Shown here: positions 1-64,000 of the stretch, piece by piece | Position numbering within the stretch: the first letter of the stretch is position 1 | How the letters are laid out: each line of letters opens with the position of its first letter | Origin: Candidatus Bathyarchaeota archaeon | GTDB taxonomy: Archaea; Thermoproteota; Bathyarchaeia; Bathyarchaeales; WUQV01 | Direction of reading: 5' to 3' | Assembly: GCA_021158125.1 (NCBI GenBank) | Contig: JAGGVF010000019.1 | Location: forward strand, 1 to 64,000 | DNA: 64,000 nt | Notes under the pieces: model-generated | The model's database searches: none | The model's input: the letters and a program-made list of their open reading frames with translations, nothing else | Told to the model about the DNA's origin: nothing | Program-made: the position numbers and the translations under genes

Positions 1-840
1 CTAAACTTCAACATAACAATAACGAATGTAGGCGGCAGCGAGGCTGCCAACATACATATAATAGACGATTTGCCCTATAACTTGACGCTCCTAACCTCCA
101 GCATACCTTATGACTCCTATGATCCTTCAACTGGAAGAATAGTATGGAACCTAGCGAATCCTATCGGGTCGGATGAAACTGTTCAGATAAGTCTTACAGT
201 CAACGTGACTGATGTAGAATACGACGGAATACTTGTTTTCAACAATGTATATGTCAATTGGACAGATAGTTCAGGGGAAAATGAATATGGACCAGTTACC
301 GACATACATCCAGTTCAGCTTTTCATAAGGCCCTACGCAGAAGTCTCCAAGTACGGCCCATTGGAGGCTTATAAAAACTCAACAATTACCTACACAATCG
401 AATTATACAATCCGACAGAATCTACACTCACGGAAGTAACGCTGACAGATTACCTACCTGACGGCGTCATCTACAAAAATTCGAGTCCAACAGGAACCTA
501 TAACAGCGCCAGCCACACAGTCACATGGACAAGCATAACTCTAGCGCCAGGACAAGCCATAAACTTCACCGTAGAGGTTTATGTTAATCTCCATGTGCCT
601 ACAGGCGCCCTAATCGTGGATGAGACTATTGCAAGTTGGAGAACAGGCTCTGACCTTGACATTTTAATAACTGAGATTCTTGGACAGCCATCAAAGCCTG
701 TAGGAGGAAAAATAGTAGACAACTACAGCATACAATTTTACACAGTAATAATGGCAATAGCCATAACGGCTGCAGCCATAGGCTTACTGACAAAAATGAG
801 GAAATGTAGACTGTTTGAAGAAGACTGTTTCAGACAGTAA
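1..840 (+). CDS. DUF11-repeat cell-surface protein, C-terminal part
   Basis: The reading frame is open from base 1, so this is the 3' end of a longer gene that starts outside the window. The visible product holds two DUF11-like beta-sandwich repeats. Each has the pattern of a nascent 'tits' repeat: NITITNVG at the very start, then a second copy beginning near base 370 (TITYTIELYNPTES) with DYLPDGV and TVTWTSITLAPGQ. N-x-S/T sequons are frequent, as expected for an archaeal S-layer-associated glycoprotein. Near the C-terminus there is one hydrophobic segment (about FYTVIMAIAITAAAIGLL) followed by a short charged cytoplasmic tail, so the protein is anchored in the membrane with the repeats outside. 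Its exact role is unknown. The gene converges with rtcB, with 2 bases between the stops. Confidence 0.75.
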   Translation, partial: LNFNITITNVGGSEAANIHIIDDLPYNLTLLTSSIPYDSYDPSTGRIVWNLANPIGSDETVQISLTVNVTDVEYDGILVFNNVYVNWTDSSGENEYGPVTDIHPVQLFIRPYAEVSKYGPLEAYKNSTITYTIELYNPTESTLTEVTLTDYLPDGVIYKNSSPTGTYNSASHTVTWTSITLAPGQAINFTVEVYVNLHVPTGALIVDETIASWRTGSDLDILITEILGQPSKPVGGKIVDNYSIQFYTVIMAIAITAAAIGLLTKMRKCRLFEEDCFRQ

Positions 841-842
841 AA

Positions 843-2297
843 CTATCCTTTCACAACTGCCAGCGGAACCATTCTGGCAACTTTTGTTGCAATTCCTACA
901 TTGTGGCTTACTTCAGCTACTCTGTCCACATCTTTGTAGGCTGGATCCGCTTCTTCAGCCAATACGACTTGACTTGCAGCTCTAACGACTATTCCACGTT
1001 TTTCCAGCGTCCTCTTAATGTCTCCTCCGTAGAATCTTCTTTTTGCCGCTGCTCTGCTCATCATTCTTCCGGCTCCATGAGCGGTTGAGCCGAAGGTTAA
1101 TTCCATTGCCTTAGGAGTTCCAACCAGCAGCCACGAGCTTGTTCCCATGCTTCCCGGAATGAGAACTGGTTGACCCACTGCTCTATAATCGGCTGGAATT
1201 TCCATTCTTCCAGGCGGAAAAGCTCTTGTTGCCCCTTTTCTGTGAACCCAAACCTTTCTTGTTTGACCATTTATTTTGTGGGTTTCTATTTTCGCTATGT
1301 TATGGGCAACATCGTAAACGAGTTTTAGATCCATTTCTTCAGCTGGTTTCCTGAACACTTTTTCGAAGCTTTCACGTACCCAGTGCATTATTGCCTGTCG
1401 ATTTGAGAACGCATAGTTTACTGCGCATGCCATGGCTTGGAAGTAGTCTTCGGCTTCTTTGCTGTTTCCCGGTGCACATGCAAGTTCTCTGTCAGGCAAA
1501 GCGATTTTATATTTGTGAACTGCTCGTTCCATGATTCTCAAGTAGTCTGAGCAGATTTGATGCCCAAAGCCGCGTGAACCGCAGTGAATCATAACTGTAA
1601 CTTGGCCTTCATATTCTATCCCGAAAACTTTTGCAACCTTCGGATCATAGATTTTGTCTACTTTTTGTATTTCGAGGAAGTGGTTGCCAGAACCCAGCGT
1701 TCCCACTTGAGTTAAGCCCCTATTTTTCGCTGTTGCAGACACTTTGTCTGGGTTTGCATTTTCCATACATCCTCTTTCCTCGCAGTGTTCAATGTCTTCG
1801 GACCAGCCTAGGCCTTGGTCGATCACCCATTGGACTCCTTCGGTCATTAAGCGTTCAAGTTCATGAACTGTTACGCGGAAGTCTTTTCTCCTACTTCCCA
1901 AACCGCATGGAACATTTGAAAATATGGTGCTTGTTAACTCTTGCAATTTCGGTCTTATCTCATTTTCCGTCATGTTTGTAGTTACAAGACGAACCCCACA
2001 GTTTATGTCGTAGCCTACTCCACCCGGGCTAATTACCCCTTCGTCATAGTCTGTTGCTGCCACTCCACCTATTGGGAAACCGTATCCTTCATGGCCGTCT
2101 GGAAGAGTAACTGCATACTTGTATATTCCAGGCAGATGCGCAACGTTTGCGCATTGTTCAAGCGTTCGGTCAGTTCTCATTTTCTCAAGTAATTCTTCAT
2201 CTGCAATGACTAGGCCTGGAACCCTCATACCAGACTTATACTTTTGAGGTATTCGCCAAAGATATCTGTCAATTCTCTCTAAAGGAACTTGAGGCAA
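843..2297 (-). CDS. rtcB: RNA-splicing ligase RtcB
   Basis: RtcB joins RNA 2',3'-cyclic phosphate (or 3'-phosphate) ends to 5'-OH ends using GTP and Mn2+, chiefly to seal tRNA exons after intron removal. At 484 residues it matches the full archaeal length and carries no intein. The metal ligands expected from the Pyrococcus enzyme can be located: Cys100 in DINCGVRL, His206 in GSGNHFLEI, His238 in IHCGSRG and His332 in AHNIAK. His407 in STAHGAGRMMSR is the guanylated nucleophile. The start is TTG, chosen because an AGAGGTG ribosome site lies 8 bases upstream. The activating partner archease is encoded about 1.6 kb away (3885-4334), with an MBL protein and a HTH regulator between them. Confidence 0.97.
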   Translation of the reverse strand: MPQVPLERIDRYLWRIPQKYKSGMRVPGLVIADEELLEKMRTDRTLEQCANVAHLPGIYKYAVTLPDGHEGYGFPIGGVAATDYDEGVISPGGVGYDINCGVRLVTTNMTENEIRPKLQELTSTIFSNVPCGLGSRRKDFRVTVHELERLMTEGVQWVIDQGLGWSEDIEHCEERGCMENANPDKVSATAKNRGLTQVGTLGSGNHFLEIQKVDKIYDPKVAKVFGIEYEGQVTVMIHCGSRGFGHQICSDYLRIMERAVHKYKIALPDRELACAPGNSKEAEDYFQAMACAVNYAFSNRQAIMHWVRESFEKVFRKPAEEMDLKLVYDVAHNIAKIETHKINGQTRKVWVHRKGATRAFPPGRMEIPADYRAVGQPVLIPGSMGTSSWLLVGTPKAMELTFGSTAHGAGRMMSRAAAKRRFYGGDIKRTLEKRGIVVRAASQVVLAEEADPAYKDVDRVAEVSHNVGIATKVARMVPLAVVKG

Positions 2298-2334
2298 GAT
2301 TATACACCTCTATTCTAGTAACTACGCTGAGTTG

Positions 2335-2342
2335 GATATAAG
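2335..2342 (-). promoter_or_regulatory. TATA box of rtcB
   Basis: On the minus strand CTTATATC lies about 38 bases before the TTG start of rtcB, giving a predicted transcription start near 2310 and a short leader that holds the AGAGGTG site. Called by eye. Confidence 0.45.
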
Positions 2343-2347
2343 CAATA

Positions 2348-2363
2348 TTGGTTTTTAAACCAA
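2348..2363. repeat. 16-bp inverted repeat between MBL gene and rtcB
   Basis: TTGGTTT and AAACCAA flank a 2-base centre. The repeat begins 4 bases after the stop codon of the MBL gene and lies just upstream of the rtcB TATA box. It could be an operator for rtcB or part of the MBL gene's transcript end; the sequence does not decide which. Confidence 0.4.
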
Positions 2364-2367
2364 AGAA

Positions 2368-3282
2368 CTAAGCCATTCCATACTTTTGGAAATAGGCCAC
2401 AAAACCTTGAACGTCCCTCATTAACATTTCATAATTCATTATCGGATGATTCCTGAAATATTTCATCGCCTTCTTTACTGCGGAATCACACTCCACTATT
2501 CTTCGACTTATAACTTCCAAGCTTTCCCCATTTTTCAAGCCTTCCCGAATTATTGAAGCCCAAAGTTTAAGCTGATTTAAATAAGCTTCCAACTTTCCAA
2601 CAGCATTGTTAGCAGCACCAAAATGAGTATAACACAGTTTTTTAGGGGCAAGTTTGATAAGTTTACCTAACGATTCAAGTATTTTGGGCAAAAATAAAAG
2701 CGGCGGAGTTGTAGGCAAAATAACGTCAAGTTTTTCTACGTAAATTCCAGCCGTGTCTCCAGGAAAAAGTATTCCACTTTTCCTATCGTAGTAGCTAACG
2801 TGATGAGATGCATGCCCCAAAGTTTCGATAATCTGAATTTCTATTCCATTGCCTAGATCTATCTGCATATTATCTTCTGCAGCCAATAGACGTGATTCTG
2901 GAACCGGTGATGGTTCACCGTAGATTTCGGCTATTTTCCCCAAAACTTGTTTAGCTTGAACCCAAAGTTTTTCAGGATTTACTAAATGTGGAATTCCCCT
3001 CGGATGAACAACAATTTTGGCGTTAGGCAAATAATGCAGAAGTGTTCCAGCTCCGCCTCCATGGTCTAAATGTATATGAGAAACCATCAAGTAGGCTATA
3101 TCCTCAAAGTCAATGTTTAATTCTTTTAAGCCTTCCAAAAGGTTATTTACAGTTGATGTCGGCCCAGTTTCTATTATGGCAGTTTTCCTTCCCGTAACTA
3201 CGTATGAGGCAATGAAATTTTCGACATTAGCTGGTTTCAGATCTATCATGAAAATATACTCATTAATTTTTTGAGCATCCAT
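2368..3282 (-). CDS. MBL-fold metallohydrolase (glyoxalase II-like)
   Basis: A 304-residue metallo-beta-lactamase-fold hydrolase. The dinuclear metal motif is intact: His69-x-His71-x-Asp73-His74 in SHIHLDHGGG, His157 in ETLGHASHH, Asp176 in FPGDTAG, and a last His in CYTHFGA. The layout resembles glyoxalase II and related thioester or lactone hydrolases; the real substrate cannot be told from the sequence. There is no signal peptide, so it should be cytosolic. It lies upstream of rtcB on the same strand with 70 bases between them. That gap holds an inverted repeat and a TATA box, so the two genes may be transcribed separately. Confidence 0.85.
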   Translation of the reverse strand: MDAQKINEYIFMIDLKPANVENFIASYVVTGRKTAIIETGPTSTVNNLLEGLKELNIDFEDIAYLMVSHIHLDHGGGAGTLLHYLPNAKIVVHPRGIPHLVNPEKLWVQAKQVLGKIAEIYGEPSPVPESRLLAAEDNMQIDLGNGIEIQIIETLGHASHHVSYYDRKSGILFPGDTAGIYVEKLDVILPTTPPLLFLPKILESLGKLIKLAPKKLCYTHFGAANNAVGKLEAYLNQLKLWASIIREGLKNGESLEVISRRIVECDSAVKKAMKYFRNHPIMNYEMLMRDVQGFVAYFQKYGMA

Positions 3283-3413
3283 GCACTTTCACTTCTACTA
3301 GACAGTTGTAGTATGCAGTTAGTATCCCATTTTTATTACTGTTACGTTAAAACTACTTTCAAAAAAGTGTAAGCTAAAATTCTAATCTAACAGTTAAGTT
3401 ATGAGGGGTAAAG

Positions 3414-3884
3414 ATGCTTGTTAGAATAGTTAGAGAGTTAACTCCTGAAGAAGTTTTAAGGAGGATTAAACGTTATGAAAAAGAGTTTGGGATGAATTTT
3501 GATGATTTTGAGGAGCTTTTCCTAAAAAGAAGAATTGATAGGAGTAAAATTGGAGCCTACTTTGATTGGGCCGGACTTATCCACGCCTATCGGGGCTATG
3601 TTGAAGGCGGAGAACTAGACTATATGATTGAAGAACTACGCGAGTTTTCTCCTCAACAAATGCGTTTACTCACCCCGAAAAGAATAGAACTTCTCTACAG
3701 CCTAGTCAGCCTCAGAGTTGAGTCAATAAGTGATTTAGCACGAAAACTAAAAAGAAACGTAAAAAACGTTTATCAAGATTTGAAAATTTTAAAGAAGCTG
3801 GGCTTTGTCGAGTTTAGAAAAAGGGGAAAACGTAACATAGTTCCGGAAACTCTAGTTGAGGAAATAACTTTTCTGATAAGATAG
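3414..3884 (+). CDS. Winged-helix DNA-binding protein (HVO_A0114-like)
   Basis: A 156-residue predicted transcription regulator. The N-terminal 80 residues are helical and charged. From about residue 82 a winged-helix domain follows: LTPKRIELLYSL, then SISDLARKLKRNVKNVYQDL as the helix-turn-helix, then KKLGFVEFRKRGKRNIV as the wing. This layout matches the haloarchaeal HVO_A0114 family of putative DNA-binding proteins; the match is from pattern memory. The N-terminal part resembles an antitoxin-like region but no toxin gene is next to it. The ATG at 3414 follows a GAGGGGTAAAG ribosome site. Its stop abuts the archease stop with no spacing. Targets unknown. Confidence 0.7.
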   Translation: MLVRIVRELTPEEVLRRIKRYEKEFGMNFDDFEELFLKRRIDRSKIGAYFDWAGLIHAYRGYVEGGELDYMIEELREFSPQQMRLLTPKRIELLYSLVSLRVESISDLARKLKRNVKNVYQDLKILKKLGFVEFRKRGKRNIVPETLVEEITFLIR

Positions 3885-4334
3885 TTAGAGGTCGAGTATA
3901 AATTTCACAGTAACTTTTCCGTTTTGTTTAATTATTTCCATTCTGTGGTAGGTAACAGCTTTTATTCCAACTTTCTGCGGATGCTTTTCAGGATTGAAGG
4001 GTTCTCCCCAAACTTTTGCCACAAGTTTGAATCCGTCTTCTGTTTTCTCCAACTTTGTTATCTTAAACTTCGAATATAAGTTGCCAGTCATTTCAAATTT
4101 TACAAGTAGGGCTTCAAGCCAATTATAAAGTAAGGCTTCCTCGTCAAAACCTTCAACTTCAATTTCTTCCTCAATTTTAGGCTCAACCTTCACCGTTTCA
4201 GTCATCGTTTCAAACATGGCTAAGGCAGCATTTTCAAATGCCTCAATCAAGTCTTTACCGTAAGCGGCAACGTATGCGTCTGCAGTATGCTCGAGAAATT
4301 CAAACTTTTTCATAGAACACTCAGCCATAATCAT
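3885..4334 (-). CDS. Archease, RtcB activator
   Basis: Archease speeds guanylation and turnover of RtcB and broadens its nucleotide use. The family signature is clear: FEFLEHTADAYVAAYGKDL at the N-terminus, the AFENAALAMFETMT helix, the LLYNWLEALL segment, and a C-terminal KAVTYHRMEI strand before the acidic end FILDL. Homologues normally begin at the M-K-K-F-E-F methionine (base 4313), so the first 7 residues of this reading frame may not be translated. RtcB and archease are often neighbours in archaea; here they share a 3.5-kb block but not a transcript. The gene diverges from trxB, with an inverted repeat between them. Confidence 0.93.
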   Translation of the reverse strand: MIMAECSMKKFEFLEHTADAYVAAYGKDLIEAFENAALAMFETMTETVKVEPKIEEEIEVEGFDEEALLYNWLEALLVKFEMTGNLYSKFKITKLEKTEDGFKLVAKVWGEPFNPEKHPQKVGIKAVTYHRMEIIKQNGKVTVKFILDL

Positions 4335-4346
4335 TAAGATTAAATC

Positions 4347-4376
4347 AGCTTATTAAGCTTGAATGAAAAATAAGCT
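4347..4376. promoter_or_regulatory. Inverted repeat between archease and trxB
   Basis: AGCTTATT and its exact reverse complement AATAAGCT are spaced by 14 bases in the divergent intergenic region. A further TAAGCT inside makes the nested near-palindrome AGCTTA-T-TAAGCT. The position just upstream of the trxB ribosome site suits a repressor or activator site. Confidence 0.45.
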
Positions 4377-4393
4377 AGTAAGGAGATGCCTCA

Positions 4394-5329
4394 ATGGAAG
4401 AATGGGAACTAATCATAATCGGTGCAGGACCAGCCGGACTAGCCGCCGGAATCTACGCCGGAAGAAGAGAACTAAAAACGTTAATTTTAGAAGAAAAAAT
4501 AGCGGGTGGAACCGCAGCGGATTCACCTCTTATTGAAAATTACCCAGGATTTAGAAGCATAAGCGGAAGAGAACTAATGGACAAAATGCTTGAACACTGC
4601 AAAGATTTCGGCGCCAAAATTCACGAATTAGAAGCAGTTACAGAGCTTAACTTAAAAGAAGAAAACGAAAAAATTGTTAAAACCTCTAAAGCAGCCTATA
4701 AGGCAAAGGCAGTCATAATTGCGACTGGTTCTCACTATCGGGAGTTAGGGGTTCCAGGAGAGAAAGAGTTTAGAGGCAGAGGGGTAAGTTATTGTGCAAC
4801 ATGTGACGGGCCATTTTTCAGAGGCAAGCGAGTAGTCATCATCGGTGGAGGAAACACGGCTGCTGTTTCAGCATTATTCCTTGCTGATATTGCCTCAGAA
4901 GTTAGACTTATCCATAGAAGAGAGCAGTTGAGAGCTGAAGAAGCAATATTTAGGGAACTTCAAAAGAAAGGGGTTCAGTTCATCTGGAACAGTGTCGTAA
5001 AGGAGATTAAAGGCGAAAATCTCGTTAAAAGCGTCGTAGCATATAATAACAAAACTGGAGAAACATTTGAAATAGAAACAGACGGAGTTTTCATAAACAT
5101 AGGTGAAGAACCCAATAGCCAAATAGCCAAAAAAGCCGGAGTTCACGTTGACGAACGCGGCTACATAATAGTTGATAATAGGCAGAGAACAAACATTCCG
5201 GGAGTATACGCAGCCGGAGACGTCGTAAACTGTCCAATTAAGCAGATAGGCGTAGCTATTGGACATGGGATTATAGCCGCCGAAGAAGCTTACGGCTATG
5301 TTAGACGTCCATACTACTATAAGGAGTAA
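4394..5329 (+). CDS. trxB: Thioredoxin reductase
   Basis: A 311-residue FAD/NAD(P)-dependent disulfide reductase that passes electrons from NAD(P)H through FAD to thioredoxin or a glutaredoxin-like protein. Seen in order: the FAD-binding GAGPAGLAAG (residues 10-19), the redox-active Cys134-Ala-Thr-Cys137 in SYCATCDGPFF, the pyridine-nucleotide motif GGGNTA (151-156), an HRREQLRAEE segment that suggests NADPH preference, and the C-terminal FAD motif AAGDVVN. The ATG is supported by a strong AAGGAG 8 bases upstream. A thioredoxin gene is not seen nearby. The divergent archease gene and the inverted repeat at 4347-4376 lie upstream. Confidence 0.96.
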   Translation: MEEWELIIIGAGPAGLAAGIYAGRRELKTLILEEKIAGGTAADSPLIENYPGFRSISGRELMDKMLEHCKDFGAKIHELEAVTELNLKEENEKIVKTSKAAYKAKAVIIATGSHYRELGVPGEKEFRGRGVSYCATCDGPFFRGKRVVIIGGGNTAAVSALFLADIASEVRLIHRREQLRAEEAIFRELQKKGVQFIWNSVVKEIKGENLVKSVVAYNNKTGETFEIETDGVFINIGEEPNSQIAKKAGVHVDERGYIIVDNRQRTNIPGVYAAGDVVNCPIKQIGVAIGHGIIAAEEAYGYVRRPYYYKE

Positions 5330-5343
5330 CAATAAAGGGAGAA

Positions 5344-6390
5344 TTAAAAGTAGCTTGGAAGATTTTCGATAGCTGCGACTGTTATTTTAACTGTATTCTC
5401 AACATCTTTTAAGCTTAGCAAGCTGGCCGGGCTGTGAATGTAACGTGTGGGAATCGAAATTACTCCGGCTGGAACGCCTTCCCGCGTTAGAGCTATCCTC
5501 GCCGCATCAGTTGTGCCGGGTAACCCCGTTTCCAGCTGATATGGTATACCAAGTTTTTCCGCTGTTTCAACCAGTAAACGTAAAACTTTTGGATGCGTAA
5601 TTAAACCGCGGTCAGCAACTGTAAAGGATGGGCCGGCCCCCATTTTTATCGGGGCCTCAACTTCGGTTACTCCCGGAACATCGCCAGCGACAGTAACGTC
5701 AAGCGCCAAGCCTACATCTGGATATATCTCAAACGCAGCAATCGTCGCTCCTCTTAGGCCAACTTCCTCTTGGATTGTTCCAACAGCGTAAACCGTGCAG
5801 TCCACTTCGCTTATTCTGCGCATAGCCTCTATCATAACAGCACATCCAACTCGGTCGTCAAAGGCTTTACCTATAACAGCATCATCTCCAGCCTTTGCGA
5901 ACTTTATGTCAAAACACACTGGATCTCCAACCCTAATGCCCATTTCTTCAGCTTCCTTTTTGCTTGAAGCCCCAACATCGATGAAAAGTTTGTCAGCTTC
6001 AATCACCTTTTTCCTTTCTTCCTCTTTCATTATGTGAGGTGGCTTTGACCCTATAACGCCTGGAACAGGGCCTTTCGAAGTGTAAACAACAACTTTTTGC
6101 GCCATTAGTATTCTGTCGTCTATTCCCCCAATTTTTGTGAAGTAAAGGAAACCTTTCTCTGTTATGTTTTTAACGTAAAGTCCTATTTCATCCATGTGCG
6201 CTGCCAACATGATGCTTGGAGCGTTTTCTGCTTTACCCCTTTTTACGGCTATGACATTCCCAAGTTTATCCTCTCTTAACTCATCGACGTAAGGTCTCAA
6301 CATTTCCTTTATCAAGTCTCTAACTTTGTCTTCCCTTCCAGCAACTCCAGGCGCATTTGAAAGTTTCTCTAAGATATCAATTAATTCCAT
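5344..6390 (-). CDS. M42-family aminopeptidase (deblocking aminopeptidase/TET type)
   Basis: A 348-residue cytosolic metallopeptidase that trims N-terminal residues from short peptides, normally as a dodecameric tetrahedral (TET) particle. Metal-site motifs are visible: AAHMDEIG, GKAFDDRVGC, the catalytic QEEVGLRGA and ALDVTVAGDVPG; the C-terminal RYIHSPASL carries the last His. The start is set at base 6390 (M-E-L-I-D-I-L-E) because GGAGGAGT lies 9 bases upstream there; 17 more codons are open upstream but lack support. Often misnamed endoglucanase or cellulase. The gene converges with trxB with 14 bases between stops. Confidence 0.93.
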   Translation of the reverse strand: MELIDILEKLSNAPGVAGREDKVRDLIKEMLRPYVDELREDKLGNVIAVKRGKAENAPSIMLAAHMDEIGLYVKNITEKGFLYFTKIGGIDDRILMAQKVVVYTSKGPVPGVIGSKPPHIMKEEERKKVIEADKLFIDVGASSKKEAEEMGIRVGDPVCFDIKFAKAGDDAVIGKAFDDRVGCAVMIEAMRRISEVDCTVYAVGTIQEEVGLRGATIAAFEIYPDVGLALDVTVAGDVPGVTEVEAPIKMGAGPSFTVADRGLITHPKVLRLLVETAEKLGIPYQLETGLPGTTDAARIALTREGVPAGVISIPTRYIHSPASLLSLKDVENTVKITVAAIENLPSYF

Positions 6391-6870
6391 TCCAGCATAA
6401 CTCCTCCACATTTTAGTTAAACAAATACCCATAACAAGCATTTATGTGTTAAGCTACAATTTTAACACTAAGATATCTTCCAGTTTTTGTTTGATTCTGG
6501 AATAATTACAAATACTGACATAAAATTAGCAAAAATATCTATGAATAGAGAAGAATCGAAAAATTCCTAAAGCTCTGAAAAGAGGAGATAAATTCGCCTG
6601 CAATGATGACTTAAATAATTTTCCACCTATTTTTGCAAGTTCAAAATAATTAATTCAACATTGGCTCTTCCATTAATTTCCATGTTACTGAAAGTTTTAT
6701 TCAACTCTTCAAACAGGCTCAACACTTAGCTGTTATTTTAGGTAGTCATTAACGTAAAATTTGGAGTTTAAAGTCTAAAGATTTATATCCCACATAAATT
6801 AGAGAATAGAGTGAAGATCTAGGATGGGCCAACATAGGTTAGGGCCTTTTAGGCGTGGTGCGATAAGCGG
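6391..6870. other. Intergenic region, AT-rich, no gene seen
   Basis: About 480 bases between divergent genes. No convincing reading frame or structured RNA is seen. The last 100 bases hold the promoter of the VIT-like gene and a leader with a small hairpin (GCCT-TTT-AGGC, 6844-6854). The function of the long AT-rich part before 6780 is unknown. Confidence 0.5.
6782..6788 (+). promoter_or_regulatory. TATA box of the VIT-like gene
   Basis: TTTATAT with a purine-rich BRE-like stretch in front. It predicts transcription from about 6812 and a leader near 60 bases. Confidence 0.45.
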
Positions 6871-7470
6871 TTGGGTAATCCCTTAAAGAAGATTTCTAAG
6901 AAGATAAGGCTATACCTCAGCATAAGTCGTGCCAGAGGAATAGCTAGAAGATACTTCATACTCAACGGCTTCGACGGAGCCATGACCATATTCGGAATAA
7001 TAATAGCTTCATGGTTCGCACATATTCAGAGGCCGGAAACCATAGTCGTCGCTGGGTTAGGCGCATGCTTCGCCATAGGAATTTCAGGTTTCTTCAGCGC
7101 ATACATGACTGAAAAGGCGGAAAGAGACAGAATGCTTCGAGAACTTGAAAAAGAAAAGAATGGAAAAGTCGACCCTATAAGGTATGAGGCTTCAGAGTTT
7201 GTATCAGTTTACGTAGCCCTAATCAATGGGCTTTCGCCAATACTTACGGCTATGGTGGCACTAGCACCATTCTTCTTGGCTGTCTGGGAAATGCTTCCAA
7301 TAGAAACAGCCTACATTGCATCGTTAACATTGACTTTGGCTTCACTATTCCTGCTTGGGTACTATTTAGGCGTTAGGGCAAGAGGGAACGGGTGGGTATA
7401 CGGAATAAAAATGCTAGCGGTTGGAGCAATAGTAGCCATATTCATATTCCTAATAGAACTACTATTTTAG
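6871..7470 (+). CDS. VIT1/CCC1-like integral membrane protein
   Basis: A 199-residue membrane protein of the VIT/CCC1 superfamily, whose studied members carry Fe2+ or Mn2+. The first helix pair holds FDGAMTIFGIIIASWFA, which corresponds to the family's D-G-x-x-T-x-F motif. The next segment (GISGFFSAYMTEKAERDRML) corresponds to the G-x-x-x-x-x-Y-x-x-x-x-x-E part. A charged cytoplasmic loop (about residues 85-110) and three more helices follow. The start is TTG and the frame is closed by a stop 21 bases upstream, so no longer start is possible. Metal transport is inferred from the family; this short archaeal branch (TIGR00267-like) has, to my knowledge, not been characterised. Confidence 0.75.
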   Translation: MGNPLKKISKKIRLYLSISRARGIARRYFILNGFDGAMTIFGIIIASWFAHIQRPETIVVAGLGACFAIGISGFFSAYMTEKAERDRMLRELEKEKNGKVDPIRYEASEFVSVYVALINGLSPILTAMVALAPFFLAVWEMLPIETAYIASLTLTLASLFLLGYYLGVRARGNGWVYGIKMLAVGAIVAIFIFLIELLF

Positions 7471-7518
7471 AGCCAAAAAGCAAGTTTAACCGCAGTGATT
7501 TAGTAACTGAGAAAATTT

Positions 7519-7596
7519 TGGTGGACCGGGCGGGATTTGAACCCGCGACCTCCGCCTTGCGAAGGCGGCGTTCATACCAAACTGAACTACCGGCCC
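7519..7596 (-). tRNA. tRNA-Ala(CGC)
   Basis: The complete cloverleaf can be drawn. Acceptor GGGCCGG pairs with CCGGTCC and includes the G3-U70 pair that marks alanine tRNAs. The D stem is GTTC/GAAC. The anticodon stem is CCGCC/GGCGG around the loop TTCGCAA, giving anticodon CGC. The T arm is GCGGG-TTCAAAT-CCCGC. The discriminator is A and CCA is encoded (7521-7519). There is no intron. Confidence 0.97.
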
Positions 7597-7663
7597 CGCC
7601 AACCCTAAAAGAGCATGTGAAAATTGACAATTTAAGATTATTCTTTCTAAAACATGCAGGTTG

Positions 7664-7740
7664 TGGGGCCGGGATCGGGATTTGAACCCGAGCACCGGGC
7701 TCCACAGGCCCGTAGGCTACCAGGCTACCTCATCCCGGCC
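7664..7740 (-). tRNA. tRNA-His(GTG)
   Basis: Acceptor GCCGGGA pairs with TCCCGGC. An extra G at -1 (base 7740) sits opposite C73, the identity pair of histidine tRNAs, and here it is encoded. Anticodon stem CGGGC/GCCCG holds the loop CTGTGGA, so the anticodon is GTG. T arm CTCGGG-TTCAAAT-CCCGAT. CCA is encoded. It is 67 bases upstream of tRNA-Ala on the same strand and may share its transcript. Confidence 0.97.
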
Positions 7741-8060
7741 ACTTTTAGAATAGTTCTCGGTTACTTTTTGATTGTGTTCTTGCTTTCTTAAAAATATTAA
7801 GCAGTCCTTTTCGCAGACATACTCAAAGCCGTTTCTTACAACTTTTTTGTCTTTAAGAGCTAAGCGGCCTCCATAACTTTTTGGAAACATTGAATTTCGA
7901 ACCTATCGCCTAGTTTTCAGATAAGCTACTGAACGTCAAAACAGTAATGGCGCCAACTTCTCTTGCAACTTTAGTTGTGGATGGCATTTAGAAGAATAAA
8001 ACTTAAAACATTTGTTGACTAGAGATTTTCAAACATTAACTTCCAAATTGAGGGAACAAA
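7741..8060. other. Intergenic region, no convincing gene
   Basis: About 320 bases. A 57-codon minus-strand frame (7717-7890) runs into tRNA-His and was not accepted as a gene. The end of the region carries the GAGGG ribosome site of the next gene (8050-8054). Nothing else is recognised. Confidence 0.5.
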
Positions 8061-10133
8061 ATGAAGCCTACCAAAATGTATGTGTGGATAACGCTCTTAA
8101 TAATAACTGTTTTAATGTTTTCTCCACTCATTAATGTAAAAGCTCATCCGACTCCTACTCTAACTGTAAAACCAGATAGAGGAAAAGTGGGTGAAGAAAT
8201 AACAGTTTCGGGCATTATTGACACTGAGAATGGAGCTTATCAAATTCTTTTTGACGGGAAAGTAATCATGAACGGAACAGCCGAGGGAAAGAGTGTGAAT
8301 GTAAGCATTACCGTACCAGAATATCCCGCTGGAACGTATCAAATCGTTCTACAAGACATTAGTGCAGGTACGAAAAGTTTCCCAAAGGAATTTACAATAG
8401 AAACTCTTTACACGTTAAGAATATATCCAGAATCAAAGAGGATAATGGAAGGCCAAAGCCTAAACATTTCGGTTACAATAGTCGGGGGAGAAAATCAAAC
8501 AACTTACAACTTGAACATGACGGTTACCACTCCAACCAATAAAACGTATTGTTACCCATTTAATGCAAGTACGGACGAGTACGGGCGTTTAAGTCTAAAT
8601 GTAACCTATCCAAGGGAGTTCTCAGCCGACGCTAACACGAATTATACTGGCATATACATTGTAAAATTGAACGAAACGTTAGCAGAAGTCAACTTCACAG
8701 CTGGAATAACTGATAAAACGGAATATCACCGGGGCGATATTGTGAAAATTCAAGCAGCGGGATATATGCCCGGGGAAAACGCAACGATCACCATAATTTT
8801 TCCCAATGGAACAGAGAGTAGCCTGCCAACTGTTCAAGCTCTTGAAAATGGAATGATAAATAGCACTTGGACAGTGCCTAAAGATGCACCTATGGGCAAC
8901 TACACGATAAAAATTGTTGGAAATCAAACAAGTAAAACTGAAAAACCCGACATACAAGCTTTTACCATACCCGGTTATTCTTTCAACATAACGGCGTTGA
9001 ACCTCAATATGAAACCAGTTCCAAACGTGACGTTTAGAATATATGAGAAGGGAACTTCAGTATACAATGCAACTACAAACGTTGAAGGAAAAGCTGTAGC
9101 AAAACTTGAAGTCGGCAATTACACATTTAAAGCTATTTATAAAGAAAAACTCATTAATGTTACCGTGCGGGAGTTTAAGAAGCAGGAAACACTAAACTTC
9201 ACTTTACCTCTCATAACTTTACACTTCACAGTTTTAGATGGCAAAACATCCGCAGCTGTGCCTGCAGCTGTGCCGTTCGTAAGCATTGAGGTCTCCCTGA
9301 ACTATACAGGCGTAAATGGAGAAAATAAAAGCTTGAAGTTAAATGATGAAACAAACATTTTGGGAGCTGTTGATTTCGAAAATATGTTTGCAAACGAAAG
9401 CTATTTGGTTAAAGCAGAAAAATATGGGGTACTTTTCAACACTACCTATGTAGATGTACCTGAAAAGCCAGAGAGTGGAACCTATAACTTTTCAATCTAC
9501 ACTCCACAAAAAACTTTGACAGTAACCGTTCTTAACTCCAAAGGAGAACATGCTTCAAATCTTAGTGTAAAAGTCTATGAGTGGACAACCGGAACAGCTT
9601 CTCCAATAGAATCAAGCATGACAAATGATGAGGGGAAGGCTACTTTACCGCTATCCTTCGGCTGGTACAAACTAAGAGTGTTTAAAGGAAACATCCTTGT
9701 AAACGAAACGAAAGTTGAATTAACTTCAGAAAACGAAACAATTTCAGCAACCATCTATTGTAAGCTTTTAGACTTAAACCTAACAATTAAAGTCTTAGAC
9801 TATTTCGACGTTCCAATACCTAAAGTGAAGGTAGCTTTGAACATAAGCGGCGTTTCATACGAAAATGTCGGCGACGGCGAAGTTACCTTTGAAAATCTAA
9901 TTGGAGGCAACTGTAAAATCTCTGTTTTCCTTCCCTCAAACTACGACTCTCCATACATCGTTAAAACTATATACTTGGACAAGTCGGAAGTTTTGACGCT
10001 GAAGGATGAAAATCACGTAAACTTTCTCGGAACTCTAATTGAAACCCGTGCGTTCGCAACTATAATTCTAGTATTGGTCATTGCAATAGTGTTCGCAGCG
10101 ATATTTATCTACAGAAACTTAATTAAAAGATGA
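8061..10133 (+). CDS. Secreted membrane-anchored surface protein with Ig-like/CarboxypepD_reg-like domains
   Basis: A 690-residue extracytoplasmic protein. It has an N-terminal signal peptide (hydrophobic residues about 9-27, ending near NVKAHP), then a long run of beta-sandwich modules, and a C-terminal anchor (about FATIILVLVIAIVFAAIFIY) with a short basic tail. The modules include an IPT/Ig-like start (TLTVKPDRGKVGEEITVSG), a repeat of the same pattern (KTEYHRGDIVKIQAAGYMPG), and later carboxypeptidase-regulatory-like units of the type PVPNVTFRIYEKGT...TNVEGKAVAKLEVGNYTF, repeated three more times. N-x-S/T sequons are abundant, which fits heavy N-glycosylation. ATG follows a GAGGG site 6 bases upstream. 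The ligand or partner is unknown; an envelope or adhesion role is inferred. Confidence 0.75.
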   Translation: MKPTKMYVWITLLIITVLMFSPLINVKAHPTPTLTVKPDRGKVGEEITVSGIIDTENGAYQILFDGKVIMNGTAEGKSVNVSITVPEYPAGTYQIVLQDISAGTKSFPKEFTIETLYTLRIYPESKRIMEGQSLNISVTIVGGENQTTYNLNMTVTTPTNKTYCYPFNASTDEYGRLSLNVTYPREFSADANTNYTGIYIVKLNETLAEVNFTAGITDKTEYHRGDIVKIQAAGYMPGENATITIIFPNGTESSLPTVQALENGMINSTWTVPKDAPMGNYTIKIVGNQTSKTEKPDIQAFTIPGYSFNITALNLNMKPVPNVTFRIYEKGTSVYNATTNVEGKAVAKLEVGNYTFKAIYKEKLINVTVREFKKQETLNFTLPLITLHFTVLDGKTSAAVPAAVPFVSIEVSLNYTGVNGENKSLKLNDETNILGAVDFENMFANESYLVKAEKYGVLFNTTYVDVPEKPESGTYNFSIYTPQKTLTVTVLNSKGEHASNLSVKVYEWTTGTASPIESSMTNDEGKATLPLSFGWYKLRVFKGNILVNETKVELTSENETISATIYCKLLDLNLTIKVLDYFDVPIPKVKVALNISGVSYENVGDGEVTFENLIGGNCKISVFLPSNYDSPYIVKTIYLDKSEVLTLKDENHVNFLGTLIETRAFATIILVLVIAIVFAAIFIYRNLIKR

Positions 10134-10225
10134 ATCTTAGAAGAAAAAGTTTAATAACTCTAAAAACTAGCTTACATTGTGAAGAAGTTACATAAGGTTT
10201 TCGCACTTGAGGGTTGTGGTTAAAC

Positions 10226-10510
10226 TTGACCGTTAAACGTTGTTCTCCAAAGTGTAAATTCTTTAGATGCGCCAAGAACGCTGCAATTTTCCGCAAAAAC
10301 ATCGTCTGGTGCAGATGGACAGATGAAGAATGCGACGTTGCAAACTGCAGCTATGCAACATGCATAAAACGTAGACTTCTACCCGGCGGAATATGCGGAG
10401 AAACAATAAAAAGAAAAACCGTTGAAAAACCTCCTGAGGAAATTGTTGGACCAGCAATAAAGCTTAGAGGAAAAGCTCTACGTAAAATAGGCGAGAAAGA
10501 AATATTCTAA
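10226..10510 (+). CDS. Small cysteine-rich protein of unknown function
   Basis: About 94 residues; I do not recognise it. The N-terminal half is dense in cysteine: C-x3-C-x4-C in the first 20 residues, then one in IVWCRW, C-x4-C in EECDVANC, C-x4-C at SYATC, and one in GGICGE. This suggests a metal cluster or zinc-binding fold. The C-terminal half is basic and probably flexible. Upstream TTG at 10214 is in frame; TTG at 10226 is preferred because GAGGG (10209-10213) then sits at a workable distance, but the choice is uncertain. It converges with rpoP. The spacing of the cysteines does not match a known zinc ribbon. Confidence 0.6.
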   Translation: MTVKRCSPKCKFFRCAKNAAIFRKNIVWCRWTDEECDVANCSYATCIKRRLLPGGICGETIKRKTVEKPPEEIVGPAIKLRGKALRKIGEKEIF

Positions 10511-10563
10511 CTCAACAAACTATTATGTAGAAATGAGCAGAGGATTCCAGGTATTTACTTAAT

Positions 10564-10731
10564 CTAAACAGCCTTCATCCGCTTAACGATTGGCGGCCTC
10601 ACCTTCTTTAATACTCTGTATCCGCAATGGGTGCATTTTATAGCTCCGCCTCTGAGTTCAAGTTCCTCCGTGGTTACTTTGGCTCCGCATCTAACGCATT
10701 CATATACTAGACTTACCTTCTCTTCCGTCAT
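10564..10731 (-). CDS. rpoP: DNA-directed RNA polymerase subunit P (Rpo12)
   Basis: A 55-residue zinc-ribbon subunit of archaeal RNA polymerase, the counterpart of eukaryotic Rpb12. It stabilises the assembly platform and takes part in promoter opening. The ribbon is Y-E-C-V-R-C-G-A-K near residue 10 and I-K-C-T-H-C-G-Y-R-V near residue 32, followed by the typical basic tail (LKKVRPPIVKRMKAV). The length is normal for the family. ATG at 10731 has GTGGAG upstream; an in-frame GTG at 10743 would add four residues. It diverges from the Trm5-like gene. Confidence 0.93.
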   Translation of the reverse strand: MTEEKVSLVYECVRCGAKVTTEELELRGGAIKCTHCGYRVLKKVRPPIVKRMKAV

Positions 10732-10814
10732 AGCTTTCTCCACAATTGAGCAGAAACTACTTTAATTTAAGCCTTTTCATAATATTTGCAAGAAACCCTA
10801 TTGGGAGTTGCCGC

Positions 10815-11666
10815 TTGAAGGGAAGCGTAAAAGAATATTTAGCTGGAAAAATTCCGTCTGAGCATTTAAGCCTCATTTATCGATCCTACGATTTGATAGG
10901 TGATATAGCGGTTATACGGGTTCCAGAGGAAGCTTCAAGCTATAAGAGGTTAATTGCGGAAGCCATTATGCATGTTCATAAACATGTTAAGTCGGTTTGG
11001 GCTCAGGTAAGCCCAGTTTCAGGAGATTTCAGGCTTAGAGAACTTGAATGGGTTGCTGGCGAGAAACGATCCGAAACTGTCTATAAGGAGTATGGTTGCA
11101 TATTCAAAGTTGACTTGAAAAGGTGTTATTTCTCGCCTAGACTTTCCTATGAACGTATGAGGATTGCAAAGCTTGTTCAGCCTAGGGAAACGGTCGTAAA
11201 CATGTTTGCTGGAGTAGGCTGTTATTCAATAATGATTGCGAAGCATTCAGACGTAGAGAAAGTTTTCTCCATGGACATAAACCCCTACGCAGTTGAATAT
11301 ATGAAAGAAAACATAAGATTAAACAAAGTTGAAGGCAAAGTGATTCCCATTCTTGGGGATGCGAAAAAAGTGGTAGAGGAAAAGCTTCAAAGAATCGCCG
11401 ATAGGGTTTTAATGCCTCTCCCTGAAAAAGCTTATGAATTTATAGAAGTAGCTATTCAAGCCTTAAAGCCGAAGGGCGGATGGATACACTACTACTCCTT
11501 TGAACATGCTAGAAAAAATGAGGATCCAATAGAAAAGGCAAAACTAAAAGTTATGGAAAAATTTGAGGAACTGGGAATAAATTTTAATGTGGCCTTCGGA
11601 AGGGTTGTGCGTGGAACCGGCCCAAACTGGTATCAGATTGTCCTCGACATAAAGGTTAAACTTTAA
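10815..11666 (+). CDS. Trm5/Taw2-family tRNA guanosine-37 methyltransferase-like protein
   Basis: A class I SAM methyltransferase of the Trm5/TYW2 group, which modifies G37 or the wyosine precursor of tRNA. Seen: RLRELEWVAGEKRSETVY and CYFSPRLSYERMRIA, then SAM motif I NMFAGVGCYSI, motif II VFSMDINPYAVEYM, and the motif IV region DRVLMPLPEKAYEF. Methanocaldococcus Trm5b has M-N-L-P here; Pro in place of Asn may indicate the Trm5a/Taw22 type, from memory. The D1 domain at the front of Methanocaldococcus Trm5 seems absent. The start is set at TTG 10815 because GGGAG lies 7 bases upstream and a TATA-like element (10760-10770) lies ahead. An earlier in-frame TTG (10746) would overlap that promoter. 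Trm112 follows. Confidence 0.82.
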   Translation: MKGSVKEYLAGKIPSEHLSLIYRSYDLIGDIAVIRVPEEASSYKRLIAEAIMHVHKHVKSVWAQVSPVSGDFRLRELEWVAGEKRSETVYKEYGCIFKVDLKRCYFSPRLSYERMRIAKLVQPRETVVNMFAGVGCYSIMIAKHSDVEKVFSMDINPYAVEYMKENIRLNKVEGKVIPILGDAKKVVEEKLQRIADRVLMPLPEKAYEFIEVAIQALKPKGGWIHYYSFEHARKNEDPIEKAKLKVMEKFEELGINFNVAFGRVVRGTGPNWYQIVLDIKVKL

Positions 11667-11699
11667 TTTATTTATAAATTCTATAAGAGGATAGGTTAA

Positions 11700-11987
11700 T
11701 TGGAGGGAGAAATCATCAAGCGTAAACTGATGGAAATTTTGGCTTGCCCCGTTGATAAGTATCATCCGCTCGAACTTTACGTTTTTGAAGAAAAGGAAGA
11801 GATAGTTGAAGGATTAATTGTTTGTCCAAAATGTCTCAGATGGTATCCTATAAGGGATGAAATTCCGGAGATGCTTCCAGACGAACTTAGAAAGGAGAAG
11901 GAAGAAATAGCTTTTCTGGAAAAGTGGAGGCATAAAATTCCTAAAAAAATATTGGAGGAAGGGAAACCGTTCAACCTTAAGAAATGA
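11700..11987 (+). CDS. Trm112-family methyltransferase activator
   Basis: A 95-residue Trm112-like protein. Trm112 binds and stabilises several methyltransferases that act on tRNA, rRNA or release factor, including Trm9, Trm11 and Mtq2 types. The zinc-binding half is seen as LMEILACPVDKYHPLEL and GLIVCPKCLRWYPIRDEIPEML, the usual Trm112 pattern. One of the four expected cysteines seems absent: there is one in ACPVDK and a C-P-K-C pair. The TTG start has AGAGG 9 bases upstream. It lies 33 bases after the Trm5-like gene and probably belongs to the same transcript, though Trm5 itself is not a known Trm112 client. Its stop abuts the Lrp gene's stop. Confidence 0.88.
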   Translation: MEGEIIKRKLMEILACPVDKYHPLELYVFEEKEEIVEGLIVCPKCLRWYPIRDEIPEMLPDELRKEKEEIAFLEKWRHKIPKKILEEGKPFNLKK

Positions 11988-12434
11988 TTATATGAATCTG
12001 AAGTCTTCCTTGACTGTAGTTAACACGAGGTGGGTGTTTGTTCTTTCAACATAGGGTAGACTTAAAAGCCACTTTGTAAAATCGCTTAAATCCTTTCTAG
12101 TTTTGAATTTAGCCACAACTATCGCATCTGTTAAACCTGTAATGTCATAAACGCAGCAAACGTTTGGTAGTTTAGCTACTTCCCGTTCGATGTCTAGAAG
12201 TTTTCCCTTCGAAACAGTTATTTCAGTTACAACTGTTAACTCGTATCCCAATTTTTCGTGATCTACTATGGCGGAATATCCGCTAATTATGCCTTCATTC
12301 TCCATGCGTTTAACTCTTGAAAGAACCGTTCCTACTGAAACTCCTACGCGGTCGGCGACTTGTCGACTTGACAGCCTAGCATCTTCAAGTAGAACTTTCA
12401 GGATTTTGACATCTGTTTCATCAAGCACGTTCAT
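11988..12434 (-). CDS. Lrp/AsnC-family transcription regulator
   Basis: A 148-residue feast/famine regulator. The N-terminal helix-turn-helix (ILKVLLEDARLSSRQVADRVGVSVGTVLSRVKRMENEGIISGYSA in outline; recognition helix around residues 28-45) is followed by the RAM effector domain from about residue 65 (ELTVVTEITV, NVCCVYDITGLTDAIVVAKF). The family binds palindromic DNA as dimers or octamers and often senses amino acids. It is transcribed divergently from glnA across 131 bases that hold a long inverted repeat. Control of both genes in response to glutamine or nitrogen state is therefore likely, but this is inference from position. Confidence 0.92.
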   Translation of the reverse strand: MNVLDETDVKILKVLLEDARLSSRQVADRVGVSVGTVLSRVKRMENEGIISGYSAIVDHEKLGYELTVVTEITVSKGKLLDIEREVAKLPNVCCVYDITGLTDAIVVAKFKTRKDLSDFTKWLLSLPYVERTNTHLVLTTVKEDFRFI

Positions 12435-12435
12435 C

Positions 12436-12492
12436 GTTCAATCCTCTTTGAACAAATATTAACTAATCATTATTTTTTATAAATGTTTGTTC
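12436..12492. promoter_or_regulatory. Probable Lrp operator between lrp-like gene and glnA
   Basis: Two inverted repeats overlap here. GTTCAA-6 bases-TTGAAC (12436-12453) is perfect. GAACAAATATT (12450-12460) and AATGTTTGTTC (12482-12492) pair with one mismatch over a 21-base centre. The centre overlaps the minus-strand TATA box, as expected for autorepression. Confidence 0.6.
12476..12483 (-). promoter_or_regulatory. TATA box of the Lrp-family gene
   Basis: TTTATAAA lies about 42 bases upstream of the ATG at 12434 and at the centre of the inverted repeat that forms the probable operator. Confidence 0.5.
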
Positions 12493-12510
12493 ATTAATTT
12501 CCCAAAAATC

Positions 12511-12520
12511 TTTAAATTTA
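12511..12520 (+). promoter_or_regulatory. TATA box of glnA
   Basis: TTTAAATTTA preceded by CCCAAAAATC. Transcription is expected near 12545, leaving a leader of about 20 bases that includes the GGAGAA ribosome site. Confidence 0.5.
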
Positions 12521-12565
12521 ATCAGTAAAAATAAGTAAGTGTTAACGAATGGAGAAAATTGACGT

Positions 12566-13936
12566 ATGCTAGTACAACAAACACTGCAGGAAATAAGGGA
12601 GAAACTAAAGAATTCTAAGTACATTATCCTACAGTTCACGGACTTGATCGGATGCATTAGAGGAAGAACTATTCCTTCAACTCAGGCTCAGGAAGCCTTC
12701 GATGAAGGAATAGGCTTTGACGGCTCCTCAATTTTAGGCTTTACAAAAATAGAGGAAAGCGATTTAGTTATGAAGCCTGACCCATCCACAATTTCAACTT
12801 TACCCGACTACGTTTATGGGAGGCCAACAGCAACAGCCATATGTGACATTTTAAGATCTGACAGAGAACCCTTTGAAGGAGACCCTAGATACATATGTAA
12901 ACGACAAACGGAGAAAATATTGAATGAAGGTTGCATACCCTACGCAGCTGCAGAAGTTGAATTTTACTTAGTAAAAAATGAGAATGGAAAGTTTGAACCA
13001 GTTGAAAATCACATTGCAAACAACCACAGATACTTTGACATAGCCCCGGGAGCAGACTTAACGGAACAATATAGAATGGACTTATGCGATGCGCTTTCAG
13101 AAATGGACATAATCATTGAAAGGGAAGGCCACGAAGTTGGACCTGCACAGAACGAGATAACATTCAAATATTCAGATCCTGTAGGAACAGCTGACCACAT
13201 ACTCTATTATAGGTTTATGGCAAAAGCCGTTGCGAAGCAAAAGTACGGGTGGATAGCTACATTTATGCCCAAACCTTGGATCGAGAAATCCGGAAACGGA
13301 ATGCACGTTCACTTAAGTCTCTTCTCAAAAAATGGGAATGAAAACTTGTTCTATGACCCGGACGGCTACGCTGGGATAAGCCAAACATGCCGATACTTCA
13401 TTGGAGGCCTACTCTACCATGCAAGAGCTCTATGTGCAATCGTTGCTCCAACCGTTAACAGCTACAAAAGACTTGTACCCGGCTATGAGGCGCCAGTTTA
13501 CATAACATGGAGCAAAAAGAATCGCTCGGCCCTAATAAGAGTTCCAGAATACTTCAAGGGGAATGGAAAAGGTAAAAGAATAGAATTTAGAAGCCCAGAC
13601 CCGCTTTGCAATCCCTATCTGGCTTATTCAGTGATTTTTGAGGCTGGAATGGACGGTATAAGAAGAAAAATTGATCCAAGCGACCCTATAGAAAAGAATG
13701 TTTATAATCTTAGCGACGCTGAAAGAAAAAGTTTAGGAATAAAAACTTTACCCAGCTCCTTAAAAGAGGCCTTAGAAGAGTGGGAAAGCGACGATATTTG
13801 TATTAGAGTTTTAGGCAAGGAAACCGCTGAAAAGTACATGGAACTTAAACTTAACGAATGGAAAGAATACGAAAAAAATGGGAGTCTTTCAGAAGGCATA
13901 ACTGAGTGGGAGCTTCAGAAGTATCTTTTCATCTAA
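12566..13936 (+). CDS. glnA: Glutamine synthetase, type I
   Basis: A 456-residue enzyme that makes glutamine from glutamate, ammonia and ATP. Signature segments are present: GFDGSSILGF, the metal-binding EVEFYLV and NGMHVHLS, the ATP/ammonia-site VNSYKRLVPGYEAP, and SALIRVPEY. The adenylylation context N-L-Y-D-L-P-P-E-E of the beta subtype is replaced by N-V-Y-N-L-S-D-A-E, so control by adenylylation is unlikely and the I-alpha type is favoured. ATG has GGAGAA about 10 bases upstream. Probable regulation by the divergent Lrp protein. Reverse gyrase starts 6 bases after the stop. Confidence 0.97.
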   Translation: MLVQQTLQEIREKLKNSKYIILQFTDLIGCIRGRTIPSTQAQEAFDEGIGFDGSSILGFTKIEESDLVMKPDPSTISTLPDYVYGRPTATAICDILRSDREPFEGDPRYICKRQTEKILNEGCIPYAAAEVEFYLVKNENGKFEPVENHIANNHRYFDIAPGADLTEQYRMDLCDALSEMDIIIEREGHEVGPAQNEITFKYSDPVGTADHILYYRFMAKAVAKQKYGWIATFMPKPWIEKSGNGMHVHLSLFSKNGNENLFYDPDGYAGISQTCRYFIGGLLYHARALCAIVAPTVNSYKRLVPGYEAPVYITWSKKNRSALIRVPEYFKGNGKGKRIEFRSPDPLCNPYLAYSVIFEAGMDGIRRKIDPSDPIEKNVYNLSDAERKSLGIKTLPSSLKEALEEWESDDICIRVLGKETAEKYMELKLNEWKEYEKNGSLSEGITEWELQKYLFI

Positions 13937-13942
13937 AGATTT

Positions 13943-16900
13943 TTGAACCCTAAGAATGCATTAATGTCTATGCGATATAACACAGTATTGAGAGCCCTCT
14001 ATAATGGGCTCTGCCTAAACTGCAACGGAACAATATCAGACGAACGCCTACTGCAAATTGGAATTTGCGAGAAATGCCTAGAAAAAACTGAAAGAATCAA
14101 AGGCTGGAAACAAATCCTCAAAAATCTAAAAGAAAATGGAAAACTCTATTTCGCAGAAGAAATTTTCACTTTTCTAGAGAAGCTAAAGGAATTCTCAGCC
14201 TTTTTCAAAAGGGCAGTTGGGCAGAGAATGTGGTCTCTGCAGGAAACTTGGGCGAGAAGAATACTTCTCAGTAGAAACTTCTCAATAGTTGCGCCGACAG
14301 GGGTTGGGAAAACAGTTTTAGGCGTGGTTTCAGCCCTTTACTTTTCTTCAAAAGATAAGAGAAGCTACATAGTGGTTCCCACAGGATTGCTGGTGCAGCA
14401 AGTTGTAGACAGAATAAGGATTTTTTCCGAAAAATTGGGAATTAACCCTAAACTTGTTTACTATCATGGAGCTTTAAAGAAAGCCGAGAAAGAGGAGTAT
14501 CTGGAGAAAATAGCCAAAAACGAATTCAACATACTTGTAACGACCGATAGGTTCATAATAAATCGATTTGAGATGTTAAAAGGGAAAAAGTTTAACTTCA
14601 TATTTGTTGATGATGTTGATTCATTCCTAAAATCTCCAAAAAATATAGACAAAATTTTGGCAATTTTAGGATTTAATGATGAAATAATCAACATGGCATT
14701 TCAACTGTTGGATTTAAGAACTGAAGCAAGTCGAATGGCTAGAATGGGTGAAAATCCAGCAGCGGTCTTGAGAAAAATTGAGAGAATAAGAAGCGAAATT
14801 GAACATTACAAAAGCAAAAACCAAATTGGAATTCTAGTAGTTTCCGGGGCAACCATGAAGGCGAAGAGAACAAAGAGAATAAAGCTTTTCGAGGAACTGC
14901 TCGGCTTTCAGATAGGCTTTAAGCCGGAGTTCCTCCGCAACATCAAAGACTTCTACTTGAAGGAATTCGAAAACATAGAGAAACGAGTTCTTGAATTAAT
15001 CAGAGAATTCGGCAGTGGATGCCTAATATTCGTTCCGTCAGCCATAGGAAAAGAATACGCGGTAAGGCTAAGCGAATTTCTCAACCAAAACGGAGTATCT
15101 GCATATGTTTATCGAAAAATGGACGAGAAAATTCTAGACGAGTTCACTAGCGGACACTACGACGCCCTCATAGGAATCGCAAGCTTTCGCAGTCCCCTTG
15201 CAAGGGGAATAGACCTACCGGAAAGAATACGCTACACAATATTCACCGGAGTTCCAAGAATGGAAATACCGTTAAGCTGGAAAGAATACAACCCAACAAA
15301 AATTCTAACTTTGCTAAAAAACATTCGAGAATTCTTATATGGGAAGCAGCGAGATAAGGCAAGCGAAATTATAGCCAAACTTAGAAGAATAGTTCCGTTA
15401 AACAAGGAAATTCAAGAAAAGATTAAAGAAGCAATTGAGAAAGGCTTCCAACTAGAAGGATTTGAAGAGTTTGCAAGAAAAATAATTTCCAACGCAAGAG
15501 AATTCTTAAAGGAAGTAATAACTCCTGAAATAATTGAGAAAATAAGGGAAAGCAAGGAAATCTCCATAAAACAAGAAGACGGCATGTTTTACTTGATAGT
15601 TGCCGATCCAGTAGCCTACATTCAAGCTTCTGGAAGAGCTTCAAGGATGTTTGCAGGCGGCATAACCAGAGGCGCAAGCTTCCTAATCGTAGACGACGAA
15701 AAGGCTTTCTACTCTTTGCAGACAAGGCTGAAATTCATGTTTGGAGAAATTTCTTGGAGTAAATTTAAAATAGAAACTGCAAAGAAATGGTTTGAAAAAA
15801 TAGATGAAGATAGAAGGATAATTCGTGAAATTAAAGAAGGAAAAATATCTAAGAGGGTTAAAAGTTATATTAAAACGGCTTTATTGATAGTTGAGTCTCC
15901 AACCAAAGCTAGGACGATTTCAAAATTTTTCGGTAGACCCTACAAAAGAAAAATTGGAAATTTGACAGTTTTTGAAATAAGCTCCGGAGAGTATATCTTA
16001 AGCATAGCTGCAAGTATGGGGCACATATACGACCTCGTTTTAACTGAAGGGTTTCATGGAGTGAAAGTTGAAAATGGAAAATTTGTGCCAATTTACGATT
16101 TCATAAAGAAATGCAAGAAATGCGGAGAACAATTTACAGAGTTTTCGGTTTGTCCAAAATGTAAAAGTGCAGAGGTATATTCAAAAGAAGAGTTGGTTAA
16201 GGCTTTAAGGCAGCTTTCACTTGAAGTAAACACTGTTTTCGTAGCGACAGACCCAGACACTGAAGGAGAAAAAATAGCCTACGACATCTACTGTTCGCTT
16301 TATCCATTAAACAACAAAATTGAAAGGTTAGAGTTCCACGAAATCACAAAAAAGGCTTTTCTACAAGCTATAAAAAACAGAAGGAAAATTAACGAAAGCA
16401 TGGTTGAAGCCCAAATAGTGCGGAGAATAGAAGACAGATGGATAGGCTTCGAACTAAGCCAAAAACTTTGGCGAAGATTCAAGAATTATAGGCTTTCAGC
16501 CGGCAGAGTTCAGACGCCAGTTTTAGGATGGATAATTAACAGGGTAAATGAGGCTAGAAAGAAAAAACTAATATTGTCTGTCAAACTTTCAAACGGCCTA
16601 AAGGTTTCAATTGAAAATCCAATTTTCCAGTTTCCAACCGAAAAATTGAAAGATTACATCAAGAATTTGAAGGCCAACATAAAAGAACTGAAAGAGGAAG
16701 AACGCACAGTTTATCCGCCGCCTCCGTATACTACAGACGCCTTACTTAAAGATGCTTCAGCCAAGCTGAACTTTTCAGCTTCACAAACTATGATGCTCGC
16801 CCAAGACTTATTCGAGATGGGCCTCTGCACCTATCACAGAACAGATTCAACAACCGTTTCAGCGGTTGGAATAAGTTTAGCGAAAGACTATCTACAGGAA

Positions 16901-17602
16901 AAGTTTCCTTCAACGTTTGTTCCAAGAAAATACTTGAAAGAAGGAGCCCACGAATGTATTAGGCCTACACGGGCCGTAGATGCTGAACGGCTAAGAAATC
17001 TAATCTCGCTTGGACTGTTAAGATTTCCAAAACGTTTAACAAGGGAGCACTTCCAACTCTATGACTTAATATTTAAACGGTTTATAGCAAGCCAAATGAA
17101 AGAAGTTAGGGTGCTCTATCAAAGCTTTAAGGTTGAAATAGATGGAAATCAAGCTTCAATTGAAAATCCAGTGAAAATAATAAGCGAAGGATTCAACAAG
17201 TTGCTGCCTTTCCGACTTAAGAATCCAGTTAAGGAAGGCGAATACGGCATTGAGTTTGCGAGAATACTGCGTTTACCAGCCGCTAGACTCTTCACTCAAG
17301 GCGAAATAATAGCTTTAATGAAGGAAAGGGGCATAGGTAGACCAAGCACCTATGCTAAAATTGTTACAACCCTCCTTGGAAGAAAATATGTTGTTGAAAA
17401 AAGAGGAAAGCTGGTGAGCACGCCGCTTGGGTATAGAGTTTACAACTACCTGCAAGAAAACTTCGAAGACTATATCTCAGAGGAGACAACCAGAAAGCTT
17501 GAAACCCAAATGGATTTAATCGAAAATGGAAAAGTGGATTATCAGAAAATTCTGATGGAAGTTCATAAAGAAATTTTGAACTTAAGAAGACAGGGAAATT
17601 AG
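13943..17602 (+). CDS. rgy: Reverse gyrase
   Basis: A 1219-residue fusion of an SF2 helicase and a type IA topoisomerase that adds positive supercoils at the cost of ATP. It is the one protein found in essentially all hyperthermophiles. Order: an N-terminal zinc finger (Cys24, 27, 42, 45), helicase Walker A SIVAPTGVGKT (about 114-124), FVDDVDSF as the DEAD-equivalent, and motif VI ASGRASRMFAGG. Then the TOPRIM start LLIVESPTKART (about 648), a second zinc finger CKKCGEQ/CPKCKS, FVATDPDTEGEK, and the catalytic Tyr964 in CTYHRTDSTTVS. It is neither split nor broken. TTG at 13943 is used; ATG at 13964 or 13970 is possible. It may be cotranscribed with glnA. Its stop shares bases with the convergent creatininase-family gene. 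Confidence 0.97.
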   Translation: MNPKNALMSMRYNTVLRALYNGLCLNCNGTISDERLLQIGICEKCLEKTERIKGWKQILKNLKENGKLYFAEEIFTFLEKLKEFSAFFKRAVGQRMWSLQETWARRILLSRNFSIVAPTGVGKTVLGVVSALYFSSKDKRSYIVVPTGLLVQQVVDRIRIFSEKLGINPKLVYYHGALKKAEKEEYLEKIAKNEFNILVTTDRFIINRFEMLKGKKFNFIFVDDVDSFLKSPKNIDKILAILGFNDEIINMAFQLLDLRTEASRMARMGENPAAVLRKIERIRSEIEHYKSKNQIGILVVSGATMKAKRTKRIKLFEELLGFQIGFKPEFLRNIKDFYLKEFENIEKRVLELIREFGSGCLIFVPSAIGKEYAVRLSEFLNQNGVSAYVYRKMDEKILDEFTSGHYDALIGIASFRSPLARGIDLPERIRYTIFTGVPRMEIPLSWKEYNPTKILTLLKNIREFLYGKQRDKASEIIAKLRRIVPLNKEIQEKIKEAIEKGFQLEGFEEFARKIISNAREFLKEVITPEIIEKIRESKEISIKQEDGMFYLIVADPVAYIQASGRASRMFAGGITRGASFLIVDDEKAFYSLQTRLKFMFGEISWSKFKIETAKKWFEKIDEDRRIIREIKEGKISKRVKSYIKTALLIVESPTKARTISKFFGRPYKRKIGNLTVFEISSGEYILSIAASMGHIYDLVLTEGFHGVKVENGKFVPIYDFIKKCKKCGEQFTEFSVCPKCKSAEVYSKEELVKALRQLSLEVNTVFVATDPDTEGEKIAYDIYCSLYPLNNKIERLEFHEITKKAFLQAIKNRRKINESMVEAQIVRRIEDRWIGFELSQKLWRRFKNYRLSAGRVQTPVLGWIINRVNEARKKKLILSVKLSNGLKVSIENPIFQFPTEKLKDYIKNLKANIKELKEEERTVYPPPPYTTDALLKDASAKLNFSASQTMMLAQDLFEMGLCTYHRTDSTTVSAVGISLAKDYLQEKFPSTFVPRKYLKEGAHECIRPTRAVDAERLRNLISLGLLRFPKRLTREHFQLYDLIFKRFIASQMKEVRVLYQSFKVEIDGNQASIENPVKIISEGFNKLLPFRLKNPVKEGEYGIEFARILRLPAARLFTQGEIIALMKERGIGRPSTYAKIVTTLLGRKYVVEKRGKLVSTPLGYRVYNYLQENFEDYISEETTRKLETQMDLIENGKVDYQKILMEVHKEILNLRRQGN

Positions 17603-18363
17603 ACAAGATTCTTTGATTTTAAGTCTTCAATCTTCATTCTTTTGAGTTCTTCAACAATTTTTACTAGTTGGTTAACAACCGTTTCGAAAACTTTTTTGCC
17701 CTTTTCTGGGTTTGCTGTTGATGATTTTCCGAAAACCCCTGATTTTGTATAGTCAACGGTGTCTAGGGGTAAGTTGAAGCCTTCAGGTATGGAAATTATC
17801 CAGTTTGGCGTTTCGTCAACTGCTTTTTCCATGTTAACTAGTTGAGGATGCAGGTACAGGTTTAATGAGGTTTCTTCTGCTCCAGCGTGGCCTCTTTCTT
17901 CTCGGCTGAAAAGCTCCGGCAATAGTTTTCCAGCTAAAGGCCACCATTGAAAAACTACTATGAAGAATTCTTCCTCTTCTCTGAGTTCTCTGGCAAGTTC
18001 GGTTAATGCTGCGGTGTTTCCTCCATGTCCGTTAACTAGAAGTAATTTTCTTACTCCATATGCTTTGAGAGAGAGGCAAATGTCCCTTACATATTCCTTC
18101 AAAATTTTCGGCCTTACATAGATTGTTCCCCAAAACTGTCTATGATGAGAACTAACGCCGAAAGGAACAACTGGAAGGCATAGGATGCCCGTTCTCCTAG
18201 CTGTTTCTTCAGCCAAGGCTTTAGCAATTAAATGGTCAGTTCCAAGGGGATTATGAAGCCCATGCTGCTCTGTTGAACCCACCGGAAGAATTGCGGTATC
18301 ATTTTTTGAGAAATATTCTTTTGCTTCAGGCCAGCTCATTTCATGAAGCCTAAACTTTCCCAA
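17599..18363 (-). CDS. Creatininase-family amidohydrolase
   Basis: A 254-residue metal-dependent amidohydrolase of the creatininase superfamily. Metal ligands are seen in VGSTEQHGLH (Glu32, His34), GTDHLIA (Asp43), VNGHGGN and GHAGAEETS. Archaeal members include ArfB, the formamide hydrolase that opens the pathway from GTP to riboflavin and F420 via the FAPy intermediate, so ArfB is a fair candidate. The motif set alone does not separate ArfB from mycofactocin-type or creatininase enzymes. No riboflavin or F420 gene is nearby. It overlaps reverse gyrase tail-to-tail by 4 bases. Confidence 0.8.
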   Translation of the reverse strand: MGKFRLHEMSWPEAKEYFSKNDTAILPVGSTEQHGLHNPLGTDHLIAKALAEETARRTGILCLPVVPFGVSSHHRQFWGTIYVRPKILKEYVRDICLSLKAYGVRKLLLVNGHGGNTAALTELARELREEEEFFIVVFQWWPLAGKLLPELFSREERGHAGAEETSLNLYLHPQLVNMEKAVDETPNWIISIPEGFNLPLDTVDYTKSGVFGKSSTANPEKGKKVFETVVNQLVKIVEELKRMKIEDLKSKNLV

Positions 18364-18426
18364 ACTTTAACCCTCCACATGCTTAGCCTTTAATATTTGA
18401 CTGTAAATTAAGTTTAGGGGAACATC

Positions 18427-19797
18427 GTGCAGAGAAGATTGTTCGGCACAAACGGGATTCGAGGAGTAGTTAACAAGGAGCTTACACCCCAATTTGTAAT
18501 TAAAATTTCAGAGGCAATAGGAACATTCTTCAACGGAGGAGAAATACTGCTTGGCTATGATGGAAGAACGAGCAGCCCAGCCTTAGCCAAGGCGGTTGCA
18601 AGCGGACTTGCCTCAACTGGCTGCACAGTATACTTGGCCGGGATGGCTCCAACTCCAGCGCTTCAATACGCAGTTAAGAAACACAAACTAGACGGCGGAG
18701 TAATAATAACAGCTTCTCATAACCCCCCAGAATACAATGGAATAAAAGTTCTGGGAAACGACGGCGTTGAAATATCAAGAAGCCAAGAAATGGAAATTGA
18801 AAAAATATTTTTTGAGGAAAAACAGAAAAGAGCCGAATGGAACAAAATTGGACAGTACAGGGAGCTTACAAACATTATAGAAGAATACGTCGAGGCAGTT
18901 AAAAATCACGTTGACGTTGAAGAGATAAAACGAAAAAACTTTCGTGTAGTTGTTGACCCGGGAAATGGAGTTGGAAGCCTAGCTGCTCCAAAGCTTTTAA
19001 GGGAGCTGGAATGCAAAGTCTTCACCATAAACGCAAACATTGACGGAAGCTTTCCGGGTAGACCTTCTGAGCCTAGACCTGAAAATTTGGAGGATTTAAT
19101 GAGAATCGTTAAGACTTTAAAAGCTGACTTCGGCGTTGCTTACGATGGAGATGCTGATAGGGCAATATTCGTTGACGAAAATGGAAACGTTCACTGGGGC
19201 GACAGAACATTTGCATTAATAGAAAAAGAATTTCTTAAACGGAATCCAGGCGAAACGATAGTTACGCCGGTTAGTTCTTCAAGTATAGTAAAGGACATTG
19301 CAGACGTCTATAACGGAAGGGTTGTGTGGACAAAAGTTGGAAGCGTTGATGTTTCCCATAAAATGAAGGAGATTGGAGCAAAACTCGGCGGAGAAGAAAA
19401 CGGAGGAGTCTTCTACGGGCCTCATCAACCAGTAAGAGACGGCGCCATGACAACAGCTCTAATCTTAGAAATACTTGCAAAAACTGAAAGAAAACTTTCC
19501 GAACTGCTGAATGAACTCCCAAAATACTTCATTGAAAAAGACAAAGTAAAATGCCCAAACGAACTGAAAACCAAGGTTTTAGAGAAACTTTACGAAGAAC
19601 TCAAAAAGGAAAACTTAAATTTTGACACCATCGACGGAGCCAAAATATGGTTCAAAGACAGCTCAATTCTCGTAAGACCCAGCGGAACAGAACCAATATT
19701 CCGCCTCTACTCAGAAGCAAAGACTCAAAATAGGGCTTCGAATCTTATAAAGGAATATAAGGAAAAGCTACGTAACATAATTGCAAAACTAACCTAG
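18427..19797 (+). CDS. glmM: Phosphoglucosamine/phosphomannomutase (alpha-D-phosphohexomutase)
   Basis: A 456-residue alpha-D-phosphohexomutase that moves phosphate between C6 and C1 of a hexose, most likely glucosamine or mannose. The phosphoserine is Ser97 in ITASHNPPEYNG. The Mg2+ loop is YDGDADRAIF. The sugar-ring loop is GGEENGG and the phosphate-binding loop is RPSGTEPIFRLYSEA. The N-terminal FGTNGIRG is typical of GlmM. GTG is the start, with AGGGG about 7 bases ahead. The next gene, a Gfo/Idh oxidoreductase, follows after 11 bases. With the UDP-GlcNAc epimerase 3 kb on, this suggests amino-sugar nucleotide synthesis for surface glycans. The exact hexose cannot be fixed by sequence. 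Confidence 0.92.
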   Translation: MQRRLFGTNGIRGVVNKELTPQFVIKISEAIGTFFNGGEILLGYDGRTSSPALAKAVASGLASTGCTVYLAGMAPTPALQYAVKKHKLDGGVIITASHNPPEYNGIKVLGNDGVEISRSQEMEIEKIFFEEKQKRAEWNKIGQYRELTNIIEEYVEAVKNHVDVEEIKRKNFRVVVDPGNGVGSLAAPKLLRELECKVFTINANIDGSFPGRPSEPRPENLEDLMRIVKTLKADFGVAYDGDADRAIFVDENGNVHWGDRTFALIEKEFLKRNPGETIVTPVSSSSIVKDIADVYNGRVVWTKVGSVDVSHKMKEIGAKLGGEENGGVFYGPHQPVRDGAMTTALILEILAKTERKLSELLNELPKYFIEKDKVKCPNELKTKVLEKLYEELKKENLNFDTIDGAKIWFKDSSILVRPSGTEPIFRLYSEAKTQNRASNLIKEYKEKLRNIIAKLT

Positions 19798-19808
19798 CTG
19801 GGTTCCAA

Positions 19809-20771
19809 TTGAAGAAGGTAGGAGTAGCCGTCATAGGCGTAGGCTTTTGGGGCAGAAATCACGCAAGAGTCTACAATGAAATCCCAGAGGCAGAACTCAT
19901 CGCTGTTTGCGACATAGACGCTAAAAAAGCCAAGGAAGTGGCTGAAAAATTTGGAGTAAAAGCATACAAAGACAGTAGAAAACTTCTGAAAAGAGAGGAC
20001 ATAGACGCCGTAAGCATATGCACATGGACAACAACCCACGCGAAAGAAACTGCAAGAGCAGTAAAAGCTGGAAAACACGTACTGGTTGAAAAACCAATCG
20101 CAAGCACAGTAAAAGAAGCAAAACGCCTAGTTGAACTTGCAGAGAAGGAGAAAAGAATTCTAATGACAGGTTTCATTGAAAGATTTAATCCCGGCGTCGA
20201 ACGGGTCATAAAAAGAATTAAAGGAAAAGCTATAGGCGAAATTGTTTCTGCAACTGCCAGAAGAGTCTCTCAGTGGCCAGAAAGGATAGGCGACGTAGGA
20301 GTTGTAAAAGACTATGCAATTCACGACATAGATTTGATGCGACACATTTTCAACGAAGATCCGAAGACTGTTTTTGCGAAAGCCGGGAAACTTCGGCATA
20401 CACGATTTGAGGATTATGCCCAAATAATGCTTACTTTCAGCCAAGGCAAGACAGCGTTCATAGAGACTAATTGGCTAACTCCATATAAGGTAAGAAAGTT
20501 GATATTAACTGGAAGTAAGGGAATAATGACCCTCGACTATCTAACACAAGAAATCACTATAGAAACTGAGAAAGAAACTTTCATTCCACGCTTTAAATGG
20601 GAAGAACCCTTAAAAAGGGAGCTTAATCACTTTATAGAATGCGTCTTAAAAAATAAGAAACCAGTAGTACACGGTTTAGACGGCTTAAAAGCATTAATAA
20701 TATGTGAGGCAGCCCTAAAATCGGCGGTTAAAGGAAAATCAATAAACATAGAGAAAATGTTGGACATGTAG
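19809..20771 (+). CDS. Gfo/Idh/MocA-family oxidoreductase
   Basis: A 320-residue NAD(P)-dependent sugar oxidoreductase. The Rossmann fold starts at once with GVAVIGVGFWGRNHARVY. The family's EKP motif is in HVLVEKPIASTVKEA (Lys is the catalytic helper), and the C-terminal half has the expected GFIERFNPGV and DYAIHDIDLMRHIF (His-x2-Asp). The sequence style is closest to UDP-N-acetylglucosamine 3-dehydrogenase-like and WlbA-like enzymes that oxidise nucleotide sugars. Its place 11 bases after a phosphohexomutase supports that, but the substrate is inferred. TTG start; no strong ribosome site, consistent with coupling to the gene before. Confidence 0.85.
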   Translation: MKKVGVAVIGVGFWGRNHARVYNEIPEAELIAVCDIDAKKAKEVAEKFGVKAYKDSRKLLKREDIDAVSICTWTTTHAKETARAVKAGKHVLVEKPIASTVKEAKRLVELAEKEKRILMTGFIERFNPGVERVIKRIKGKAIGEIVSATARRVSQWPERIGDVGVVKDYAIHDIDLMRHIFNEDPKTVFAKAGKLRHTRFEDYAQIMLTFSQGKTAFIETNWLTPYKVRKLILTGSKGIMTLDYLTQEITIETEKETFIPRFKWEEPLKRELNHFIECVLKNKKPVVHGLDGLKALIICEAALKSAVKGKSINIEKMLDM

Positions 20772-20930
20772 TGTTGCGATAAGGTTAATTGTGACTTTTA
20801 CCCTTTTACAAACTTGCCGGATGAAGAAAAGGCATTAGCTTGAAGCGATGAAATGTCAGAGTTACGCTGACGGCAAACCCTTATTTCTAAATAAACTTCA
20901 ATTTTGGTCAAAAAGGAGCAATAAGCTACA

Positions 20931-22331
20931 ATGGTACAAGGCGTCTATTGGTGTCTAAACTGCAACTCACCTTTACTTAGCAGAAAATGCGACAAATGCG
21001 AAAGTGAAGGTAAATTTATTGCTTTATCTAGGGCTGCTGATGTCAGGCCAGCCTTCGAAAACGACGTGGAACTGATTAAAGGGTTAATAATCAACTGGTG
21101 TAAAAGTTCTTCCCTTTCTGTTTTAGATTTAAAGAATAGGATCATTTTACTGAATAGATTACCCTACTTGGACAAAGCCTATGAAGTTGTTTTTAACGGA
21201 GAAATTTTTGCCCACATTTTTTTCGACTTGTATTCTCTAAAATGGAAAATTAAACCTTTCAAGCCCCTACTGCAACTTTTACGGCAGTTCGGAATAGATT
21301 ACCCTCTTGCAATTTTAAATAAAGAACAAATTGAGCGGGGCGACCTACTCAGTAGTGAAGATTTGAAAAAATCGAATTTTAATGAAAATGATGAATACAT
21401 CTGTTTATGTTCAAAAAATCATGAAATACTCGGATTAGGACAAAATATCAATGGAAAACTACTTGTTTTGAGAGTTTGGAAGAAATCAAATAACGACGTT
21501 AACCTTGAAAGAAGAACTGACTGGAAAAATGTTTTAGAAGCGAATAAATGGCAAATTGAGACTTTAAGGTCTAAAGCCTGTAAATTCCTCAGTAAATGCT
21601 CAACAAGGTTTAGAAGAAAGCCCATAATATCATATTCCGGAGGAAAAGACAGCCTAGCATGTTTACTAATTTCAATGGAAGCCGGAGTAGGGGCTGAAAT
21701 GCTTTTCGTAGACACATGCCTAGAGATGCCCGAAACCATTCAAAATGTAAACAAAGTTATCGAAAGATTCCAGCTGAAAGCTCATGTAGTAAAAGCTAAC
21801 TTAGAGAAGTTTTGGGAAAAATTTAACTTGATTGGGCCTCCAGCCAGAGACTTTAGATGGTGTAGCCGAACATGTAAGCTTGAGCCCACCAACAGGGCAT
21901 TAACAGAATTGGGCAGTACTCTATGCATAGTTGGACAGAGAAGGGCGGAATCCTTCAAAAGAGCTTCTTCACCAAATATTTGGAAAAACCCTCATGTACG
22001 AGATAGCATAAGTGTAACGCCTATTTCTAACTGGAAAGCTTTGCATATTTGGCTATACGTAATGGAGAAGAAAGCTGAAAATTTGATGAACGAACTCTAC
22101 TTTAAGGGTTTTGACCGAGTAGGCTGCTACATGTGCCCATCAGCAACCGTGGCGGACATGCAAAAAGTCAAATGTTGGCATCCCAAACTTTGGGAAGGAT
22201 GGGAAAATGCCCTAAAAGAATGGAAGAAAAAACAAGGTTTAGATGATAACTGGCTCAAGTATGCTCTATGGAGATGGCGAAAGAGAATTCCTAAAGGCAT
22301 TAAAAACTTTTTAAGAAAGACGCTGAACTAG
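20931..22331 (+). CDS. PAPS reductase/PP-loop family protein with N-terminal zinc ribbon
   Basis: A 466-residue multi-domain protein. Residues 8-25 form a zinc ribbon (C-L-N-C ... C-D-K-C). About 85-200 is a PUA-like region (GDLLSSEDLKK, GLGQNINGKLLVLR). From about 235 an adenine-nucleotide alpha-hydrolase domain begins with the PP-loop SYSGGKDSLACL and continues with FVDTCLEMPET, WCSRTCK, IVGQRRAES and GCYMCPSAT. The four cysteines C-x3-C and C-x2-C could hold an Fe-S cluster, as in assimilatory APS reductases. The enzyme adenylates or reduces something, but a PUA domain fits an RNA substrate, so tRNA thiolation is as likely as sulfate reduction. It shares stop-codon bases with the convergent epimerase gene. 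Confidence 0.75.
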   Translation: MVQGVYWCLNCNSPLLSRKCDKCESEGKFIALSRAADVRPAFENDVELIKGLIINWCKSSSLSVLDLKNRIILLNRLPYLDKAYEVVFNGEIFAHIFFDLYSLKWKIKPFKPLLQLLRQFGIDYPLAILNKEQIERGDLLSSEDLKKSNFNENDEYICLCSKNHEILGLGQNINGKLLVLRVWKKSNNDVNLERRTDWKNVLEANKWQIETLRSKACKFLSKCSTRFRRKPIISYSGGKDSLACLLISMEAGVGAEMLFVDTCLEMPETIQNVNKVIERFQLKAHVVKANLEKFWEKFNLIGPPARDFRWCSRTCKLEPTNRALTELGSTLCIVGQRRAESFKRASSPNIWKNPHVRDSISVTPISNWKALHIWLYVMEKKAENLMNELYFKGFDRVGCYMCPSATVADMQKVKCWHPKLWEGWENALKEWKKKQGLDDNWLKYALWRWRKRIPKGIKNFLRKTLN

Positions 22332-23422
22332 AATAAAACTTCTTTCTCGATGATATTTACTATTTTTTCTGCTGCTTTTCCATCTCCGAAAGGCGACTCA
22401 TATGGAAGAGAACTTTCCTTTTTGTTCAATGTTTCCCGCATAGCTGACAAGATTCTGCTTTTTTCCGTGCCCACAACCTTTGCGAAACCTGCTTTAACTG
22501 CTTCTGGACGTTCCGTAGACATTCTGGTTACGATTACGTGCTTTCTTATGGGTGGAGCAGTTGCCTCTTCTTGAATTCCTCCAGAATCTGTTACTATGAA
22601 TTGGCAATTTTTCATTAAGATTAGAAAGTCAAAATATCCTAGCGGAGGCATAACCTGAACGTTCCTTGATTTTTTAAGTTTCTTCCAAAGGCCGTTTTGG
22701 ATTAGCCTTTTTTTAGTTCTTGGATGAACTGGATAAACCACTGGGATTGGTGCTTCGACGTAAGCTTCAACAAGATTTTTAAGCACTACCGGATTGTCGA
22801 CGTTCTCCGCTCTGTGAGCTGTTACAAGTGCGAAGTGTTCGAAACGTATTTCATTCATTATTTGAGAATTCTTTTCAGCTAGCCTTAAATGTTCAAAAAC
22901 AGCGTCTATAACTGTGTTTCCGGTAATGTAAACTTTGCCCCAGACATTTTCTGATTTTAGATTTTCATATGCAACTTCTGTAGGTGCAAAAAGGTAGGAG
23001 GAAATGTGGTCAACTATTCGCCTGTTATGTTCTTCAGGCATTCTTAAGTCGAAACTTCTGAGTCCCGCTTCAACATGGCCTACTGGAACCTTCTGCTTTA
23101 AGGAAGCTATCGCCGAAGCCAAAACGCTATTCGTATCTCCTTCAACAAGAACTATTTCAGGCTCATTCTCCTTTATTGTATGTTCAAGAAAACACATTAT
23201 CCTCCCAGTTTGAACTCCCGGAGAACTAACCTTAACTTTATAACTGCATTCAGGTTGAGGTAAGCCAAGTTCATGAATGAACTTTTGAGACATGAAGTAA
23301 TCGTAGTGTTGGCCACAGTGAACTAGGATGAAGGAAGCTGAGTTTTTCTCTAAAATCCTAATTATGGGAGCCATCTTTATTATTTCCGGCCTAGTACCTA
23401 CTACCACCATAAGTTGGCTCAT
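22328..23422 (-). CDS. wecB: UDP-N-acetylglucosamine 2-epimerase
   Basis: A 364-residue GT-B-fold epimerase converting UDP-GlcNAc to UDP-ManNAc for surface glycans. Family motifs: GTRPEIIKMAPIIRIL at the N-terminus, VHCGQHYDYFMS, VEGDTNSVLAS, VGHVEAGLRSFDLRMPEEHNRR, VTAHRAEN, and the UDP-binding VTDSGGIQEEA. The length is normal. It is followed by the CysC-like and APH-like kinase genes on the same strand, which lie upstream of it at 70 bases. Together with GlmM and the Gfo/Idh oxidoreductase it suggests local amino-sugar nucleotide synthesis. Confidence 0.95.
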   Translation of the reverse strand: MSQLMVVVGTRPEIIKMAPIIRILEKNSASFILVHCGQHYDYFMSQKFIHELGLPQPECSYKVKVSSPGVQTGRIMCFLEHTIKENEPEIVLVEGDTNSVLASAIASLKQKVPVGHVEAGLRSFDLRMPEEHNRRIVDHISSYLFAPTEVAYENLKSENVWGKVYITGNTVIDAVFEHLRLAEKNSQIMNEIRFEHFALVTAHRAENVDNPVVLKNLVEAYVEAPIPVVYPVHPRTKKRLIQNGLWKKLKKSRNVQVMPPLGYFDFLILMKNCQFIVTDSGGIQEEATAPPIRKHVIVTRMSTERPEAVKAGFAKVVGTEKSRILSAMRETLNKKESSLPYESPFGDGKAAEKIVNIIEKEVLF

Positions 23423-23491
23423 TACATATCGAAGATTGTTCTAGAGGATTTTTATATTAAAGAATATTGCAATATCCGAATCGAATTCAGA

Positions 23492-24049
23492 TTATAATTT
23501 CATAAAATTCTCTTCAACATAGTCAAAAATCATTTGAGCACAGCCAAGCGGATCAAGCTTTTCAGAATCAACAACGATTTCCGGATTCAACGGCTCTTCA
23601 TATGGAACCCCTAAGCCGGGAACAGTACGGCTTTTCCCCTCTAAACCCTTCTTGTAAATATCCTTCGGAGCATATTCGTCTACACGTTTTGTTTCACGTT
23701 TCATGCATACTTCAAGTGGGCATTTAACGTAGACTTCTGCAAACTTTCGAATTTCCTCCCTTGCAAGATCGCGGAACCTTCGGCGGTTTCCAGTGGCATC
23801 AATTATGACGTTTGTTCCGTTTTCCGTTAAAAGTTTAGAGGTGAAAACTATTGCTCTGTACACGAGTTCTCTTTCTTCTTCTGTGTATTTCGGATTTGGA
23901 GTGACGAGCTTTCTCATGGCATCTGAGGAAACTATTTGTACACAGATTCCATGCTTCCTAAGGATTTTCTTCAGTTCTTTGGCTATTGTAGTCTTTCCGC
24001 TTCCTGGGAGTCCCGTTAACCAGATGCACCATCCGCGTTTAACCGTCAA
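23492..24049 (-). CDS. CysC-like P-loop kinase (APS kinase-related)
   Basis: A 185-residue P-loop kinase. Walker A is WLTGLPGSGKTTIAK. The C-terminal half has GLGVPYEEPLNPEIVVDSE, the ending typical of adenylylsulfate kinases. However, two regions that bind APS in true CysC look different. The E-N-I-R-R stretch reads E-E-R-E-L-V-Y-R, and the S-x-I-S-P-Y/F segment is replaced by IIDATGNRRRFRDLAR, which recalls polynucleotide or seryl-tRNA kinases. The substrate may therefore not be APS. It starts 15 bases after the APH-like gene and is surely cotranscribed with it. No ATP sulfurylase is nearby. Confidence 0.75.
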   Translation of the reverse strand: MTVKRGWCIWLTGLPGSGKTTIAKELKKILRKHGICVQIVSSDAMRKLVTPNPKYTEEERELVYRAIVFTSKLLTENGTNVIIDATGNRRRFRDLAREEIRKFAEVYVKCPLEVCMKRETKRVDEYAPKDIYKKGLEGKSRTVPGLGVPYEEPLNPEIVVDSEKLDPLGCAQMIFDYVEENFMKL

Positions 24050-24064
24050 TTTTGCTTCCAGCCT

Positions 24065-25165
24065 CTATTCTTCTAGGTAGGAGTTTACAGCGTCTATGTC
24101 GAAGTTTTCAGTTGAAAGTACATTCTTTATGAAGTTGAAAAGTTTAACTCTGATTTCTGTTTTTAGGCTTGGATACCATATTGGCGAGGCTACAACAAGG
24201 GCTCTCCAGGCGTAGAATGGCTGTATCACACTAAATATTTCTTCATCTTGGGTTTTGCTGATATAATGGCTCCAGAAGTATTCGAAGAGTGACTTAAACG
24301 GGCCTTCGAGTCGTCCGTACGTTTGGAGCGAGTAGAAAATGTAGTTTATAGTCATTGCGCTAACGTCGTCGGCTGGTTCGCCCCATTCTCCTCTGCTTCT
24401 ATCTAAGACTGTAAAGTCTGTTCCTTTACGGAACATAATGTTCCATGGGTGAAAATCTCCGTGAACCTGTGAAAGTCTATGGGTTTTCTTCTTTAGTTTC
24501 CAACGCCACTCTACACATTTCTTTTCTATACTGCACAGACAGTTTTCATCTACATATTCAAGTCCTGGAGGATAATTGTCGATTAGACCCATTATGCATT
24601 CTCCATGTCCCAAAAGCTCCCTTATTCTGCGAATGTAAAGTGTCGGCTCATCCCTTTTTACGGAGTGAATTTTGGCTAAGTAATCTGCAAGTGCTTCGCA
24701 TCTGTCTAAATCTAGTTCGGAAATTTCCTTATATTCCTTTATTTCATCTAAGTCAACGTGGTATAGTCTTCCTTCGACAGCCTCTGTTAATATGAAGAAT
24801 TCTTTGCAGTTTCCAAGCGACTTTAACTCGCCATCTTCTGTAAAGGCTCCAACGTCTATTGATTTAACATGTTTAGGTAGCTTATTGAAGGTTGAATGTT
24901 GCCAAAGCAGTATTTTGGCTCTATCAGAGAAATGTTCATGACCGAAGCTACTAGGTTTAACTGTTTCTAAAACAACTTTCTCCAATTTTTCTCCGAGTTT
25001 AAATTCGATTAGATAAGGTTTTCCATATCCAAAGCCTTTCAGCTTCTTTTCTGATTTTTCTCCCCCAATTTCTCTAACACTAATTAATTTGACCTTCTTT
25101 CTGTAGACAGAACTTAGATAACTCTCTATTTTTTCCCTTGAAATGGCGGCTATTTCCTCTTTCAT
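24065..25165 (-). CDS. Aminoglycoside phosphotransferase-like kinase
   Basis: A 366-residue protein-kinase-like-fold phosphotransferase. The catalytic loop is QVHGDFHPWNIMFRKG (Asp base, Asn metal ligand) and the metal-binding loop is FTVLDRSRGEWGEPADDVSAM, where D-R-S stands in for the usual D-F-D/E. The N-lobe holds a Lys-poor ELKLVSVREIGG-like start and a glycine-rich GFGYGKPYLIEF strand. Small-molecule kinases of this fold act on sugars, choline, homoserine or antibiotics; resistance is unlikely here. Being 15 bases from the CysC-like kinase gene suggests a two-kinase pathway. Substrate unknown. Confidence 0.75.
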   Translation of the reverse strand: MKEEIAAISREKIESYLSSVYRKKVKLISVREIGGEKSEKKLKGFGYGKPYLIEFKLGEKLEKVVLETVKPSSFGHEHFSDRAKILLWQHSTFNKLPKHVKSIDVGAFTEDGELKSLGNCKEFFILTEAVEGRLYHVDLDEIKEYKEISELDLDRCEALADYLAKIHSVKRDEPTLYIRRIRELLGHGECIMGLIDNYPPGLEYVDENCLCSIEKKCVEWRWKLKKKTHRLSQVHGDFHPWNIMFRKGTDFTVLDRSRGEWGEPADDVSAMTINYIFYSLQTYGRLEGPFKSLFEYFWSHYISKTQDEEIFSVIQPFYAWRALVVASPIWYPSLKTEIRVKLFNFIKNVLSTENFDIDAVNSYLEE

Positions 25166-25318
25166 ATTTTTCCCTTCATTTAGTTTGTTATGTTGCCATA
25201 TTCAGCCTTTCTCTTATTGGTTTTGCTGGTTATTTCAGCTTCTTTTTTATGCATTTATTTTTGAAATATGTATGTGGCTGGATGTGCGAATTACGGATTC
25301 ATAAGATATCAAGCAGCA

Positions 25319-25328
25319 CTTATAAATT
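25319..25328 (+). promoter_or_regulatory. TATA box of the ABCE1 gene
   Basis: CTTATAAATT, with transcription expected near 25350. The nine-base word TATCAAGCA occurs on both sides of it (25306 and 25351 regions). Confidence 0.45.
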
Positions 25329-25391
25329 TCAATTAGTGAAGGTTTAAAGGTATCAAGCAAAGCTTGCATTGTTCCGGTAAAGTGATAAAAC

Positions 25392-27176
25392 ATGGTCAGA
25401 GTTGCGGTGTTGGATAGGGATAAGTGCAAACCCAAGCATTGCGGTAAACTATGTTACCGCTTTTGCCCGATGGTAAGGAGTAAGGTTGAAGCTATAAAAT
25501 TTGAAGATGAATACCCAGTAATTGTTGAGTCTCTTTGTGTTGGATGCGGAATATGCGTTAAAAAATGCCCCTTCGAAGCATTACACATAGTGAATCTTCC
25601 AGACGAACTTGAAAAAGAATGCACCCACAGATTTGGCTTGAACACATTTAAACTGTTCAGATTACCAGTTCCCTCGCAAGGAGTAGTCTTAGGTTTAATA
25701 GGACAAAACGGAATAGGCAAAACAACAGCCCTTAAAATCCTTTCTGGAGAAATAAAGCTTAACCTAGGCAATTTTGAGAACCCTCCTGACTGGCCTGAAA
25801 TAATAACCCATTTCAGAGGCTCAACCCTTCAAGAATACTTTCAAAAAATGAGTGAGGGAAAACTGAGGGTTGTGCATAAACCGCAGTATGTGGACAAGAT
25901 TCCAAAGGTTGTATCTGGAAAAGTCGACGAACTACTGGAAAAGGTCGACGAAAGAGACAAGTTTAAAGAGGTAATTAAACAGTTGGAGCTTGAATCAATC
26001 CTTGATAGGACGCTTAATGTCTTAAGCGGCGGAGAACTGCAAAGAGTCGCCATAGCTGCAACTATCTGCAGAGAAGCCGACGTGTATCTTTTTGATGAAC
26101 CTTCCAGCTATTTAGATGTTAAACAGCGACTGGAAGCTGCAAAAGCCATTAGAAAACTGGTGGAAGACGAAAAAATAGTTATAGTCGCTGAACACGACTT
26201 AGCTGTTTTGGATTATCTTTCAGACCAAATATGCATTTTTTATGGGAGCCCCGGCGTCTACGGTATAGTTTCTCATGTGCACGGAGTAAGGGAAGGAATA
26301 AACATTTACTTGCAAGGCTACATAGCAGACGAAAATATCCGATTTAGAAGAGAACCAATAATATTTCACGTAAAACCTCCAACTACAAGCTGGGAATCAG
26401 GCGAAAAACTGCTGGAATGGAATCAAATGAAAAAATCCTATGAAGGTTTTACCCTTGAAGTTGAGCAGGGAGAAGTCTGGAGAGGAGAAGTAATAGGGAT
26501 TCTAGGGGCAAATGGAATAGGGAAAACAACTTTTGTGAAACTTCTCGCTGGAATAGAAGAACCAGACGAAGGCGAAGCCGTAAAAGAGGAAGGAATAACC
26601 ATAAGCTATAAGCCTCAGTACATTTCCGCCGAATACGAGGGAACAGTTGAAGAACTTCTACGGGACATAGCCAAAAAAGAGTTCACCTCAAGCTGGTATA
26701 AAACCGAAATTATACAGCCGCTAACGCTTAAACCGCTTATGGAACGAAACCTCTCCGAACTAAGCGGCGGAGAACTTCAAAGAGTCGCCATAGCCGCATG
26801 TCTTTCACGTGAAGCCCAACTTTACCTGCTTGATGAACCAAGCGCTTATTTAGACATAGAAGAAAGGCTTGCAATGGCAAGAACCATACGGCGAATAGTT
26901 GAAAACAGAAATGCGGCGGCATTCGTAGTTGAACATGATATTGTAGCCCAAGATTTCATAGCCGACCGCTTGATGGTGTTCACCGGAAAACCTGGAATTC
27001 AAGGCCTTGCAAGGAAGCCCACAAACCTGAGAGACGGAATGAACATGTTCTTAAAGGAAATGCAAGTAACGTTCAGAAGAGATCCAACAACGAAGCGGCC
27101 GAGGGTAAACAAGGAAGGCTCAAAACTTGATAGGCATCAAAAGGCAATAGGAGAATACTATTACATTTCTACTTAA
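25392..27176 (+). CDS. Ribosome recycling ATPase ABCE1/Rli1
   Basis: A 594-residue soluble twin-ABC protein that splits post-termination ribosomes together with aRF1 or Pelota. Two [4Fe-4S] clusters are bound by the N-terminal eight cysteines (CKPKHCGKLCYRFCP and CVGCGICVKKCP). The first NBD has GQNGIGKTT and LSGGELQRVAIAAT, with DEPSSYLD; the second has GANGIGKTT, LSGGELQRVAIAA and DEPSAYLD. The hinge between is intact, so all parts of the engine are present. ATG follows a predicted TATA box by about 65 bases. Highly conserved in archaea and eukaryotes; this copy looks ordinary. Confidence 0.98.
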   Translation: MVRVAVLDRDKCKPKHCGKLCYRFCPMVRSKVEAIKFEDEYPVIVESLCVGCGICVKKCPFEALHIVNLPDELEKECTHRFGLNTFKLFRLPVPSQGVVLGLIGQNGIGKTTALKILSGEIKLNLGNFENPPDWPEIITHFRGSTLQEYFQKMSEGKLRVVHKPQYVDKIPKVVSGKVDELLEKVDERDKFKEVIKQLELESILDRTLNVLSGGELQRVAIAATICREADVYLFDEPSSYLDVKQRLEAAKAIRKLVEDEKIVIVAEHDLAVLDYLSDQICIFYGSPGVYGIVSHVHGVREGINIYLQGYIADENIRFRREPIIFHVKPPTTSWESGEKLLEWNQMKKSYEGFTLEVEQGEVWRGEVIGILGANGIGKTTFVKLLAGIEEPDEGEAVKEEGITISYKPQYISAEYEGTVEELLRDIAKKEFTSSWYKTEIIQPLTLKPLMERNLSELSGGELQRVAIAACLSREAQLYLLDEPSAYLDIEERLAMARTIRRIVENRNAAAFVVEHDIVAQDFIADRLMVFTGKPGIQGLARKPTNLRDGMNMFLKEMQVTFRRDPTTKRPRVNKEGSKLDRHQKAIGEYYYIST

Positions 27177-27187
27177 AAAGCAAGGTT

Positions 27188-27541
27188 CTATCTAAATCTT
27201 TCAGTTTCCGCATATCTTCTTATGATTTCTACTGCATTCGCTAATCCTATTCCTTCTTCAACTATTTCTATTTCAAATTCTTGTCGAAGTTTTTGGATGC
27301 ATAACTTCTCTATTATTTTGGCTCCTTCGCCAAAAATTGAACGTAAAGCTTTAGAGAGAGTTTCTATGCGCACTGGAATATCCTCTTTCTTCAAATTAAA
27401 GTTGTGTTTAAGATAGAAATACAGGGCATCTGCGACGCTTGGGCCTAATTCTTTAAAAGCTGCATCTATACATGTAGAAATTCGTTTTGTAATCGCACGG
27501 TTTTTTAGAATATTCTTTTGGAAGAGCGGATTATCTTTCAT
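27188..27541 (-). CDS. Small helical protein, NitrOD5/DUF3227-like
   Basis: A 117-residue all-helical protein. The central pattern ELGPSVADALYFYLKHNFNL, KEDIPVRIETLSKAL and SIFGEGAKIIEKLCIQKL resembles the NitrOD5 (DUF3227) domain found in archaeal proteins next to sensors and regulators. The match is from pattern memory. No membrane segment, no signal peptide, no DNA-binding motif. It converges with the ABCE1 gene. Function unknown. Confidence 0.55.
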   Translation of the reverse strand: MKDNPLFQKNILKNRAITKRISTCIDAAFKELGPSVADALYFYLKHNFNLKKEDIPVRIETLSKALRSIFGEGAKIIEKLCIQKLRQEFEIEIVEEGIGLANAVEIIRRYAETERFR

Positions 27542-27766
27542 GGATATCCGCTCTCGATGTGTAGTTACTTAAGGTACCTACATCTATTAGTAAATCTTAC
27601 GACGTCATATTTAACTCTTCTGTCCTTCTATTCAAAATTTAAATGAAAACAACTGAAACAAGAAAGATTGCCAAAATATGTAGACAGCAATTATTTATCC
27701 ATTAGCACCTCATATAGTAGTCTCTACAAAGGAGTACAATTCAATAGCCACGGTTGGTGTAGCATA

Positions 27767-28204
27767 ATGAAAGAAGGTTCCTTAACATCGGAGGATTTCA
27801 GTTTACTTGAGGCTGCATTGAAAGTCATGGAAAGGGCCTATGTAATTTGGGGCTTTAGAGTCGGTGCAGCTGTTCTAGCTGAAGATGGAAAAATCTACGA
27901 GGGATGCAACATTGAAAGCCGAATTTCCGGACTTGGCATCTGCGCTGAAAGATGCGCAATAGACCACGCGGTTATTCACGGGAACAAGCGAATACTGAAG
28001 GTAGCCCTTGTCATCGAGGATGATAATGTTTTAAATGCCATGCCCTGCGGAGTTTGCCGTCAGTACATCCATGATTTTTCAGATGGAAAGGCGTTAATCA
28101 TAACTGCAAAGGCGAAAAACGGCGAGATAATTCGTGAAAGCATAAAAGTTAAACATATCAGCGAGTTGCTACCAAACCCGTTTTCAAGTAGAATTAAGCC
28201 CTAG
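27767..28204 (+). CDS. cdd: Cytidine deaminase
   Basis: A 145-residue zinc deaminase that converts cytidine and deoxycytidine to uridines in pyrimidine salvage. Zinc site: GICAERCAIDHA (Cys-Ala-Glu, the Glu is the proton shuttle) and MPCGVCRQYI (two Cys). The tetrameric-type CDA has three Cys ligands, which is what is seen. The N-terminal WGFRVGAAVLAEDG and GCNIESRIS bind the nucleoside; typical S-T-Y before C-A-E is replaced by G-L-G-I. ATG at 27767 is preferred over the TTG 33 codons upstream because it gives the standard length and has a GGTG-type site ahead. Confidence 0.9.
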   Translation: MKEGSLTSEDFSLLEAALKVMERAYVIWGFRVGAAVLAEDGKIYEGCNIESRISGLGICAERCAIDHAVIHGNKRILKVALVIEDDNVLNAMPCGVCRQYIHDFSDGKALIITAKAKNGEIIRESIKVKHISELLPNPFSSRIKP

Positions 28205-28246
28205 CAGTAACTGTTTTTAATTTATAAGTTAACTCAATAGTGGTGA

Positions 28247-28942
<696 letters not shown>

Positions 28943-28957
28943 CCGGGATGAATAAAA

Positions 28958-29851
28958 TTGAAGATTCAACCAGAATGTGCAGTGTGCATAATTCACAGAG
29001 GATACCAACAAATCGCCGAAGCCACAAAAGATAAAGAACTTCAGTTTAAGGCATTAAGGGCGCTATTCAACTTTCTTTCAGAAAACTTCTGCGCAGAAGC
29101 CACACCGGCGTGGCTTGGAACACAAAGGGATAGAATAATAAAAAAGATTACTGGAAACCCCGATCCTTACGCGAAAAGGAAGAGATTAAGCAATGAAAAG
29201 GCCCTTGAAATGCTGCCAACAGCAGAATTATTGGTAAAAAACTCTAAGGATGAAATGGGAAAGTTTAGAAAAGCATGTTTATGTGCGATTGTAGGGAACA
29301 TAATGGAGTTTGACATTCCAGGCCACAAGTTTGAATACGCTGAACTTAAAGGTCTTTTTGAAAACGCTGAGAAAGACCTAGCAATAGACGAAATTGAAAG
29401 GATATACGAATTAGCCAAAAAATCCAGAAACCTCATGTACTTAACTGATAACGCCGGGGAAATAGCCTTTGACAAGCTTCTAGTCGGCGAACTAAAAAAT
29501 CTCGGCTGTAGAGTTACAGTGGTTGTTAAAGGAGGCCCGGTGCTGAACGACGCAACTTTACCCGACGCTAAGCTTGTTGGAATCGACAAAATTGCCGATG
29601 CAGTTATAACTACTGGAGCCGATGCCGTAGGCCTTCAACCTAAAGAATGCTCCAAGGAATTCCTAGATGCATACTATGACGCCGACTTCATTATAGCCAA
29701 AGGAATGGGGTATGCGGAAACCCTAACCGAACTAGAGTTAAAGGTTCCGCATGCACTGCTGTTCAGAACAAAATGCAACCCAGTTGCAAGATACTTCAAC
29801 GTGGAAAGAAACAAAAATGTTGCAATAATACTTCCAAGAAATAGGTTTTAA
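28958..29851 (+). CDS. DUF89/ARMT1-like damage-control phosphatase
   Basis: A 297-residue member of the DUF89 (ARMT1-like) family. Studied members are metal-dependent phosphatases that remove harmful or side-product phosphometabolites, including sugar phosphates. The archaeal subfamily has the N-terminal CAVCIIHRG (C-x2-C) seen here, and the phosphatase signature YLTDNAGEIAFDKLL, VVKGGPVLNDATLPDA and FIIAKGMGYAE. It lies 15 bases after tpiA and 2 bases before the debranching enzyme gene, so clean-up of a phosphorylated sugar in glycolysis or glycogen turnover is a sensible inference. The substrate is not known. Confidence 0.85.
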   Translation: MKIQPECAVCIIHRGYQQIAEATKDKELQFKALRALFNFLSENFCAEATPAWLGTQRDRIIKKITGNPDPYAKRKRLSNEKALEMLPTAELLVKNSKDEMGKFRKACLCAIVGNIMEFDIPGHKFEYAELKGLFENAEKDLAIDEIERIYELAKKSRNLMYLTDNAGEIAFDKLLVGELKNLGCRVTVVVKGGPVLNDATLPDAKLVGIDKIADAVITTGADAVGLQPKECSKEFLDAYYDADFIIAKGMGYAETLTELELKVPHALLFRTKCNPVARYFNVERNKNVAIILPRNRF

Positions 29852-29853
29852 AT

Positions 29854-31950
29854 ATGAAAGCTAACCAGCCGGAAATCCATTTCGGCTTGGACTCTATCCG
29901 AAAATTTGAGGATTCAATTCATAAAGAATGGATTATAACAAACGGGCTGGGCGGATACGCCTCTTCAACCATTTTAGGTTTAAACACAAGGAAATACCAT
30001 GGACTGCTAATTGCAGCATTTAATCCGCCGGTAAACAGGCACGTCCTCTTAGAAAAACTCGACGAAGAAATCATTTTTGAAGACGAGGTTCTTCCACTTT
30101 ACTGCAACGAGTTTAAACATGGAATAATCCCCGAAGGATTCAATTTCCTGCAAAGTTTCCATCTTAATCCATTTCCAGTTTTTAGGTACAATGTTGAAGG
30201 AATAGAAGTTCTAAAAAGAATTTTTATGCTTTACAAAAAGAACGCCGTAGTAGTCCTTTACGAAGTCTTCAATCCCCATATGCACAATATTATTATGAAG
30301 ATTTATCCACGCATTAACGCTAGACACTTCCACAAGGTAACATGCAGAGAAAAATTGGGCTGGAGTTTCGTTCAAACGCCTTTTTCAAATGGAACCTTCT
30401 TGAAAATTGAACGCCCACGAGTTTTCATTGCTTTAACTTCTGGGGAAGGCCGTTACGTGCCTTCGGAAAAATGGATAGACGAAGTTTTCTATAGGGTTGA
30501 TGCTTCAAGAGGTGGAAGTTCATTAGACGATTATTATCAACCGGGAAGTTTCCAGTTTGAGATAGCCGCAAACACCAGAAAGAAATTTTGCATTTTAGCC
30601 ATAGGCGGACCAAACGAGGAAGATGTAAAAAATAATTTTTTCAAGTTGAACAAAGGGGTTGAACATGCTGAGATACTTATGCAAAATGAAATTAATCGTC
30701 TAAGGAATCTTTTAGACTCTTTTTACACTTTTCAAAGCGGTATAAATGTTCATGAATGGCTGAACTGGCTTGTTTTAGCCGCCGACTCCTTTATAGTTTC
30801 AAGGAAAAGCAGCGGTACTTCCTCAGTAATTGCTGGCTACCACTGGTTTGAGGATTGGGGACGTGACTCTCTAATTTCTCTTCCAGGCTTAACGTTAATA
30901 ACCGGAAAATTTGAGAAGGCAAGGCAAATACTCAGAACATTCAAGCATTACTGCCAAAACGGGATAGTTCCAAATCGTTTTCCAGACAAAGTAGGGGACA
31001 AACCAGTTTATAACACAGTCGACGCCACTTTATGGTTTTTCAACGCTATTCTCCAATATTTAAAGTATACTGGAGACTTCAAATTTGTAAAAGAAGAGTT
31101 TTGGCCCGTTTTAAAGGAAATAATTAATTATCATGTGAACGGAACGATTTACGGCATTAAAGTTGATAGCGACGGATTATTAGCTCATGGCCCACAGCTA
31201 ACATGGATGGACGCCGTTGTTAAAGGTAAAGCTGTAACTCCGCGAAGTGGAAGGGCTGTTGAAATTCAAGCCTTATGGTACAACGCCTTAAAAACCATGG
31301 AAATATTGGCTTCTCATTTTGGAGAAAAGGCGGAAGCCGAAAAGTATGCGGTTATGGCTGAAAAAACCAAACAAAGCTTCTTAGAAAAGTTTTGGAATTC
31401 GAAGGTTAACTGCCTATTCGATGTTGTCCATGACGATGGAAGCGTTGACACCTCTATTAGACCAAATCAAATAGTAGCCGTGGCCCTCGATTTTTCAATG
31501 TTAAGCAAGGAACAAAGCGAACAAGTTGTAAACATCGTTTGGAGGAAACTGTTAACACCTTATGGTTTAAGAACCCTTTCAGCCGACGATGCCCATTATC
31601 GCGGAAGATACGTTGGCGACTGGGACGAACGAAACTTGGCCTACCACAATGGAACTGCTTGGCCGTGGCTGTTAGGCCCATTCATAACAGCGTTTCTAAA
31701 AGTCAAGAATTACGAAGAGAAATGGAGAACTTTTGCGTTTGAAAACTTTCTGAAAGAGTTATTTACAAAACACGTTTTTGAGGCTGGGCTTGGTACCGTA
31801 AGTGAAATCTTTGACGGAGATAAGCCCTACTCACCACGAGGCTGTATCTCCCAAGCTTGGAGTGTAGCTGAACCTTTAAGAGCGTACGTTGAAGACGTTC
31901 TTCTCAGGCGGCCTCCATTTGAAAGGCAAATTTTAAATGGTTCGTACTAG
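29854..31950 (+). CDS. Glycogen debranching enzyme (amylo-alpha-1,6-glucosidase type)
   Basis: A 698-residue archaeal/bacterial glycogen debranching enzyme. The N-terminal sandwich domain starts EWIITNGLGGYASSTILGLNTRKYHGLL, the family's best signature. The (alpha/alpha)6 catalytic domain holds HWFEDWGRDSLISLPGLTL with the catalytic Asp, and NRFPDKVGDKPVYNTVDATLWF, then the YHNGTAWPWLLGPF segment with the C-terminal half of the active site. It hydrolyses alpha-1,6 branches, possibly also with glucanotransferase activity. The start is 2 bases after the DUF89 stop, so translation is likely coupled. Confidence 0.93.
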   Translation: MKANQPEIHFGLDSIRKFEDSIHKEWIITNGLGGYASSTILGLNTRKYHGLLIAAFNPPVNRHVLLEKLDEEIIFEDEVLPLYCNEFKHGIIPEGFNFLQSFHLNPFPVFRYNVEGIEVLKRIFMLYKKNAVVVLYEVFNPHMHNIIMKIYPRINARHFHKVTCREKLGWSFVQTPFSNGTFLKIERPRVFIALTSGEGRYVPSEKWIDEVFYRVDASRGGSSLDDYYQPGSFQFEIAANTRKKFCILAIGGPNEEDVKNNFFKLNKGVEHAEILMQNEINRLRNLLDSFYTFQSGINVHEWLNWLVLAADSFIVSRKSSGTSSVIAGYHWFEDWGRDSLISLPGLTLITGKFEKARQILRTFKHYCQNGIVPNRFPDKVGDKPVYNTVDATLWFFNAILQYLKYTGDFKFVKEEFWPVLKEIINYHVNGTIYGIKVDSDGLLAHGPQLTWMDAVVKGKAVTPRSGRAVEIQALWYNALKTMEILASHFGEKAEAEKYAVMAEKTKQSFLEKFWNSKVNCLFDVVHDDGSVDTSIRPNQIVAVALDFSMLSKEQSEQVVNIVWRKLLTPYGLRTLSADDAHYRGRYVGDWDERNLAYHNGTAWPWLLGPFITAFLKVKNYEEKWRTFAFENFLKELFTKHVFEAGLGTVSEIFDGDKPYSPRGCISQAWSVAEPLRAYVEDVLLRRPPFERQILNGSY

Positions 31951-31986
31951 AATTGAAGGTTTGACCCATCCTTACTGGTTTAAACA

Positions 31987-33576
31987 ATGACTGACATTTG
32001 TCTGATCTTTGAGGTTCATCAGCCCCTTCGCTTAAATAGGAATTTTCATGCAGACCTGTTGAGCAGGCCCCACATAACTAAGAAAGACCTTTTCGAACTT
32101 TACTTTGACAACAACTTAAATAGATACGTACTTGAAAGAGCCGCTAAAAAATGTTATTTTCCAGCGAACGAAATATTGCTTGAACAAATTGACCGATTTA
32201 GAGGTGAAAAAAGGAAGTTTAAGGTTGCCTTTGGAATTTCAGGGGTTTTCATTGAGCAATGTGAACGTTGGCTTCCAAGCTTACTTGACTCTTTCAAAGG
32301 ATTATTTGAAACTGGATGCGTTGAATTCTTAGATGAGCCATATTATCATTCGCTTGCAAGCCTGTATGGAATTGACCGTTCAGAATTCGTTGAGCAGGTT
32401 TTAATGCACAAACAGTTAATGCGTAGCCTATTTAATTATGAACCCAAAGTCTTTGAGAATACCGAATGTCTCTACAACAATGCCATAGCAAAAACAGTTG
32501 AGGGACTAGGCTATAAGGCTATATTAACTGAGGGAGTAGACCGAATTCTAAAGTGGAGAAGCCCAAACTACGTTTATAAGGCTAAAAACTGCAACCTAAA
32601 AGTTCTACTTAGGAATTATAGGCTTTCAGACGACATAGGCTTCCGTTTCTCCTCAAGATGGTGGAATCAGTGGCCGCTTTTTGCAGACAAATATGCAAGT
32701 TGGCTTGCGAAAACTCCTGGGCAAGTCATAGTAATATTTATGGACTATGAAACTTTCGGGGAGCATCACTGGCCTGAATCCGGCATACACGAGTTTTTAA
32801 GGCATCTCCCAGAAGAAGTCCTAAAATGGCAGCATTTAAACTGGTGTATCCCCTCAGAAGTTGTGGATAAACATGTCCCAGTCGGCGAAATAGATGTTTT
32901 CGAATACAATACAATTTCTTGGGCTGATTTAGAACGTGACACAAGCGCTTGGATAGGTAACTCCATGCAACGCTCATGCTACGAAATGTTAAAGCATCTG
33001 GAACCACTCGTGAAAGGCCTAGAAGATCCAGCCTACATTAGGCTTTGGAGATACCTTCAACAAAGCGATCATCTTTATTATATGAGTACGAAAGGCGCTG
33101 GGCCAGGAGATGTCCACGCCTACTTTAATCCGTACAACAGTCCAGTGGAAGCGTTCGTTGTTTTTTCAAGGATTCTTTCGGATTTTGAGGCGAGAATACT
33201 TCAGGAGTTTAGAAGGCCGGAGTTGGCTGCAAAATGGCTTTTAAGAAGGCTTCCAGTTGGAAAAGGGTTTACTTTCTTCGTTGAATTTGCCAGACCGACA
33301 AGTTGGACAGTTTACAGCCTAGAAGAATTTCTTAAAGCTCTAAAACATGTTAACTTGAAATCCATAAAGTTTCATTTGGAACGTGGAGACTTTGAACGTT
33401 GGCTCCGCCACGTCATAGGCGATGATAAACTTGCTGACAAATTCGTTGTTCTCTCAAAGAAAAGCTTTAAGGATAAAGAACTTCGACATATTCTAGTTTC
33501 AATTGTTGAGGCTAGGCTTAACGAGTTGAAAAAAGCCGCATCGTCACCTAAAGTTCCGGAGAGCACTATCCGATGA
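31987..33576 (+). CDS. Glycoside hydrolase family 57 enzyme with C-terminal DUF5752-like module
   Basis: A 529-residue GH57 protein (alpha-amylase or 4-alpha-glucanotransferase group). It begins ICLIFEVHQPLRL, the GH57 opening with the H-Q-P motif. The nucleophile Glu lies in ENTECLYNN (about 159) and the acid/base Asp in IFMDYETFGEHHW (about 252). After the catalytic part a separate module (about 425-520) reads GFTFFVEFARPTSWTVYSLEEF in outline, then FHLERGDFERWLRHVIGDDKLA. The same module is fused to a HTH protein at 40066-40632. The stop overlaps the next ATG by 4 bases (ATGA). Intracellular: no signal peptide. Confidence 0.88.
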   Translation: MTDICLIFEVHQPLRLNRNFHADLLSRPHITKKDLFELYFDNNLNRYVLERAAKKCYFPANEILLEQIDRFRGEKRKFKVAFGISGVFIEQCERWLPSLLDSFKGLFETGCVEFLDEPYYHSLASLYGIDRSEFVEQVLMHKQLMRSLFNYEPKVFENTECLYNNAIAKTVEGLGYKAILTEGVDRILKWRSPNYVYKAKNCNLKVLLRNYRLSDDIGFRFSSRWWNQWPLFADKYASWLAKTPGQVIVIFMDYETFGEHHWPESGIHEFLRHLPEEVLKWQHLNWCIPSEVVDKHVPVGEIDVFEYNTISWADLERDTSAWIGNSMQRSCYEMLKHLEPLVKGLEDPAYIRLWRYLQQSDHLYYMSTKGAGPGDVHAYFNPYNSPVEAFVVFSRILSDFEARILQEFRRPELAAKWLLRRLPVGKGFTFFVEFARPTSWTVYSLEEFLKALKHVNLKSIKFHLERGDFERWLRHVIGDDKLADKFVVLSKKSFKDKELRHILVSIVEARLNELKKAASSPKVPESTIR

Positions 33577-34736
33577 AAGTTTGCATGTTAACTTGGGAAT
33601 ATCCGCCTCGAATCGTCGGCGGAATAGCCAGACATTGCAAAGGCTTAGCTAGAGCACTGGTAAATCAAGGAGTTGAAGTTCACGTAGTAACCCTTGACTT
33701 TCCAGGAGCGCCCGAATATGAAGAAGTCGACGGAGTTAAAATTTATCGGGTTAGACCTGAAATTGGGCATCCAAACTTCCTAACTTGGGTTATGCTCTTC
33801 AACCATTTTCTCGAAAAAAGAATCGCAAACATAACCGATGAAACTGACTATGACTTAATTCACATTCATGATTGGCTGGTGGCTCCCTCTGGTATTGCAG
33901 CGAAACATTTTCTGAAGAAACCTTTGATTGCAACTGTTCACAGCACTGAGCATGGACGTTCAGGCCTTCACATACCAGACTCTTTCACAATTGACAGTTG
34001 GGAATGGTGGGCAACCTACGAGGCTTCAAAAATAATTGTTACAAGCAATTCCCTAAAGCATGAAGTCTGCGGCCACTTCCATTTACCTTGGGACAAAGTC
34101 GAAATAATCCCGAACGGAATAGACATTGAAAAATTCAATGTTCCAGTTGACAAAATAGCCGTTAAAGGCCGCTATGGGATAAGTCCAAACGAAAAACTAA
34201 TTCTTTACGTGGGAAGACTTGTCCCCCAAAAAGGCGTAGAATATTTAATTCAAGCAGTTCCCATGATTGCTGGAAAATATCCAAATGCGAAATTTCTAAT
34301 TGTAGGTGAAGGATGGCTACGTGATTATCTTGAAAGCCTTGCGCAGTCAACTGGCCATAGGTGGAGAATCACGTTTACAGGCTTTATTCCAGACCATGAG
34401 GTAGTTGCCTTAATGAAAAGCGCCGACGTACTTGTTGTTCCCTCAGTTTACGAGCCATTCGGCATAGTAGCCCTTGAAGGAATGGCTGCCGGAGTACCAG
34501 TTGTAGCAAGTCAAGTGGGCGGACTTTCAGAAGTTATTGAACATGATAAAAGTGGAGTTTTTGTTTATCCTAGAAATCCCGAGTCAATAGCTTGGGGTGT
34601 AGATCATGTTCTTTCAAATCCAGGTCACGCCGAGTGGCTTGTTAAAAATGCTTTAGAAAAGGTGAAAAACATGTTTAGTTGGGATGCAATAGCCGCGAAA
34701 ACAGTTCAAGTTTATAAGAGTGTTTTAGGTAGGTGA
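33573..34736 (+). CDS. Glycosyltransferase family 4/5 (glycogen synthase-like)
   Basis: A 387-residue retaining GT-B glycosyltransferase. N-terminal MKVCMLTWEYPPRIVGGIARHC is the loop that binds the sugar nucleotide in glycogen-synthase-like enzymes. The C-terminal half has LYVGRLVPQKGVEYLI, FTGFIPDHEVVALMKSADV and the E-x7-E motif EPFGIVALEGMAAGVPVVAS. Its operon with debranching and GH57 enzymes suggests alpha-glucan synthesis from NDP-glucose. GT4 enzymes that decorate surface glycans look alike, so the acceptor is an inference. Overlaps the GH57 gene by 4 bases. Confidence 0.85.
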   Translation: MKVCMLTWEYPPRIVGGIARHCKGLARALVNQGVEVHVVTLDFPGAPEYEEVDGVKIYRVRPEIGHPNFLTWVMLFNHFLEKRIANITDETDYDLIHIHDWLVAPSGIAAKHFLKKPLIATVHSTEHGRSGLHIPDSFTIDSWEWWATYEASKIIVTSNSLKHEVCGHFHLPWDKVEIIPNGIDIEKFNVPVDKIAVKGRYGISPNEKLILYVGRLVPQKGVEYLIQAVPMIAGKYPNAKFLIVGEGWLRDYLESLAQSTGHRWRITFTGFIPDHEVVALMKSADVLVVPSVYEPFGIVALEGMAAGVPVVASQVGGLSEVIEHDKSGVFVYPRNPESIAWGVDHVLSNPGHAEWLVKNALEKVKNMFSWDAIAAKTVQVYKSVLGR

Positions 34737-34742
34737 AATTTG

Positions 34743-35018
34743 ATGTGCCCAAGCGGGTTTAGCTCAAGCTCCGATTCGTCTCTTCCCGAGGAATTCCGTT
34801 TCTTATGTATGCTTCATAACATAGGTGCAACAACACAGGAACATTCACTTACAATCGAAGAAATTGCAAAGTGGACTTCAATGGAAATTTCAGTTATTAG
34901 AGTTCATCTCAGACGATTAATGGAAATGGGTTATGTGGAATCAACTAGAATAAACGAGACAGACAAGTATAACCTAACACACAGCGGAATAAGAAAAGTC
35001 CTAAGTCTATACAGTTAA
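34743..35018 (+). CDS. Small winged-helix DNA-binding protein
   Basis: A 91-residue protein. From about residue 18 it has one winged helix: EEFRFLCMLHNIGATTQEHS, LTIEEIAKWTSMEISVIRVHL (helix-turn-helix) and LMEMGYVESTRI as wing, ending SGIRKVLSLYS. It ends the TPI-to-glycosyltransferase run, so it may regulate that operon. ATG at 34743 is chosen over the adjacent TTG because AGGTGA lies 6 bases ahead. It has no effector domain. Confidence 0.7.
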   Translation: MCPSGFSSSSDSSLPEEFRFLCMLHNIGATTQEHSLTIEEIAKWTSMEISVIRVHLRRLMEMGYVESTRINETDKYNLTHSGIRKVLSLYS

Positions 35019-35040
35019 AAAGCCTTAACATAATCCAAAC

Positions 35041-35050
35041 TTTTATAAAA
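35041..35050 (+). promoter_or_regulatory. TATA box of a probably leaderless gene
   Basis: TTTTATAAAA is centred 26 bases ahead of the ATG at 35071. Transcription should begin at or a few bases from that ATG, giving a leaderless mRNA. Confidence 0.55.
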
Positions 35051-35070
35051 ACCGGACTTCAAAAGCCGAT

Positions 35071-35262
35071 ATGGCTGCTATGCTGAGGAATCATTTGGTA
35101 TTGGGCCTTGTAATAATAAGCGCCGGGGTAATCTTCGCCACATTCCAAGGGGTCACAAATGTTGTGGCAAATATTTCATGGGCTTTCGCAATAGCCCTAG
35201 CAGTAATGCTGATTCCAGTAATGTACACTATGGCAAAGAAGATGGCAAGAGAAACTTCATAA
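35071..35262 (+). CDS. Small two-helix membrane protein
   Basis: A 63-residue protein with two hydrophobic helices (about residues 9-27 and 35-52) and a basic C-terminus (KKMARETS). I recognise no family. The strong TATA box at 35041-35050 places the start of transcription at the ATG. A second ATG at 35080 would give a 10-base leader, also without a ribosome site. It stands alone between the glycogen run and convergent galT. Confidence 0.65.
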   Translation: MAAMLRNHLVLGLVIISAGVIFATFQGVTNVVANISWAFAIALAVMLIPVMYTMAKKMARETS

Positions 35263-35292
35263 CAAACCTTCACGTATCAAAGAAGCTCCCAT

Positions 35293-36333
35293 TTATTTTT
35301 CCAGTTTTGAATTCATTTCTTCTCTAAGGCTTTTAGCTGCATCTTCCGGTGGAATCACGTTAATGTACATTCCAGTGCTCTTTTCGAATCCAGCCCATAC
35401 TGCAAGTCTCGGGTAAACTTCTACGTGCCAATGGTAAAATTTATAATCTCCAGCCGGGGCTATGTGAAAACCAAAATTGTAGGGTGGATCATTCAGCAAG
35501 CTTTGTAGGCTGCCGAGACATAGGCGTAAGGCTTCTGCAAAACCACGTATTTCGTCTTTGTTCATTTCAAGCGGAGAAGACTCATGCTTTTTCGGGAATA
35601 TCCAAAACTCGAAAGGGTTAACGCTGGCCCAAGGGGCAAAAGCTACAAATTCACTGTTTTCCCAAATAAATCTTGGACCATTTCTTTCCTTTTCGATTAT
35701 TTTGCAGAAAACGCATTTTTGACTGTTTTCCCATTCTTTTCGGCTTGCTTCCAATTCTTCTTTAATTATCCTTGGGATAATGGGCGTAGCAATTATCTGG
35801 CTATGTGCGTGAGAAAGTGAGGCTCCCCCTTCGCGTTTATGGTTTCTGAAAATTGAAACGTATTTGACATAGGGCTTTTCTTCAAAGAATTTTAGGCGGT
35901 CTAAATATGCATTTATTACGTGTATAAGCTGTGAAATTCTTGCTTTTCCGGGGTGTTCGTCATGTCTTGGAGATTCTACAACAACTTCGTGATATCCAAA
36001 AGCTTTAGCATGCCTATTCTCCTTTATTTCAAAAGTTTCATGTTTGTTTGGCGGAGAAAAAGCCGGATAAAGGTTTGGGATGCATCTAACTATCCAATTT
36101 CTGTGTCTAAAACCGTTTGAGTCCTTCTCTTTGATTATTTCTCCATTTTCCGTTAAATAGACAAGGGTCGCCGGAGGCGTCATATGCTCGTTTCCGGGGC
36201 AAAAGGGGCAGTCTTTATGCCTTATTTCTTCAGTGGGTTTCTGAACAAAGTCGGTTGGCCTTCTCTTTCTTTCAGTTGCAATTACAACCCAGCGGTCAAG
36301 TAGATAATCTTTCCTCAATTCGTTTGCAATCAT
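35293..36333 (-). CDS. galT: Galactose-1-phosphate uridylyltransferase (GalT-like)
   Basis: A 346-residue HIT-superfamily nucleotidyltransferase. It begins with RWVVIATERKRRP and holds a zinc site CPFCPGNE with HDEHPG. The catalytic region reads ASLSHAHSQIIATP, where H-A-H replaces the common H-P-H, followed by the second zinc-type pair CVFC and the C-terminal HWHVEVYPRL. GalT swaps UMP between UDP-glucose and galactose 1-phosphate; related archaeal enzymes also serve as general hexose-1-phosphate nucleotidyl exchangers. Next to alpha-glucan genes it could feed glucose 1-phosphate and NDP-glucose pools. It lies 29 bases after fba and may be read from the same transcript. Confidence 0.9.
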   Translation of the reverse strand: MIANELRKDYLLDRWVVIATERKRRPTDFVQKPTEEIRHKDCPFCPGNEHMTPPATLVYLTENGEIIKEKDSNGFRHRNWIVRCIPNLYPAFSPPNKHETFEIKENRHAKAFGYHEVVVESPRHDEHPGKARISQLIHVINAYLDRLKFFEEKPYVKYVSIFRNHKREGGASLSHAHSQIIATPIIPRIIKEELEASRKEWENSQKCVFCKIIEKERNGPRFIWENSEFVAFAPWASVNPFEFWIFPKKHESSPLEMNKDEIRGFAEALRLCLGSLQSLLNDPPYNFGFHIAPAGDYKFYHWHVEVYPRLAVWAGFEKSTGMYINVIPPEDAAKSLREEMNSKLEK

Positions 36334-36362
36334 TTTAAAGCTCCAGTCTATACGTAAGCTTG

Positions 36363-37526
36363 CTAATACTTTATGTTGTTTTTGACTAAGTAGTCATAGA
36401 CTCTTTTTGCTGTTTCTTTCATTCCAAACGCCTTGAAGAAAGTTAACGCCTCAGCGTAGGCTTTTGCTCTAATAGCCTTCTTGGTGAAGTCATCTAGATT
36501 TTCTAAATCGTTAAAGAACTTTTTTATTGCGTATTTGCTGTTTTTGTTGAAAGTTTTAATCTCGGGTACGCCTTCTTTACCGTAGTTTTCTATAGTCCAA
36601 CTGTATATTTTCTCGTAGAGTTCTGGTTTGAAAACTTGAAGTATTTCCCATACAAGCAGCATCCAGAAGGTTCCAACATTGCCTTTAATTATCTTCCCTT
36701 TTGGAAACTTTGTTGCTATTAGCGGAAGAGGAGTTCCAGTTATGCCGTGTTGAGCTATGCCTGTTCTATAGCCTTTTGCTCTTAAGGCGTCTGCTATTTC
36801 TACTGTTCTTTTTAGGTTTATGGTTAATTGTGGAACTATCTTTCCTTCAGCATCTACGGTTACTCCGTGTTTTGAACCGTTAGCTATGGCTAGGCAATCA
36901 AGTTCAATTCCATTTTTATGCATATTTTCAACGTAATAGGTTGCTTCCTCAACAGTTGTGAATTCAGCTATGCCTATTTCTCCTACTTCACCTTCCCTTC
37001 CGTAATCTCTACCGGCCATAAGTTCGTCAATGTACTTAAAAAGTGAAATGCCAACTTCAATTATCCTTTTAAGCTGTTCCGGAACAGTTTTTGCTGACCT
37101 GTCAAATAGAAATGAGGCGTCTACAGCGAAACTTGTAAATCCAGCTTCAACTCTCGCCTTAATCTCCCTTTTTACATTTTCAATTTCTTCTTCTGTCCCC
37201 TTTTTAACTGTCAAATGGTCCGCATGCAGGACATAGCCATACCATCCGACTTTTTCAGCCGCCTTTTTCATTCTTTCAGCGAATGAGTAGGGAGTTAACC
37301 CAGTATAGCCTCCTGACAAGCTCATCTCTGAAAGTGCAAGTTCAAAAATTACGATTTCTCCGCAGTCTTTGGCTGCTTGAAGAATTCCCATTATAACGTC
37401 TATTGTTGCCCTTGGATTCACGGCCAAAATTATTTCTCTGGGTGGTTGAAGAGCCTTAAATAGGATATTTCCGGGAAGCGGAGGTCTGGGCTGTTCAAAA
37501 AACTCTTTATAAGCTGGTTTTTCCAT
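36363..37526 (-). CDS. fba: Class II fructose-bisphosphate aldolase-like enzyme
   Basis: A 387-residue zinc aldolase. The Zn-binding YGYVLHADHLTV (H-x-D-H) and ANGSKHGVTVD, plus AQHGITGTPLPLI and GNVGTFWML, match class II aldolases, which cleave fructose 1,6-bisphosphate to two trioses. The start is base 37526 because a very strong GGAGGAGGTG lies 8 bases upstream; a longer frame (to 37652) would overlap pfk. Class II aldolases are uncommon in archaea, which mostly use class IA or the FBP aldolase/phosphatase found at 40629. It follows the phosphofructokinase gene by 17 bases, so both work in glycolysis. A sugar other than FBP is possible (tagatose type). Confidence 0.85.
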   Translation of the reverse strand: MEKPAYKEFFEQPRPPLPGNILFKALQPPREIILAVNPRATIDVIMGILQAAKDCGEIVIFELALSEMSLSGGYTGLTPYSFAERMKKAAEKVGWYGYVLHADHLTVKKGTEEEIENVKREIKARVEAGFTSFAVDASFLFDRSAKTVPEQLKRIIEVGISLFKYIDELMAGRDYGREGEVGEIGIAEFTTVEEATYYVENMHKNGIELDCLAIANGSKHGVTVDAEGKIVPQLTINLKRTVEIADALRAKGYRTGIAQHGITGTPLPLIATKFPKGKIIKGNVGTFWMLLVWEILQVFKPELYEKIYSWTIENYGKEGVPEIKTFNKNSKYAIKKFFNDLENLDDFTKKAIRAKAYAEALTFFKAFGMKETAKRVYDYLVKNNIKY

Positions 37527-37543
37527 CCATTTTTCACCTCCTC

Positions 37544-38572
37544 CTATGTTTGTCTGAAGAAATCGATAAGTTGAATTTCTTCCTCTCCAAGTTTCTTTTG
37601 CTTTAGGGCACTTTCCATTTTTACAGCTACGATTTTTGTTCCTCTTAGGCAAACCATATGCCCAAACTTTCCTTCTCTGATCAGGTCTACTGCACAGATG
37701 CCTAGTCTAATTCCCAATATCCTGTCGAAAGCGTTAGGGCTTCCTCCCCTCTGTACATGTCCAAGCACAACTGAACGGGTTTCCTTACCTGTTCTTTTGG
37801 CTATCTCTTTTTCCAGAATTTTCGCTATTCCTCCAAGTCGAACATGCCCAAACTCGTCGCATTCTTTGCTGATTGTTATAAATTCTTTGATGTTTTCTGG
37901 TTTAGCTCCTTCAGCAACAGCAATTATTGTATGCTTCTTCCCTTTTTCTTCCCTTTCTCTTATCATCCTGCATACTTCTTCAATTTTGAATGGTTTTTCT
38001 GGAACCAGAATTATGTGTGCCCCGCCAGCTATTCCTCCCATCAATGTTAGCCATCCTGTGTATCTTCCCATAACTTCGACTATCATCACTCTTTCATGCG
38101 ACTTTGCGGTTGTATGTAATCTTTCCATAGCTTGGGCTATTGTTTCAACTGCCGTCATAAATCCCACTGAATAGTCGACTTCAGAAATGTCGTTGTCAAT
38201 TGTTTTTGGCACTCCGACTATTGGAAGCCCCATTTCGTATAATTTGTATGCTGCTCCTAACGTGTCGTCTCCACCAATTACTATCAGCGCATCTATTTGA
38301 TGCCTTTTAATGTTTTCAGTAATTCTCTGGGGCGCTCCTTCTCTTTTGAACGGGTTCACCCTTGAAGTTCCAAGTATTGTTCCACCTATTGAAAATATCC
38401 CGCTGATTTCCTCAACTATTAACGGTTTATATTCATTGTTTATTAAGCCAGCATAACCCTTCAAAAAACCAATAACTTCGTACCCGTATTGATTTGCCCT
38501 TTTAACTATAGCTTCAATTACCGCATTTAAGCCTGGACAGTCTCCTCCTCCAGTTAATACGCCAATTTTCAT
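37544..38572 (-). CDS. pfp: 6-phosphofructokinase, PfkA family, PPi-type signature
   Basis: A 342-residue PfkA-family enzyme phosphorylating fructose 6-phosphate. Seen: GVLTGGGDCPGLNAVI, GTILGTSRVNPF, VIGGDDTLGAA, VPKTIDNDI and VEVMGRYTGWLTLMGGIAGGA. The two positions that set the phosphoryl donor in E. coli numbering (104 and 124) are Asp (GGDDT) and Lys (PKT). This Asp/Lys pair is the mark of pyrophosphate-dependent enzymes; ATP enzymes have Gly at 104. So it should use PPi and be reversible, as in Thermoproteus tenax. The donor is inferred from those residues. It is cotranscribed with fba. Confidence 0.9.
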   Translation of the reverse strand: MKIGVLTGGGDCPGLNAVIEAIVKRANQYGYEVIGFLKGYAGLINNEYKPLIVEEISGIFSIGGTILGTSRVNPFKREGAPQRITENIKRHQIDALIVIGGDDTLGAAYKLYEMGLPIVGVPKTIDNDISEVDYSVGFMTAVETIAQAMERLHTTAKSHERVMIVEVMGRYTGWLTLMGGIAGGAHIILVPEKPFKIEEVCRMIREREEKGKKHTIIAVAEGAKPENIKEFITISKECDEFGHVRLGGIAKILEKEIAKRTGKETRSVVLGHVQRGGSPNAFDRILGIRLGICAVDLIREGKFGHMVCLRGTKIVAVKMESALKQKKLGEEEIQLIDFFRQT

Positions 38573-38651
38573 ATTTACCTACTTCCAATTCGTTGCTGAT
38601 GCGCCCTACTTATTAGTTTGATGAATTTTCAATAAAAATTCAGAATAAGTT

Positions 38652-39917
38652 CTATTGGTGAGTAGCAGTTTTTTCAATTACCTCCTCGTAAAGTTCAATT
38701 GTTTTTTTGGCTATGATGTCCCATGTGAAGTTTTCTAAAACTCTTTTTCTTCCGTTTTTCCCCAACTGCTCTTTTTTAGCCGGGTCTTTAATTGCGTTAA
38801 CTATTCCCCAAGCGATATCCTTTGGGTCATTAGGATTAATGTGAAATCCGCATTGTTCAGGACCGTTTGGGATGACTATTTCTCTCATTCCACTTACTCC
38901 TCTAGCTCCGACGACAACTGGTTTTTCCATGCTCATGGCCTCTAAAGTTACTATTCCAAACGGTTCGTAGAGACTTGGGAAAACAGCTACGTCGCATGCT
39001 GCATAATGTATGATGCGTTCTTCTTCCGGTATAAATTCGAAGCGAAGTTTGACAGCGTCTTGCAGTTTAAGGTTTTCAACGAGTTTTTCTAAGTATTCTT
39101 GCATGTCTCCCATACCGACTACGACAAGTTTTGCGTTTGGAATCTCCTTAAGAACATGCTGCATGGCCATGACTAACTTGTCAACTCCCTTAACCCAGAC
39201 GAGTCTTCCAATGAAAAATATCATTAAATCTTCTTCTTTCAAGCCGTACTTTTGTCTGATTTGGGCTATTTCCCTTTTGCTAACCTTATTCGGATTATAT
39301 TTTTCCGGGTCAACCCCGTTGTAGCACACTCTGATTTTTTCCTCTGGAAATCCAAGTTGTTTTAGCTCTTCTTTCATTGCGTTTGAAACTGTTATGACCA
39401 TGTCGGCTGTTTTTCCACCTCTAAGTTCCAAATTGCTTATTACTTCTGAACCGTCCCCTAGAGTTCTTCCCTTTTCTGTTGAGTGAACGTGAAAAACAAG
39501 TGGAAGTTTAAGCTCCCTCTTTATTGCTGCTCCAGCTATTATTGAGAGCCAATCATGGGCGACAACCAAGTCGAATTTGAATTCGTCTTTTCTTACAAGT
39601 TCATTTATGAGTTTTGAGGCGCTCAAATAGTTGTACATCAAAACTTTCGAGAAAAATTGTAGGCCCCTTCCCCATTTCTTCACGTCTTCCGCTACTACGT
39701 CTGGAAGGGAATCTGAAATGTCAATATGTATCGGCCTATGAATTTCTATGCCCCTCCATATTTCCCTAGTTGGAAGGCTTCCCTCATCGTCGTTCATTGT
39801 GAAAACTGTCACATCGTGATCTAGCAGAACGAACTTACGTGTTATTTCAGTTGCGTAAGTTCCGAGTCCTCCAACTATCTTTGGAGGATATTCGTAAACA
39901 AGCACAGCAATTTTCAT
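38652..39917 (-). CDS. Glycosyltransferase family 4/5 (starch/glycogen synthase-like)
   Basis: A second 421-residue GT-B glycosyltransferase, distinct from the one at 33573. Begins MKIAVLVYEYPPKIVGGLGTYA; the second half has FFIGRLVWVKGVDKLV, FEFIPEEERIIHYAACDVAVFPS and EPFGIVTLEAMSMEKPVVVG. The start at 39917 is favoured by GGAG 8-9 bases ahead. The K-x-G-G-L loop points to glycogen or starch synthase-like enzymes that use ADP- or UDP-glucose; trehalose or sucrose-type synthases cannot be excluded. It is on the strand of pfp and fba, 79 bases upstream of pfp. Confidence 0.85.
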   Translation of the reverse strand: MKIAVLVYEYPPKIVGGLGTYATEITRKFVLLDHDVTVFTMNDDEGSLPTREIWRGIEIHRPIHIDISDSLPDVVAEDVKKWGRGLQFFSKVLMYNYLSASKLINELVRKDEFKFDLVVAHDWLSIIAGAAIKRELKLPLVFHVHSTEKGRTLGDGSEVISNLELRGGKTADMVITVSNAMKEELKQLGFPEEKIRVCYNGVDPEKYNPNKVSKREIAQIRQKYGLKEEDLMIFFIGRLVWVKGVDKLVMAMQHVLKEIPNAKLVVVGMGDMQEYLEKLVENLKLQDAVKLRFEFIPEEERIIHYAACDVAVFPSLYEPFGIVTLEAMSMEKPVVVGARGVSGMREIVIPNGPEQCGFHINPNDPKDIAWGIVNAIKDPAKKEQLGKNGRKRVLENFTWDIIAKKTIELYEEVIEKTATHQ

Positions 39918-40034
39918 TAGTTCTCGCTCCATCTGGAATTAATCATTAGACTAAACACCGTTGTGGATAGCACTATAGCCTCCTCTCATATTCAAGCGTT
40001 TCCCTTAACAGCAAAATTGAAAAGGCAATTGACG

Positions 40035-40043
40035 TTAAATATA
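40035..40043 (+). promoter_or_regulatory. TATA box of HTH-DUF5752 gene
   Basis: TTAAATATA lies about 27 bases ahead of the GTG at 40066, so the mRNA is likely leaderless. Confidence 0.45.
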
Positions 40044-40065
40044 CCAATAGAATAAACTTCTAGAG

Positions 40066-40632
40066 GTGTTCTCTACGCAATTAAATGCGCCTAAGAGAAA
40101 AATACTAGAATTATTGTGGAAGGAGTCTAAGCCATTAAAACCTAAAGAAATTTCACGAAAAATAAGAGGTTTAGGCTTTCCGGCGACCATGATGCACCTT
40201 TTAGGCCTAAAAAAGATGGGCCTAGTTGAATGTCCAGATAAAGGGTTTTATAAAATAACTGAACTCGGAGAGAAAGCATTAGGTTTTAGACAATTAACAA
40301 AAGAATCCATAAAGGCGCTCTTAACTCCAACTTCAACTGAAAAAGCTTTTCACTTCTATGCAGGGCCAAACAATTATCTTAACATTTACGCAACAGACCT
40401 GAAAGATTTTTGTCAAAAAATAATGCAAGTTGACATACGCTCAGTTGAGTTTCACACTCTCCGCAGGGACTTCGAAAACTGGTTTAGGGGACTAGGCGAC
40501 CTTGAACTTGCCAAGAAAATGGAGTTTATCCGTGAAGAAGGTATAGCCGACGAAGAGCTAAGAAGAGAAATATGCGAAACAGTAAGAAAAAGATGCGAAG
40601 AACTGGAAGGATTACTTCAACAGCTAGGCTAG
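40066..40632 (+). CDS. HTH protein with DUF5752-like C-terminal module
   Basis: A 188-residue two-part protein. Residues 8-85 form a winged helix (RKILELLWKESKPLKPKEIS, MMHLLGLKKMGLVECPDKGF). Residues about 90-185 form a module with AFHFYAGPNNYLNIYATDLKDF in outline, then SVEFHTLRRDFENWFRGLGDLELA and RREICETVRKRCEELEGLL. The same pattern (phenylalanine-rich start, SL-x-EF-x-x-x-x, F-H-x-x-R-x-D-F-x-x-W, G-D-x-x-L-A, x-R-x-x-E-L) closes the GH57 enzyme at 31987-33576. I match it to DUF5752 from memory. A shared ligand, perhaps a glucan, is a reasonable inference. It lies between the glycosyltransferase and fbp genes and shares stop bases with fbp. Confidence 0.75.
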   Translation: MFSTQLNAPKRKILELLWKESKPLKPKEISRKIRGLGFPATMMHLLGLKKMGLVECPDKGFYKITELGEKALGFRQLTKESIKALLTPTSTEKAFHFYAGPNNYLNIYATDLKDFCQKIMQVDIRSVEFHTLRRDFENWFRGLGDLELAKKMEFIREEGIADEELRREICETVRKRCEELEGLLQQLG

Positions 40633-41744
40633 ATTGGCTTAAATCTGTCTCGAAGTTTCTCCAAAACCTTTGGAAGGGTAGTGTACTCCATAGATTCGGG
40701 GCTTAACCTGGCAGGCTCAAATTCTCCCATCCTTCGAATCACAGCTGTATAGTTTATTGCTTCTTTACGGGCTAAATCAAAAGCCGGATCATCAAATAAG
40801 TCAGTTATTAACGGCCTCCCACTATCATCACATGCAATCTTTCCATTCGAAACCTGGAAACCTATCCCCACAATTCTCGGCGGACCGTCAAAAACTGTGC
40901 ATTTGCTGTCTTTTAGGCTTACTGGCATTAATGGTCCCCAGTGGCTGCCTCTCATCCATCCTTCAACAAAGTAGCTGTGAAGAAACGGCATTAAAATCTC
41001 ACCTAAAGCTGGAAGGCCATGCTGAGCCCTAATAATCATTACTGGATCGTCCTTTCCTACATACTTTCCAGCTATAAGCGAAAGCTTTGTTGTGCTTGTT
41101 GAAGCGCACAGCATATCGTCTCTTGCTCTCCAAACATGAGAAATTATATAGTTTTGAGGCGAGCCTATTAGGGCTAAGAGATCATACATTTCCTCTGGAC
41201 ATTTGAGGACAACTTTTTCATGCCTTTTAAGGTCCATAACCTCAAATTTGAAGCCCCCAGCCATATTCGGGTCTATTATAAGTCCCGCCGTGTTGAAGGG
41301 ATCCGCGAAAATCTTGAATAGTGGAAAGTTAAACGCTCCAACGGATGTTTTATCAGCTGCAAATACCGTTATTGGATCTGACGCTCTTTCTTCAATTTCC
41401 ATCTCGGCGACTCCCGGCCCCAATCCTCTAATGTTTCCGCTAAAAGCTTCTTTTAGTAAGTCTTGACCTGCTCCATAGAGTTTTAGGCTTAAGGCTTTTT
41501 CAGCGGCTTCTTTAAATGTTTCCCAAGCCAGTTTATGGATTTCTTCGTTTCCCTCTCCTCGGGTGTGAACCATTAGAAGTTCGAGGTCGTCTCCAGCGTT
41601 AAAAACGAAATGGCTGTTTATCAGCCCTGTCTCTTCAGCCTGTTTAAGCTTTCTCTTCCCTATTTCCAGTAAAGGTTTAGGTACAACATGGTGACCTGCA
41701 AGAGAGCCAACGTCGCATTTAATAACTGTAATTGTTGTTCTCAA
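40629..41744 (-). CDS. fbp: Fructose-1,6-bisphosphate aldolase/phosphatase (bifunctional)
   Basis: A 371-residue archaeal bifunctional enzyme (FBPase type V) that joins triose phosphates and then dephosphorylates the product to fructose 6-phosphate, so gluconeogenesis is driven one way. Seen: the metal-binding ITVIKCDVGSLAGH start, NAGDDLELLMVH, FAADKTSVGAFNFPLF, the aldolase Tyr/Lys in KYVGKDDPVMII, RAQHGLPALGE, and GSHWGPLMPVS. It is full length. Together with the PPi-type kinase and class II aldolase 3 kb away it separates the two directions of the pathway. Confidence 0.97.
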   Translation of the reverse strand: MRTTITVIKCDVGSLAGHHVVPKPLLEIGKRKLKQAEETGLINSHFVFNAGDDLELLMVHTRGEGNEEIHKLAWETFKEAAEKALSLKLYGAGQDLLKEAFSGNIRGLGPGVAEMEIEERASDPITVFAADKTSVGAFNFPLFKIFADPFNTAGLIIDPNMAGGFKFEVMDLKRHEKVVLKCPEEMYDLLALIGSPQNYIISHVWRARDDMLCASTSTTKLSLIAGKYVGKDDPVMIIRAQHGLPALGEILMPFLHSYFVEGWMRGSHWGPLMPVSLKDSKCTVFDGPPRIVGIGFQVSNGKIACDDSGRPLITDLFDDPAFDLARKEAINYTAVIRRMGEFEPARLSPESMEYTTLPKVLEKLRDRFKPI

Positions 41745-41872
41745 CGGATCATCCTCCTAATACACGAATCAGAATTTAAGGTTCAACTTTTTAAAACTTC
41801 CTACAAGGCTAAGCATTTAAGGTTATAAACACGAATATCAACTGTAACGTAGATTGTGGTCTAGGGATAGAT

Positions 41873-42376
41873 ATGGGAAAACTAATTTCAATATCAGCTA
41901 AAATACCGGAAGAAGTTTATAAAGAACTCGTTTTAAGAGTTTCAGAAGGCGAAAGAAGCAACTTCATAAGGGAAGCAATAATAGAGAAGCTGCAGAAGAT
42001 TCCACGTCCAGATAAAATTCTGGAACTTGAAAAAAGAATTAAAAAACTTGAAGACGAACTTTCAAATCTAAAAAAGTATTTGGCTGACCTTGAAATCTTA
42101 ACATATGAAAGGGGAGGAGTCAACCCCCACCAATTCTGCCTAGACCAGATTGACCACAAAATAATCGACTACCTAATACACTATAAAGGTGCAACAACCC
42201 CGGAACTAGCCGAACACACAAAAACAAACCGATGGTTAGTGCTAAACAGACTAAGAAGAATACAAAGGCTTTCTAAAAGGCAACTTGGGAAACCAATAGT
42301 CGAATACTACGCAGGCGAAAAAGCTGGGAAAAGAAAAGCCTGGTGGATAAACACAGAACTTATAGAAACGGAATAG
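41873..42376 (+). CDS. Ribbon-helix-helix plus winged-helix regulator
   Basis: A 167-residue predicted DNA-binding protein with three parts. Residues 1-40 are a ribbon-helix-helix fold (KLISISAKIPEEVYKELVLRV, then GERSNFIREAIIEKL). Residues 48-75 form a coiled coil (LELEKRIKKLEDELSNLKKYL). Residues 95-150 form a winged helix (HKIIDYLIHYKGATTPELAEHT in outline, WLVLNRLRRIQRL). The combination suggests a dimer with two DNA-contacting regions. Its 3' end overlaps the promoter zone of the tRNA-Arg gene that starts 17 bases after the stop. Targets unknown. Confidence 0.75.
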   Translation: MGKLISISAKIPEEVYKELVLRVSEGERSNFIREAIIEKLQKIPRPDKILELEKRIKKLEDELSNLKKYLADLEILTYERGGVNPHQFCLDQIDHKIIDYLIHYKGATTPELAEHTKTNRWLVLNRLRRIQRLSKRQLGKPIVEYYAGEKAGKRKAWWINTELIETE

Positions 42377-42393
42377 CTATGTCTGAACTTAAG

Positions 42394-42472
42394 GGGCCCG
42401 TGGCCAAGTCTGGATTAAGGCGCCGGCCTTCGGAGCCGGAGAGCAGGGGTTCAAATCCCCTCGGGCCCGCCA
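42394..42472 (+). tRNA. tRNA-Arg(TCG)
   Basis: Acceptor GGGCCCG pairs with CGGGCCC. The D stem is GCC/GGC. The anticodon stem CCGGC/GCCGG holds the loop CTTCGGA, anticodon TCG. T arm AGGGG-TTCAAAT-CCCCT. Discriminator G and CCA encoded. No intron. The last 22 bases overlap the 3' end of the PNPOx-like gene on the other strand. ACTTATAG about 30 bases upstream may serve as TATA box. Confidence 0.97.
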
Positions 42473-42897
42473 CTCCACAGCTTCATCCTTTTTGTCTCTT
42501 CCAGCGTCACATACGTAATTTCAGATGGAATTATCTGTAAAAGAGTATAGTTTGGGTCATCTACGCTTTTCCAATGTTTTCTGAAAAACTGGCAATGTTT
42601 CGCAAGTTTTGCTTTAATTTGTCTGTCCTTGATTATTTTCGCTAATCCGGTAACTCTTAAACAGCAGTTTCTATTTTTCTTTTTGAATATAAAGGAAAAT
42701 TCCACCTTCGGATTTTTCATTATCTGTTTTACTTTCTCGCTCTCTGTGTCTGTTGTTATCCAAAATTTACCTTCAAAATTAATCAGTGTCACAGGTCTAA
42801 CTCGAGGTTGGTTGTCATCTACGGTAGCTAAGAACACATGTTGAAAATTTTTAAGTTGTTTCAGTGCTTCCTTAATATTCTTAGTTTCTTTGGCCAT
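42451..42897 (-). CDS. Pyridoxamine 5'-phosphate oxidase-like flavoprotein
   Basis: A 148-residue split-barrel flavin-binding protein. FQHVFLATVDDNQPRVRPVTLI at the start and GKFWITTDTESEKVKQIMKNPKVEFSF are typical of the PNPOx-like group that includes general FMN- or F420-binding reductases; vitamin B6 function is not implied. The strands after that (CLRVTGLAKII, YTLLQIIPSEITYVTL) fit. The C-terminal eight codons run into the tRNA-Arg gene on the opposite strand. A short ORF ending in such an overlap is unusual but the sequence upstream is clearly coding. Confidence 0.85.
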   Translation of the reverse strand: MAKETKNIKEALKQLKNFQHVFLATVDDNQPRVRPVTLINFEGKFWITTDTESEKVKQIMKNPKVEFSFIFKKKNRNCCLRVTGLAKIIKDRQIKAKLAKHCQFFRKHWKSVDDPNYTLLQIIPSEITYVTLEETKRMKLWSGGPEGI

Positions 42898-43020
42898 TGC
42901 CGACGCTTTATGGTTCCTTTATGTTGATATAAAACTTTTGATAAAAGGGCTAAAGCCAATTGTTAAAGAGTCCATGTGTTCTAAACACTAGATTTTTATG
43001 TAGTATGGCCGTTTATTGTC

Positions 43021-43659
43021 TTGAAAATGAGTGATTCTAAGGTTAGACATGTGCTTGAGGCTATTTTCACGGTTTTGATATTTGCTTTACAGAATATAGT
43101 TTATGGAGGATATTCCATCAGTATAATGTTTATTCCGTTGTTTGCCTACATCGCATTATTAACGACTGCCTATCCAAACTTGGAGCGAGATGTAAACATA
43201 TTATTTTTCTCAAAGGAATTCATTGTCGGTAGGGTAATTGCTCTGATAGGATTCGTTATATTCTTCATAGCGGGAGTTCAACTTCTTAAGGGCTACATAA
43301 AACGCAGCGGACTCGTCAAGACTGGACTATACTCCATAGTCAGGCATCCTCAATATACGGGAATAATAATTATTGCTCTTGGATTAACTGTAATGGTCCA
43401 AACGTTAAGCCGAAATCCGCAGACTGTATTTATGTGGTTTGTACAGGTTTTGGGGTACGTATTTCTTGCTTGGTATGAGGAACAATGCCTCAAGAAGAAA
43501 TTTAGAGGAGAATATCAACGGTACAAAGTAAATGTTCCATTTATGTACCCAATTAAATGTCCATCAAAGATTCCCGAAATAGCTTTTACAATCTTTTTAA
43601 CGTTGATAGTCGCATTTTTACTTTTAATTTTTCCTTACGACATCATTAGATTTCATTAA
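43021..43659 (+). CDS. ICMT/PEMT-like membrane methyltransferase
   Basis: A 212-residue multi-pass membrane protein. The C-terminal catalytic core matches the isoprenylcysteine carboxyl/phospholipid methyltransferase family: GLVKTGLYSIVRHPQYTGIII (the R-H-P-x-Y-x-G motif) and AWYEEQCLKKKFRGEYQRYK (E-E-x2-L-x3-F-x2-E-Y-x2-Y). At least five hydrophobic segments are seen. The family methylates prenylated cysteines or lipid head groups with SAM; in archaea the acceptor is unknown. TTG at 43021 or ATG at 43027 could start it; no ribosome site is seen. Confidence 0.8.
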   Translation: MKMSDSKVRHVLEAIFTVLIFALQNIVYGGYSISIMFIPLFAYIALLTTAYPNLERDVNILFFSKEFIVGRVIALIGFVIFFIAGVQLLKGYIKRSGLVKTGLYSIVRHPQYTGIIIIALGLTVMVQTLSRNPQTVFMWFVQVLGYVFLAWYEEQCLKKKFRGEYQRYKVNVPFMYPIKCPSKIPEIAFTIFLTLIVAFLLLIFPYDIIRFH

Positions 43660-43750
43660 AATAAATTGTATAAAACTCATTGTTCGTTAATTGAAGTCTC
43701 AAAGTTTAACTTTAATAAGTTGAGATTGTTAGCATAACGGAGAGGTTTGG

Positions 43751-44367
43751 TTGAAACGTGAAAATGAAAAGTTATTGAGAACCTTTATAATTGTATTTTT
43801 TGTTTCTGGTTTTTTAACGAAGCTGCTTTCCGAGTTTCTTCATGAGATTGGCCACGGAATATTTGTTATAATTTTTGGTGGGAGAATTTTGGAAATTTAT
43901 GTTAGTCCTTTTTGGCCGTTTCAGCTTTCTTGGATAAGATGGAGCTTGCCAGCGAATGTTGGGGATTTTGAGCTTTCGGTTATTTATGCTGGTGGCATCG
44001 TCTTATGCCTTACAGTTTCCTTTAGCTTGCAATTCTTCCTGGTTTTCAGAAAATATTCTTGGATTAAGTCTTTGTCCCTTGCGTGGTTGAGTTTTTGGTG
44101 CTTTCTGAATGGGACTGGCTATCTAATCCTCGGCGGGTTAGTTCCATTTGGAGACTTGAAAAGCTTATAGAGCTTGGAAGTTTAACATGGTTTAGCTCGC
44201 TGGTTGCTGGATTATTATTGTTTGCAGCAGGTTTTCTCATGTTATCCAAAATTTTCTTCAATATTTTTTCAGAGTTCTTCTCTATAAGAGCAAGTAAGTT
44301 TGCAGTTATGCTTTTCTGGATGCAAATCCCATTTTACTGCATTCCCATTTTAGTTTCATGGATGTGA
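43751..44367 (+). pseudogene. Frameshifted HEIGH-motif membrane protein (M50-like)
   Basis: Two overlapping frames make one family-like protein. Frame 1 (43751-44170) encodes a hydrophobic N-terminal part with EFLHEIGHGIFVIIFGGRI, a H-E-x-x-H zinc motif in a membrane helix as in M50 site-2 proteases, then three more helices, and stops at 44170. The other frame (its sense part from about 44155) continues directly: EKLIELGSLTWFSSLVAG, followed by two helices to 44367. Adding one G in the 'gacttgaaaagc' stretch near 44155-44163 would join them as G-D-L-E-K-L-I-E-L. So a single base is missing: a sequencing or assembly slip, a true lesion, or a programmed shift. The TTG start has GGAGAGG ahead. 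Confidence 0.65.
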
Positions 44368-44503
44368 TGGCGATTGCAGACTATAATTATGCTTGAAGGA
44401 GCTAATCGTCATGCCTTCTAAAATGTTATTTAATCAAGAAAGCGGAAAACGAGGATTTGTTAAGGTTTGTGTATAACGTCTGTGGATTGAACGCCCAGCG
44501 GCA

Positions 44504-45049
44504 TTAGCCGAATCTGACTATTTGAAATGGAATAGTTTTTGGTTTGGTTAGTTGTTGGATTATTAAATTGCTTACGTTGGCTGTGCTATAGCGTTGAATT
44601 TGATTATATCCGAGAGCTATTTGGATGAATTCTGGGATTGTCTTTTCAATTAAGCTTTGTGAAGGTTTTCCCCAGCGTATTCCGATGCAGTTTGGGTCTA
44701 TGTAAATGTAGAATTTTTTGCCGTTATATTTGAAGATTGCCTGTCTTTCTTGGCCGTATCTTGGATATGTGTAAATTTTGAATGGCCACAGTTTGCATGC
44801 TTGAGGTTTTAAGCTGTTTTGTAAACTGCAAATCCAGAAGTTGCCCACTTTACGTAAGAACACGCATGAGCCGTCGCTTCTACGTTTAAGAAACATTTTG
44901 TTTAATCCTGGGACTGTAACTTCAACACCGTAGGTTTTGACTATGTTTAGCCATTCGTTGAATCTTAGGGCTACGTCATATTCTTTGCAGCATATTCCGC
45001 AAGCAATGCACCGCCAACTGTTGACGTAAGTCCATGGAACCGGCCGCAT
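44504..45049 (-). CDS. YkgJ-type cysteine-cluster protein
   Basis: A 181-residue protein of the YkgJ (CxxCxxCC) family. The cluster is WRCIACGICCKEY, with the later DGSCVFLR, WICSLQ and KPQACKLWPF supplying the other cysteines. The family binds Zn or an Fe-S cluster; its biochemical role is unknown. From residue 110 on it looks family-specific with YIDPNCIGIRWG. No membrane segment. Spaced 63 bases after the hot-dog gene's start and on the same strand. Confidence 0.8.
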   Translation of the reverse strand: MRPVPWTYVNSWRCIACGICCKEYDVALRFNEWLNIVKTYGVEVTVPGLNKMFLKRRSDGSCVFLRKVGNFWICSLQNSLKPQACKLWPFKIYTYPRYGQERQAIFKYNGKKFYIYIDPNCIGIRWGKPSQSLIEKTIPEFIQIALGYNQIQRYSTANVSNLIIQQLTKPKTIPFQIVRFG

Positions 45050-45112
45050 TTCCCTTCAACCGTTGTTTGCAAGCTACCTTTTAACCTAAATGAAACTTGC
45101 CAAGTATAAATT

Positions 45113-45529
45113 TCACGTTTCCATATAAGGCATTAATCTTTTAACTATCTCTTCGGGAATTTTTGTGGCTTTCATAGAATTCTTATCTACAGCGACTACT
45201 ACTAAGTGTCCTTCTGCGGCCAGCTTCTCTTCAGTCTTATTGTAGACTTTAAACAAGTATTTGACGGCTTTTTCCCTAATTTCCTTAATTGAAAGTTCTA
45301 TTTCAACTAAGTCGTTGAATTTAAGCGGATTTCTATAGTTGCAGTGGGCTTCAACTCTTGGAAGTATTATTGAGCTTTCCCGGGAAAGGCTTTCAAAACT
45401 GAATCCTAGACTTCTGTAGAATTCTTCCTCCGCCCTTTCGAAGTATCTGAAATAGTTGGAAAAATGCACTATTTGGGCGGCGTCCGTGTCTACCCAGCTT
45501 ACTCTGAACGTTGTTTTAAAGGTTGGCAT
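45113..45529 (-). CDS. Hot-dog thioesterase (4HBT family)
   Basis: A 138-residue acyl-CoA thioesterase-like protein. FRVSWVDTDAAQIVHFSNYFRYFERAEEEF is the 4-hydroxybenzoyl-CoA thioesterase signature: Asp15 region (V-D-T-D-A-A) and N-Y-F-R-Y-F-E. Then PRVEAHCNYRNPLKFNDLVEI. Probably a tetramer in the cytosol, hydrolysing an acyl-CoA that cannot be named from sequence. Confidence 0.88.
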   Translation of the reverse strand: MPTFKTTFRVSWVDTDAAQIVHFSNYFRYFERAEEEFYRSLGFSFESLSRESSIILPRVEAHCNYRNPLKFNDLVEIELSIKEIREKAVKYLFKVYNKTEEKLAAEGHLVVVAVDKNSMKATKIPEEIVKRLMPYMET

Positions 45530-45613
45530 AGTTTGTTTTAAGGCTTGGAAGAAATTAAATTTGACGGTTTTTAAGGCTGACTACTTAAATAAAAGGAGGA
45601 GGCTAGGTTTGTG

Positions 45614-45832
45614 TTATAGCTCTATTCCTTCGGTGCCCATCTTAGCTTTTGCGACAACTGCCCTGAACTTTTTTCCGCAGTTTGGGCATTCGTACATTCC
45701 AAATATAGTTACTGTGATTCTCATTTTCTTGTCGGGGAAGGGGGCTACTAGCTCCCACGTTTTATAGGGTTCATTAACTACTGTTCCGCAGTTTGGGCAT
45801 CTATTCTCTCTACTTATTCGTTTCTTCGGCAT
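45614..45832 (-). CDS. Cren7-like zinc-ribbon protein A
   Basis: A 72-residue protein in which two C-P-N-C-G knuckles (RCPNCGT, ECPNCGKKFR) enclose a short beta barrel-like stretch KTWELVAPFPDKKMRITVTIFGMY. The stretch resembles the Cren7 chromatin protein: a Trp plus hydrophobic DNA-facing strand, K-K/R-rich turn, I-x-x-F strand, and the K-x-F-R before the C-terminus. Cren7 itself has no cysteines, so this would be a zinc-stabilised version. It is 15 bases downstream of a paralogue (45848-46018), in one transcript. DNA binding is inferred, not shown. Confidence 0.6.
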   Translation of the reverse strand: MPKKRISRENRCPNCGTVVNEPYKTWELVAPFPDKKMRITVTIFGMYECPNCGKKFRAVVAKAKMGTEGIEL

Positions 45833-45847
45833 TTTGGATTCGACAGC

Positions 45848-46018
45848 CTAAATCTTCTTCTTGCTTAGTACAGCTCTAAATGTTTTCTTACATTTTGGGC
45901 AGTCGAAAAGTCCAATTTCAAGCTCAGTTCTTTTTCCTTTTCTGTCCGGGCGTCCAGCCATCTTCCACTTTTTCCTCGGCTTCTTTACATTTGTTCCGCA
46001 GTTTGGGCATTTAGCCAT
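45848..46018 (-). CDS. Cren7-like zinc-ribbon protein B
   Basis: A 56-residue basic protein with zinc knuckles KCPNCGTNVKK and LFDCPKCKKTFRAVL around KKWKMAGRPDRKGKRTELEIG. The part from the Trp on follows Cren7 closely: Trp, hydrophobic strand, R-K-G turn, I-G-L-F, P, then K-x-F-R-x-x-L. Cren7 is a monomeric, non-specific DNA-bending protein of Crenarchaea with the same I-G-L-F and F-R residues. Start 46018 has GGAGG 8 bases upstream; a longer frame to 46054 is unlikely. The function as chromatin protein is an inference from the shared core. It precedes protein A by 15 bases. Confidence 0.65.
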   Translation of the reverse strand: MAKCPNCGTNVKKPRKKWKMAGRPDRKGKRTELEIGLFDCPKCKKTFRAVLSKKKI

Positions 46019-46157
46019 TACATTTCCTCCATATATGCAGTAACATGGTTTCAATGATAATGAATAAAAGATTTTCCATTGGGACTGAATTGTTGGCCGC
46101 TGAATAGCTGTTAATCTTTAACATAATTAGCTGGTTAGGAGCTTATCATCAAGTTTT

Positions 46158-48971
46158 CTATTTCCATTTCCATACTTTTCTATTCATGAATAGTTCTGGC
46201 AGGACCAATAGTCCCCAGCTTGCAACGCCGACAACGTAGAGTAGGTCGATGGGTGTTAGCGGAACTATGTGGAACATTCTTTGTGTAATTGGAATGTAGC
46301 ATATTCCAAGCGTTAGGGCTATTGAAGCCAGCACTGCCACTACAAAGAATTTGTTAGAGAAGTTTTTGCGTCCAAGCCTCCAGACGCTTCGTTTTTCTGA
46401 GCGGCAGTTCCAAATGACGAAAAGTTCAAACATTGCTGCTTGAACAAAAGCAGCTGTTCTTGCCTCGTTTAATGTTGCTTCTGTTCCAAATCCGTGGGCT
46501 GGCCAAACGTAATATTCTAATGCGAAAACCAAGAATGTTCCGGCTGCTTGAAGTAGGAAGGACGCTATTATGAAGGCTATCATGCCGTGAAGTATACCTT
46601 CTTCAGGTTTTCTTGGCGGTCTTTCCATAACGTCTTCTTCAGGCGGGTCTGTAGCTAAGGAAACTGCGGGCGCCCCGTCGGTTACTAGGTTTATCCAGAG
46701 AATCATGGCTGGCAAGAGTGGAAGCGGGAACATTTCTTCCCCGAATATTCCGCCTAATATGGCAAATGTCCCTATTACAAGGAGTTCGTCGAAGTTGCAT
46801 GCGATTAGGAATCTTGCATACTTCCGTATATTATCGTAAATTACTCTTCCGTACTCAACTGCCCGCACTATGGTTGCAAAGTTGTCATCCGTCAGAACAA
46901 GGCTGGATGCTTCCTTTGTTACGTCGGTTCCTGTAATTCCCATAGCAACTCCTATGTCTGCCGTTTTAACTGCCGGGGCATCGTTGACCCCATCGCCTGT
47001 CATGGCGACTATGTGGCCCTTCGCCTTCAGCGCCCTAACAATTTTTAGCTTGTGCTCGGGGGAAACTCTGGCGTAAACTGTTACTTTTTCAACTATTTCC
47101 TCAAATTCTTTTTCGTCTAGGCTTTCAAGTTCCTTTCCGGTTAAAACTATGTCTCCCTCTTTGAATACTCCAATTTCCTTTGCAATTGCCACAGCGGTTA
47201 GTTTATGGTCTCCAGTTATCATTACAGTTTTTATTCCGGCTTTTTGACATTTCTTGTTGGCTTCTATTGCCTCTTCCCTTGGAGGATCCATCATTCCCTC
47301 TAATCCGATGAAAATCATGTCTTTCTCAATTTCTTCGCTGTATTTCTCAGTTTTTTTCGGAAGTTCTTTATAGGCCATCCCTAAAATTCTTAGTGCTTCT
47401 TTTGCCATTTCTTCGTTTATTTTTAGAATTTCTTTCTTTTTCTTTTCGGTTAGTTTCTTTATTTTCCCGTTGTCTAGTATGTATGTGCATTTTTCGAGAA
47501 CAACTTCTGGGGCGCCTTTAAGGAGGGCTACTTTCTTCTTTTCAGGTGTTAGGTGTATGGTTGTCATGCATTTTCTTTCAGATGTGAATGGTATTTCTCC
47601 TATTCTTGGATAGTTCTTTTCTAGGGTTTTGTATTTTAATCCAGCTTTTTCTGCTGCTACGATTAATGCTGCCTCCGTTGGGTCGCCGATGACTTCCCAT
47701 TTTTCTTTTTCTTTGACGATTAACGCATTGTTACATAAGGCTCCAATTTTTAGGAGATAAATTAGGGCTTCTTCTTTTTCTGGTTCTATTTTTTCTCCTC
47801 TAAATATGAATTCGCCTTTGGGTTCATAGCCTACTCCTGTGACTTCGTAGATTTTGTTATCAACGTAGACTCGGCGAACAGTCATTTCTCCCTTCGTTAA
47901 GGTTCCAGTTTTGTCTGAACATATAACAGTGACTGCGCCTAGAGTTTCGGCTGCAGCTAATTTCCTAATTATGGCGTTTCTTCTTGCAAGTTCTCTTGCG
48001 CCCAAAGCTAGGGTTATTGTAACTATTGCGGGTAATCCTTCTGGGACGGCTGAAATAGCTAGGGCTATCGAGGACATAAAAGCCTGTATAAAGCCGTTTA
48101 CTTCAAAGTGGCCTTGCATGACCACTTCAAAAGCTTCTAATGCGAAAATTACTGTGCACACTGCAATTACAATCTTGGCTATCTTGCTTGCAAAGCTGTC
48201 AAGTTTTTTTTCAAGAGGAGTTTTTTCCTCTTCTGCTTCTTGAACCATTTTGGCTATTTTTCCAAATTCAGTTTTCATACCGGTTGCTACAACAACGGCT
48301 TTTCCTCTTCCATAAACTATGTGGGTAGCCGAAAAAACCATGTTTCTTCTTTCACTAAGGGGTGCAGAAGGCTCAACCACTGTAACTTGCTTATTTACCG
48401 GTGTTGACTCTCCGGTTAATACCGCCTCGTTTGCTCTGAGTTCTATAGCTTCAATTATTCTAGCGTCTGCTGGGACTCTGTCTCCAGCCTCTAGGGCTAA
48501 AATATCGCCTGGAACAACCTCTCTTGCCGGGATAACAACAATTTTCCCATCGCGAATAACTCGAGCTTTCGGTGCAGCTAACTTTTTAAGAGCTTCTAAA
48601 GCTTTTTCAGCTCTAAACTCCTGAACGAAACCGGCTATAACACACATTATTACTATAACAATAATTGTTATTGCGTCCGTGTAGGATTCAAGAAAGCCTA
48701 TTGAAGGGTCATGTAAACTTTCGAAGTATCCTACTCCAATTGAGAATATGGCCGCAAAAATTAATAGGAGGATAAATACGTCCTTAAATTGACTTAGAAA
48801 CATTTGCAGTGCAGTTCTTCCTTTTTTCTCGGTCAACTCGTTATATCCGTATTTTTTAAGTCTTTCTTCAGCTTCTTTTTGACTAAGTCCCTTCAAACTA
48901 GTATTTAACTTTCTAAAAATTTCCTCTTCGCTTAATGAATGCCACTGCAGTTCAGTTTGAGCCTTTGCCAT
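46158..48971 (-). CDS. P-type Ca2+-transporting ATPase (P2A type)
   Basis: A 937-residue P-type ATPase. Order: N-terminal cation-ATPase domain (WHSLSEEEIFRKLN), actuator loop VLTGESTPVN, helix M4 with SAVPEGLPAIVTI, phosphorylated Asp (about 353) in CSDKTGTLTKGEMTV, the nucleotide domain with KGAPEVVLEKC, hinge TGDGVNDAPAVKTADIGVAMG, helix M5 with CNFDELLVI, and M6 LWINLVTDGAPAVSLATDPPEEDVM. The residues E in M4, N/E in M5 and N/T/D in M6 match SERCA calcium sites I and II, so Ca2+ export is the most likely role. No regulatory tail. Confidence 0.92.
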   Translation of the reverse strand: MAKAQTELQWHSLSEEEIFRKLNTSLKGLSQKEAEERLKKYGYNELTEKKGRTALQMFLSQFKDVFILLLIFAAIFSIGVGYFESLHDPSIGFLESYTDAITIIVIVIMCVIAGFVQEFRAEKALEALKKLAAPKARVIRDGKIVVIPAREVVPGDILALEAGDRVPADARIIEAIELRANEAVLTGESTPVNKQVTVVEPSAPLSERRNMVFSATHIVYGRGKAVVVATGMKTEFGKIAKMVQEAEEEKTPLEKKLDSFASKIAKIVIAVCTVIFALEAFEVVMQGHFEVNGFIQAFMSSIALAISAVPEGLPAIVTITLALGARELARRNAIIRKLAAAETLGAVTVICSDKTGTLTKGEMTVRRVYVDNKIYEVTGVGYEPKGEFIFRGEKIEPEKEEALIYLLKIGALCNNALIVKEKEKWEVIGDPTEAALIVAAEKAGLKYKTLEKNYPRIGEIPFTSERKCMTTIHLTPEKKKVALLKGAPEVVLEKCTYILDNGKIKKLTEKKKKEILKINEEMAKEALRILGMAYKELPKKTEKYSEEIEKDMIFIGLEGMMDPPREEAIEANKKCQKAGIKTVMITGDHKLTAVAIAKEIGVFKEGDIVLTGKELESLDEKEFEEIVEKVTVYARVSPEHKLKIVRALKAKGHIVAMTGDGVNDAPAVKTADIGVAMGITGTDVTKEASSLVLTDDNFATIVRAVEYGRVIYDNIRKYARFLIACNFDELLVIGTFAILGGIFGEEMFPLPLLPAMILWINLVTDGAPAVSLATDPPEEDVMERPPRKPEEGILHGMIAFIIASFLLQAAGTFLVFALEYYVWPAHGFGTEATLNEARTAAFVQAAMFELFVIWNCRSEKRSVWRLGRKNFSNKFFVVAVLASIALTLGICYIPITQRMFHIVPLTPIDLLYVVGVASWGLLVLPELFMNRKVWKWK

Positions 48972-49118
48972 TTATTTTGAACACCTAATTTTCAGCTTGT
49001 CAACACGAGGTTATCAACAAACTCCATAAATACTTTCTAATTAGGTTAACGGTTTTCAACATTTAATGTTATATTGTGGAAACATCTTTTAGATACTAAA
49101 TCTACTTATTTTTGGTTA

Positions 49119-49225
49119 GAGGTTCGGTTGGTTGAAGGCTAAGCCTAAAAACGCTTTTGATTTACTTACAAAACCTGTTCGTAGGCTGGTTGAGCAGAGA
49201 GGATTTTCTCAACCAACCGAACCTC
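49119..49225 (+). repeat. 17-bp perfect inverted repeat spanning lhr start codon
   Basis: GAGGTTCGGTTGGTTGA (49119-49135) is followed 73 bases later by its exact reverse complement (49209-49225). The first arm contains the TTG start codon (49132-49134). The second lies in codons for G-F-S-Q-P-T-E-P-Q, the helicase Q-motif region. In mRNA the two arms would pair and bury the start. Confidence 0.8.
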
Positions 49226-52011
49226 AGGAAAAGGTTATCCCAAAAATTTTGGAAGGAAAAAATGTTCTTTTAATATCGCCAACTGCAACTGGAAAGACTG
49301 AAGCGGCTTTTCTACCGGTTCTCAGCATGCTTATTCAAATGCCTGAACGGCCGCCGGGAATAAAAGTTCTGTATATTACGCCTTTGAGGGCGTTAAATAG
49401 AGACTTGCTTGAACGTTTACAATGGTGGTGTAACAATCTTGACATCAAATTGGCTGTTAGGCATGGCGATACAGAGACAAGGGAAAGAACTAGACAGGCA
49501 CGTAGTCCACCGGACATTCTGATTACCACGCCTGAAACTCTTCAAGCAATTCTTCCAGGCTGGATTATGCGGCAGCATCTACGGGCAATAAGATGGGTGA
49601 TTGTAGATGAAGTTCATGAAATGGCCGATAGCAAACGTGGAAGCCAGCTCAGCCTAGCGCTTGAAAGACTTAGACTTATCGTCGGAAGGGATTTTCAGAT
49701 AATCGGATTATCCGCAACCATTGGCTCTCCTGAGAAGGTCGCACAGTTTCTTGTTGGAAACGGCAGAGAAGTTGATATTGTAAGAGTTCCAGCTGCTCGT
49801 GACATGAAGTTGCAGGTTATGTTTCCTCAACCGTCAAGCAAAGACTACGAGTTAGCCCAGATGCTTTTCACCCATCCGGAAGTTGCAGCTAGGCTTAGGA
49901 TGATAAGGGAGTTTATGGAGAGGCATCAGTCGGTTTTACTATTTACAAATACCCGTGCCATATCGGAGGTGTTGGCAAGCCGTTTTAAGGTTTGGGACAT
50001 AGACTTTCCAGTTTCAATTCATCACGGCTCTTTGGCTAAGACCTCTAGGATTGCAGCTGAAAAGGGACTTAAAAACGGTGAGTTGAAGGGGCTAGTATGC
50101 ACAAGCTCTTTAGAACTTGGAATAGACGTCGGTAGAATAGACCTTGTAGTTCAGTATATGAGCCCTAGGCAGGTTACTAGGCTTATTCAGCGGGTGGGCA
50201 GAAGCGGCCACAGAATTGGCAGGATGGCAAAGGGAATAATATTCACAATGGATTCCGACGACACTTTAGAAGCCATGGTTATTGCCAGAAGAGCCCTAAA
50301 AGAGGAGCTTGAACCAGTTGAAATTCCACCTAAACCTTACGACGCCCTAGCCCACCAAATCGCAGGCTTACTCCTTAAAAAGAGAAGATTATATTTCCAT
50401 GAAATATACGATGTTTTCAAGAAAGCCTATCCCTATGCAGATTTAACCATAGGGGATATTGAAAAAGTCTTAAAGTACATGCATGAACGTTTCCCAAGAC
50501 TAGCTTGGGTTTCATTCGAGGACATGGTTGTATTAAAGCCTCGGCGAACAAAGGCGCTTTTTGAATATTATTTTGAGAACCTTTCAATGATACCTGACGA
50601 AAAACAGTACTTAGTTGTCGACGAAACTTCCGATTCAGCCGTCGGCATACTTGACGAAGCATTCATGGCTGAGTACGGCAAGCCTGGAACAAAATTCATA
50701 ATTAGAGGAAGCCCGTGGAAGATTACGCACGTTTATGGAGAAAAGGTTTACGTAAAACCTGTTGACGACCCGACAGGGGCTATTCCAAGCTGGATAGGAG
50801 AGGAAATTCCTGTTCCTTTTGAAGTTGCCCGTGAAGTGGGATGGATAAGGGAAGTAGTTGAAAAAAGGGTTAAAGAGGGGAAAACACCCGAAGAAATTGC
50901 TTCAGAAATAGCCAAAGAATATCCCATTTCAACTGAAGATGCATTAAGGGCATTGCGGGAAACAATTGAACAAAGCAAAATGGGTTTACCAGTTCCAACC
51001 GGAAATAGAATAATCGTCGAAGACTGGGAAGACTTTGTAATAGTCCATGCACATTTTGGCTCACTGACAAATAGAGCTTTAGCTCAACTGCTGGGACATG
51101 TTCTCTCAGAACAGACCGGCTACACTGCAGCTGTTCAGCACGACCCCTACAGAATTTTCATTCAAACAATGGGAGTTATAACCTCAGAGGGCATAATCGA
51201 ACTTCTACACAGGCTAATGAAAATGCCGGAAGAACTAATTAAGGAAACTTTGACTAGGGCCACCGTGAGAACAGGACTCTTCAAACGTAGACTTATCCAC
51301 GTTGCAAGAAGGTTTGGTGCCATAAAAAAGTGGGTTGACTTCAGCAGTGTAAGCCTAAAAAGCCTTGTAAAAAGCTTTGAGGGAACAGCCATCTACGACG
51401 AAGCTTTGAAAGAAACCTTCACAAAAGATCTAGATGTTAAACACTTAATTCAAGTGTTACATGAGCTTAAAGAAGGAAAAATCGAACTTGTTAAATTAGA
51501 AAACAAAGGTAAAGCATCACCCGTTGCCCGCATTGGCATAGAAAGAGTAAGCATGAAAACCGATTTAATACCTCCTGAAAGGATGCGCCTAATCCTCATA
51601 GAATCAGCTAAGGCTAGACTGCTGAATGAAGTTAGAACTTTAATCTGCATCAATTGTTGGAACTACTTGGAAATGATAAGAATTAAAGACTTACCCGACA
51701 ACCCAAAATGTCCAAGATGCGGTTCAAACGCCTTAGGCATATTAGAAGAAGAGGAAGAAAACTTACTGTCCCTCATGGAGAAAAGGGGCGAAAAGCTTAC
51801 AAAAAGCGAGAAAAAATTAATGGAAAAAGCCGTAGAAACCGCTAAATTAGTGGAGAAATATGGAAAACCAGCCGCAGTTGCCCTTGCAGGAAGAAAACTT
51901 AGAGTTTCAGATGTAAAAGAAATACTTAGAGAGGAAAGTAAGCTTTCAGACCGTTTCTTCGAGTTAGTAATCGAAGCTGAAAGGAAGGCTCTACAAAGGA
52001 GATTCTGGTAG
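49132..52011 (+). CDS. lhr: Lhr-family ATP-dependent helicase
   Basis: A 959-residue SF2 helicase of the Lhr group (archaeal Lhr-like), involved in DNA repair or RNA/DNA hybrid unwinding. Seen: Q motif GFSQPTEPQ, Walker A SPTATGKTEAAF (about 50-57), VDEVHEMADSKRG, LSATIGSPEK, motif IV LLFTNTRA, motif V CTSSLELGIDVGRID, motif VI QRVGRSGHR. The Lhr-specific winged helix and core domains follow, and near the C-terminus a zinc motif C-I-N-C ... C-P-R-C-G (about 837-867). The TTG start falls inside one arm of a 17-bp inverted repeat. Its length is typical for archaeal Lhr. Confidence 0.93.
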   Translation: MKAKPKNAFDLLTKPVRRLVEQRGFSQPTEPQEKVIPKILEGKNVLLISPTATGKTEAAFLPVLSMLIQMPERPPGIKVLYITPLRALNRDLLERLQWWCNNLDIKLAVRHGDTETRERTRQARSPPDILITTPETLQAILPGWIMRQHLRAIRWVIVDEVHEMADSKRGSQLSLALERLRLIVGRDFQIIGLSATIGSPEKVAQFLVGNGREVDIVRVPAARDMKLQVMFPQPSSKDYELAQMLFTHPEVAARLRMIREFMERHQSVLLFTNTRAISEVLASRFKVWDIDFPVSIHHGSLAKTSRIAAEKGLKNGELKGLVCTSSLELGIDVGRIDLVVQYMSPRQVTRLIQRVGRSGHRIGRMAKGIIFTMDSDDTLEAMVIARRALKEELEPVEIPPKPYDALAHQIAGLLLKKRRLYFHEIYDVFKKAYPYADLTIGDIEKVLKYMHERFPRLAWVSFEDMVVLKPRRTKALFEYYFENLSMIPDEKQYLVVDETSDSAVGILDEAFMAEYGKPGTKFIIRGSPWKITHVYGEKVYVKPVDDPTGAIPSWIGEEIPVPFEVAREVGWIREVVEKRVKEGKTPEEIASEIAKEYPISTEDALRALRETIEQSKMGLPVPTGNRIIVEDWEDFVIVHAHFGSLTNRALAQLLGHVLSEQTGYTAAVQHDPYRIFIQTMGVITSEGIIELLHRLMKMPEELIKETLTRATVRTGLFKRRLIHVARRFGAIKKWVDFSSVSLKSLVKSFEGTAIYDEALKETFTKDLDVKHLIQVLHELKEGKIELVKLENKGKASPVARIGIERVSMKTDLIPPERMRLILIESAKARLLNEVRTLICINCWNYLEMIRIKDLPDNPKCPRCGSNALGILEEEEENLLSLMEKRGEKLTKSEKKLMEKAVETAKLVEKYGKPAAVALAGRKLRVSDVKEILREESKLSDRFFELVIEAERKALQRRFW

Positions 52012-52093
52012 TTTTAATCATAAGTTGAAATTCATAAAAGTATAAAAGTCTCAAGAGCTTCAAATAATTAGACCACAGCTGGAGAAGATAAGT

Positions 52094-52423
52094 TTGGAGA
52101 TATCCCGCAAAAAACTCCGAGAAGAAGTTTTAAGCAGATTTAAATACATTAGAACATGCGTTTTAGCCCGCGAACTCTGTTTGCTGGTTAGGACAAACCG
52201 TGCCGTTCTGAATCCAGAAGACGTTAGAAAATGCTGCCTATTTATATCTAATCTCTGCAGAGAAGCCGGATGCATAGAACCAAGCGAGCTGTGCAGAAAA
52301 GCTGCTGAGGCAGTTTTAACAGACGAGGAAAAATATTTGGAACTTTGTAAGCAAAGCTGCATGAAATGCGGAGAAGCGAGACGCCCAAAACGTCCAATGC
52401 CGAGACAAGCCTATGTAGCCTAA
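52094..52423 (+). CDS. Small cysteine-rich protein of unknown function
   Basis: A 109-residue protein that I do not recognise. It holds ten cysteines: RTCVLARELCLL, RKCCLFISNLCREAGC, ELCRKA, LELCKQSCMKC. The C-terminal tail is basic and proline-rich (RRPKRPMPRQAYVA). Metal or Fe-S binding is plausible. TTG start with GGAG 9 bases ahead. It stands between lhr and the aKMT gene; no clear functional link. Confidence 0.55.
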   Translation: MEISRKKLREEVLSRFKYIRTCVLARELCLLVRTNRAVLNPEDVRKCCLFISNLCREAGCIEPSELCRKAAEAVLTDEEKYLELCKQSCMKCGEARRPKRPMPRQAYVA

Positions 52424-52524
52424 CCTACAACATTTCAACCGTAGAATATACGCCTACCATTCTCAAGAAACATTTAAAATGTTCAATGCTACTATTGTGA
52501 AAAGGGCTGAGGTGACCTCTAAGC

Positions 52525-53001
52525 TTGTACATCGCACCCTTCGTAGCCAGTCCACCGCAAGTTGTCCGTAGGATGCTTGTACTGGCAGAATTAAAACCTG
52601 GAGAAATTTTTTATGATTTAGGTGCAGGAGACGGCCGTACGGTAATAATGGCGGCTCAAGAGTTTGGCGCTAGAGCTGTAGGAATAGAGTTGAGAGAGGA
52701 TTTAGCCAAAAAAGCCTTGCAAACCGTTTATCAACTTGGTTTACAGGATAGAGTTACCATTCTCCACAGCAACCTTTTTGATGTCGACATCAGCCCAGCA
52801 GACGTAGTATTTCTATATTTGACGACAAGTGCTAACGAAAAGGTAAAACCGAAGCTGGAAGCTGAACTTAAGCCAGGTGCAAGGGTTGTTTCCCACGATT
52901 ACGAAATCGTCGGATGGAAACCAGCTAAAGTTGAAGAGTTCTGCGAAAACCCCGAGCTAGGCTATCCTTCGCACACCTTATACTTATATAAACGAGTCTA
53001 G
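52525..53001 (+). CDS. aKMT-like protein lysine methyltransferase
   Basis: A 158-residue SAM methyltransferase that closely follows the crenarchaeal aKMT pattern: short N-terminus YIAPFVASPPQVVRRML, motif I IFYDLGAGDGRTVIMAA (about 29-40), AVGIELREDLAKKAL, VTILHSNLFDVDISPADVVFLYL and PKLEAELKPGARVVSHDYEI. In Sulfolobus the enzyme methylates lysines of many proteins, including Cren7. The Cren7-like proteins at 45614-46018 could be among its clients. TTG start with GAGGTGA 8 bases ahead. It lies 7 bases ahead of the signal peptidase gene. Confidence 0.85.
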   Translation: MYIAPFVASPPQVVRRMLVLAELKPGEIFYDLGAGDGRTVIMAAQEFGARAVGIELREDLAKKALQTVYQLGLQDRVTILHSNLFDVDISPADVVFLYLTTSANEKVKPKLEAELKPGARVVSHDYEIVGWKPAKVEEFCENPELGYPSHTLYLYKRV

Positions 53002-53008
53002 GTTATAA

Positions 53009-53641
53009 TTGCTGTTCAATCAGCTGAGGAACAGCAACTTGGAAAAAATAAAAGAACTTTGGAAGAACGAGTACTTTAAGACGTTAATTATGATTTTAAT
53101 AGTTATTTTAGCGTTCCTCACATTTTGGTTTGGTTCAAGAGCCATTTTTAAGACCGACTCTCCATACTTAGCGGTTTCTTCGGGAAGCATGATTCCAACA
53201 CTTAACATTGGTGATTTAATAGTTATTCAAGGAGGCCTCAACGGATCTGAGATTAAAGAAGGCTGTTATAATCCAAACAATTCATCTGAAGGCGGAGACA
53301 TAATAGTTTTCCGTAAACCGGGAAATCCTAACGAACTCATCGTCCACAGAGTTGTGAAGAAATATTATGATGAAAAATCGAAGAAATGGTTTTTCATAAC
53401 CAAGGGAGATAATAATCCATCTGAAGACCCGTGGAATCCAGTTCCAGAAGATAATGTTTTAGGTAAAGTTATTTTCAAAGTTCCTTACTTGGGAAGCGTT
53501 GCACTTTTCATGCAGTCAACAGCCGGGAAATTGCTCTTGGCAGTAATTATAGTGATTACCATTTTGTGGATGTTTCTATCCCCCGAAGAGAAGCAGGAAG
53601 AGGCTCATGAAGAACAAGATTTAAATGTTAACTATTTATAA
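53009..53641 (+). CDS. Signal peptidase I (archaeal, Sec11-like)
   Basis: A 210-residue membrane protease that cleaves signal peptides at the outer face. One N-terminal anchor (about 25-42), then the catalytic Ser60 in VSSGSMIPTL and the His113 in ELIVHRVV that replaces the bacterial Lys, and the Asp box in TKGDNNPSEDPWNPVP. An extra C-terminal membrane helix (about 170-190) and a Glu-rich tail follow. The TTG start is 7 bases after the aKMT gene. It would process the surface proteins encoded in this window. Confidence 0.9.
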   Translation: MLFNQLRNSNLEKIKELWKNEYFKTLIMILIVILAFLTFWFGSRAIFKTDSPYLAVSSGSMIPTLNIGDLIVIQGGLNGSEIKEGCYNPNNSSEGGDIIVFRKPGNPNELIVHRVVKKYYDEKSKKWFFITKGDNNPSEDPWNPVPEDNVLGKVIFKVPYLGSVALFMQSTAGKLLLAVIIVITILWMFLSPEEKQEEAHEEQDLNVNYL

Positions 53642-53677
53642 AAGGGAAGACAGTTGCGGATATTTAAGGTGTTGTAA

Positions 53678-54238
53678 ATGCCAAAAGTTAAGGCCGTAAT
53701 TAATATAGAAAATGTTGTAGCGTCGGCAACTATGAAACAGAAAGTTGACTTAAACGCCATTGTTAAAAGTTATCCAAGCGTAGAATACCGTCCAGAACAG
53801 TTTCCAGGCCTAGTCTTCAGGTTAAAGAGACCTAAAACAGCAACTTTAATCTTCAATTCTGGAAAAATGGTTTGTACAGGAGCCAAATCTGAGAAAGAAG
53901 CTAGAAGGGCAGTGATGAAGATAATTAAGGAACTTAAGAAGGGCGGAATAATAATTATTAGCAAACCGGAGCTAAAAATACAGAACATAGTTGCTTCAGC
54001 AAGTCTAGGTGGAACAATAGACCTAGAAAGGGCGGCTTTTGAACTTGGAAAAACAATGTATGAACCTGAACAGTTTCCAGGCTTAATTTATAGAATGGAT
54101 GAACCAAAAGTAGTGATATTACTTTTCGCAAGCGGAAAACTTGTTTGCACAGGAGCCAAAAGGGAACAAGACGTTTATGAAGCAGTAAATAAGCTACATG
54201 AGATTTTAGAAGAGAAAGGCCTAATATACTACGAGTAA
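53678..54238 (+). CDS. tbp: TATA-box binding protein
   Basis: A 186-residue general transcription factor that bends the TATA box and recruits TFB. It has the two direct repeats of the TBP saddle: IENVVASATMKQKVDL ... EYRPEQFPGLVFRLKRPKTATLIFNSGKMVCTGAKSE in outline, and the second copy IQNIVASASLGGTIDL ... MYEPEQFPGLIYRMDEPK with ASGKLVCTGAK. Each repeat keeps the Phe in E-Q-F-P-G used for kinking. No acidic tail. ATG start. Confidence 0.98.
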   Translation: MPKVKAVINIENVVASATMKQKVDLNAIVKSYPSVEYRPEQFPGLVFRLKRPKTATLIFNSGKMVCTGAKSEKEARRAVMKIIKELKKGGIIIISKPELKIQNIVASASLGGTIDLERAAFELGKTMYEPEQFPGLIYRMDEPKVVILLFASGKLVCTGAKREQDVYEAVNKLHEILEEKGLIYYE

Positions 54239-54242
54239 ACTT

Positions 54243-54872
54243 TTACTTTCTTTTAATCTGCTTCAAAATAGTTTTAAATTGTTCCTGGTCTATTGCTCCA
54301 ATTTCGCAAAGTTTGTTTGCCGCTTCGCTTGCCTTCATCAATGCATGAAGTTTTATTCCTTCCTTTTCCAAATTCTCTACTCCACCTTCTTCACGGTCCA
54401 AAAGAACTACAGCGTCCTTTACTACTCCTCCCTCTGCCCTTATGGCTTTAGCTGCATTTACCAGAGACTTACCAGTTGTGACGAGGTCGTCTAGGAGCAA
54501 TACTCGGTCGCCGGGCATCAATATTCCCTCTATTCTTCTTTGTCTTCCGTGAAGTTTTGCTTCCTTCCTTACGTAGAAGAAGGGTTTTTTGAAGTGGTAA
54601 GCCACTACTGAAGCAAAGCTTATTCCAGCCGTGGGTATCCCTGCTACTCTCTCAAAGTTTTGACTTCCAATTTCCTTTTTAATCAGTTTAATGTAAAGGT
54701 CGCAGACTTTTCTGAAGGCGTCCGGAAAGCTTGGAACTATCCTTAGGTCTATATAGTATGGGCTTGTTTTCCCGCTTGTTAGCTTGAAGATTCCAAATTC
54801 TATTGCCCCTATTCTGTTGAGTATTTTGCAAAACTCGGTTTTCATCGTTTCAAATTCTTTTTCAACCGTCAA
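54243..54872 (-). CDS. pyrE: Orotate phosphoribosyltransferase
   Basis: A 209-residue PRTase that makes OMP from orotate and PRPP in pyrimidine synthesis. N-terminal GIFKLTSGKTSPYYIDLR and the PRPP loop RVLLLDDLVTTGKSLVNAAKAI are diagnostic, as are FFYVRKEAKLHGRQRRIEG. The TTG at 54872 is preferred because GAGG lies 8 bases upstream, within the end of the MBL gene; an ATG nine codons later is possible. It follows the MBL gene by 10 bases. Confidence 0.95.
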   Translation of the reverse strand: MTVEKEFETMKTEFCKILNRIGAIEFGIFKLTSGKTSPYYIDLRIVPSFPDAFRKVCDLYIKLIKKEIGSQNFERVAGIPTAGISFASVVAYHFKKPFFYVRKEAKLHGRQRRIEGILMPGDRVLLLDDLVTTGKSLVNAAKAIRAEGGVVKDAVVLLDREEGGVENLEKEGIKLHALMKASEAANKLCEIGAIDQEQFKTILKQIKRK

Positions 54873-54882
54873 AACTTTTTCC

Positions 54883-55596
54883 TCATGGATACTTGTAGGT
54901 TTTCCCCTTTTCTATTAGGAGGCATTTAACCGTCGGCACTTCTTTTGAAAGCAGTTCAGCGAACCTTTCTAGGTCTCCTTTGGATGCAGTATGGTAGGGA
55001 ATTGCAACCTTGGGGTTTAGGAGTTTTGCTATTTCAACTCCAGTTTTGGGTGAACAGCCGGGGGCTATGCCAACCGTGCAGAAAACTATGTCCGGCCTGA
55101 ATTCTTCGCCTATTCTCCTCATTTCCGGGAACGGTAGGCTGTCGGCGGTATGATAGATTTTTATTCCGTCTTCACTTGTTATCAAGAATGTTACTGGCGT
55201 TGCAGCTGGTGGATGATTACACTTTTCAACTTTAATTTTCAAGTTTTCAAATTCAACTTCTTCGCCTACGTTGACTTCTCTAAGGTTATCGGGGTCAACA
55301 ACGCTTCTAAGTCTTCTAGTTGAAGTGGGATCTGCTAAAACTTTGCAGTTTGTCCTCTTATACACTTCACGTATTATTGCTTGGTCAAGGTGGTCGTAAT
55401 GTTCATGAGTTATAAGAATAACGTCTACGTTTGTAAACTCTCCAGGATTTACATCCGCTGGGTCGATCACCACTGTTTTACTTGGCGTTTTTATGGTTAC
55501 TCCCGCATAGTTGTTAAACCATTTAAATGCGATTTCTCCGCTTTTTAATTCAACATCAACTGACAACCCAATCGCCTCAAACTTCAGTATGTGCAT
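54883..55596 (-). CDS. MBL-fold metal-dependent hydrolase (UlaG-like)
   Basis: A 237-residue hydrolase. ILITHEHYDHLDQ is the H-x-H-x-D-H motif; ADSTS-like parts are CNHPPAATP and IYHTADSLPFPEM, and IPYHTASKGD is the last. The layout is that of the UlaG/YtnP/UPF0173 branch. Substrate unknown. It is cotranscribed with pyrE (10-base gap), though its link to pyrimidine synthesis is not clear. Confidence 0.82.
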   Translation of the reverse strand: MHILKFEAIGLSVDVELKSGEIAFKWFNNYAGVTIKTPSKTVVIDPADVNPGEFTNVDVILITHEHYDHLDQAIIREVYKRTNCKVLADPTSTRRLRSVVDPDNLREVNVGEEVEFENLKIKVEKCNHPPAATPVTFLITSEDGIKIYHTADSLPFPEMRRIGEEFRPDIVFCTVGIAPGCSPKTGVEIAKLLNPKVAIPYHTASKGDLERFAELLSKEVPTVKCLLIEKGKTYKYP

Positions 55597-55685
55597 TACA
55601 AGTTTAAAGAACTTGTGCTGAACATTAGGGAGAAAAAGTAATCGCTACTTTTATTAGTTGACTGTAGCTAGTTCTCCCTTCTGAG

Positions 55686-56963
55686 ATGCTGGAAATGGTC
55701 GACGTATGGTTACCCTACGGCAAAACCGAAGTTTGCGCAAGAATTCCAGCTAAAAATTTCCTTGGAAAAATAGAGCCTAAAGAAAAACCTGGAGTCGACG
55801 ACGCAATCGCTGAAATTAAAAGAGCTTTACAAGAACCTATAGGAACAAAGAGAATAAGCGAAATAGCAAAGCCAGGCGACAAAGTTGCAATAGTTGTCGA
55901 CGATTTTACTCGTCCAGCTCCGAGCCATCTGATGGTTCCACCGATTCTTGAAGAGTTGAATAATGCTGGCGTAAAAAATGAGGACATAACAATCATCTTT
56001 GCATGCGGGACTCATCGTCCAGTAACAGACGAAGAGGCAAGACGTTTACTTGGCGAAGAAATCGCCGGAAAAATCAAATATGTTAGTCACAACTGCAGCG
56101 CCAAAGACCACGTTTATGTCGGCACAACGAAAACTCATGGAACGAAAGTTTACCTTAACCGAATATTCGTTGAAGCCGACGTTAAAATTTTAACTGGTGA
56201 TGTAGGGCTTCACTACTATGCTGGCTACGGAGGCGGAAGAAAAAGCATCTTACCTGGAATCTCAAGCTGCGAAACCATTCAACATAACCATGCTATGCTT
56301 CTACATAAAAATGCGCATACTGGAATCCTTGAGGGCAATCCAATTCATGAAGACATGATGGAAGCAGCTGAACTTGCAAAAATAGATTTCATATTAAACG
56401 TTGTCCTTAACAGTAAGGGCGAAATAGTTAAGGCGTTTGCAGGCGACTGGAGAAAAGCCTTCTATGAAGGCGTAAAACTTGTAGATGAAATGTACAAGGT
56501 TCCAGTTGAAAGAAAAGCCGACATAGTTGTTGTAAGCTGCGGCGGACATCCCTTTGACATAAACCTCTACCAAGCCTACAAGGCTGTGGATGGAGCTCTA
56601 GGAATAGTAAAGAGGGGCGGTGTAATAGTCTGGGTTGTAGAATGCTCTGAAGGTTATGGCGATCAAGTGTTCTATGAATGGATGAAGAAGTATAGAACAG
56701 TTAAGGAAGTTGAGAGGGCTATTAAGAGAAAGTTTAAGCTTGGCGGTCATAAGGCTTACTACTTGCTTAAAGCTTTAGAAAAAGCCAAGATAATTCTTGT
56801 TTCAGTTATGCCCGACTACTACGCCATGGACATCTTCAAACTAAAAACTTCAAGGTCTGTTAACGAAGCTATTGACGAAGCATTCAGAATCGCTGGTAAA
56901 AACGCGAAGGTCTGGGCTATTCCTTATGGAAACATAACTCAACCGGTTTTGAAAGAAATATAA
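55686..56963 (+). CDS. LarA-family nickel-pincer racemase/epimerase-like protein
   Basis: A 425-residue LarA homologue. In lactate racemase, Lys184 binds the nickel-pincer nucleotide. Here Lys186 in YGGGRKSILPGISS is at the same place, followed by TIQHNHAMLL and HILEGNPIHEDM-like residues that carry the metal/His. The start has VDDFTRPAPSH, also diagnostic. Members act on lactate and other alpha-hydroxy acids; the substrate here is open. No larB, larC or larE is in the window, so cofactor genes must lie elsewhere. ATG 55686 or 55695. Confidence 0.88.
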   Translation: MLEMVDVWLPYGKTEVCARIPAKNFLGKIEPKEKPGVDDAIAEIKRALQEPIGTKRISEIAKPGDKVAIVVDDFTRPAPSHLMVPPILEELNNAGVKNEDITIIFACGTHRPVTDEEARRLLGEEIAGKIKYVSHNCSAKDHVYVGTTKTHGTKVYLNRIFVEADVKILTGDVGLHYYAGYGGGRKSILPGISSCETIQHNHAMLLHKNAHTGILEGNPIHEDMMEAAELAKIDFILNVVLNSKGEIVKAFAGDWRKAFYEGVKLVDEMYKVPVERKADIVVVSCGGHPFDINLYQAYKAVDGALGIVKRGGVIVWVVECSEGYGDQVFYEWMKKYRTVKEVERAIKRKFKLGGHKAYYLLKALEKAKIILVSVMPDYYAMDIFKLKTSRSVNEAIDEAFRIAGKNAKVWAIPYGNITQPVLKEI

Positions 56964-57013
56964 CAAACTAGAAAAGTTTAACTTTAAAATACAACATTTA
57001 GGCTCTGACGAAA

Positions 57014-57505
57014 ATGCAGAAAACCTTCAACCTCAGATACTTCATGCCTTCAGACCTTCAAAGAGTAATGTACATAAACCGTACGTGTCTGCCAGAAAAC
57101 TACACAAGCTTCTTTTTCCTAGACCTTTACGAACGTTTTCCCCTAACATTTATCGTGGCAGAAGAAAATGGAGAAATTGTAGGTTACATAATGTGCAGAA
57201 TCGAAACAGGCCTTCCCAATTTTGGATTTCTAGGCCTGATAAAGAAGGGACACGTAGTTTCAATAGCTGTTCTACCCGAACATCGCAGAAAAGGTGTTGG
57301 ACAAGCACTTATGAAGGAAGCCATGAAAAACATGAGGAAATACAACGCAAAGGAATGCTATTTAGAAGTTAGAGTCTCAAATAAACCGGCGATAACCCTT
57401 TACGAAAAGCTCGGATTTCAAATAGTGAAAACTATACGTCACTATTACATGGACGGAGAAGATGCCTACGTCATGGCAAGAAAACTTCCAATTGAAGTTG
57501 AATAA
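57014..57505 (+). CDS. GNAT N-terminal acetyltransferase (RimI/Ard1-like)
   Basis: A 163-residue GNAT acetyltransferase. The start LRYFMPSDLQRVMYINRTCLPENY and the acetyl-CoA loop SIAVLPEHRRKGVGQALM (Q/R-x-x-G-x-G/A) followed by YLEVRVSNKPAITLYEKLGF are those of archaeal RimI/Ard1, which acetylate protein N-termini. Two bases separate its stop (57503-57505) from the CYTH gene's ATG. Confidence 0.88.
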   Translation: MQKTFNLRYFMPSDLQRVMYINRTCLPENYTSFFFLDLYERFPLTFIVAEENGEIVGYIMCRIETGLPNFGFLGLIKKGHVVSIAVLPEHRRKGVGQALMKEAMKNMRKYNAKECYLEVRVSNKPAITLYEKLGFQIVKTIRHYYMDGEDAYVMARKLPIEVE

Positions 57506-57506
57506 A

Positions 57507-58055
57507 ATGAACAGCGAACACACACTTGTAGAATTAAAAGCGAAAATAGAAGATAAAGAAACAATAAAAAAGAAAATTTTAGAATTAAAGGCAAAGCAAA
57601 TAGGAAAATTTCATCAAATCGATACTTACTTCTACGTTCCAAAAGGAAGACTGAAGCTGAGAGAAGTCGAGGGAAAACCGCATGCTCAACTCATCTACTA
57701 TGAACGAGAAAACGTTTCCTCTCCAAAGAAAAGCAAAGTCTTCATTCTAAACATAACAAAGCCAAAGGAATTTAAGGAAATGTTGAAGAAAATTCTCAGT
57801 GTAAAGTCGGTTGTTGATAAAATAAGAGAAATTTACTTTTATATGGGAACTCAAATTCACTTAGATGAAGTTAAAAACCTTGGAAGTTTCATTGAATTTG
57901 AGAAACAAACAGTGGACGACCCCATAGAAATTGAAAAGGCAAAAATTTTCCTTAAAGAACTTATGAGAAGACTGGGGATTGCGCCAAAGAACCTAATAAA
58001 AGTTTCCTACGGAGAACTAGTCCTAAATGTTAAAAACTTTAAGAATAGTCCTTAA
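57507..58055 (+). CDS. CYTH-domain (class IV adenylate cyclase/thiamine triphosphatase-like) protein
   Basis: A 182-residue CYTH-fold protein. The E-x-E-x-K motif appears as VELKAKI, followed by KFHQIDTYFYVPKGRLKLREV, the RLKLRE segment for the triphosphate, LDEVKNLGSFIEFEKQT with conserved acidic residues, and NLIKVSYGELVL. The family hydrolyses inorganic or nucleoside triphosphates or makes cAMP; in archaea the substrate is usually undefined. The first acidic motif (E-x-E) reads V-E-L-K here, so activity may differ. ATG 57507 is 1 base after the acetyltransferase stop. Confidence 0.82.
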   Translation: MNSEHTLVELKAKIEDKETIKKKILELKAKQIGKFHQIDTYFYVPKGRLKLREVEGKPHAQLIYYERENVSSPKKSKVFILNITKPKEFKEMLKKILSVKSVVDKIREIYFYMGTQIHLDEVKNLGSFIEFEKQTVDDPIEIEKAKIFLKELMRRLGIAPKNLIKVSYGELVLNVKNFKNSP

Positions 58056-58491
58056 CAATTTCTTCTTCTGATTTTTCATTCAGAAAGTTTATTGCACCAA
58101 GCGTATTCCTTGCCATTCCTAAAACACCCATCAAAATCAGTACTAAAATGAAAAACTGCAGGTTTACCGAAAACTCGACGTTTTCTACGTTCATTCTTAT
58201 TGCTCCTCCATTTAAAACGTTAATGAAATAGAAAATTATGAAAAGTTCTCTGGAAAAGCTAAACATGTACTGATAAATTGTTCCTGAGGAAAGTTCAGAT
58301 ACAAATGTGAATATTAGAATAGTTATGAAGAAAACATCTATAACTTGACTGTATCGCCCAATAAAATTGTATATTGGCTTTGTTAACAATAAGAAGATAA
58401 CGTAGGCTACGTAAATAAGAAAGGCTTTAATTCCCGCCTTAAGCGTCCTTAAAAGTATGCTTTTCACCAGAATTTTATTCTCCACTCCCAT
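58039..58491 (-). CDS. Four-helix membrane protein of unknown function
   Basis: A 150-residue membrane protein with about four hydrophobic helices (KAFLIYVAYVIFLLLT, VIDVFFITILIFTF, LFIIFYFINVL, FFILVLILMGVLG) and a charged C-terminal tail. The start at 58491 is used because of the GGTGGT site ahead; it overlaps the preceding gene by 17 bases. Last gene of a three-gene operon with the two proteins below. No family recognised. It also overlaps the CYTH gene on the other strand by 17 bases. Confidence 0.6.
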   Translation of the reverse strand: MGVENKILVKSILLRTLKAGIKAFLIYVAYVIFLLLTKPIYNFIGRYSQVIDVFFITILIFTFVSELSSGTIYQYMFSFSRELFIIFYFINVLNGGAIRMNVENVEFSVNLQFFILVLILMGVLGMARNTLGAINFLNEKSEEEIVKDYS

Positions 58492-59260
58492 AGGGTACCA
58501 CCAAGGGTCCGAAGCTAAACGTAGAAGTTTCAAATGTAAAGTTTATGTGCCCAAAACTCGTAATCTTTTGCGTTTCAACATAAACAGATAACGTTTTTTC
58601 GTAGAAAGAATTAGACGGAACACTTATAGTCTCGTATGTCATTCCCAAGGGTTCCTCATTCTCGTTGAAAATTTCTATCTTCAGACAGCCTTCTAAATTG
58701 ATGTAGGGTGAGTGATTTTCGAAGCTAACATTAAAAGATGCAATTGAAGTCGTTGTGTTTACTACTTGAAAAGTCGGTTCGCCGACTGTGAAATTGTAAA
58801 GTGGGGCTCCCCAAGGCATTGTTGAATTATTTAATGCCGTGAACGGAACTACCCCTGCGAAGTTTAGGCTTACATTATTCAGTAAAGTGAAGTTTGAATC
58901 TTCGAATAAATACTTCTGATTATTAATAATTTCTTGAATATTTAGGGAAATGTTGTGCCAAATTGTAGTTTTTTCATTTTTCGGAATTATGTCAATGAGA
59001 TTTACGCTTTTGGCTAAGAGTTGGTTTTCCTCGTCTGTTATAATGGTTGTGAAGTTTAAGTTTGAGATGTCGTGTAAACCGTTGTTTATTATGGTGAAGG
59101 GTATGGCTAAAATCAGTTTGTTATCTTCTGTAAAGGTTTTGGCTTCTTCGATTTTTACTCTTACATTTGCAGCTGAATAAACTATTGTGGAAATAAGAGA
59201 AATGAAGCATATCCACAGTATTATTGTTGCCCATTTTAAGGCTCTTAATACGTATTTCAT
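58475..59260 (-). CDS. Single-pass extracytoplasmic protein of unknown function
   Basis: A 261-residue protein. One N-terminal membrane helix (about 10-30, TIILWICFISLISTIVYSA) is followed by a 230-residue outside domain rich in beta strands and N-x-S/T sites; its pattern (LAIPFTIINNGLHDISNLNF, TIWHNISLNI) recalls LEA-type/WHy-like or immunoglobulin-like beta modules. No C-terminal anchor. Middle gene of a three-gene membrane operon, 17 bases after its upstream neighbour. I assign no function. Confidence 0.6.
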   Translation of the reverse strand: MKYVLRALKWATIILWICFISLISTIVYSAANVRVKIEEAKTFTEDNKLILAIPFTIINNGLHDISNLNFTTIITDEENQLLAKSVNLIDIIPKNEKTTIWHNISLNIQEIINNQKYLFEDSNFTLLNNVSLNFAGVVPFTALNNSTMPWGAPLYNFTVGEPTFQVVNTTTSIASFNVSFENHSPYINLEGCLKIEIFNENEEPLGMTYETISVPSNSFYEKTLSVYVETQKITSFGHINFTFETSTFSFGPLVVPYGSGE

Positions 59261-59277
59261 GAAATTTTCCCTTACCG

Positions 59278-59883
59278 CTAGGCGTTAGGTTCTTCATGCG
59301 TTACAGTTGCTGGATAAACAACTATTTCTTCAGTTGTTTTTTCCTCTTCTTCTTCGTCGAGTTTCTTAGGCTCCTGTGGCGCTTCAGCTGGTTTAGGCTC
59401 TTCCACAGTTTTCTCTTGGGTCGGCTGCTTGTCTGGTGTAGTCTGCGGTGGTAAACTTGGTTTCGCTGGTCCCTCTACCTTTTCAGCTTTCTCTTTTTCT
59501 TTAGCTTGAGGAGCCGCCTTTACTGTTTGTTTAACTGGCACTGTTACTTGCCTTTGTGGAGTTTGAGTTTGTTTTCTAATTTCTTTTGGAGCTATCAGTT
59601 CTTTCTTTTTATGAGTCAATAGTGGAATTCCCCTTAGGGTAAGCATTGAGCCTATCCATCCCATTATGCCAAGATACATTACGCGTATGCATGTTGCTAT
59701 TAACGGTGCTAAAGCCTCTCCGAAAGCATTAACTAGGTCGCTTGTAGCCACTAGGCCTATGTTTCGTGTGAGAAACCAGTATGCGTTTAGAAATGTGAAA
59801 GTGAGTAATGCTACTCCGATGAAAAGCGTAATAAGTCCTGAAAACTCGGTTTTATCAACCAATGTTTTTCCTCCCTCTACCAT
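59278..59883 (-). CDS. Membrane protein with Pro/Glu/Lys-rich cytoplasmic tail
   Basis: A 201-residue protein. Two hydrophobic helices (GLITLFIGVALLTFTFLNAYW and IATCIRVMYLGIMGWIGSML) are followed from about residue 95 by a low-complexity tail full of P, K, E, Q and T (e.g. KAAPQAKEKEKAEKVEGPAK) and ending VVYPATVTHEEPNA. The tail is likely disordered. First gene of the three-gene operon; function unknown. The upstream ATG is followed within 6 residues by GGK, no signal sequence beyond the first helix. Confidence 0.6.
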   Translation of the reverse strand: MVEGGKTLVDKTEFSGLITLFIGVALLTFTFLNAYWFLTRNIGLVATSDLVNAFGEALAPLIATCIRVMYLGIMGWIGSMLTLRGIPLLTHKKKELIAPKEIRKQTQTPQRQVTVPVKQTVKAAPQAKEKEKAEKVEGPAKPSLPPQTTPDKQPTQEKTVEEPKPAEAPQEPKKLDEEEEEKTTEEIVVYPATVTHEEPNA

Positions 59884-59952
59884 GAATGTGGAGTATTTAT
59901 TTTAAATCTTCTGTATTACGAAACATTATTTAATTTAAAAATTGAAAATAAA

Positions 59953-60138
59953 CTAGCGGTTTTTCTTTTTAATTTCCTGAATCATCGTTGAGGCTTCACG
60001 TGCAGTTTTAGCCTTTGCAACTTTTATGGCTTTATAGATTACGATTCTTTTTTGGCAGTAGGGGCAAGTTCTAGTTTTCTGTTCAGACTTGGCTAGTAGG
60101 AGTTTTCCGCATTCTGGACATAGGATTACTAAATACAT
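59953..60138 (-). CDS. DUF1922-type zinc-ribbon protein
   Basis: A 61-residue protein. LCPECGKLLLAKSEQKTRTCPYCQKRI holds the two C-x2-C knuckles, followed by a helix (VAKAKTAREASTMIQEIKKK). The size and order fit the archaeal DUF1922 family (rubredoxin-like fold), whose role is unknown. Some of the family are thought to bind nucleic acid. Confidence 0.75.
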   Translation of the reverse strand: MYLVILCPECGKLLLAKSEQKTRTCPYCQKRIVIYKAIKVAKAKTAREASTMIQEIKKKNR

Positions 60139-60219
60139 TGTTACATTAAACTTTCTAAAAGTAGAGAAAAGCTTTTCTTAACATTAAGCTAAAAGGCTTA
60201 AACACCGTGAGGCAATGCG

Positions 60220-60555
60220 ATGACGTCCTCCTTAACTGAACTAGCTTTAAGATATTTTAAGAAGAAAGGATACAAAATAGAGCAAGACGTATCCCTAGAA
60301 GGTTTTTCAGGCTTAACTAGAAAGTTCGACATATTGATTAAACGTGGAGACGAAAGAAGGGTAGTTTGGGTAAAAGATTGGAAGAGAACGGTAGGCGTAA
60401 ACATGGTTATAAACATAGATAAGGCTTCAACTGATGTTGGGATGTCAAGACCCATAATAATATCCGACAAATTTAGCGGTCATGCAAAAGCCTACGCAAA
60501 CAGAAGGGGAATAACTCTGATAACTAAAAGGGAAATCCTAAGATATTTAAGATAA
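60220..60555 (+). CDS. Restriction-endonuclease-like fold protein, altered active site
   Basis: A 111-residue protein that looks like the Mrr-type PD-(D/E)xK domain: ELALRYFKKKGYKIEQDVSLEGFSGLTRKFDILI, then VVWVKDWKRTVGVNMVI, and a late RGITLITKREIL. In active members the second strand holds E-C-K or E-x-K; here the position reads W-V-K, so the acidic residue is lost and cleavage is doubtful. DNA binding or a regulatory role is possible. ATG has GTGAGG 7 bases ahead. Converges with the AK6 gene with 2 bases between. Confidence 0.7.
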   Translation: MTSSLTELALRYFKKKGYKIEQDVSLEGFSGLTRKFDILIKRGDERRVVWVKDWKRTVGVNMVINIDKASTDVGMSRPIIISDKFSGHAKAYANRRGITLITKREILRYLR

Positions 60556-60557
60556 AC

Positions 60558-61196
60558 TTAAAAGTTTCTCAAAAAATCCTCCAAACTTCCTTCTTGTTCA
60601 AGTTTTCCAAGCCAGTCAACAATTCCAACCCTACATTTATTCTTTCCTTCAATTATCCTCAATACTTCGTTGACAACCTCTTCAACAGTTTTCTCTGTTG
60701 TATCAATCTCGCAAACTCTATTTTCGCCGCAAATTTCAATTGCTTCTGAAAGGCACACGTCGAGTATCTCTGCTGCAAGGTTTTCCCACAGTTTTTTGCC
60801 AGAGTATCCACGTTTTTCCATCAACGTTTTAAGTTTTTTCGGATTTTTTCTTAAAACGAAAACGAAATCTATGTTTTTTGGGTTAACGATATAAACGGAG
60901 TAATGTCCATCAATTACAACATCGATTTTCGATTTTTCTACTATTTCCTCGACTCTTTTCGAAACTTTCTCCATATCAGCAACCAGTGAACCTCTTTCCT
61001 GGTCTACTTCACTGTATAAACGCTCTTTTTTAACAAGTTCCGCCAAATCGATGTGTAAGGCGTTAATTTTAGTTGAAAGTTCTTTTGAAACAGAAGTTTT
61101 TCCAACGCATGGGGTTCCAGTGATTAATATTATGCGTTTATTTTTCAAGTTTGAGTCACATCTGGAAAGAATAGTCCCTCTTTCATATAAGGTCAT
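60558..61196 (-). CDS. AK6/Fap7-type adenylate kinase-like NTPase
   Basis: A 212-residue P-loop NTPase of the AK6 (Fap7/hCINAP) group. RIILITGTPCVGKTSVSKEL holds the Walker A with the typical T-P-C-V-G. The body has IDLAELVKKERLY, VVIDGHYSVYIV, FVFVLRKNPKKLKTLMEKRGY and KLWENLAAEILDVC. In eukaryotes and archaea it works in 40S/30S assembly with Rps14/uS11, in addition to weak adenylate kinase activity. The N-terminal 17 residues before RIILI are not typical, so an inner start is possible. It converges with the nuclease-like gene. Confidence 0.88.
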   Translation of the reverse strand: MTLYERGTILSRCDSNLKNKRIILITGTPCVGKTSVSKELSTKINALHIDLAELVKKERLYSEVDQERGSLVADMEKVSKRVEEIVEKSKIDVVIDGHYSVYIVNPKNIDFVFVLRKNPKKLKTLMEKRGYSGKKLWENLAAEILDVCLSEAIEICGENRVCEIDTTEKTVEEVVNEVLRIIEGKNKCRVGIVDWLGKLEQEGSLEDFLRNF

Positions 61197-61310
61197 TGTT
61201 TAGTGTTTGATTTAGGCATTTTCAAGAAAACTTATAAATAAGTATCATAGCTTTTATTTTAATCTCGGACATTAAACTTAAATTTTGGGTGAAAAATTTT
61301 TGGGAGATTC

Positions 61311-61661
61311 TCATTTTTTCCTAGATTCTCTTCTCTTCTTTTTTCTTTTTGTCGGTTTCTTTCTTTTCTTCCTTGTAGGTCTGGTCGGTTTGACCAATTC
61401 AACTGTTGGAGCTGTCTCTAACAATCGTAATTTGGCGTTGGGATACATCTTCTTTATCATTTGTCTCAGTTCTGGCAAGTTTACGTCTCCATAAGTTTTC
61501 ACATGGATTTGCGGCGCTCCTTGGTCGTTGTATCTTAGCGAAAATGAATAGGCAGAGCCTACTTCGAGGGGTTGAGGTTCAGCTTCCACTACGAATCCTT
61601 CTTCTTCAATTTCAAAATGTCTAGGAAGCCTTGTCAAAACTTTTCTTTTTTTCTCACGCAT
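61311..61661 (-). CDS. Small protein with basic C-terminal tail, unknown
   Basis: A 116-residue protein I do not recognise. Residues 1-80 look like a small alpha/beta domain (HFEIEEEGFVVEAEPQPLEV, IHVKTYGDVNLPELRQMIKK). The last 28 residues are almost all K, R, P and T (VKPTRPTRKKRKKPTKRKK), which suggests nucleic-acid contact. It is the last gene of a minus-strand run KaiC-like, TIP49, 92-residue protein, this one. Confidence 0.55.
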   Translation of the reverse strand: MREKKRKVLTRLPRHFEIEEEGFVVEAEPQPLEVGSAYSFSLRYNDQGAPQIHVKTYGDVNLPELRQMIKKMYPNAKLRLLETAPTVELVKPTRPTRKKRKKPTKRKKKRRESRKK

Positions 61662-61729
61662 TTCATATCTCCTTTTAAAAGAGGAGGAAATTCAAAATTA
61701 AAGACTTTTTAATTTCAAATCAGTATTTC

Positions 61730-62008
61730 CTATACAATATAGCTGGTTGATGCAAGCTCATTTAACACTTTCATTATTATTTCTTTAATCTCCTCCAATG
61801 GCAGTTTTCTGCCAGTTCTTTGTTCTTTTTCAATTATCCTTTCGATGATTTTGTCGATTAATGTTTTGAGGCCGTTTTCTATTTCTTTTTCTGTTAGAAG
61901 TTTCTTCACTTTCGGGTTGTCTTTAACAACATGGTAAAATTGTTTGTATAGTGTTTTCGCCAGTTTTCTTTTTCTCTCTTCTAATTCTTCGCTGTTTTCT
62001 TTTTTCAT
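61730..62008 (-). CDS. Small coiled-coil protein, unknown
   Basis: A 92-residue charged helical protein (SEELEERKRKLAKTLYKQFY, EIENGLKTLIDKIIERIIEK, LEEIKEIIMKVLNELAS). I recognise no family. It starts 10 bases after the TIP49 stop and is almost certainly cotranscribed with it, so an accessory role for TIP49 is a possibility. Confidence 0.55.
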   Translation of the reverse strand: MKKENSEELEERKRKLAKTLYKQFYHVVKDNPKVKKLLTEKEIENGLKTLIDKIIERIIEKEQRTGRKLPLEEIKEIIMKVLNELASTSYIV

Positions 62009-62018
62009 TTTGCTGTAG

Positions 62019-63392
62019 TTAATGTGTGAGTAGTCTTTCCTCGTATTTTCTAAGGTAATCTGCAGCTTCGTTTATGTCCATGAAAAGGCTGTTTACCCGT
62101 TGAACGTCCTCAACTGTAACCTTTTCACTTTTTCTTCTCTTTGCGTTTTGTGCGGCTAAGCTTAGTAGCTGAACGGCATAACGCAATGAGCTTCTTTCGC
62201 CTACATCTGTTAGTCTTTCTAGAGCTTCCTTCTCTATTTCGATTTTCTCTTCAACCGCCCTTATTTTCAGTATTTCCTTTATGCTGTCTCTATCATAAGG
62301 ATGGGTTGCAATTATCACCGCTCTGTCTATTAGGTCTATTGGAAATCCCAGCGGGCTTTTTATGTCCGTTCCCCTTATTGTTGCTATTCCACGGTTTGTT
62401 GCAAGTACGATTATTGGAACTAACTCGCTTTCCATCGCTCTTCCAAGAAAGCTGAAGGCTTCCAAATCAAGCAGATGAGAGTCGTCTATGAATAGCACTC
62501 CTGGATGAATAAAAGCTTTTCCTTGGTCTACCCATTCTTTGACTTGCTGGTCAACCATCATTCTTACTTCTGTGTCAATTTCCTTTGTCTCTGAGCCTCC
62601 GAAAAGCAACGAGAAGAACCCGCCTGAACGGCTTTTTGCATTTAACTCGTCTAAATCAGCGAGGGTCATCATATAGACAAATTCTTTCTCTTTGAGAACC
62701 TTACCTGAGGGCCTTGGAACTTTTCTGCTTGTGTCAACATCGTAAGTTTTTCCCTTTTTGCTTTCTAGGCTTATTCCCAAGTTTGCGACTCTTCCTGTTT
62801 CTGCGTCTATTTGGATTACGTGGCCTTCTGAAATTCCCTGAGCAATTATTTGCTGGGCTATGCTTGCTCCAGCCTCTATCGTTTTTTCCTCATCGGTTGT
62901 TTTTAGGGTTATTCTTACGCTTTCAGGTACTTTCTGATACGGATTGTATGGATGCGGCGCCGTAATTATGTTCACGTTTGTTACTTCACCCTCGTATACC
63001 TTTCTCATTTCATGTATTTCTACGCCTATGCATTTGCGGATTGCCTCAATTAGGATTTCGGTTTTCTTCTTTTCCGTACTGTAGATTTCGCTTCCGCTCA
63101 TTTGAATAAATGGTACGTTTGGACCAAGTTCTTTTGAAATTGCCACTGCTATGGCTGTTTTTCCGGTTCCGGGAGGCCCAGCAAGTATTATGCATTTTCC
63201 GCTTAGTCTTCCCTCCTTAATCATTTGGACAACTAGGCCTGCTGCTTCCCTTGCTTTTTCCTGCCCAACCATTCCGTCTTTGATTTTAACTGCTTTCCCG
63301 TTTTCGTCTAGGCCTAGGCCTTTAATGTGAGTGTGGGCGCCTATACGTTCAAAACGGCTCATCCCACTTGGAACTTCCCGGATGGAAGCCAT
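62019..63392 (-). CDS. TIP49/RuvB-like AAA+ ATPase
   Basis: A 457-residue archaeal homologue of eukaryotic RuvBL1/RuvBL2 (TIP49/TIP48), which form hexameric rings in chromatin remodelling and RNP assembly. Seen: HTHIKGLGLDENGKAVKIKDGMVGQ, Walker A LAGPPGTGKTAIAVAI (72-79), the OB-like insertion domain II (about 125-240), then Walker B VLFIDDSHLLDLEAF (about 300), and sensor-2 area YAVQLLSLAAQNAKRR. In the Walker B the common D-E-V-H-M-L-D reads D-D-S-H-L-L-D, so the catalytic Glu is Asp. Starts 67 bases after the KaiC-like gene. Confidence 0.95.
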   Translation of the reverse strand: MASIREVPSGMSRFERIGAHTHIKGLGLDENGKAVKIKDGMVGQEKAREAAGLVVQMIKEGRLSGKCIILAGPPGTGKTAIAVAISKELGPNVPFIQMSGSEIYSTEKKKTEILIEAIRKCIGVEIHEMRKVYEGEVTNVNIITAPHPYNPYQKVPESVRITLKTTDEEKTIEAGASIAQQIIAQGISEGHVIQIDAETGRVANLGISLESKKGKTYDVDTSRKVPRPSGKVLKEKEFVYMMTLADLDELNAKSRSGGFFSLLFGGSETKEIDTEVRMMVDQQVKEWVDQGKAFIHPGVLFIDDSHLLDLEAFSFLGRAMESELVPIIVLATNRGIATIRGTDIKSPLGFPIDLIDRAVIIATHPYDRDSIKEILKIRAVEEKIEIEKEALERLTDVGERSSLRYAVQLLSLAAQNAKRRKSEKVTVEDVQRVNSLFMDINEAADYLRKYEERLLTH

Positions 63393-63459
63393 AAACTTCC
63401 ACTCCTTTCATAATTTAGAACTAAACGAAAAATTGAAAACTCAAATATAAAAATAACTA

Positions 63460-64000
63460 TCAAATTTGTTCTTGTTTATCTTCAAGTTCGGCCTTTTTGA
63501 GTTTTTGAGCTTTAACTATTTTTTCAGTTACTTGTCTAGGCAGAGTTATGTCTTCCTTTCTTTCTCTTGTTGGCCCTAAAACGACAAGTCCTCTTCCATC
63601 CACTATTGTTATTTCATGCATCACTAGGCTATGCGGAGTTTGCCTCATCTTTTCAACCAGCAAATATCTTCTTAGTACGCCGTTTCTCACGAATCTTCTG
63701 AAGCGTAGTATTCCGTCTGCAATGTGTTCTACGCCGAAGCCGAAGGCATCGCTAGTTGTGATTGCGTATTGGCTTGTAACTATTATTGTGAAGTCCCATT
63801 TTGACAGTACTTTCTTGATGAAATAGGAGTATTTCCTTGCCATCGCTGGCTTGTCAAGCCAAAATGCCGAAAGGGAATCAATCACCAAGCGGGCTCTTCC
63901 ATAGCCTAAAACCTTTTTGGCTTCAATAACCTTGTTAACAAGTTCTTCAACGTCTAGGCTTCGCAGCGACCACTTATCCTCTAGACCCATCAAGGCATCA
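63460..64000 (-). CDS. KaiC-like RecA-superfamily ATPase, C-terminal part
   Basis: The frame is open to the window's end, so the gene's 5' part (with Walker A) is missing. The visible 180 residues hold RARLVIDSLSAFWLDKPAM (Walker B), DFTIIVTSQYAITTSDAFGFGVEHIADGIL and RYLLVEKMRQTPHSLVMHEITIVDG, as in archaeal KaiC-domain ATPases. A basic tail follows (TEKIVKAQKLKKAELEDKQ). Role in signalling is likely but undefined. Upstream of TIP49 on the same strand. Confidence 0.85.
   Translation of the reverse strand, partial: DALMGLEDKWSLRSLDVEELVNKVIEAKKVLGYGRARLVIDSLSAFWLDKPAMARKYSYFIKKVLSKWDFTIIVTSQYAITTSDAFGFGVEHIADGILRFRRFVRNGVLRRYLLVEKMRQTPHSLVMHEITIVDGRGLVVLGPTRERKEDITLPRQVTEKIVKAQKLKKAELEDKQEQI

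What the first reader, a model, noticed from the sequence alone, without database searches (positions are those of the whole stretch)
45614..46018. Tandem Cren7-like chromatin proteins rebuilt around a zinc ribbon
Seen: two adjacent genes encode proteins of 56 and 72 residues. A C-P-N-C-G knuckle precedes, and a C-P-x-C-x-K-x-F-R knuckle closes, a stretch that follows Cren7 (Trp, hydrophobic strand, basic turn, I-G-L-F, P, K-x-F-R-x-x-L). Cren7 as known in Crenarchaea has no cysteines. Inference: a zinc-stabilised, Cren7-related DNA-binding family, duplicated, possibly the main chromatin protein of this lineage and a link between zinc ribbons and the Cren7 SH3-like barrel.
Basis: partly seen in the sequence, partly recalled or inferred. 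Interest (0 to 1): 0.75.

Follow-up and report, generated by a model that had tools for sequence, protein, structure and literature searches.

The report
Two zinc-ribbon relatives of Cren7
Two neighbouring genes of a bathyarchaeon encode small zinc-binding relatives of the archaeal chromatin protein Cren7; they are real, ancient and conserved, but the link between zinc ribbons and Cren7 was published in 2018, and nothing shows that they are the main chromatin proteins of this lineage.

Summary
Window 45614-45832 (-) and 45848-46018 (-) encode 72- and 56-residue proteins, each with two C-x2-C knuckles around a Cren7-like core. Both are under strong purifying selection, and their order is kept in 20 of 23 bathyarchaeal genomes that carry the 72-aa type. 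AlphaFold models built without any classic Cren7 sequence have Cren7 (6a2i) as best match among 350,542 PDB chains (probability 1.00 and 0.99, but E-values of 0.14 and 0.23). Neither protein reaches Pfam's Cren7 cut-off, yet four-cysteine Cren7 proteins of other Thermoproteota do, and a profile of those scores ours at 55-56 bits against at most 34 for shuffles.

The evolutionary idea is not new: Kaur et al. 2018 (PMC5906684) derived Cren7/Sul7 from zinc ribbons and described four-cysteine homologues. The 72-aa protein is most likely the tail-less bathyarchaeal form of their 'Cren7Znr' family; the 56-aa protein is a very basic, often multi-copy bathyarchaeal branch. 'Main chromatin protein' is unsupported: 176 of 189 genomes of the class encode histones, and this genome also has two Alba genes. 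Most likely they are zinc-stabilised, minor-groove-binding accessory nucleoid proteins. Zinc and DNA binding are inferred, not shown.

The parts
45848..46018 (-). P0002: 56-aa very basic (pI 10.4) Cren7-type zinc ribbon; Cys4, Cys7, Cys40, Cys43; Trp18; Met20 at the place of Cren7 Leu28; I-G-L-F 35-38; F47-R48
45614..45832 (-). P0001: 72-aa Cren7-type zinc ribbon, tail-less relative of the crenarchaeal Cren7Znr family; Cys12, Cys15, Cys49, Cys52; Trp26; Leu28 at the place of Cren7 Leu28
46062..46077 (-). BRE/TATA-like promoter GGAAAATCTTTTATTC of the two-gene unit, conserved in 69 of 77 P0002-type loci
46026..46030 (-). Shine-Dalgarno-like GGAGG before the P0002 start codon; a similar site lies within 18 nt of the start in 71 of 76 loci

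Best explanation
The two genes form a small operon for two ancient paralogues of the zinc-ribbon branch of the Cren7 superfamily. In each protein four cysteines from two knuckles hold one zinc ion at the turns of two hairpins (inferred). Three long strands form a Cren7-like sheet (predicted here). The most likely mechanism is Cren7-like: the sheet lies on the minor groove of double-stranded DNA without strong sequence preference, basic residues hold the phosphates, and the hydrophobic residue two after the conserved Trp (Met20 in P0002, Leu28 in P0001) wedges between base pairs and bends the DNA (inferred). P0002, very basic and often multi-copy, would be an accessory nucleoid-associated protein beside histones and Alba. 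P0001, about one copy per genome and conserved across the phylum, probably has a narrower DNA- or transcription-related task on the same fold. Shown here: homology, conserved gene order, conserved promoter, predicted fold. Inferred: zinc, DNA binding, bending, cellular role.
For: Pfam Cren7 matches P0002 over residues 14-52 (E=0.002) and 26 of 27 orthologues at E<=0.1. The zinc-ribbon Cren7 profile scores 54.9 and 56.1 bits, against at most 27 and 34 for shuffles and 19.5 for unrelated ribbons. Both AlphaFold models, made without classic Cren7, have Cren7 6a2i as top PDB match. The wedge position is invariant Met or Leu, and Leu28 of Cren7 intercalates (PMC5042384). Gene order conserved in 20 of 23 genomes; purifying selection; conserved promoter; basic charge. 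Related domains are fused to a GIY-YIG domain. Kaur et al. reached the same family assignment (PMC5906684).
Against: P0002 is below Pfam's Cren7 cut-off (18.5 of 25 bits) and P0001 shows no Cren7 match. Foldseek E-values (0.14, 0.23) are not significant alone. Histones are near-universal in the class, so a packaging role is not needed. P0001 is less basic, mostly single-copy and extremely conserved, which is unlike a bulk packaging protein. No zinc, DNA-binding or abundance data exist.
Confidence: 0.55

Rival explanations
1. They are zinc-ribbon accessory factors of transcription or translation that bind RNA polymerase, TFB or RNA rather than packaging DNA. This suits P0001 in particular.
For: Knuckle-level matches to TFIIB, Elf1, RpoP and L44e ribbons. 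P0001-type is about one copy in most crenarchaeal genomes and very conserved; its crenarchaeal relatives carry an acidic tail. The coiled-coil paralogue sits directly after TFB in the own genome and in all 10 relatives checked.
Against: None of those family models covers the whole domain or passes its cut-off (the only cut-off passed is by the generic knuckle model Zn_ribbon_3 for P0001). Fold and core sequence follow Cren7.
Confidence: 0.25
2. They anchor DNA during chromosome segregation or cell division, as Kaur et al. predicted for Cren7 relatives with intact zinc ligands.
For: Published fusions to FtsZ and to a CdvA-like coiled coil (PMC5906684); two CdvA-family genes exist in this genome.
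Against: The pair does not adjoin division genes: the neighbours are a P-type ATPase and a thioesterase, and the neighbours of the window were found beside the pair in only one relative (ATPase). The coiled-coil paralogue gave no listed CdvA match.
Confidence: 0.12
3. They are unrelated zinc ribbons whose likeness to Cren7 is convergence or chance.
For: Knuckle motifs are common, and scores against classic Cren7 alone are low; P0001 with the fuller classic profile does not exceed its best shuffle.
Against: Four-Cys proteins that pass Pfam's Cren7 cut-off bridge the two; Cren7 is the top fold match for both models; the zinc-ribbon Cren7 profile far exceeds all shuffles; published analysis agrees (PMC5906684).
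Confidence: 0.05

Closest known systems
Cren7Znr family of Kaur et al. 2018 (type APE_2454.1, Aeropyrum pernix)
   Same: P0001 has the same core and four cysteines as 100-120 aa crenarchaeal proteins found about once per genome; a profile of 16 of them scores P0001 at 111.7 bits and P0002 at 53.7.
   Different: P0001 lacks the acidic C-terminal tail ending in IELD(L/I) that all 16 inspected crenarchaeal proteins have. That these 16 are the Cren7Znr family is inferred from the paper's description; APE_2454.1 itself was not on hand.
Cren7 (PF11520), chromatin protein of Crenarchaea
   Same: Trp, wedge residue, I-G-L-F, Pro and F-R core; small and basic; top fold match.
   Different: Four zinc-ligand cysteines, a longer basic loop in P0002 (GRPDRKGKR), below the Pfam cut-off, and histones are present in the same genome.
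Four-cysteine Cren7 homologues (Kaur et al. 2018; here L080-L083)
   Same: Same two knuckles around a Cren7 core; profile scores of 55-56 bits for both window proteins.
   Different: The bathyarchaeal pair forms separate groups in the tree and stands as a conserved two-gene unit.
Sul7d of Sulfolobales
   Same: Works-like analogy only: a small barrel protein that bends DNA from the minor groove (prior knowledge and PMC5906684).
   Different: No sequence match seen; not tested further.

Membership tests
Cren7 (PF11520) | Score above Pfam's gathering cut-off (25 bits) | tested here: not met
   P0002 18.5 bits, P0001 no Cren7 match listed
Cren7 (PF11520) | Core motif: Trp, hydrophobic wedge, I-G-L-F, Pro, F-R in order | tested here: met
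   P0002 in full; P0001 in part: G-M-Y replaces I-G-L-F
Cren7 (PF11520) | Cren7 fold | tested here: met
   Predicted only: best of 350,542 chains for both models, probability 1.00 and 0.99, TM 0.63 and 0.59 by target length; E-values 0.14 and 0.23
Cren7 (PF11520) | Metal-free fold, as in the solved Sulfolobus Cren7 | tested here: not met
   Four invariant knuckle cysteines; but four-Cys members pass the Pfam cut-off, so this is not exclusive
Cren7 (PF11520) | Binds and bends double-stranded DNA by intercalation | not testable with these tools
   Wedge residue conserved; no experiment possible
Zinc-ribbon Cren7 homologues (Kaur et al. 2018) | Four cysteines at the beta1/beta2 and beta4/beta5 turns of a Cren7 domain | tested here: met
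Cren7Znr (Kaur et al. 2018), for P0001 | Core orthologous to the crenarchaeal paralogous family | tested here: met
   111.7 bits with a profile of 16 crenarchaeal proteins; hits in about 88 crenarchaeal genomes at E<=1e-15
Cren7Znr (Kaur et al. 2018), for P0001 | Extended C-terminal region with a conserved acidic residue | tested here: not met
   P0001 and its bathyarchaeal orthologues end about 15 residues after the FR motif; no acidic tail. P0001 is therefore described as a tail-less relative, not a full member
Main chromatin protein of the lineage | Takes the place of histones | tested here: not met
   One histone and two Alba genes in this genome; histones in 176 of 189 genomes of the class
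Main chromatin protein of the lineage | High cellular abundance | not testable with these tools
   Only a conserved promoter is known

The most novel reading that the evidence does not exclude
The pair is a dedicated two-protein, zinc-dependent chromatin element: the very basic P0002 bends or coats DNA while P0001, the tail-less form of a phylum-wide zinc-ribbon protein, links it to transcription. With the coiled-coil paralogue that always follows TFB, this would be an uncharacterised chromatin-transcription system working alongside histones in Bathyarchaeia.
Probability: 0.15. Interest if true: 0.65.

Novelty: new member of a known kind. Interest (0 to 1): 0.4.

Why it matters
The proteins are living examples of the proposed path from a metal-held zinc ribbon to the metal-free Cren7 barrel, which makes a published evolutionary claim testable by structure and mutation. 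The P0001 type has counterparts in most crenarchaeal genomes, including Sulfolobus-like ones, so the role of an almost unstudied small protein could be tested in a laboratory strain. They also show that Bathyarchaeia combine histones, Alba and Cren7-type zinc ribbons in one cell.

Tried and rejected
Generic ribbon identity (Zn_ribbon_3, HVO_2753, Elf1, RpoP, L44e and others): mostly single-knuckle matches, none a convincing whole-domain match. PDB sequence hits of P0001 to designed SAKe and Kelch propellers and to designed zinc fingers: a short W-x-L-V-A-P or CPxCGK motif summed over repeats, none significant singly. 'Main chromatin protein': rejected on gene content. Recent tandem duplication: rejected by distribution and tree. 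The fourth weak hit in the genome (L005, 336-aa frame) is a multi-knuckle zinc-ribbon protein without the Cren7 core. CdvA as identity of the coiled-coil paralogue: no listed match. One malformed call gave nothing; a first promoter pattern was mis-written and corrected. No paper on zinc-ribbon Cren7 other than Kaur et al. 2018 was found.

Full report
WHAT IS THERE. Two ORFs on the minus strand, 56 aa (45848-46018, P0002) followed by 72 aa (45614-45832, P0001), are separated by 15 nt. They lie between a P-type ATPase gene (46158-48971) and a 4HBT thioesterase gene (45113-45529). Each protein has two C-x2-C knuckles. P0002 has 19 basic and 4 acidic residues (pI 10.4); P0001 has 14 and 7 (pI 9.55).

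ARE THEY REAL GENES. Yes. P0002 relatives at E<=0.001 occur in 126 of 189 genomes of the class (some of these matches are to the paralogues). All 80 named hits in GTDB genomes are bathyarchaeal by title except two labelled Nitrososphaerota. Clear P0001 orthologues (E<1e-20) occur in 23 of the 189 genomes, and 20 of the 23 have a P0002-type gene immediately upstream in the same direction (my count; gaps of 17-38 nt where the start codon is clear). The three exceptions, G028, G157 and G171, include the two that lie outside the order. Synonymous differences are near saturation (pS 0.68-0.72) while pN is 0.12. A promoter of the form GGAAAATTTTTTAT stands 33-52 nt before the start codon in 69 of 77 P0002-type loci, against 0.04 expected and none further upstream. 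This implies transcription and, by inference, substantial expression.

RELATION TO CREN7. Pfam's Cren7 model matches P0002 over residues 14-52 with E=0.002, below its cut-off, and matches 26 of 27 orthologues at E<=0.1. It is not listed for P0001. A profile of Cys-free Cren7 sequences from this phylum scores P0002 21.3 and P0001 17.8 bits, above all of 1000 shuffles each that kept C, P and G in place; other two-knuckle proteins reach at most 2.7. With a fuller classic set P0001 (15.0) falls below its best shuffle (17.1), so P0001's direct link to classic Cren7 is weak. The link is made through intermediates. In other Thermoproteota some Cren7 proteins keep all four knuckle cysteines (L080-L083; the two scanned, L080 and L081, score 52.8 and 51.8 bits, above the cut-off), others keep three (L077-L079), and the classic ones have none at those places. 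A profile of four-Cys sequences scores P0002 at 54.9 and P0001 at 56.1 bits, against at most 27 and 34 for shuffles. Profile-profile E-values against classic Cren7 are 4e-6 and 2e-4, for a single pairwise comparison. A tree with few columns and a midpoint root places classic Cren7 at the tip of the four-Cys and three-Cys series, and P0001 and P0002 types on the other side of the root.

FOLD. AlphaFold2 with alignments holding only P0002-type (27) or only P0001-type (14) sequences gave mean pLDDT 88.3 and 75.6 and three long strands. For both models the first of 350,542 PDB chains is Cren7 6a2i (probability 1.00 and 0.99; E 0.14 and 0.23; 35% and 24% identity). For P0001 the second is the ZPR1 zinc ribbon. 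The E-values are not significant by themselves; the evidence is that two separate models give the same top hit.

MECHANISM. In Cren7, Leu28 intercalates from the minor groove and kinks DNA by about 50 degrees (PMC5042384). The aligned residue is Met20 in P0002, invariant in 27 sequences, and Leu28 in P0001, invariant in 14; it is also Leu in the crenarchaeal relatives. The Cren7 chain that best matches the P0002 profile, 5wwc, has Met at this place itself. I infer Cren7-like minor-groove binding and bending, with zinc replacing part of the hydrophobic core. None of this was measured.

TWO DIFFERENT PROTEINS. P0001 is not a recent copy of P0002. A P0001 profile finds about one gene in most crenarchaeal genomes (about 88 of those sampled at E<=1e-15, my count). 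The 16 inspected are proteins of roughly 100-120 aa with the same core and an acidic tail that holds IELD(L/I). This fits the description of the Cren7Znr family of Kaur et al. (APE_2454.1), whose defining tail is missing in Bathyarchaeia. Genomes with classic Cren7 carry this second gene too (for example G473). P0002-type proteins form a bathyarchaeal branch with a basic loop (MAGRP-D-x2-GKR), and genomes have up to seven matches.

CHROMATIN CONTEXT. This genome has one histone and two Alba genes. Histone genes are found in 176 of 189 genomes of the class. The pair cannot be called the main chromatin protein on present evidence.

PRIOR ART. Kaur, Iyer, Subramanian and Aravind 2018 (PMC5906684) argued that Cren7/Sul7 arose from a zinc ribbon, reported crenarchaeal and bathyarchaeal homologues with two to four knuckle cysteines, defined Cren7Znr, listed fusions (FtsZ, CdvA-like coiled coil, URI) and predicted roles in cell division. 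As far as that paper's main text shows, new here are the conserved two-gene unit, the tail-less bathyarchaeal relative of Cren7Znr, the conserved promoter, the GAR1-TFB-coiled-coil neighbourhood and the co-occurrence with histones. The supplement could not be read.

Noticed in passing
L004:1486-1914 (own genome, G000:C22); L212-L221: A third paralogue: an N-terminal Cren7-type zinc ribbon plus about 80 residues of strongly conserved coiled coil. It follows GAR1 and TFB on the same strand in this genome, and follows TFB in all 10 relatives checked (GAR1 also present in nine; the tenth contig ends inside TFB). A possible link between chromatin and transcription initiation.
   Followed up: partly
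L118, L119, L124: Proteins with an N-terminal GIY-YIG domain, a DUF5752-like middle part and a C-terminal zinc-ribbon Cren7 domain in bathyarchaeal relatives, matching the URI fusion mentioned by Kaur et al..
   Followed up: partly
L120-L123: Proteins of about 150-220 aa with an N-terminal domain of about 95 residues without Pfam match (winged-helix-like by eye), then a zinc-ribbon Cren7 domain whose last knuckle is C-x2-H, in two of the four followed by a Lys-rich tail.
   Followed up: partly
46030-46077 and the same stretch in L132-L211: Between the TATA box and the start codon many P0002-type loci share ATCATCATNAGAAACCATGG, more than a core promoter needs; a possible operator or leader element.
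   Followed up: partly
L010, L114-type loci G114:C67 and G122:C117: The P0001-type gene next to P0002 looks frameshifted in a few relatives (for example L010, L032, L013), either assembly errors or gene loss.
   Followed up: no
L222, L223 (G000:C14 and G000:C4): Two CdvA-family genes above the Pfam cut-off in this bathyarchaeal genome.
   Followed up: no
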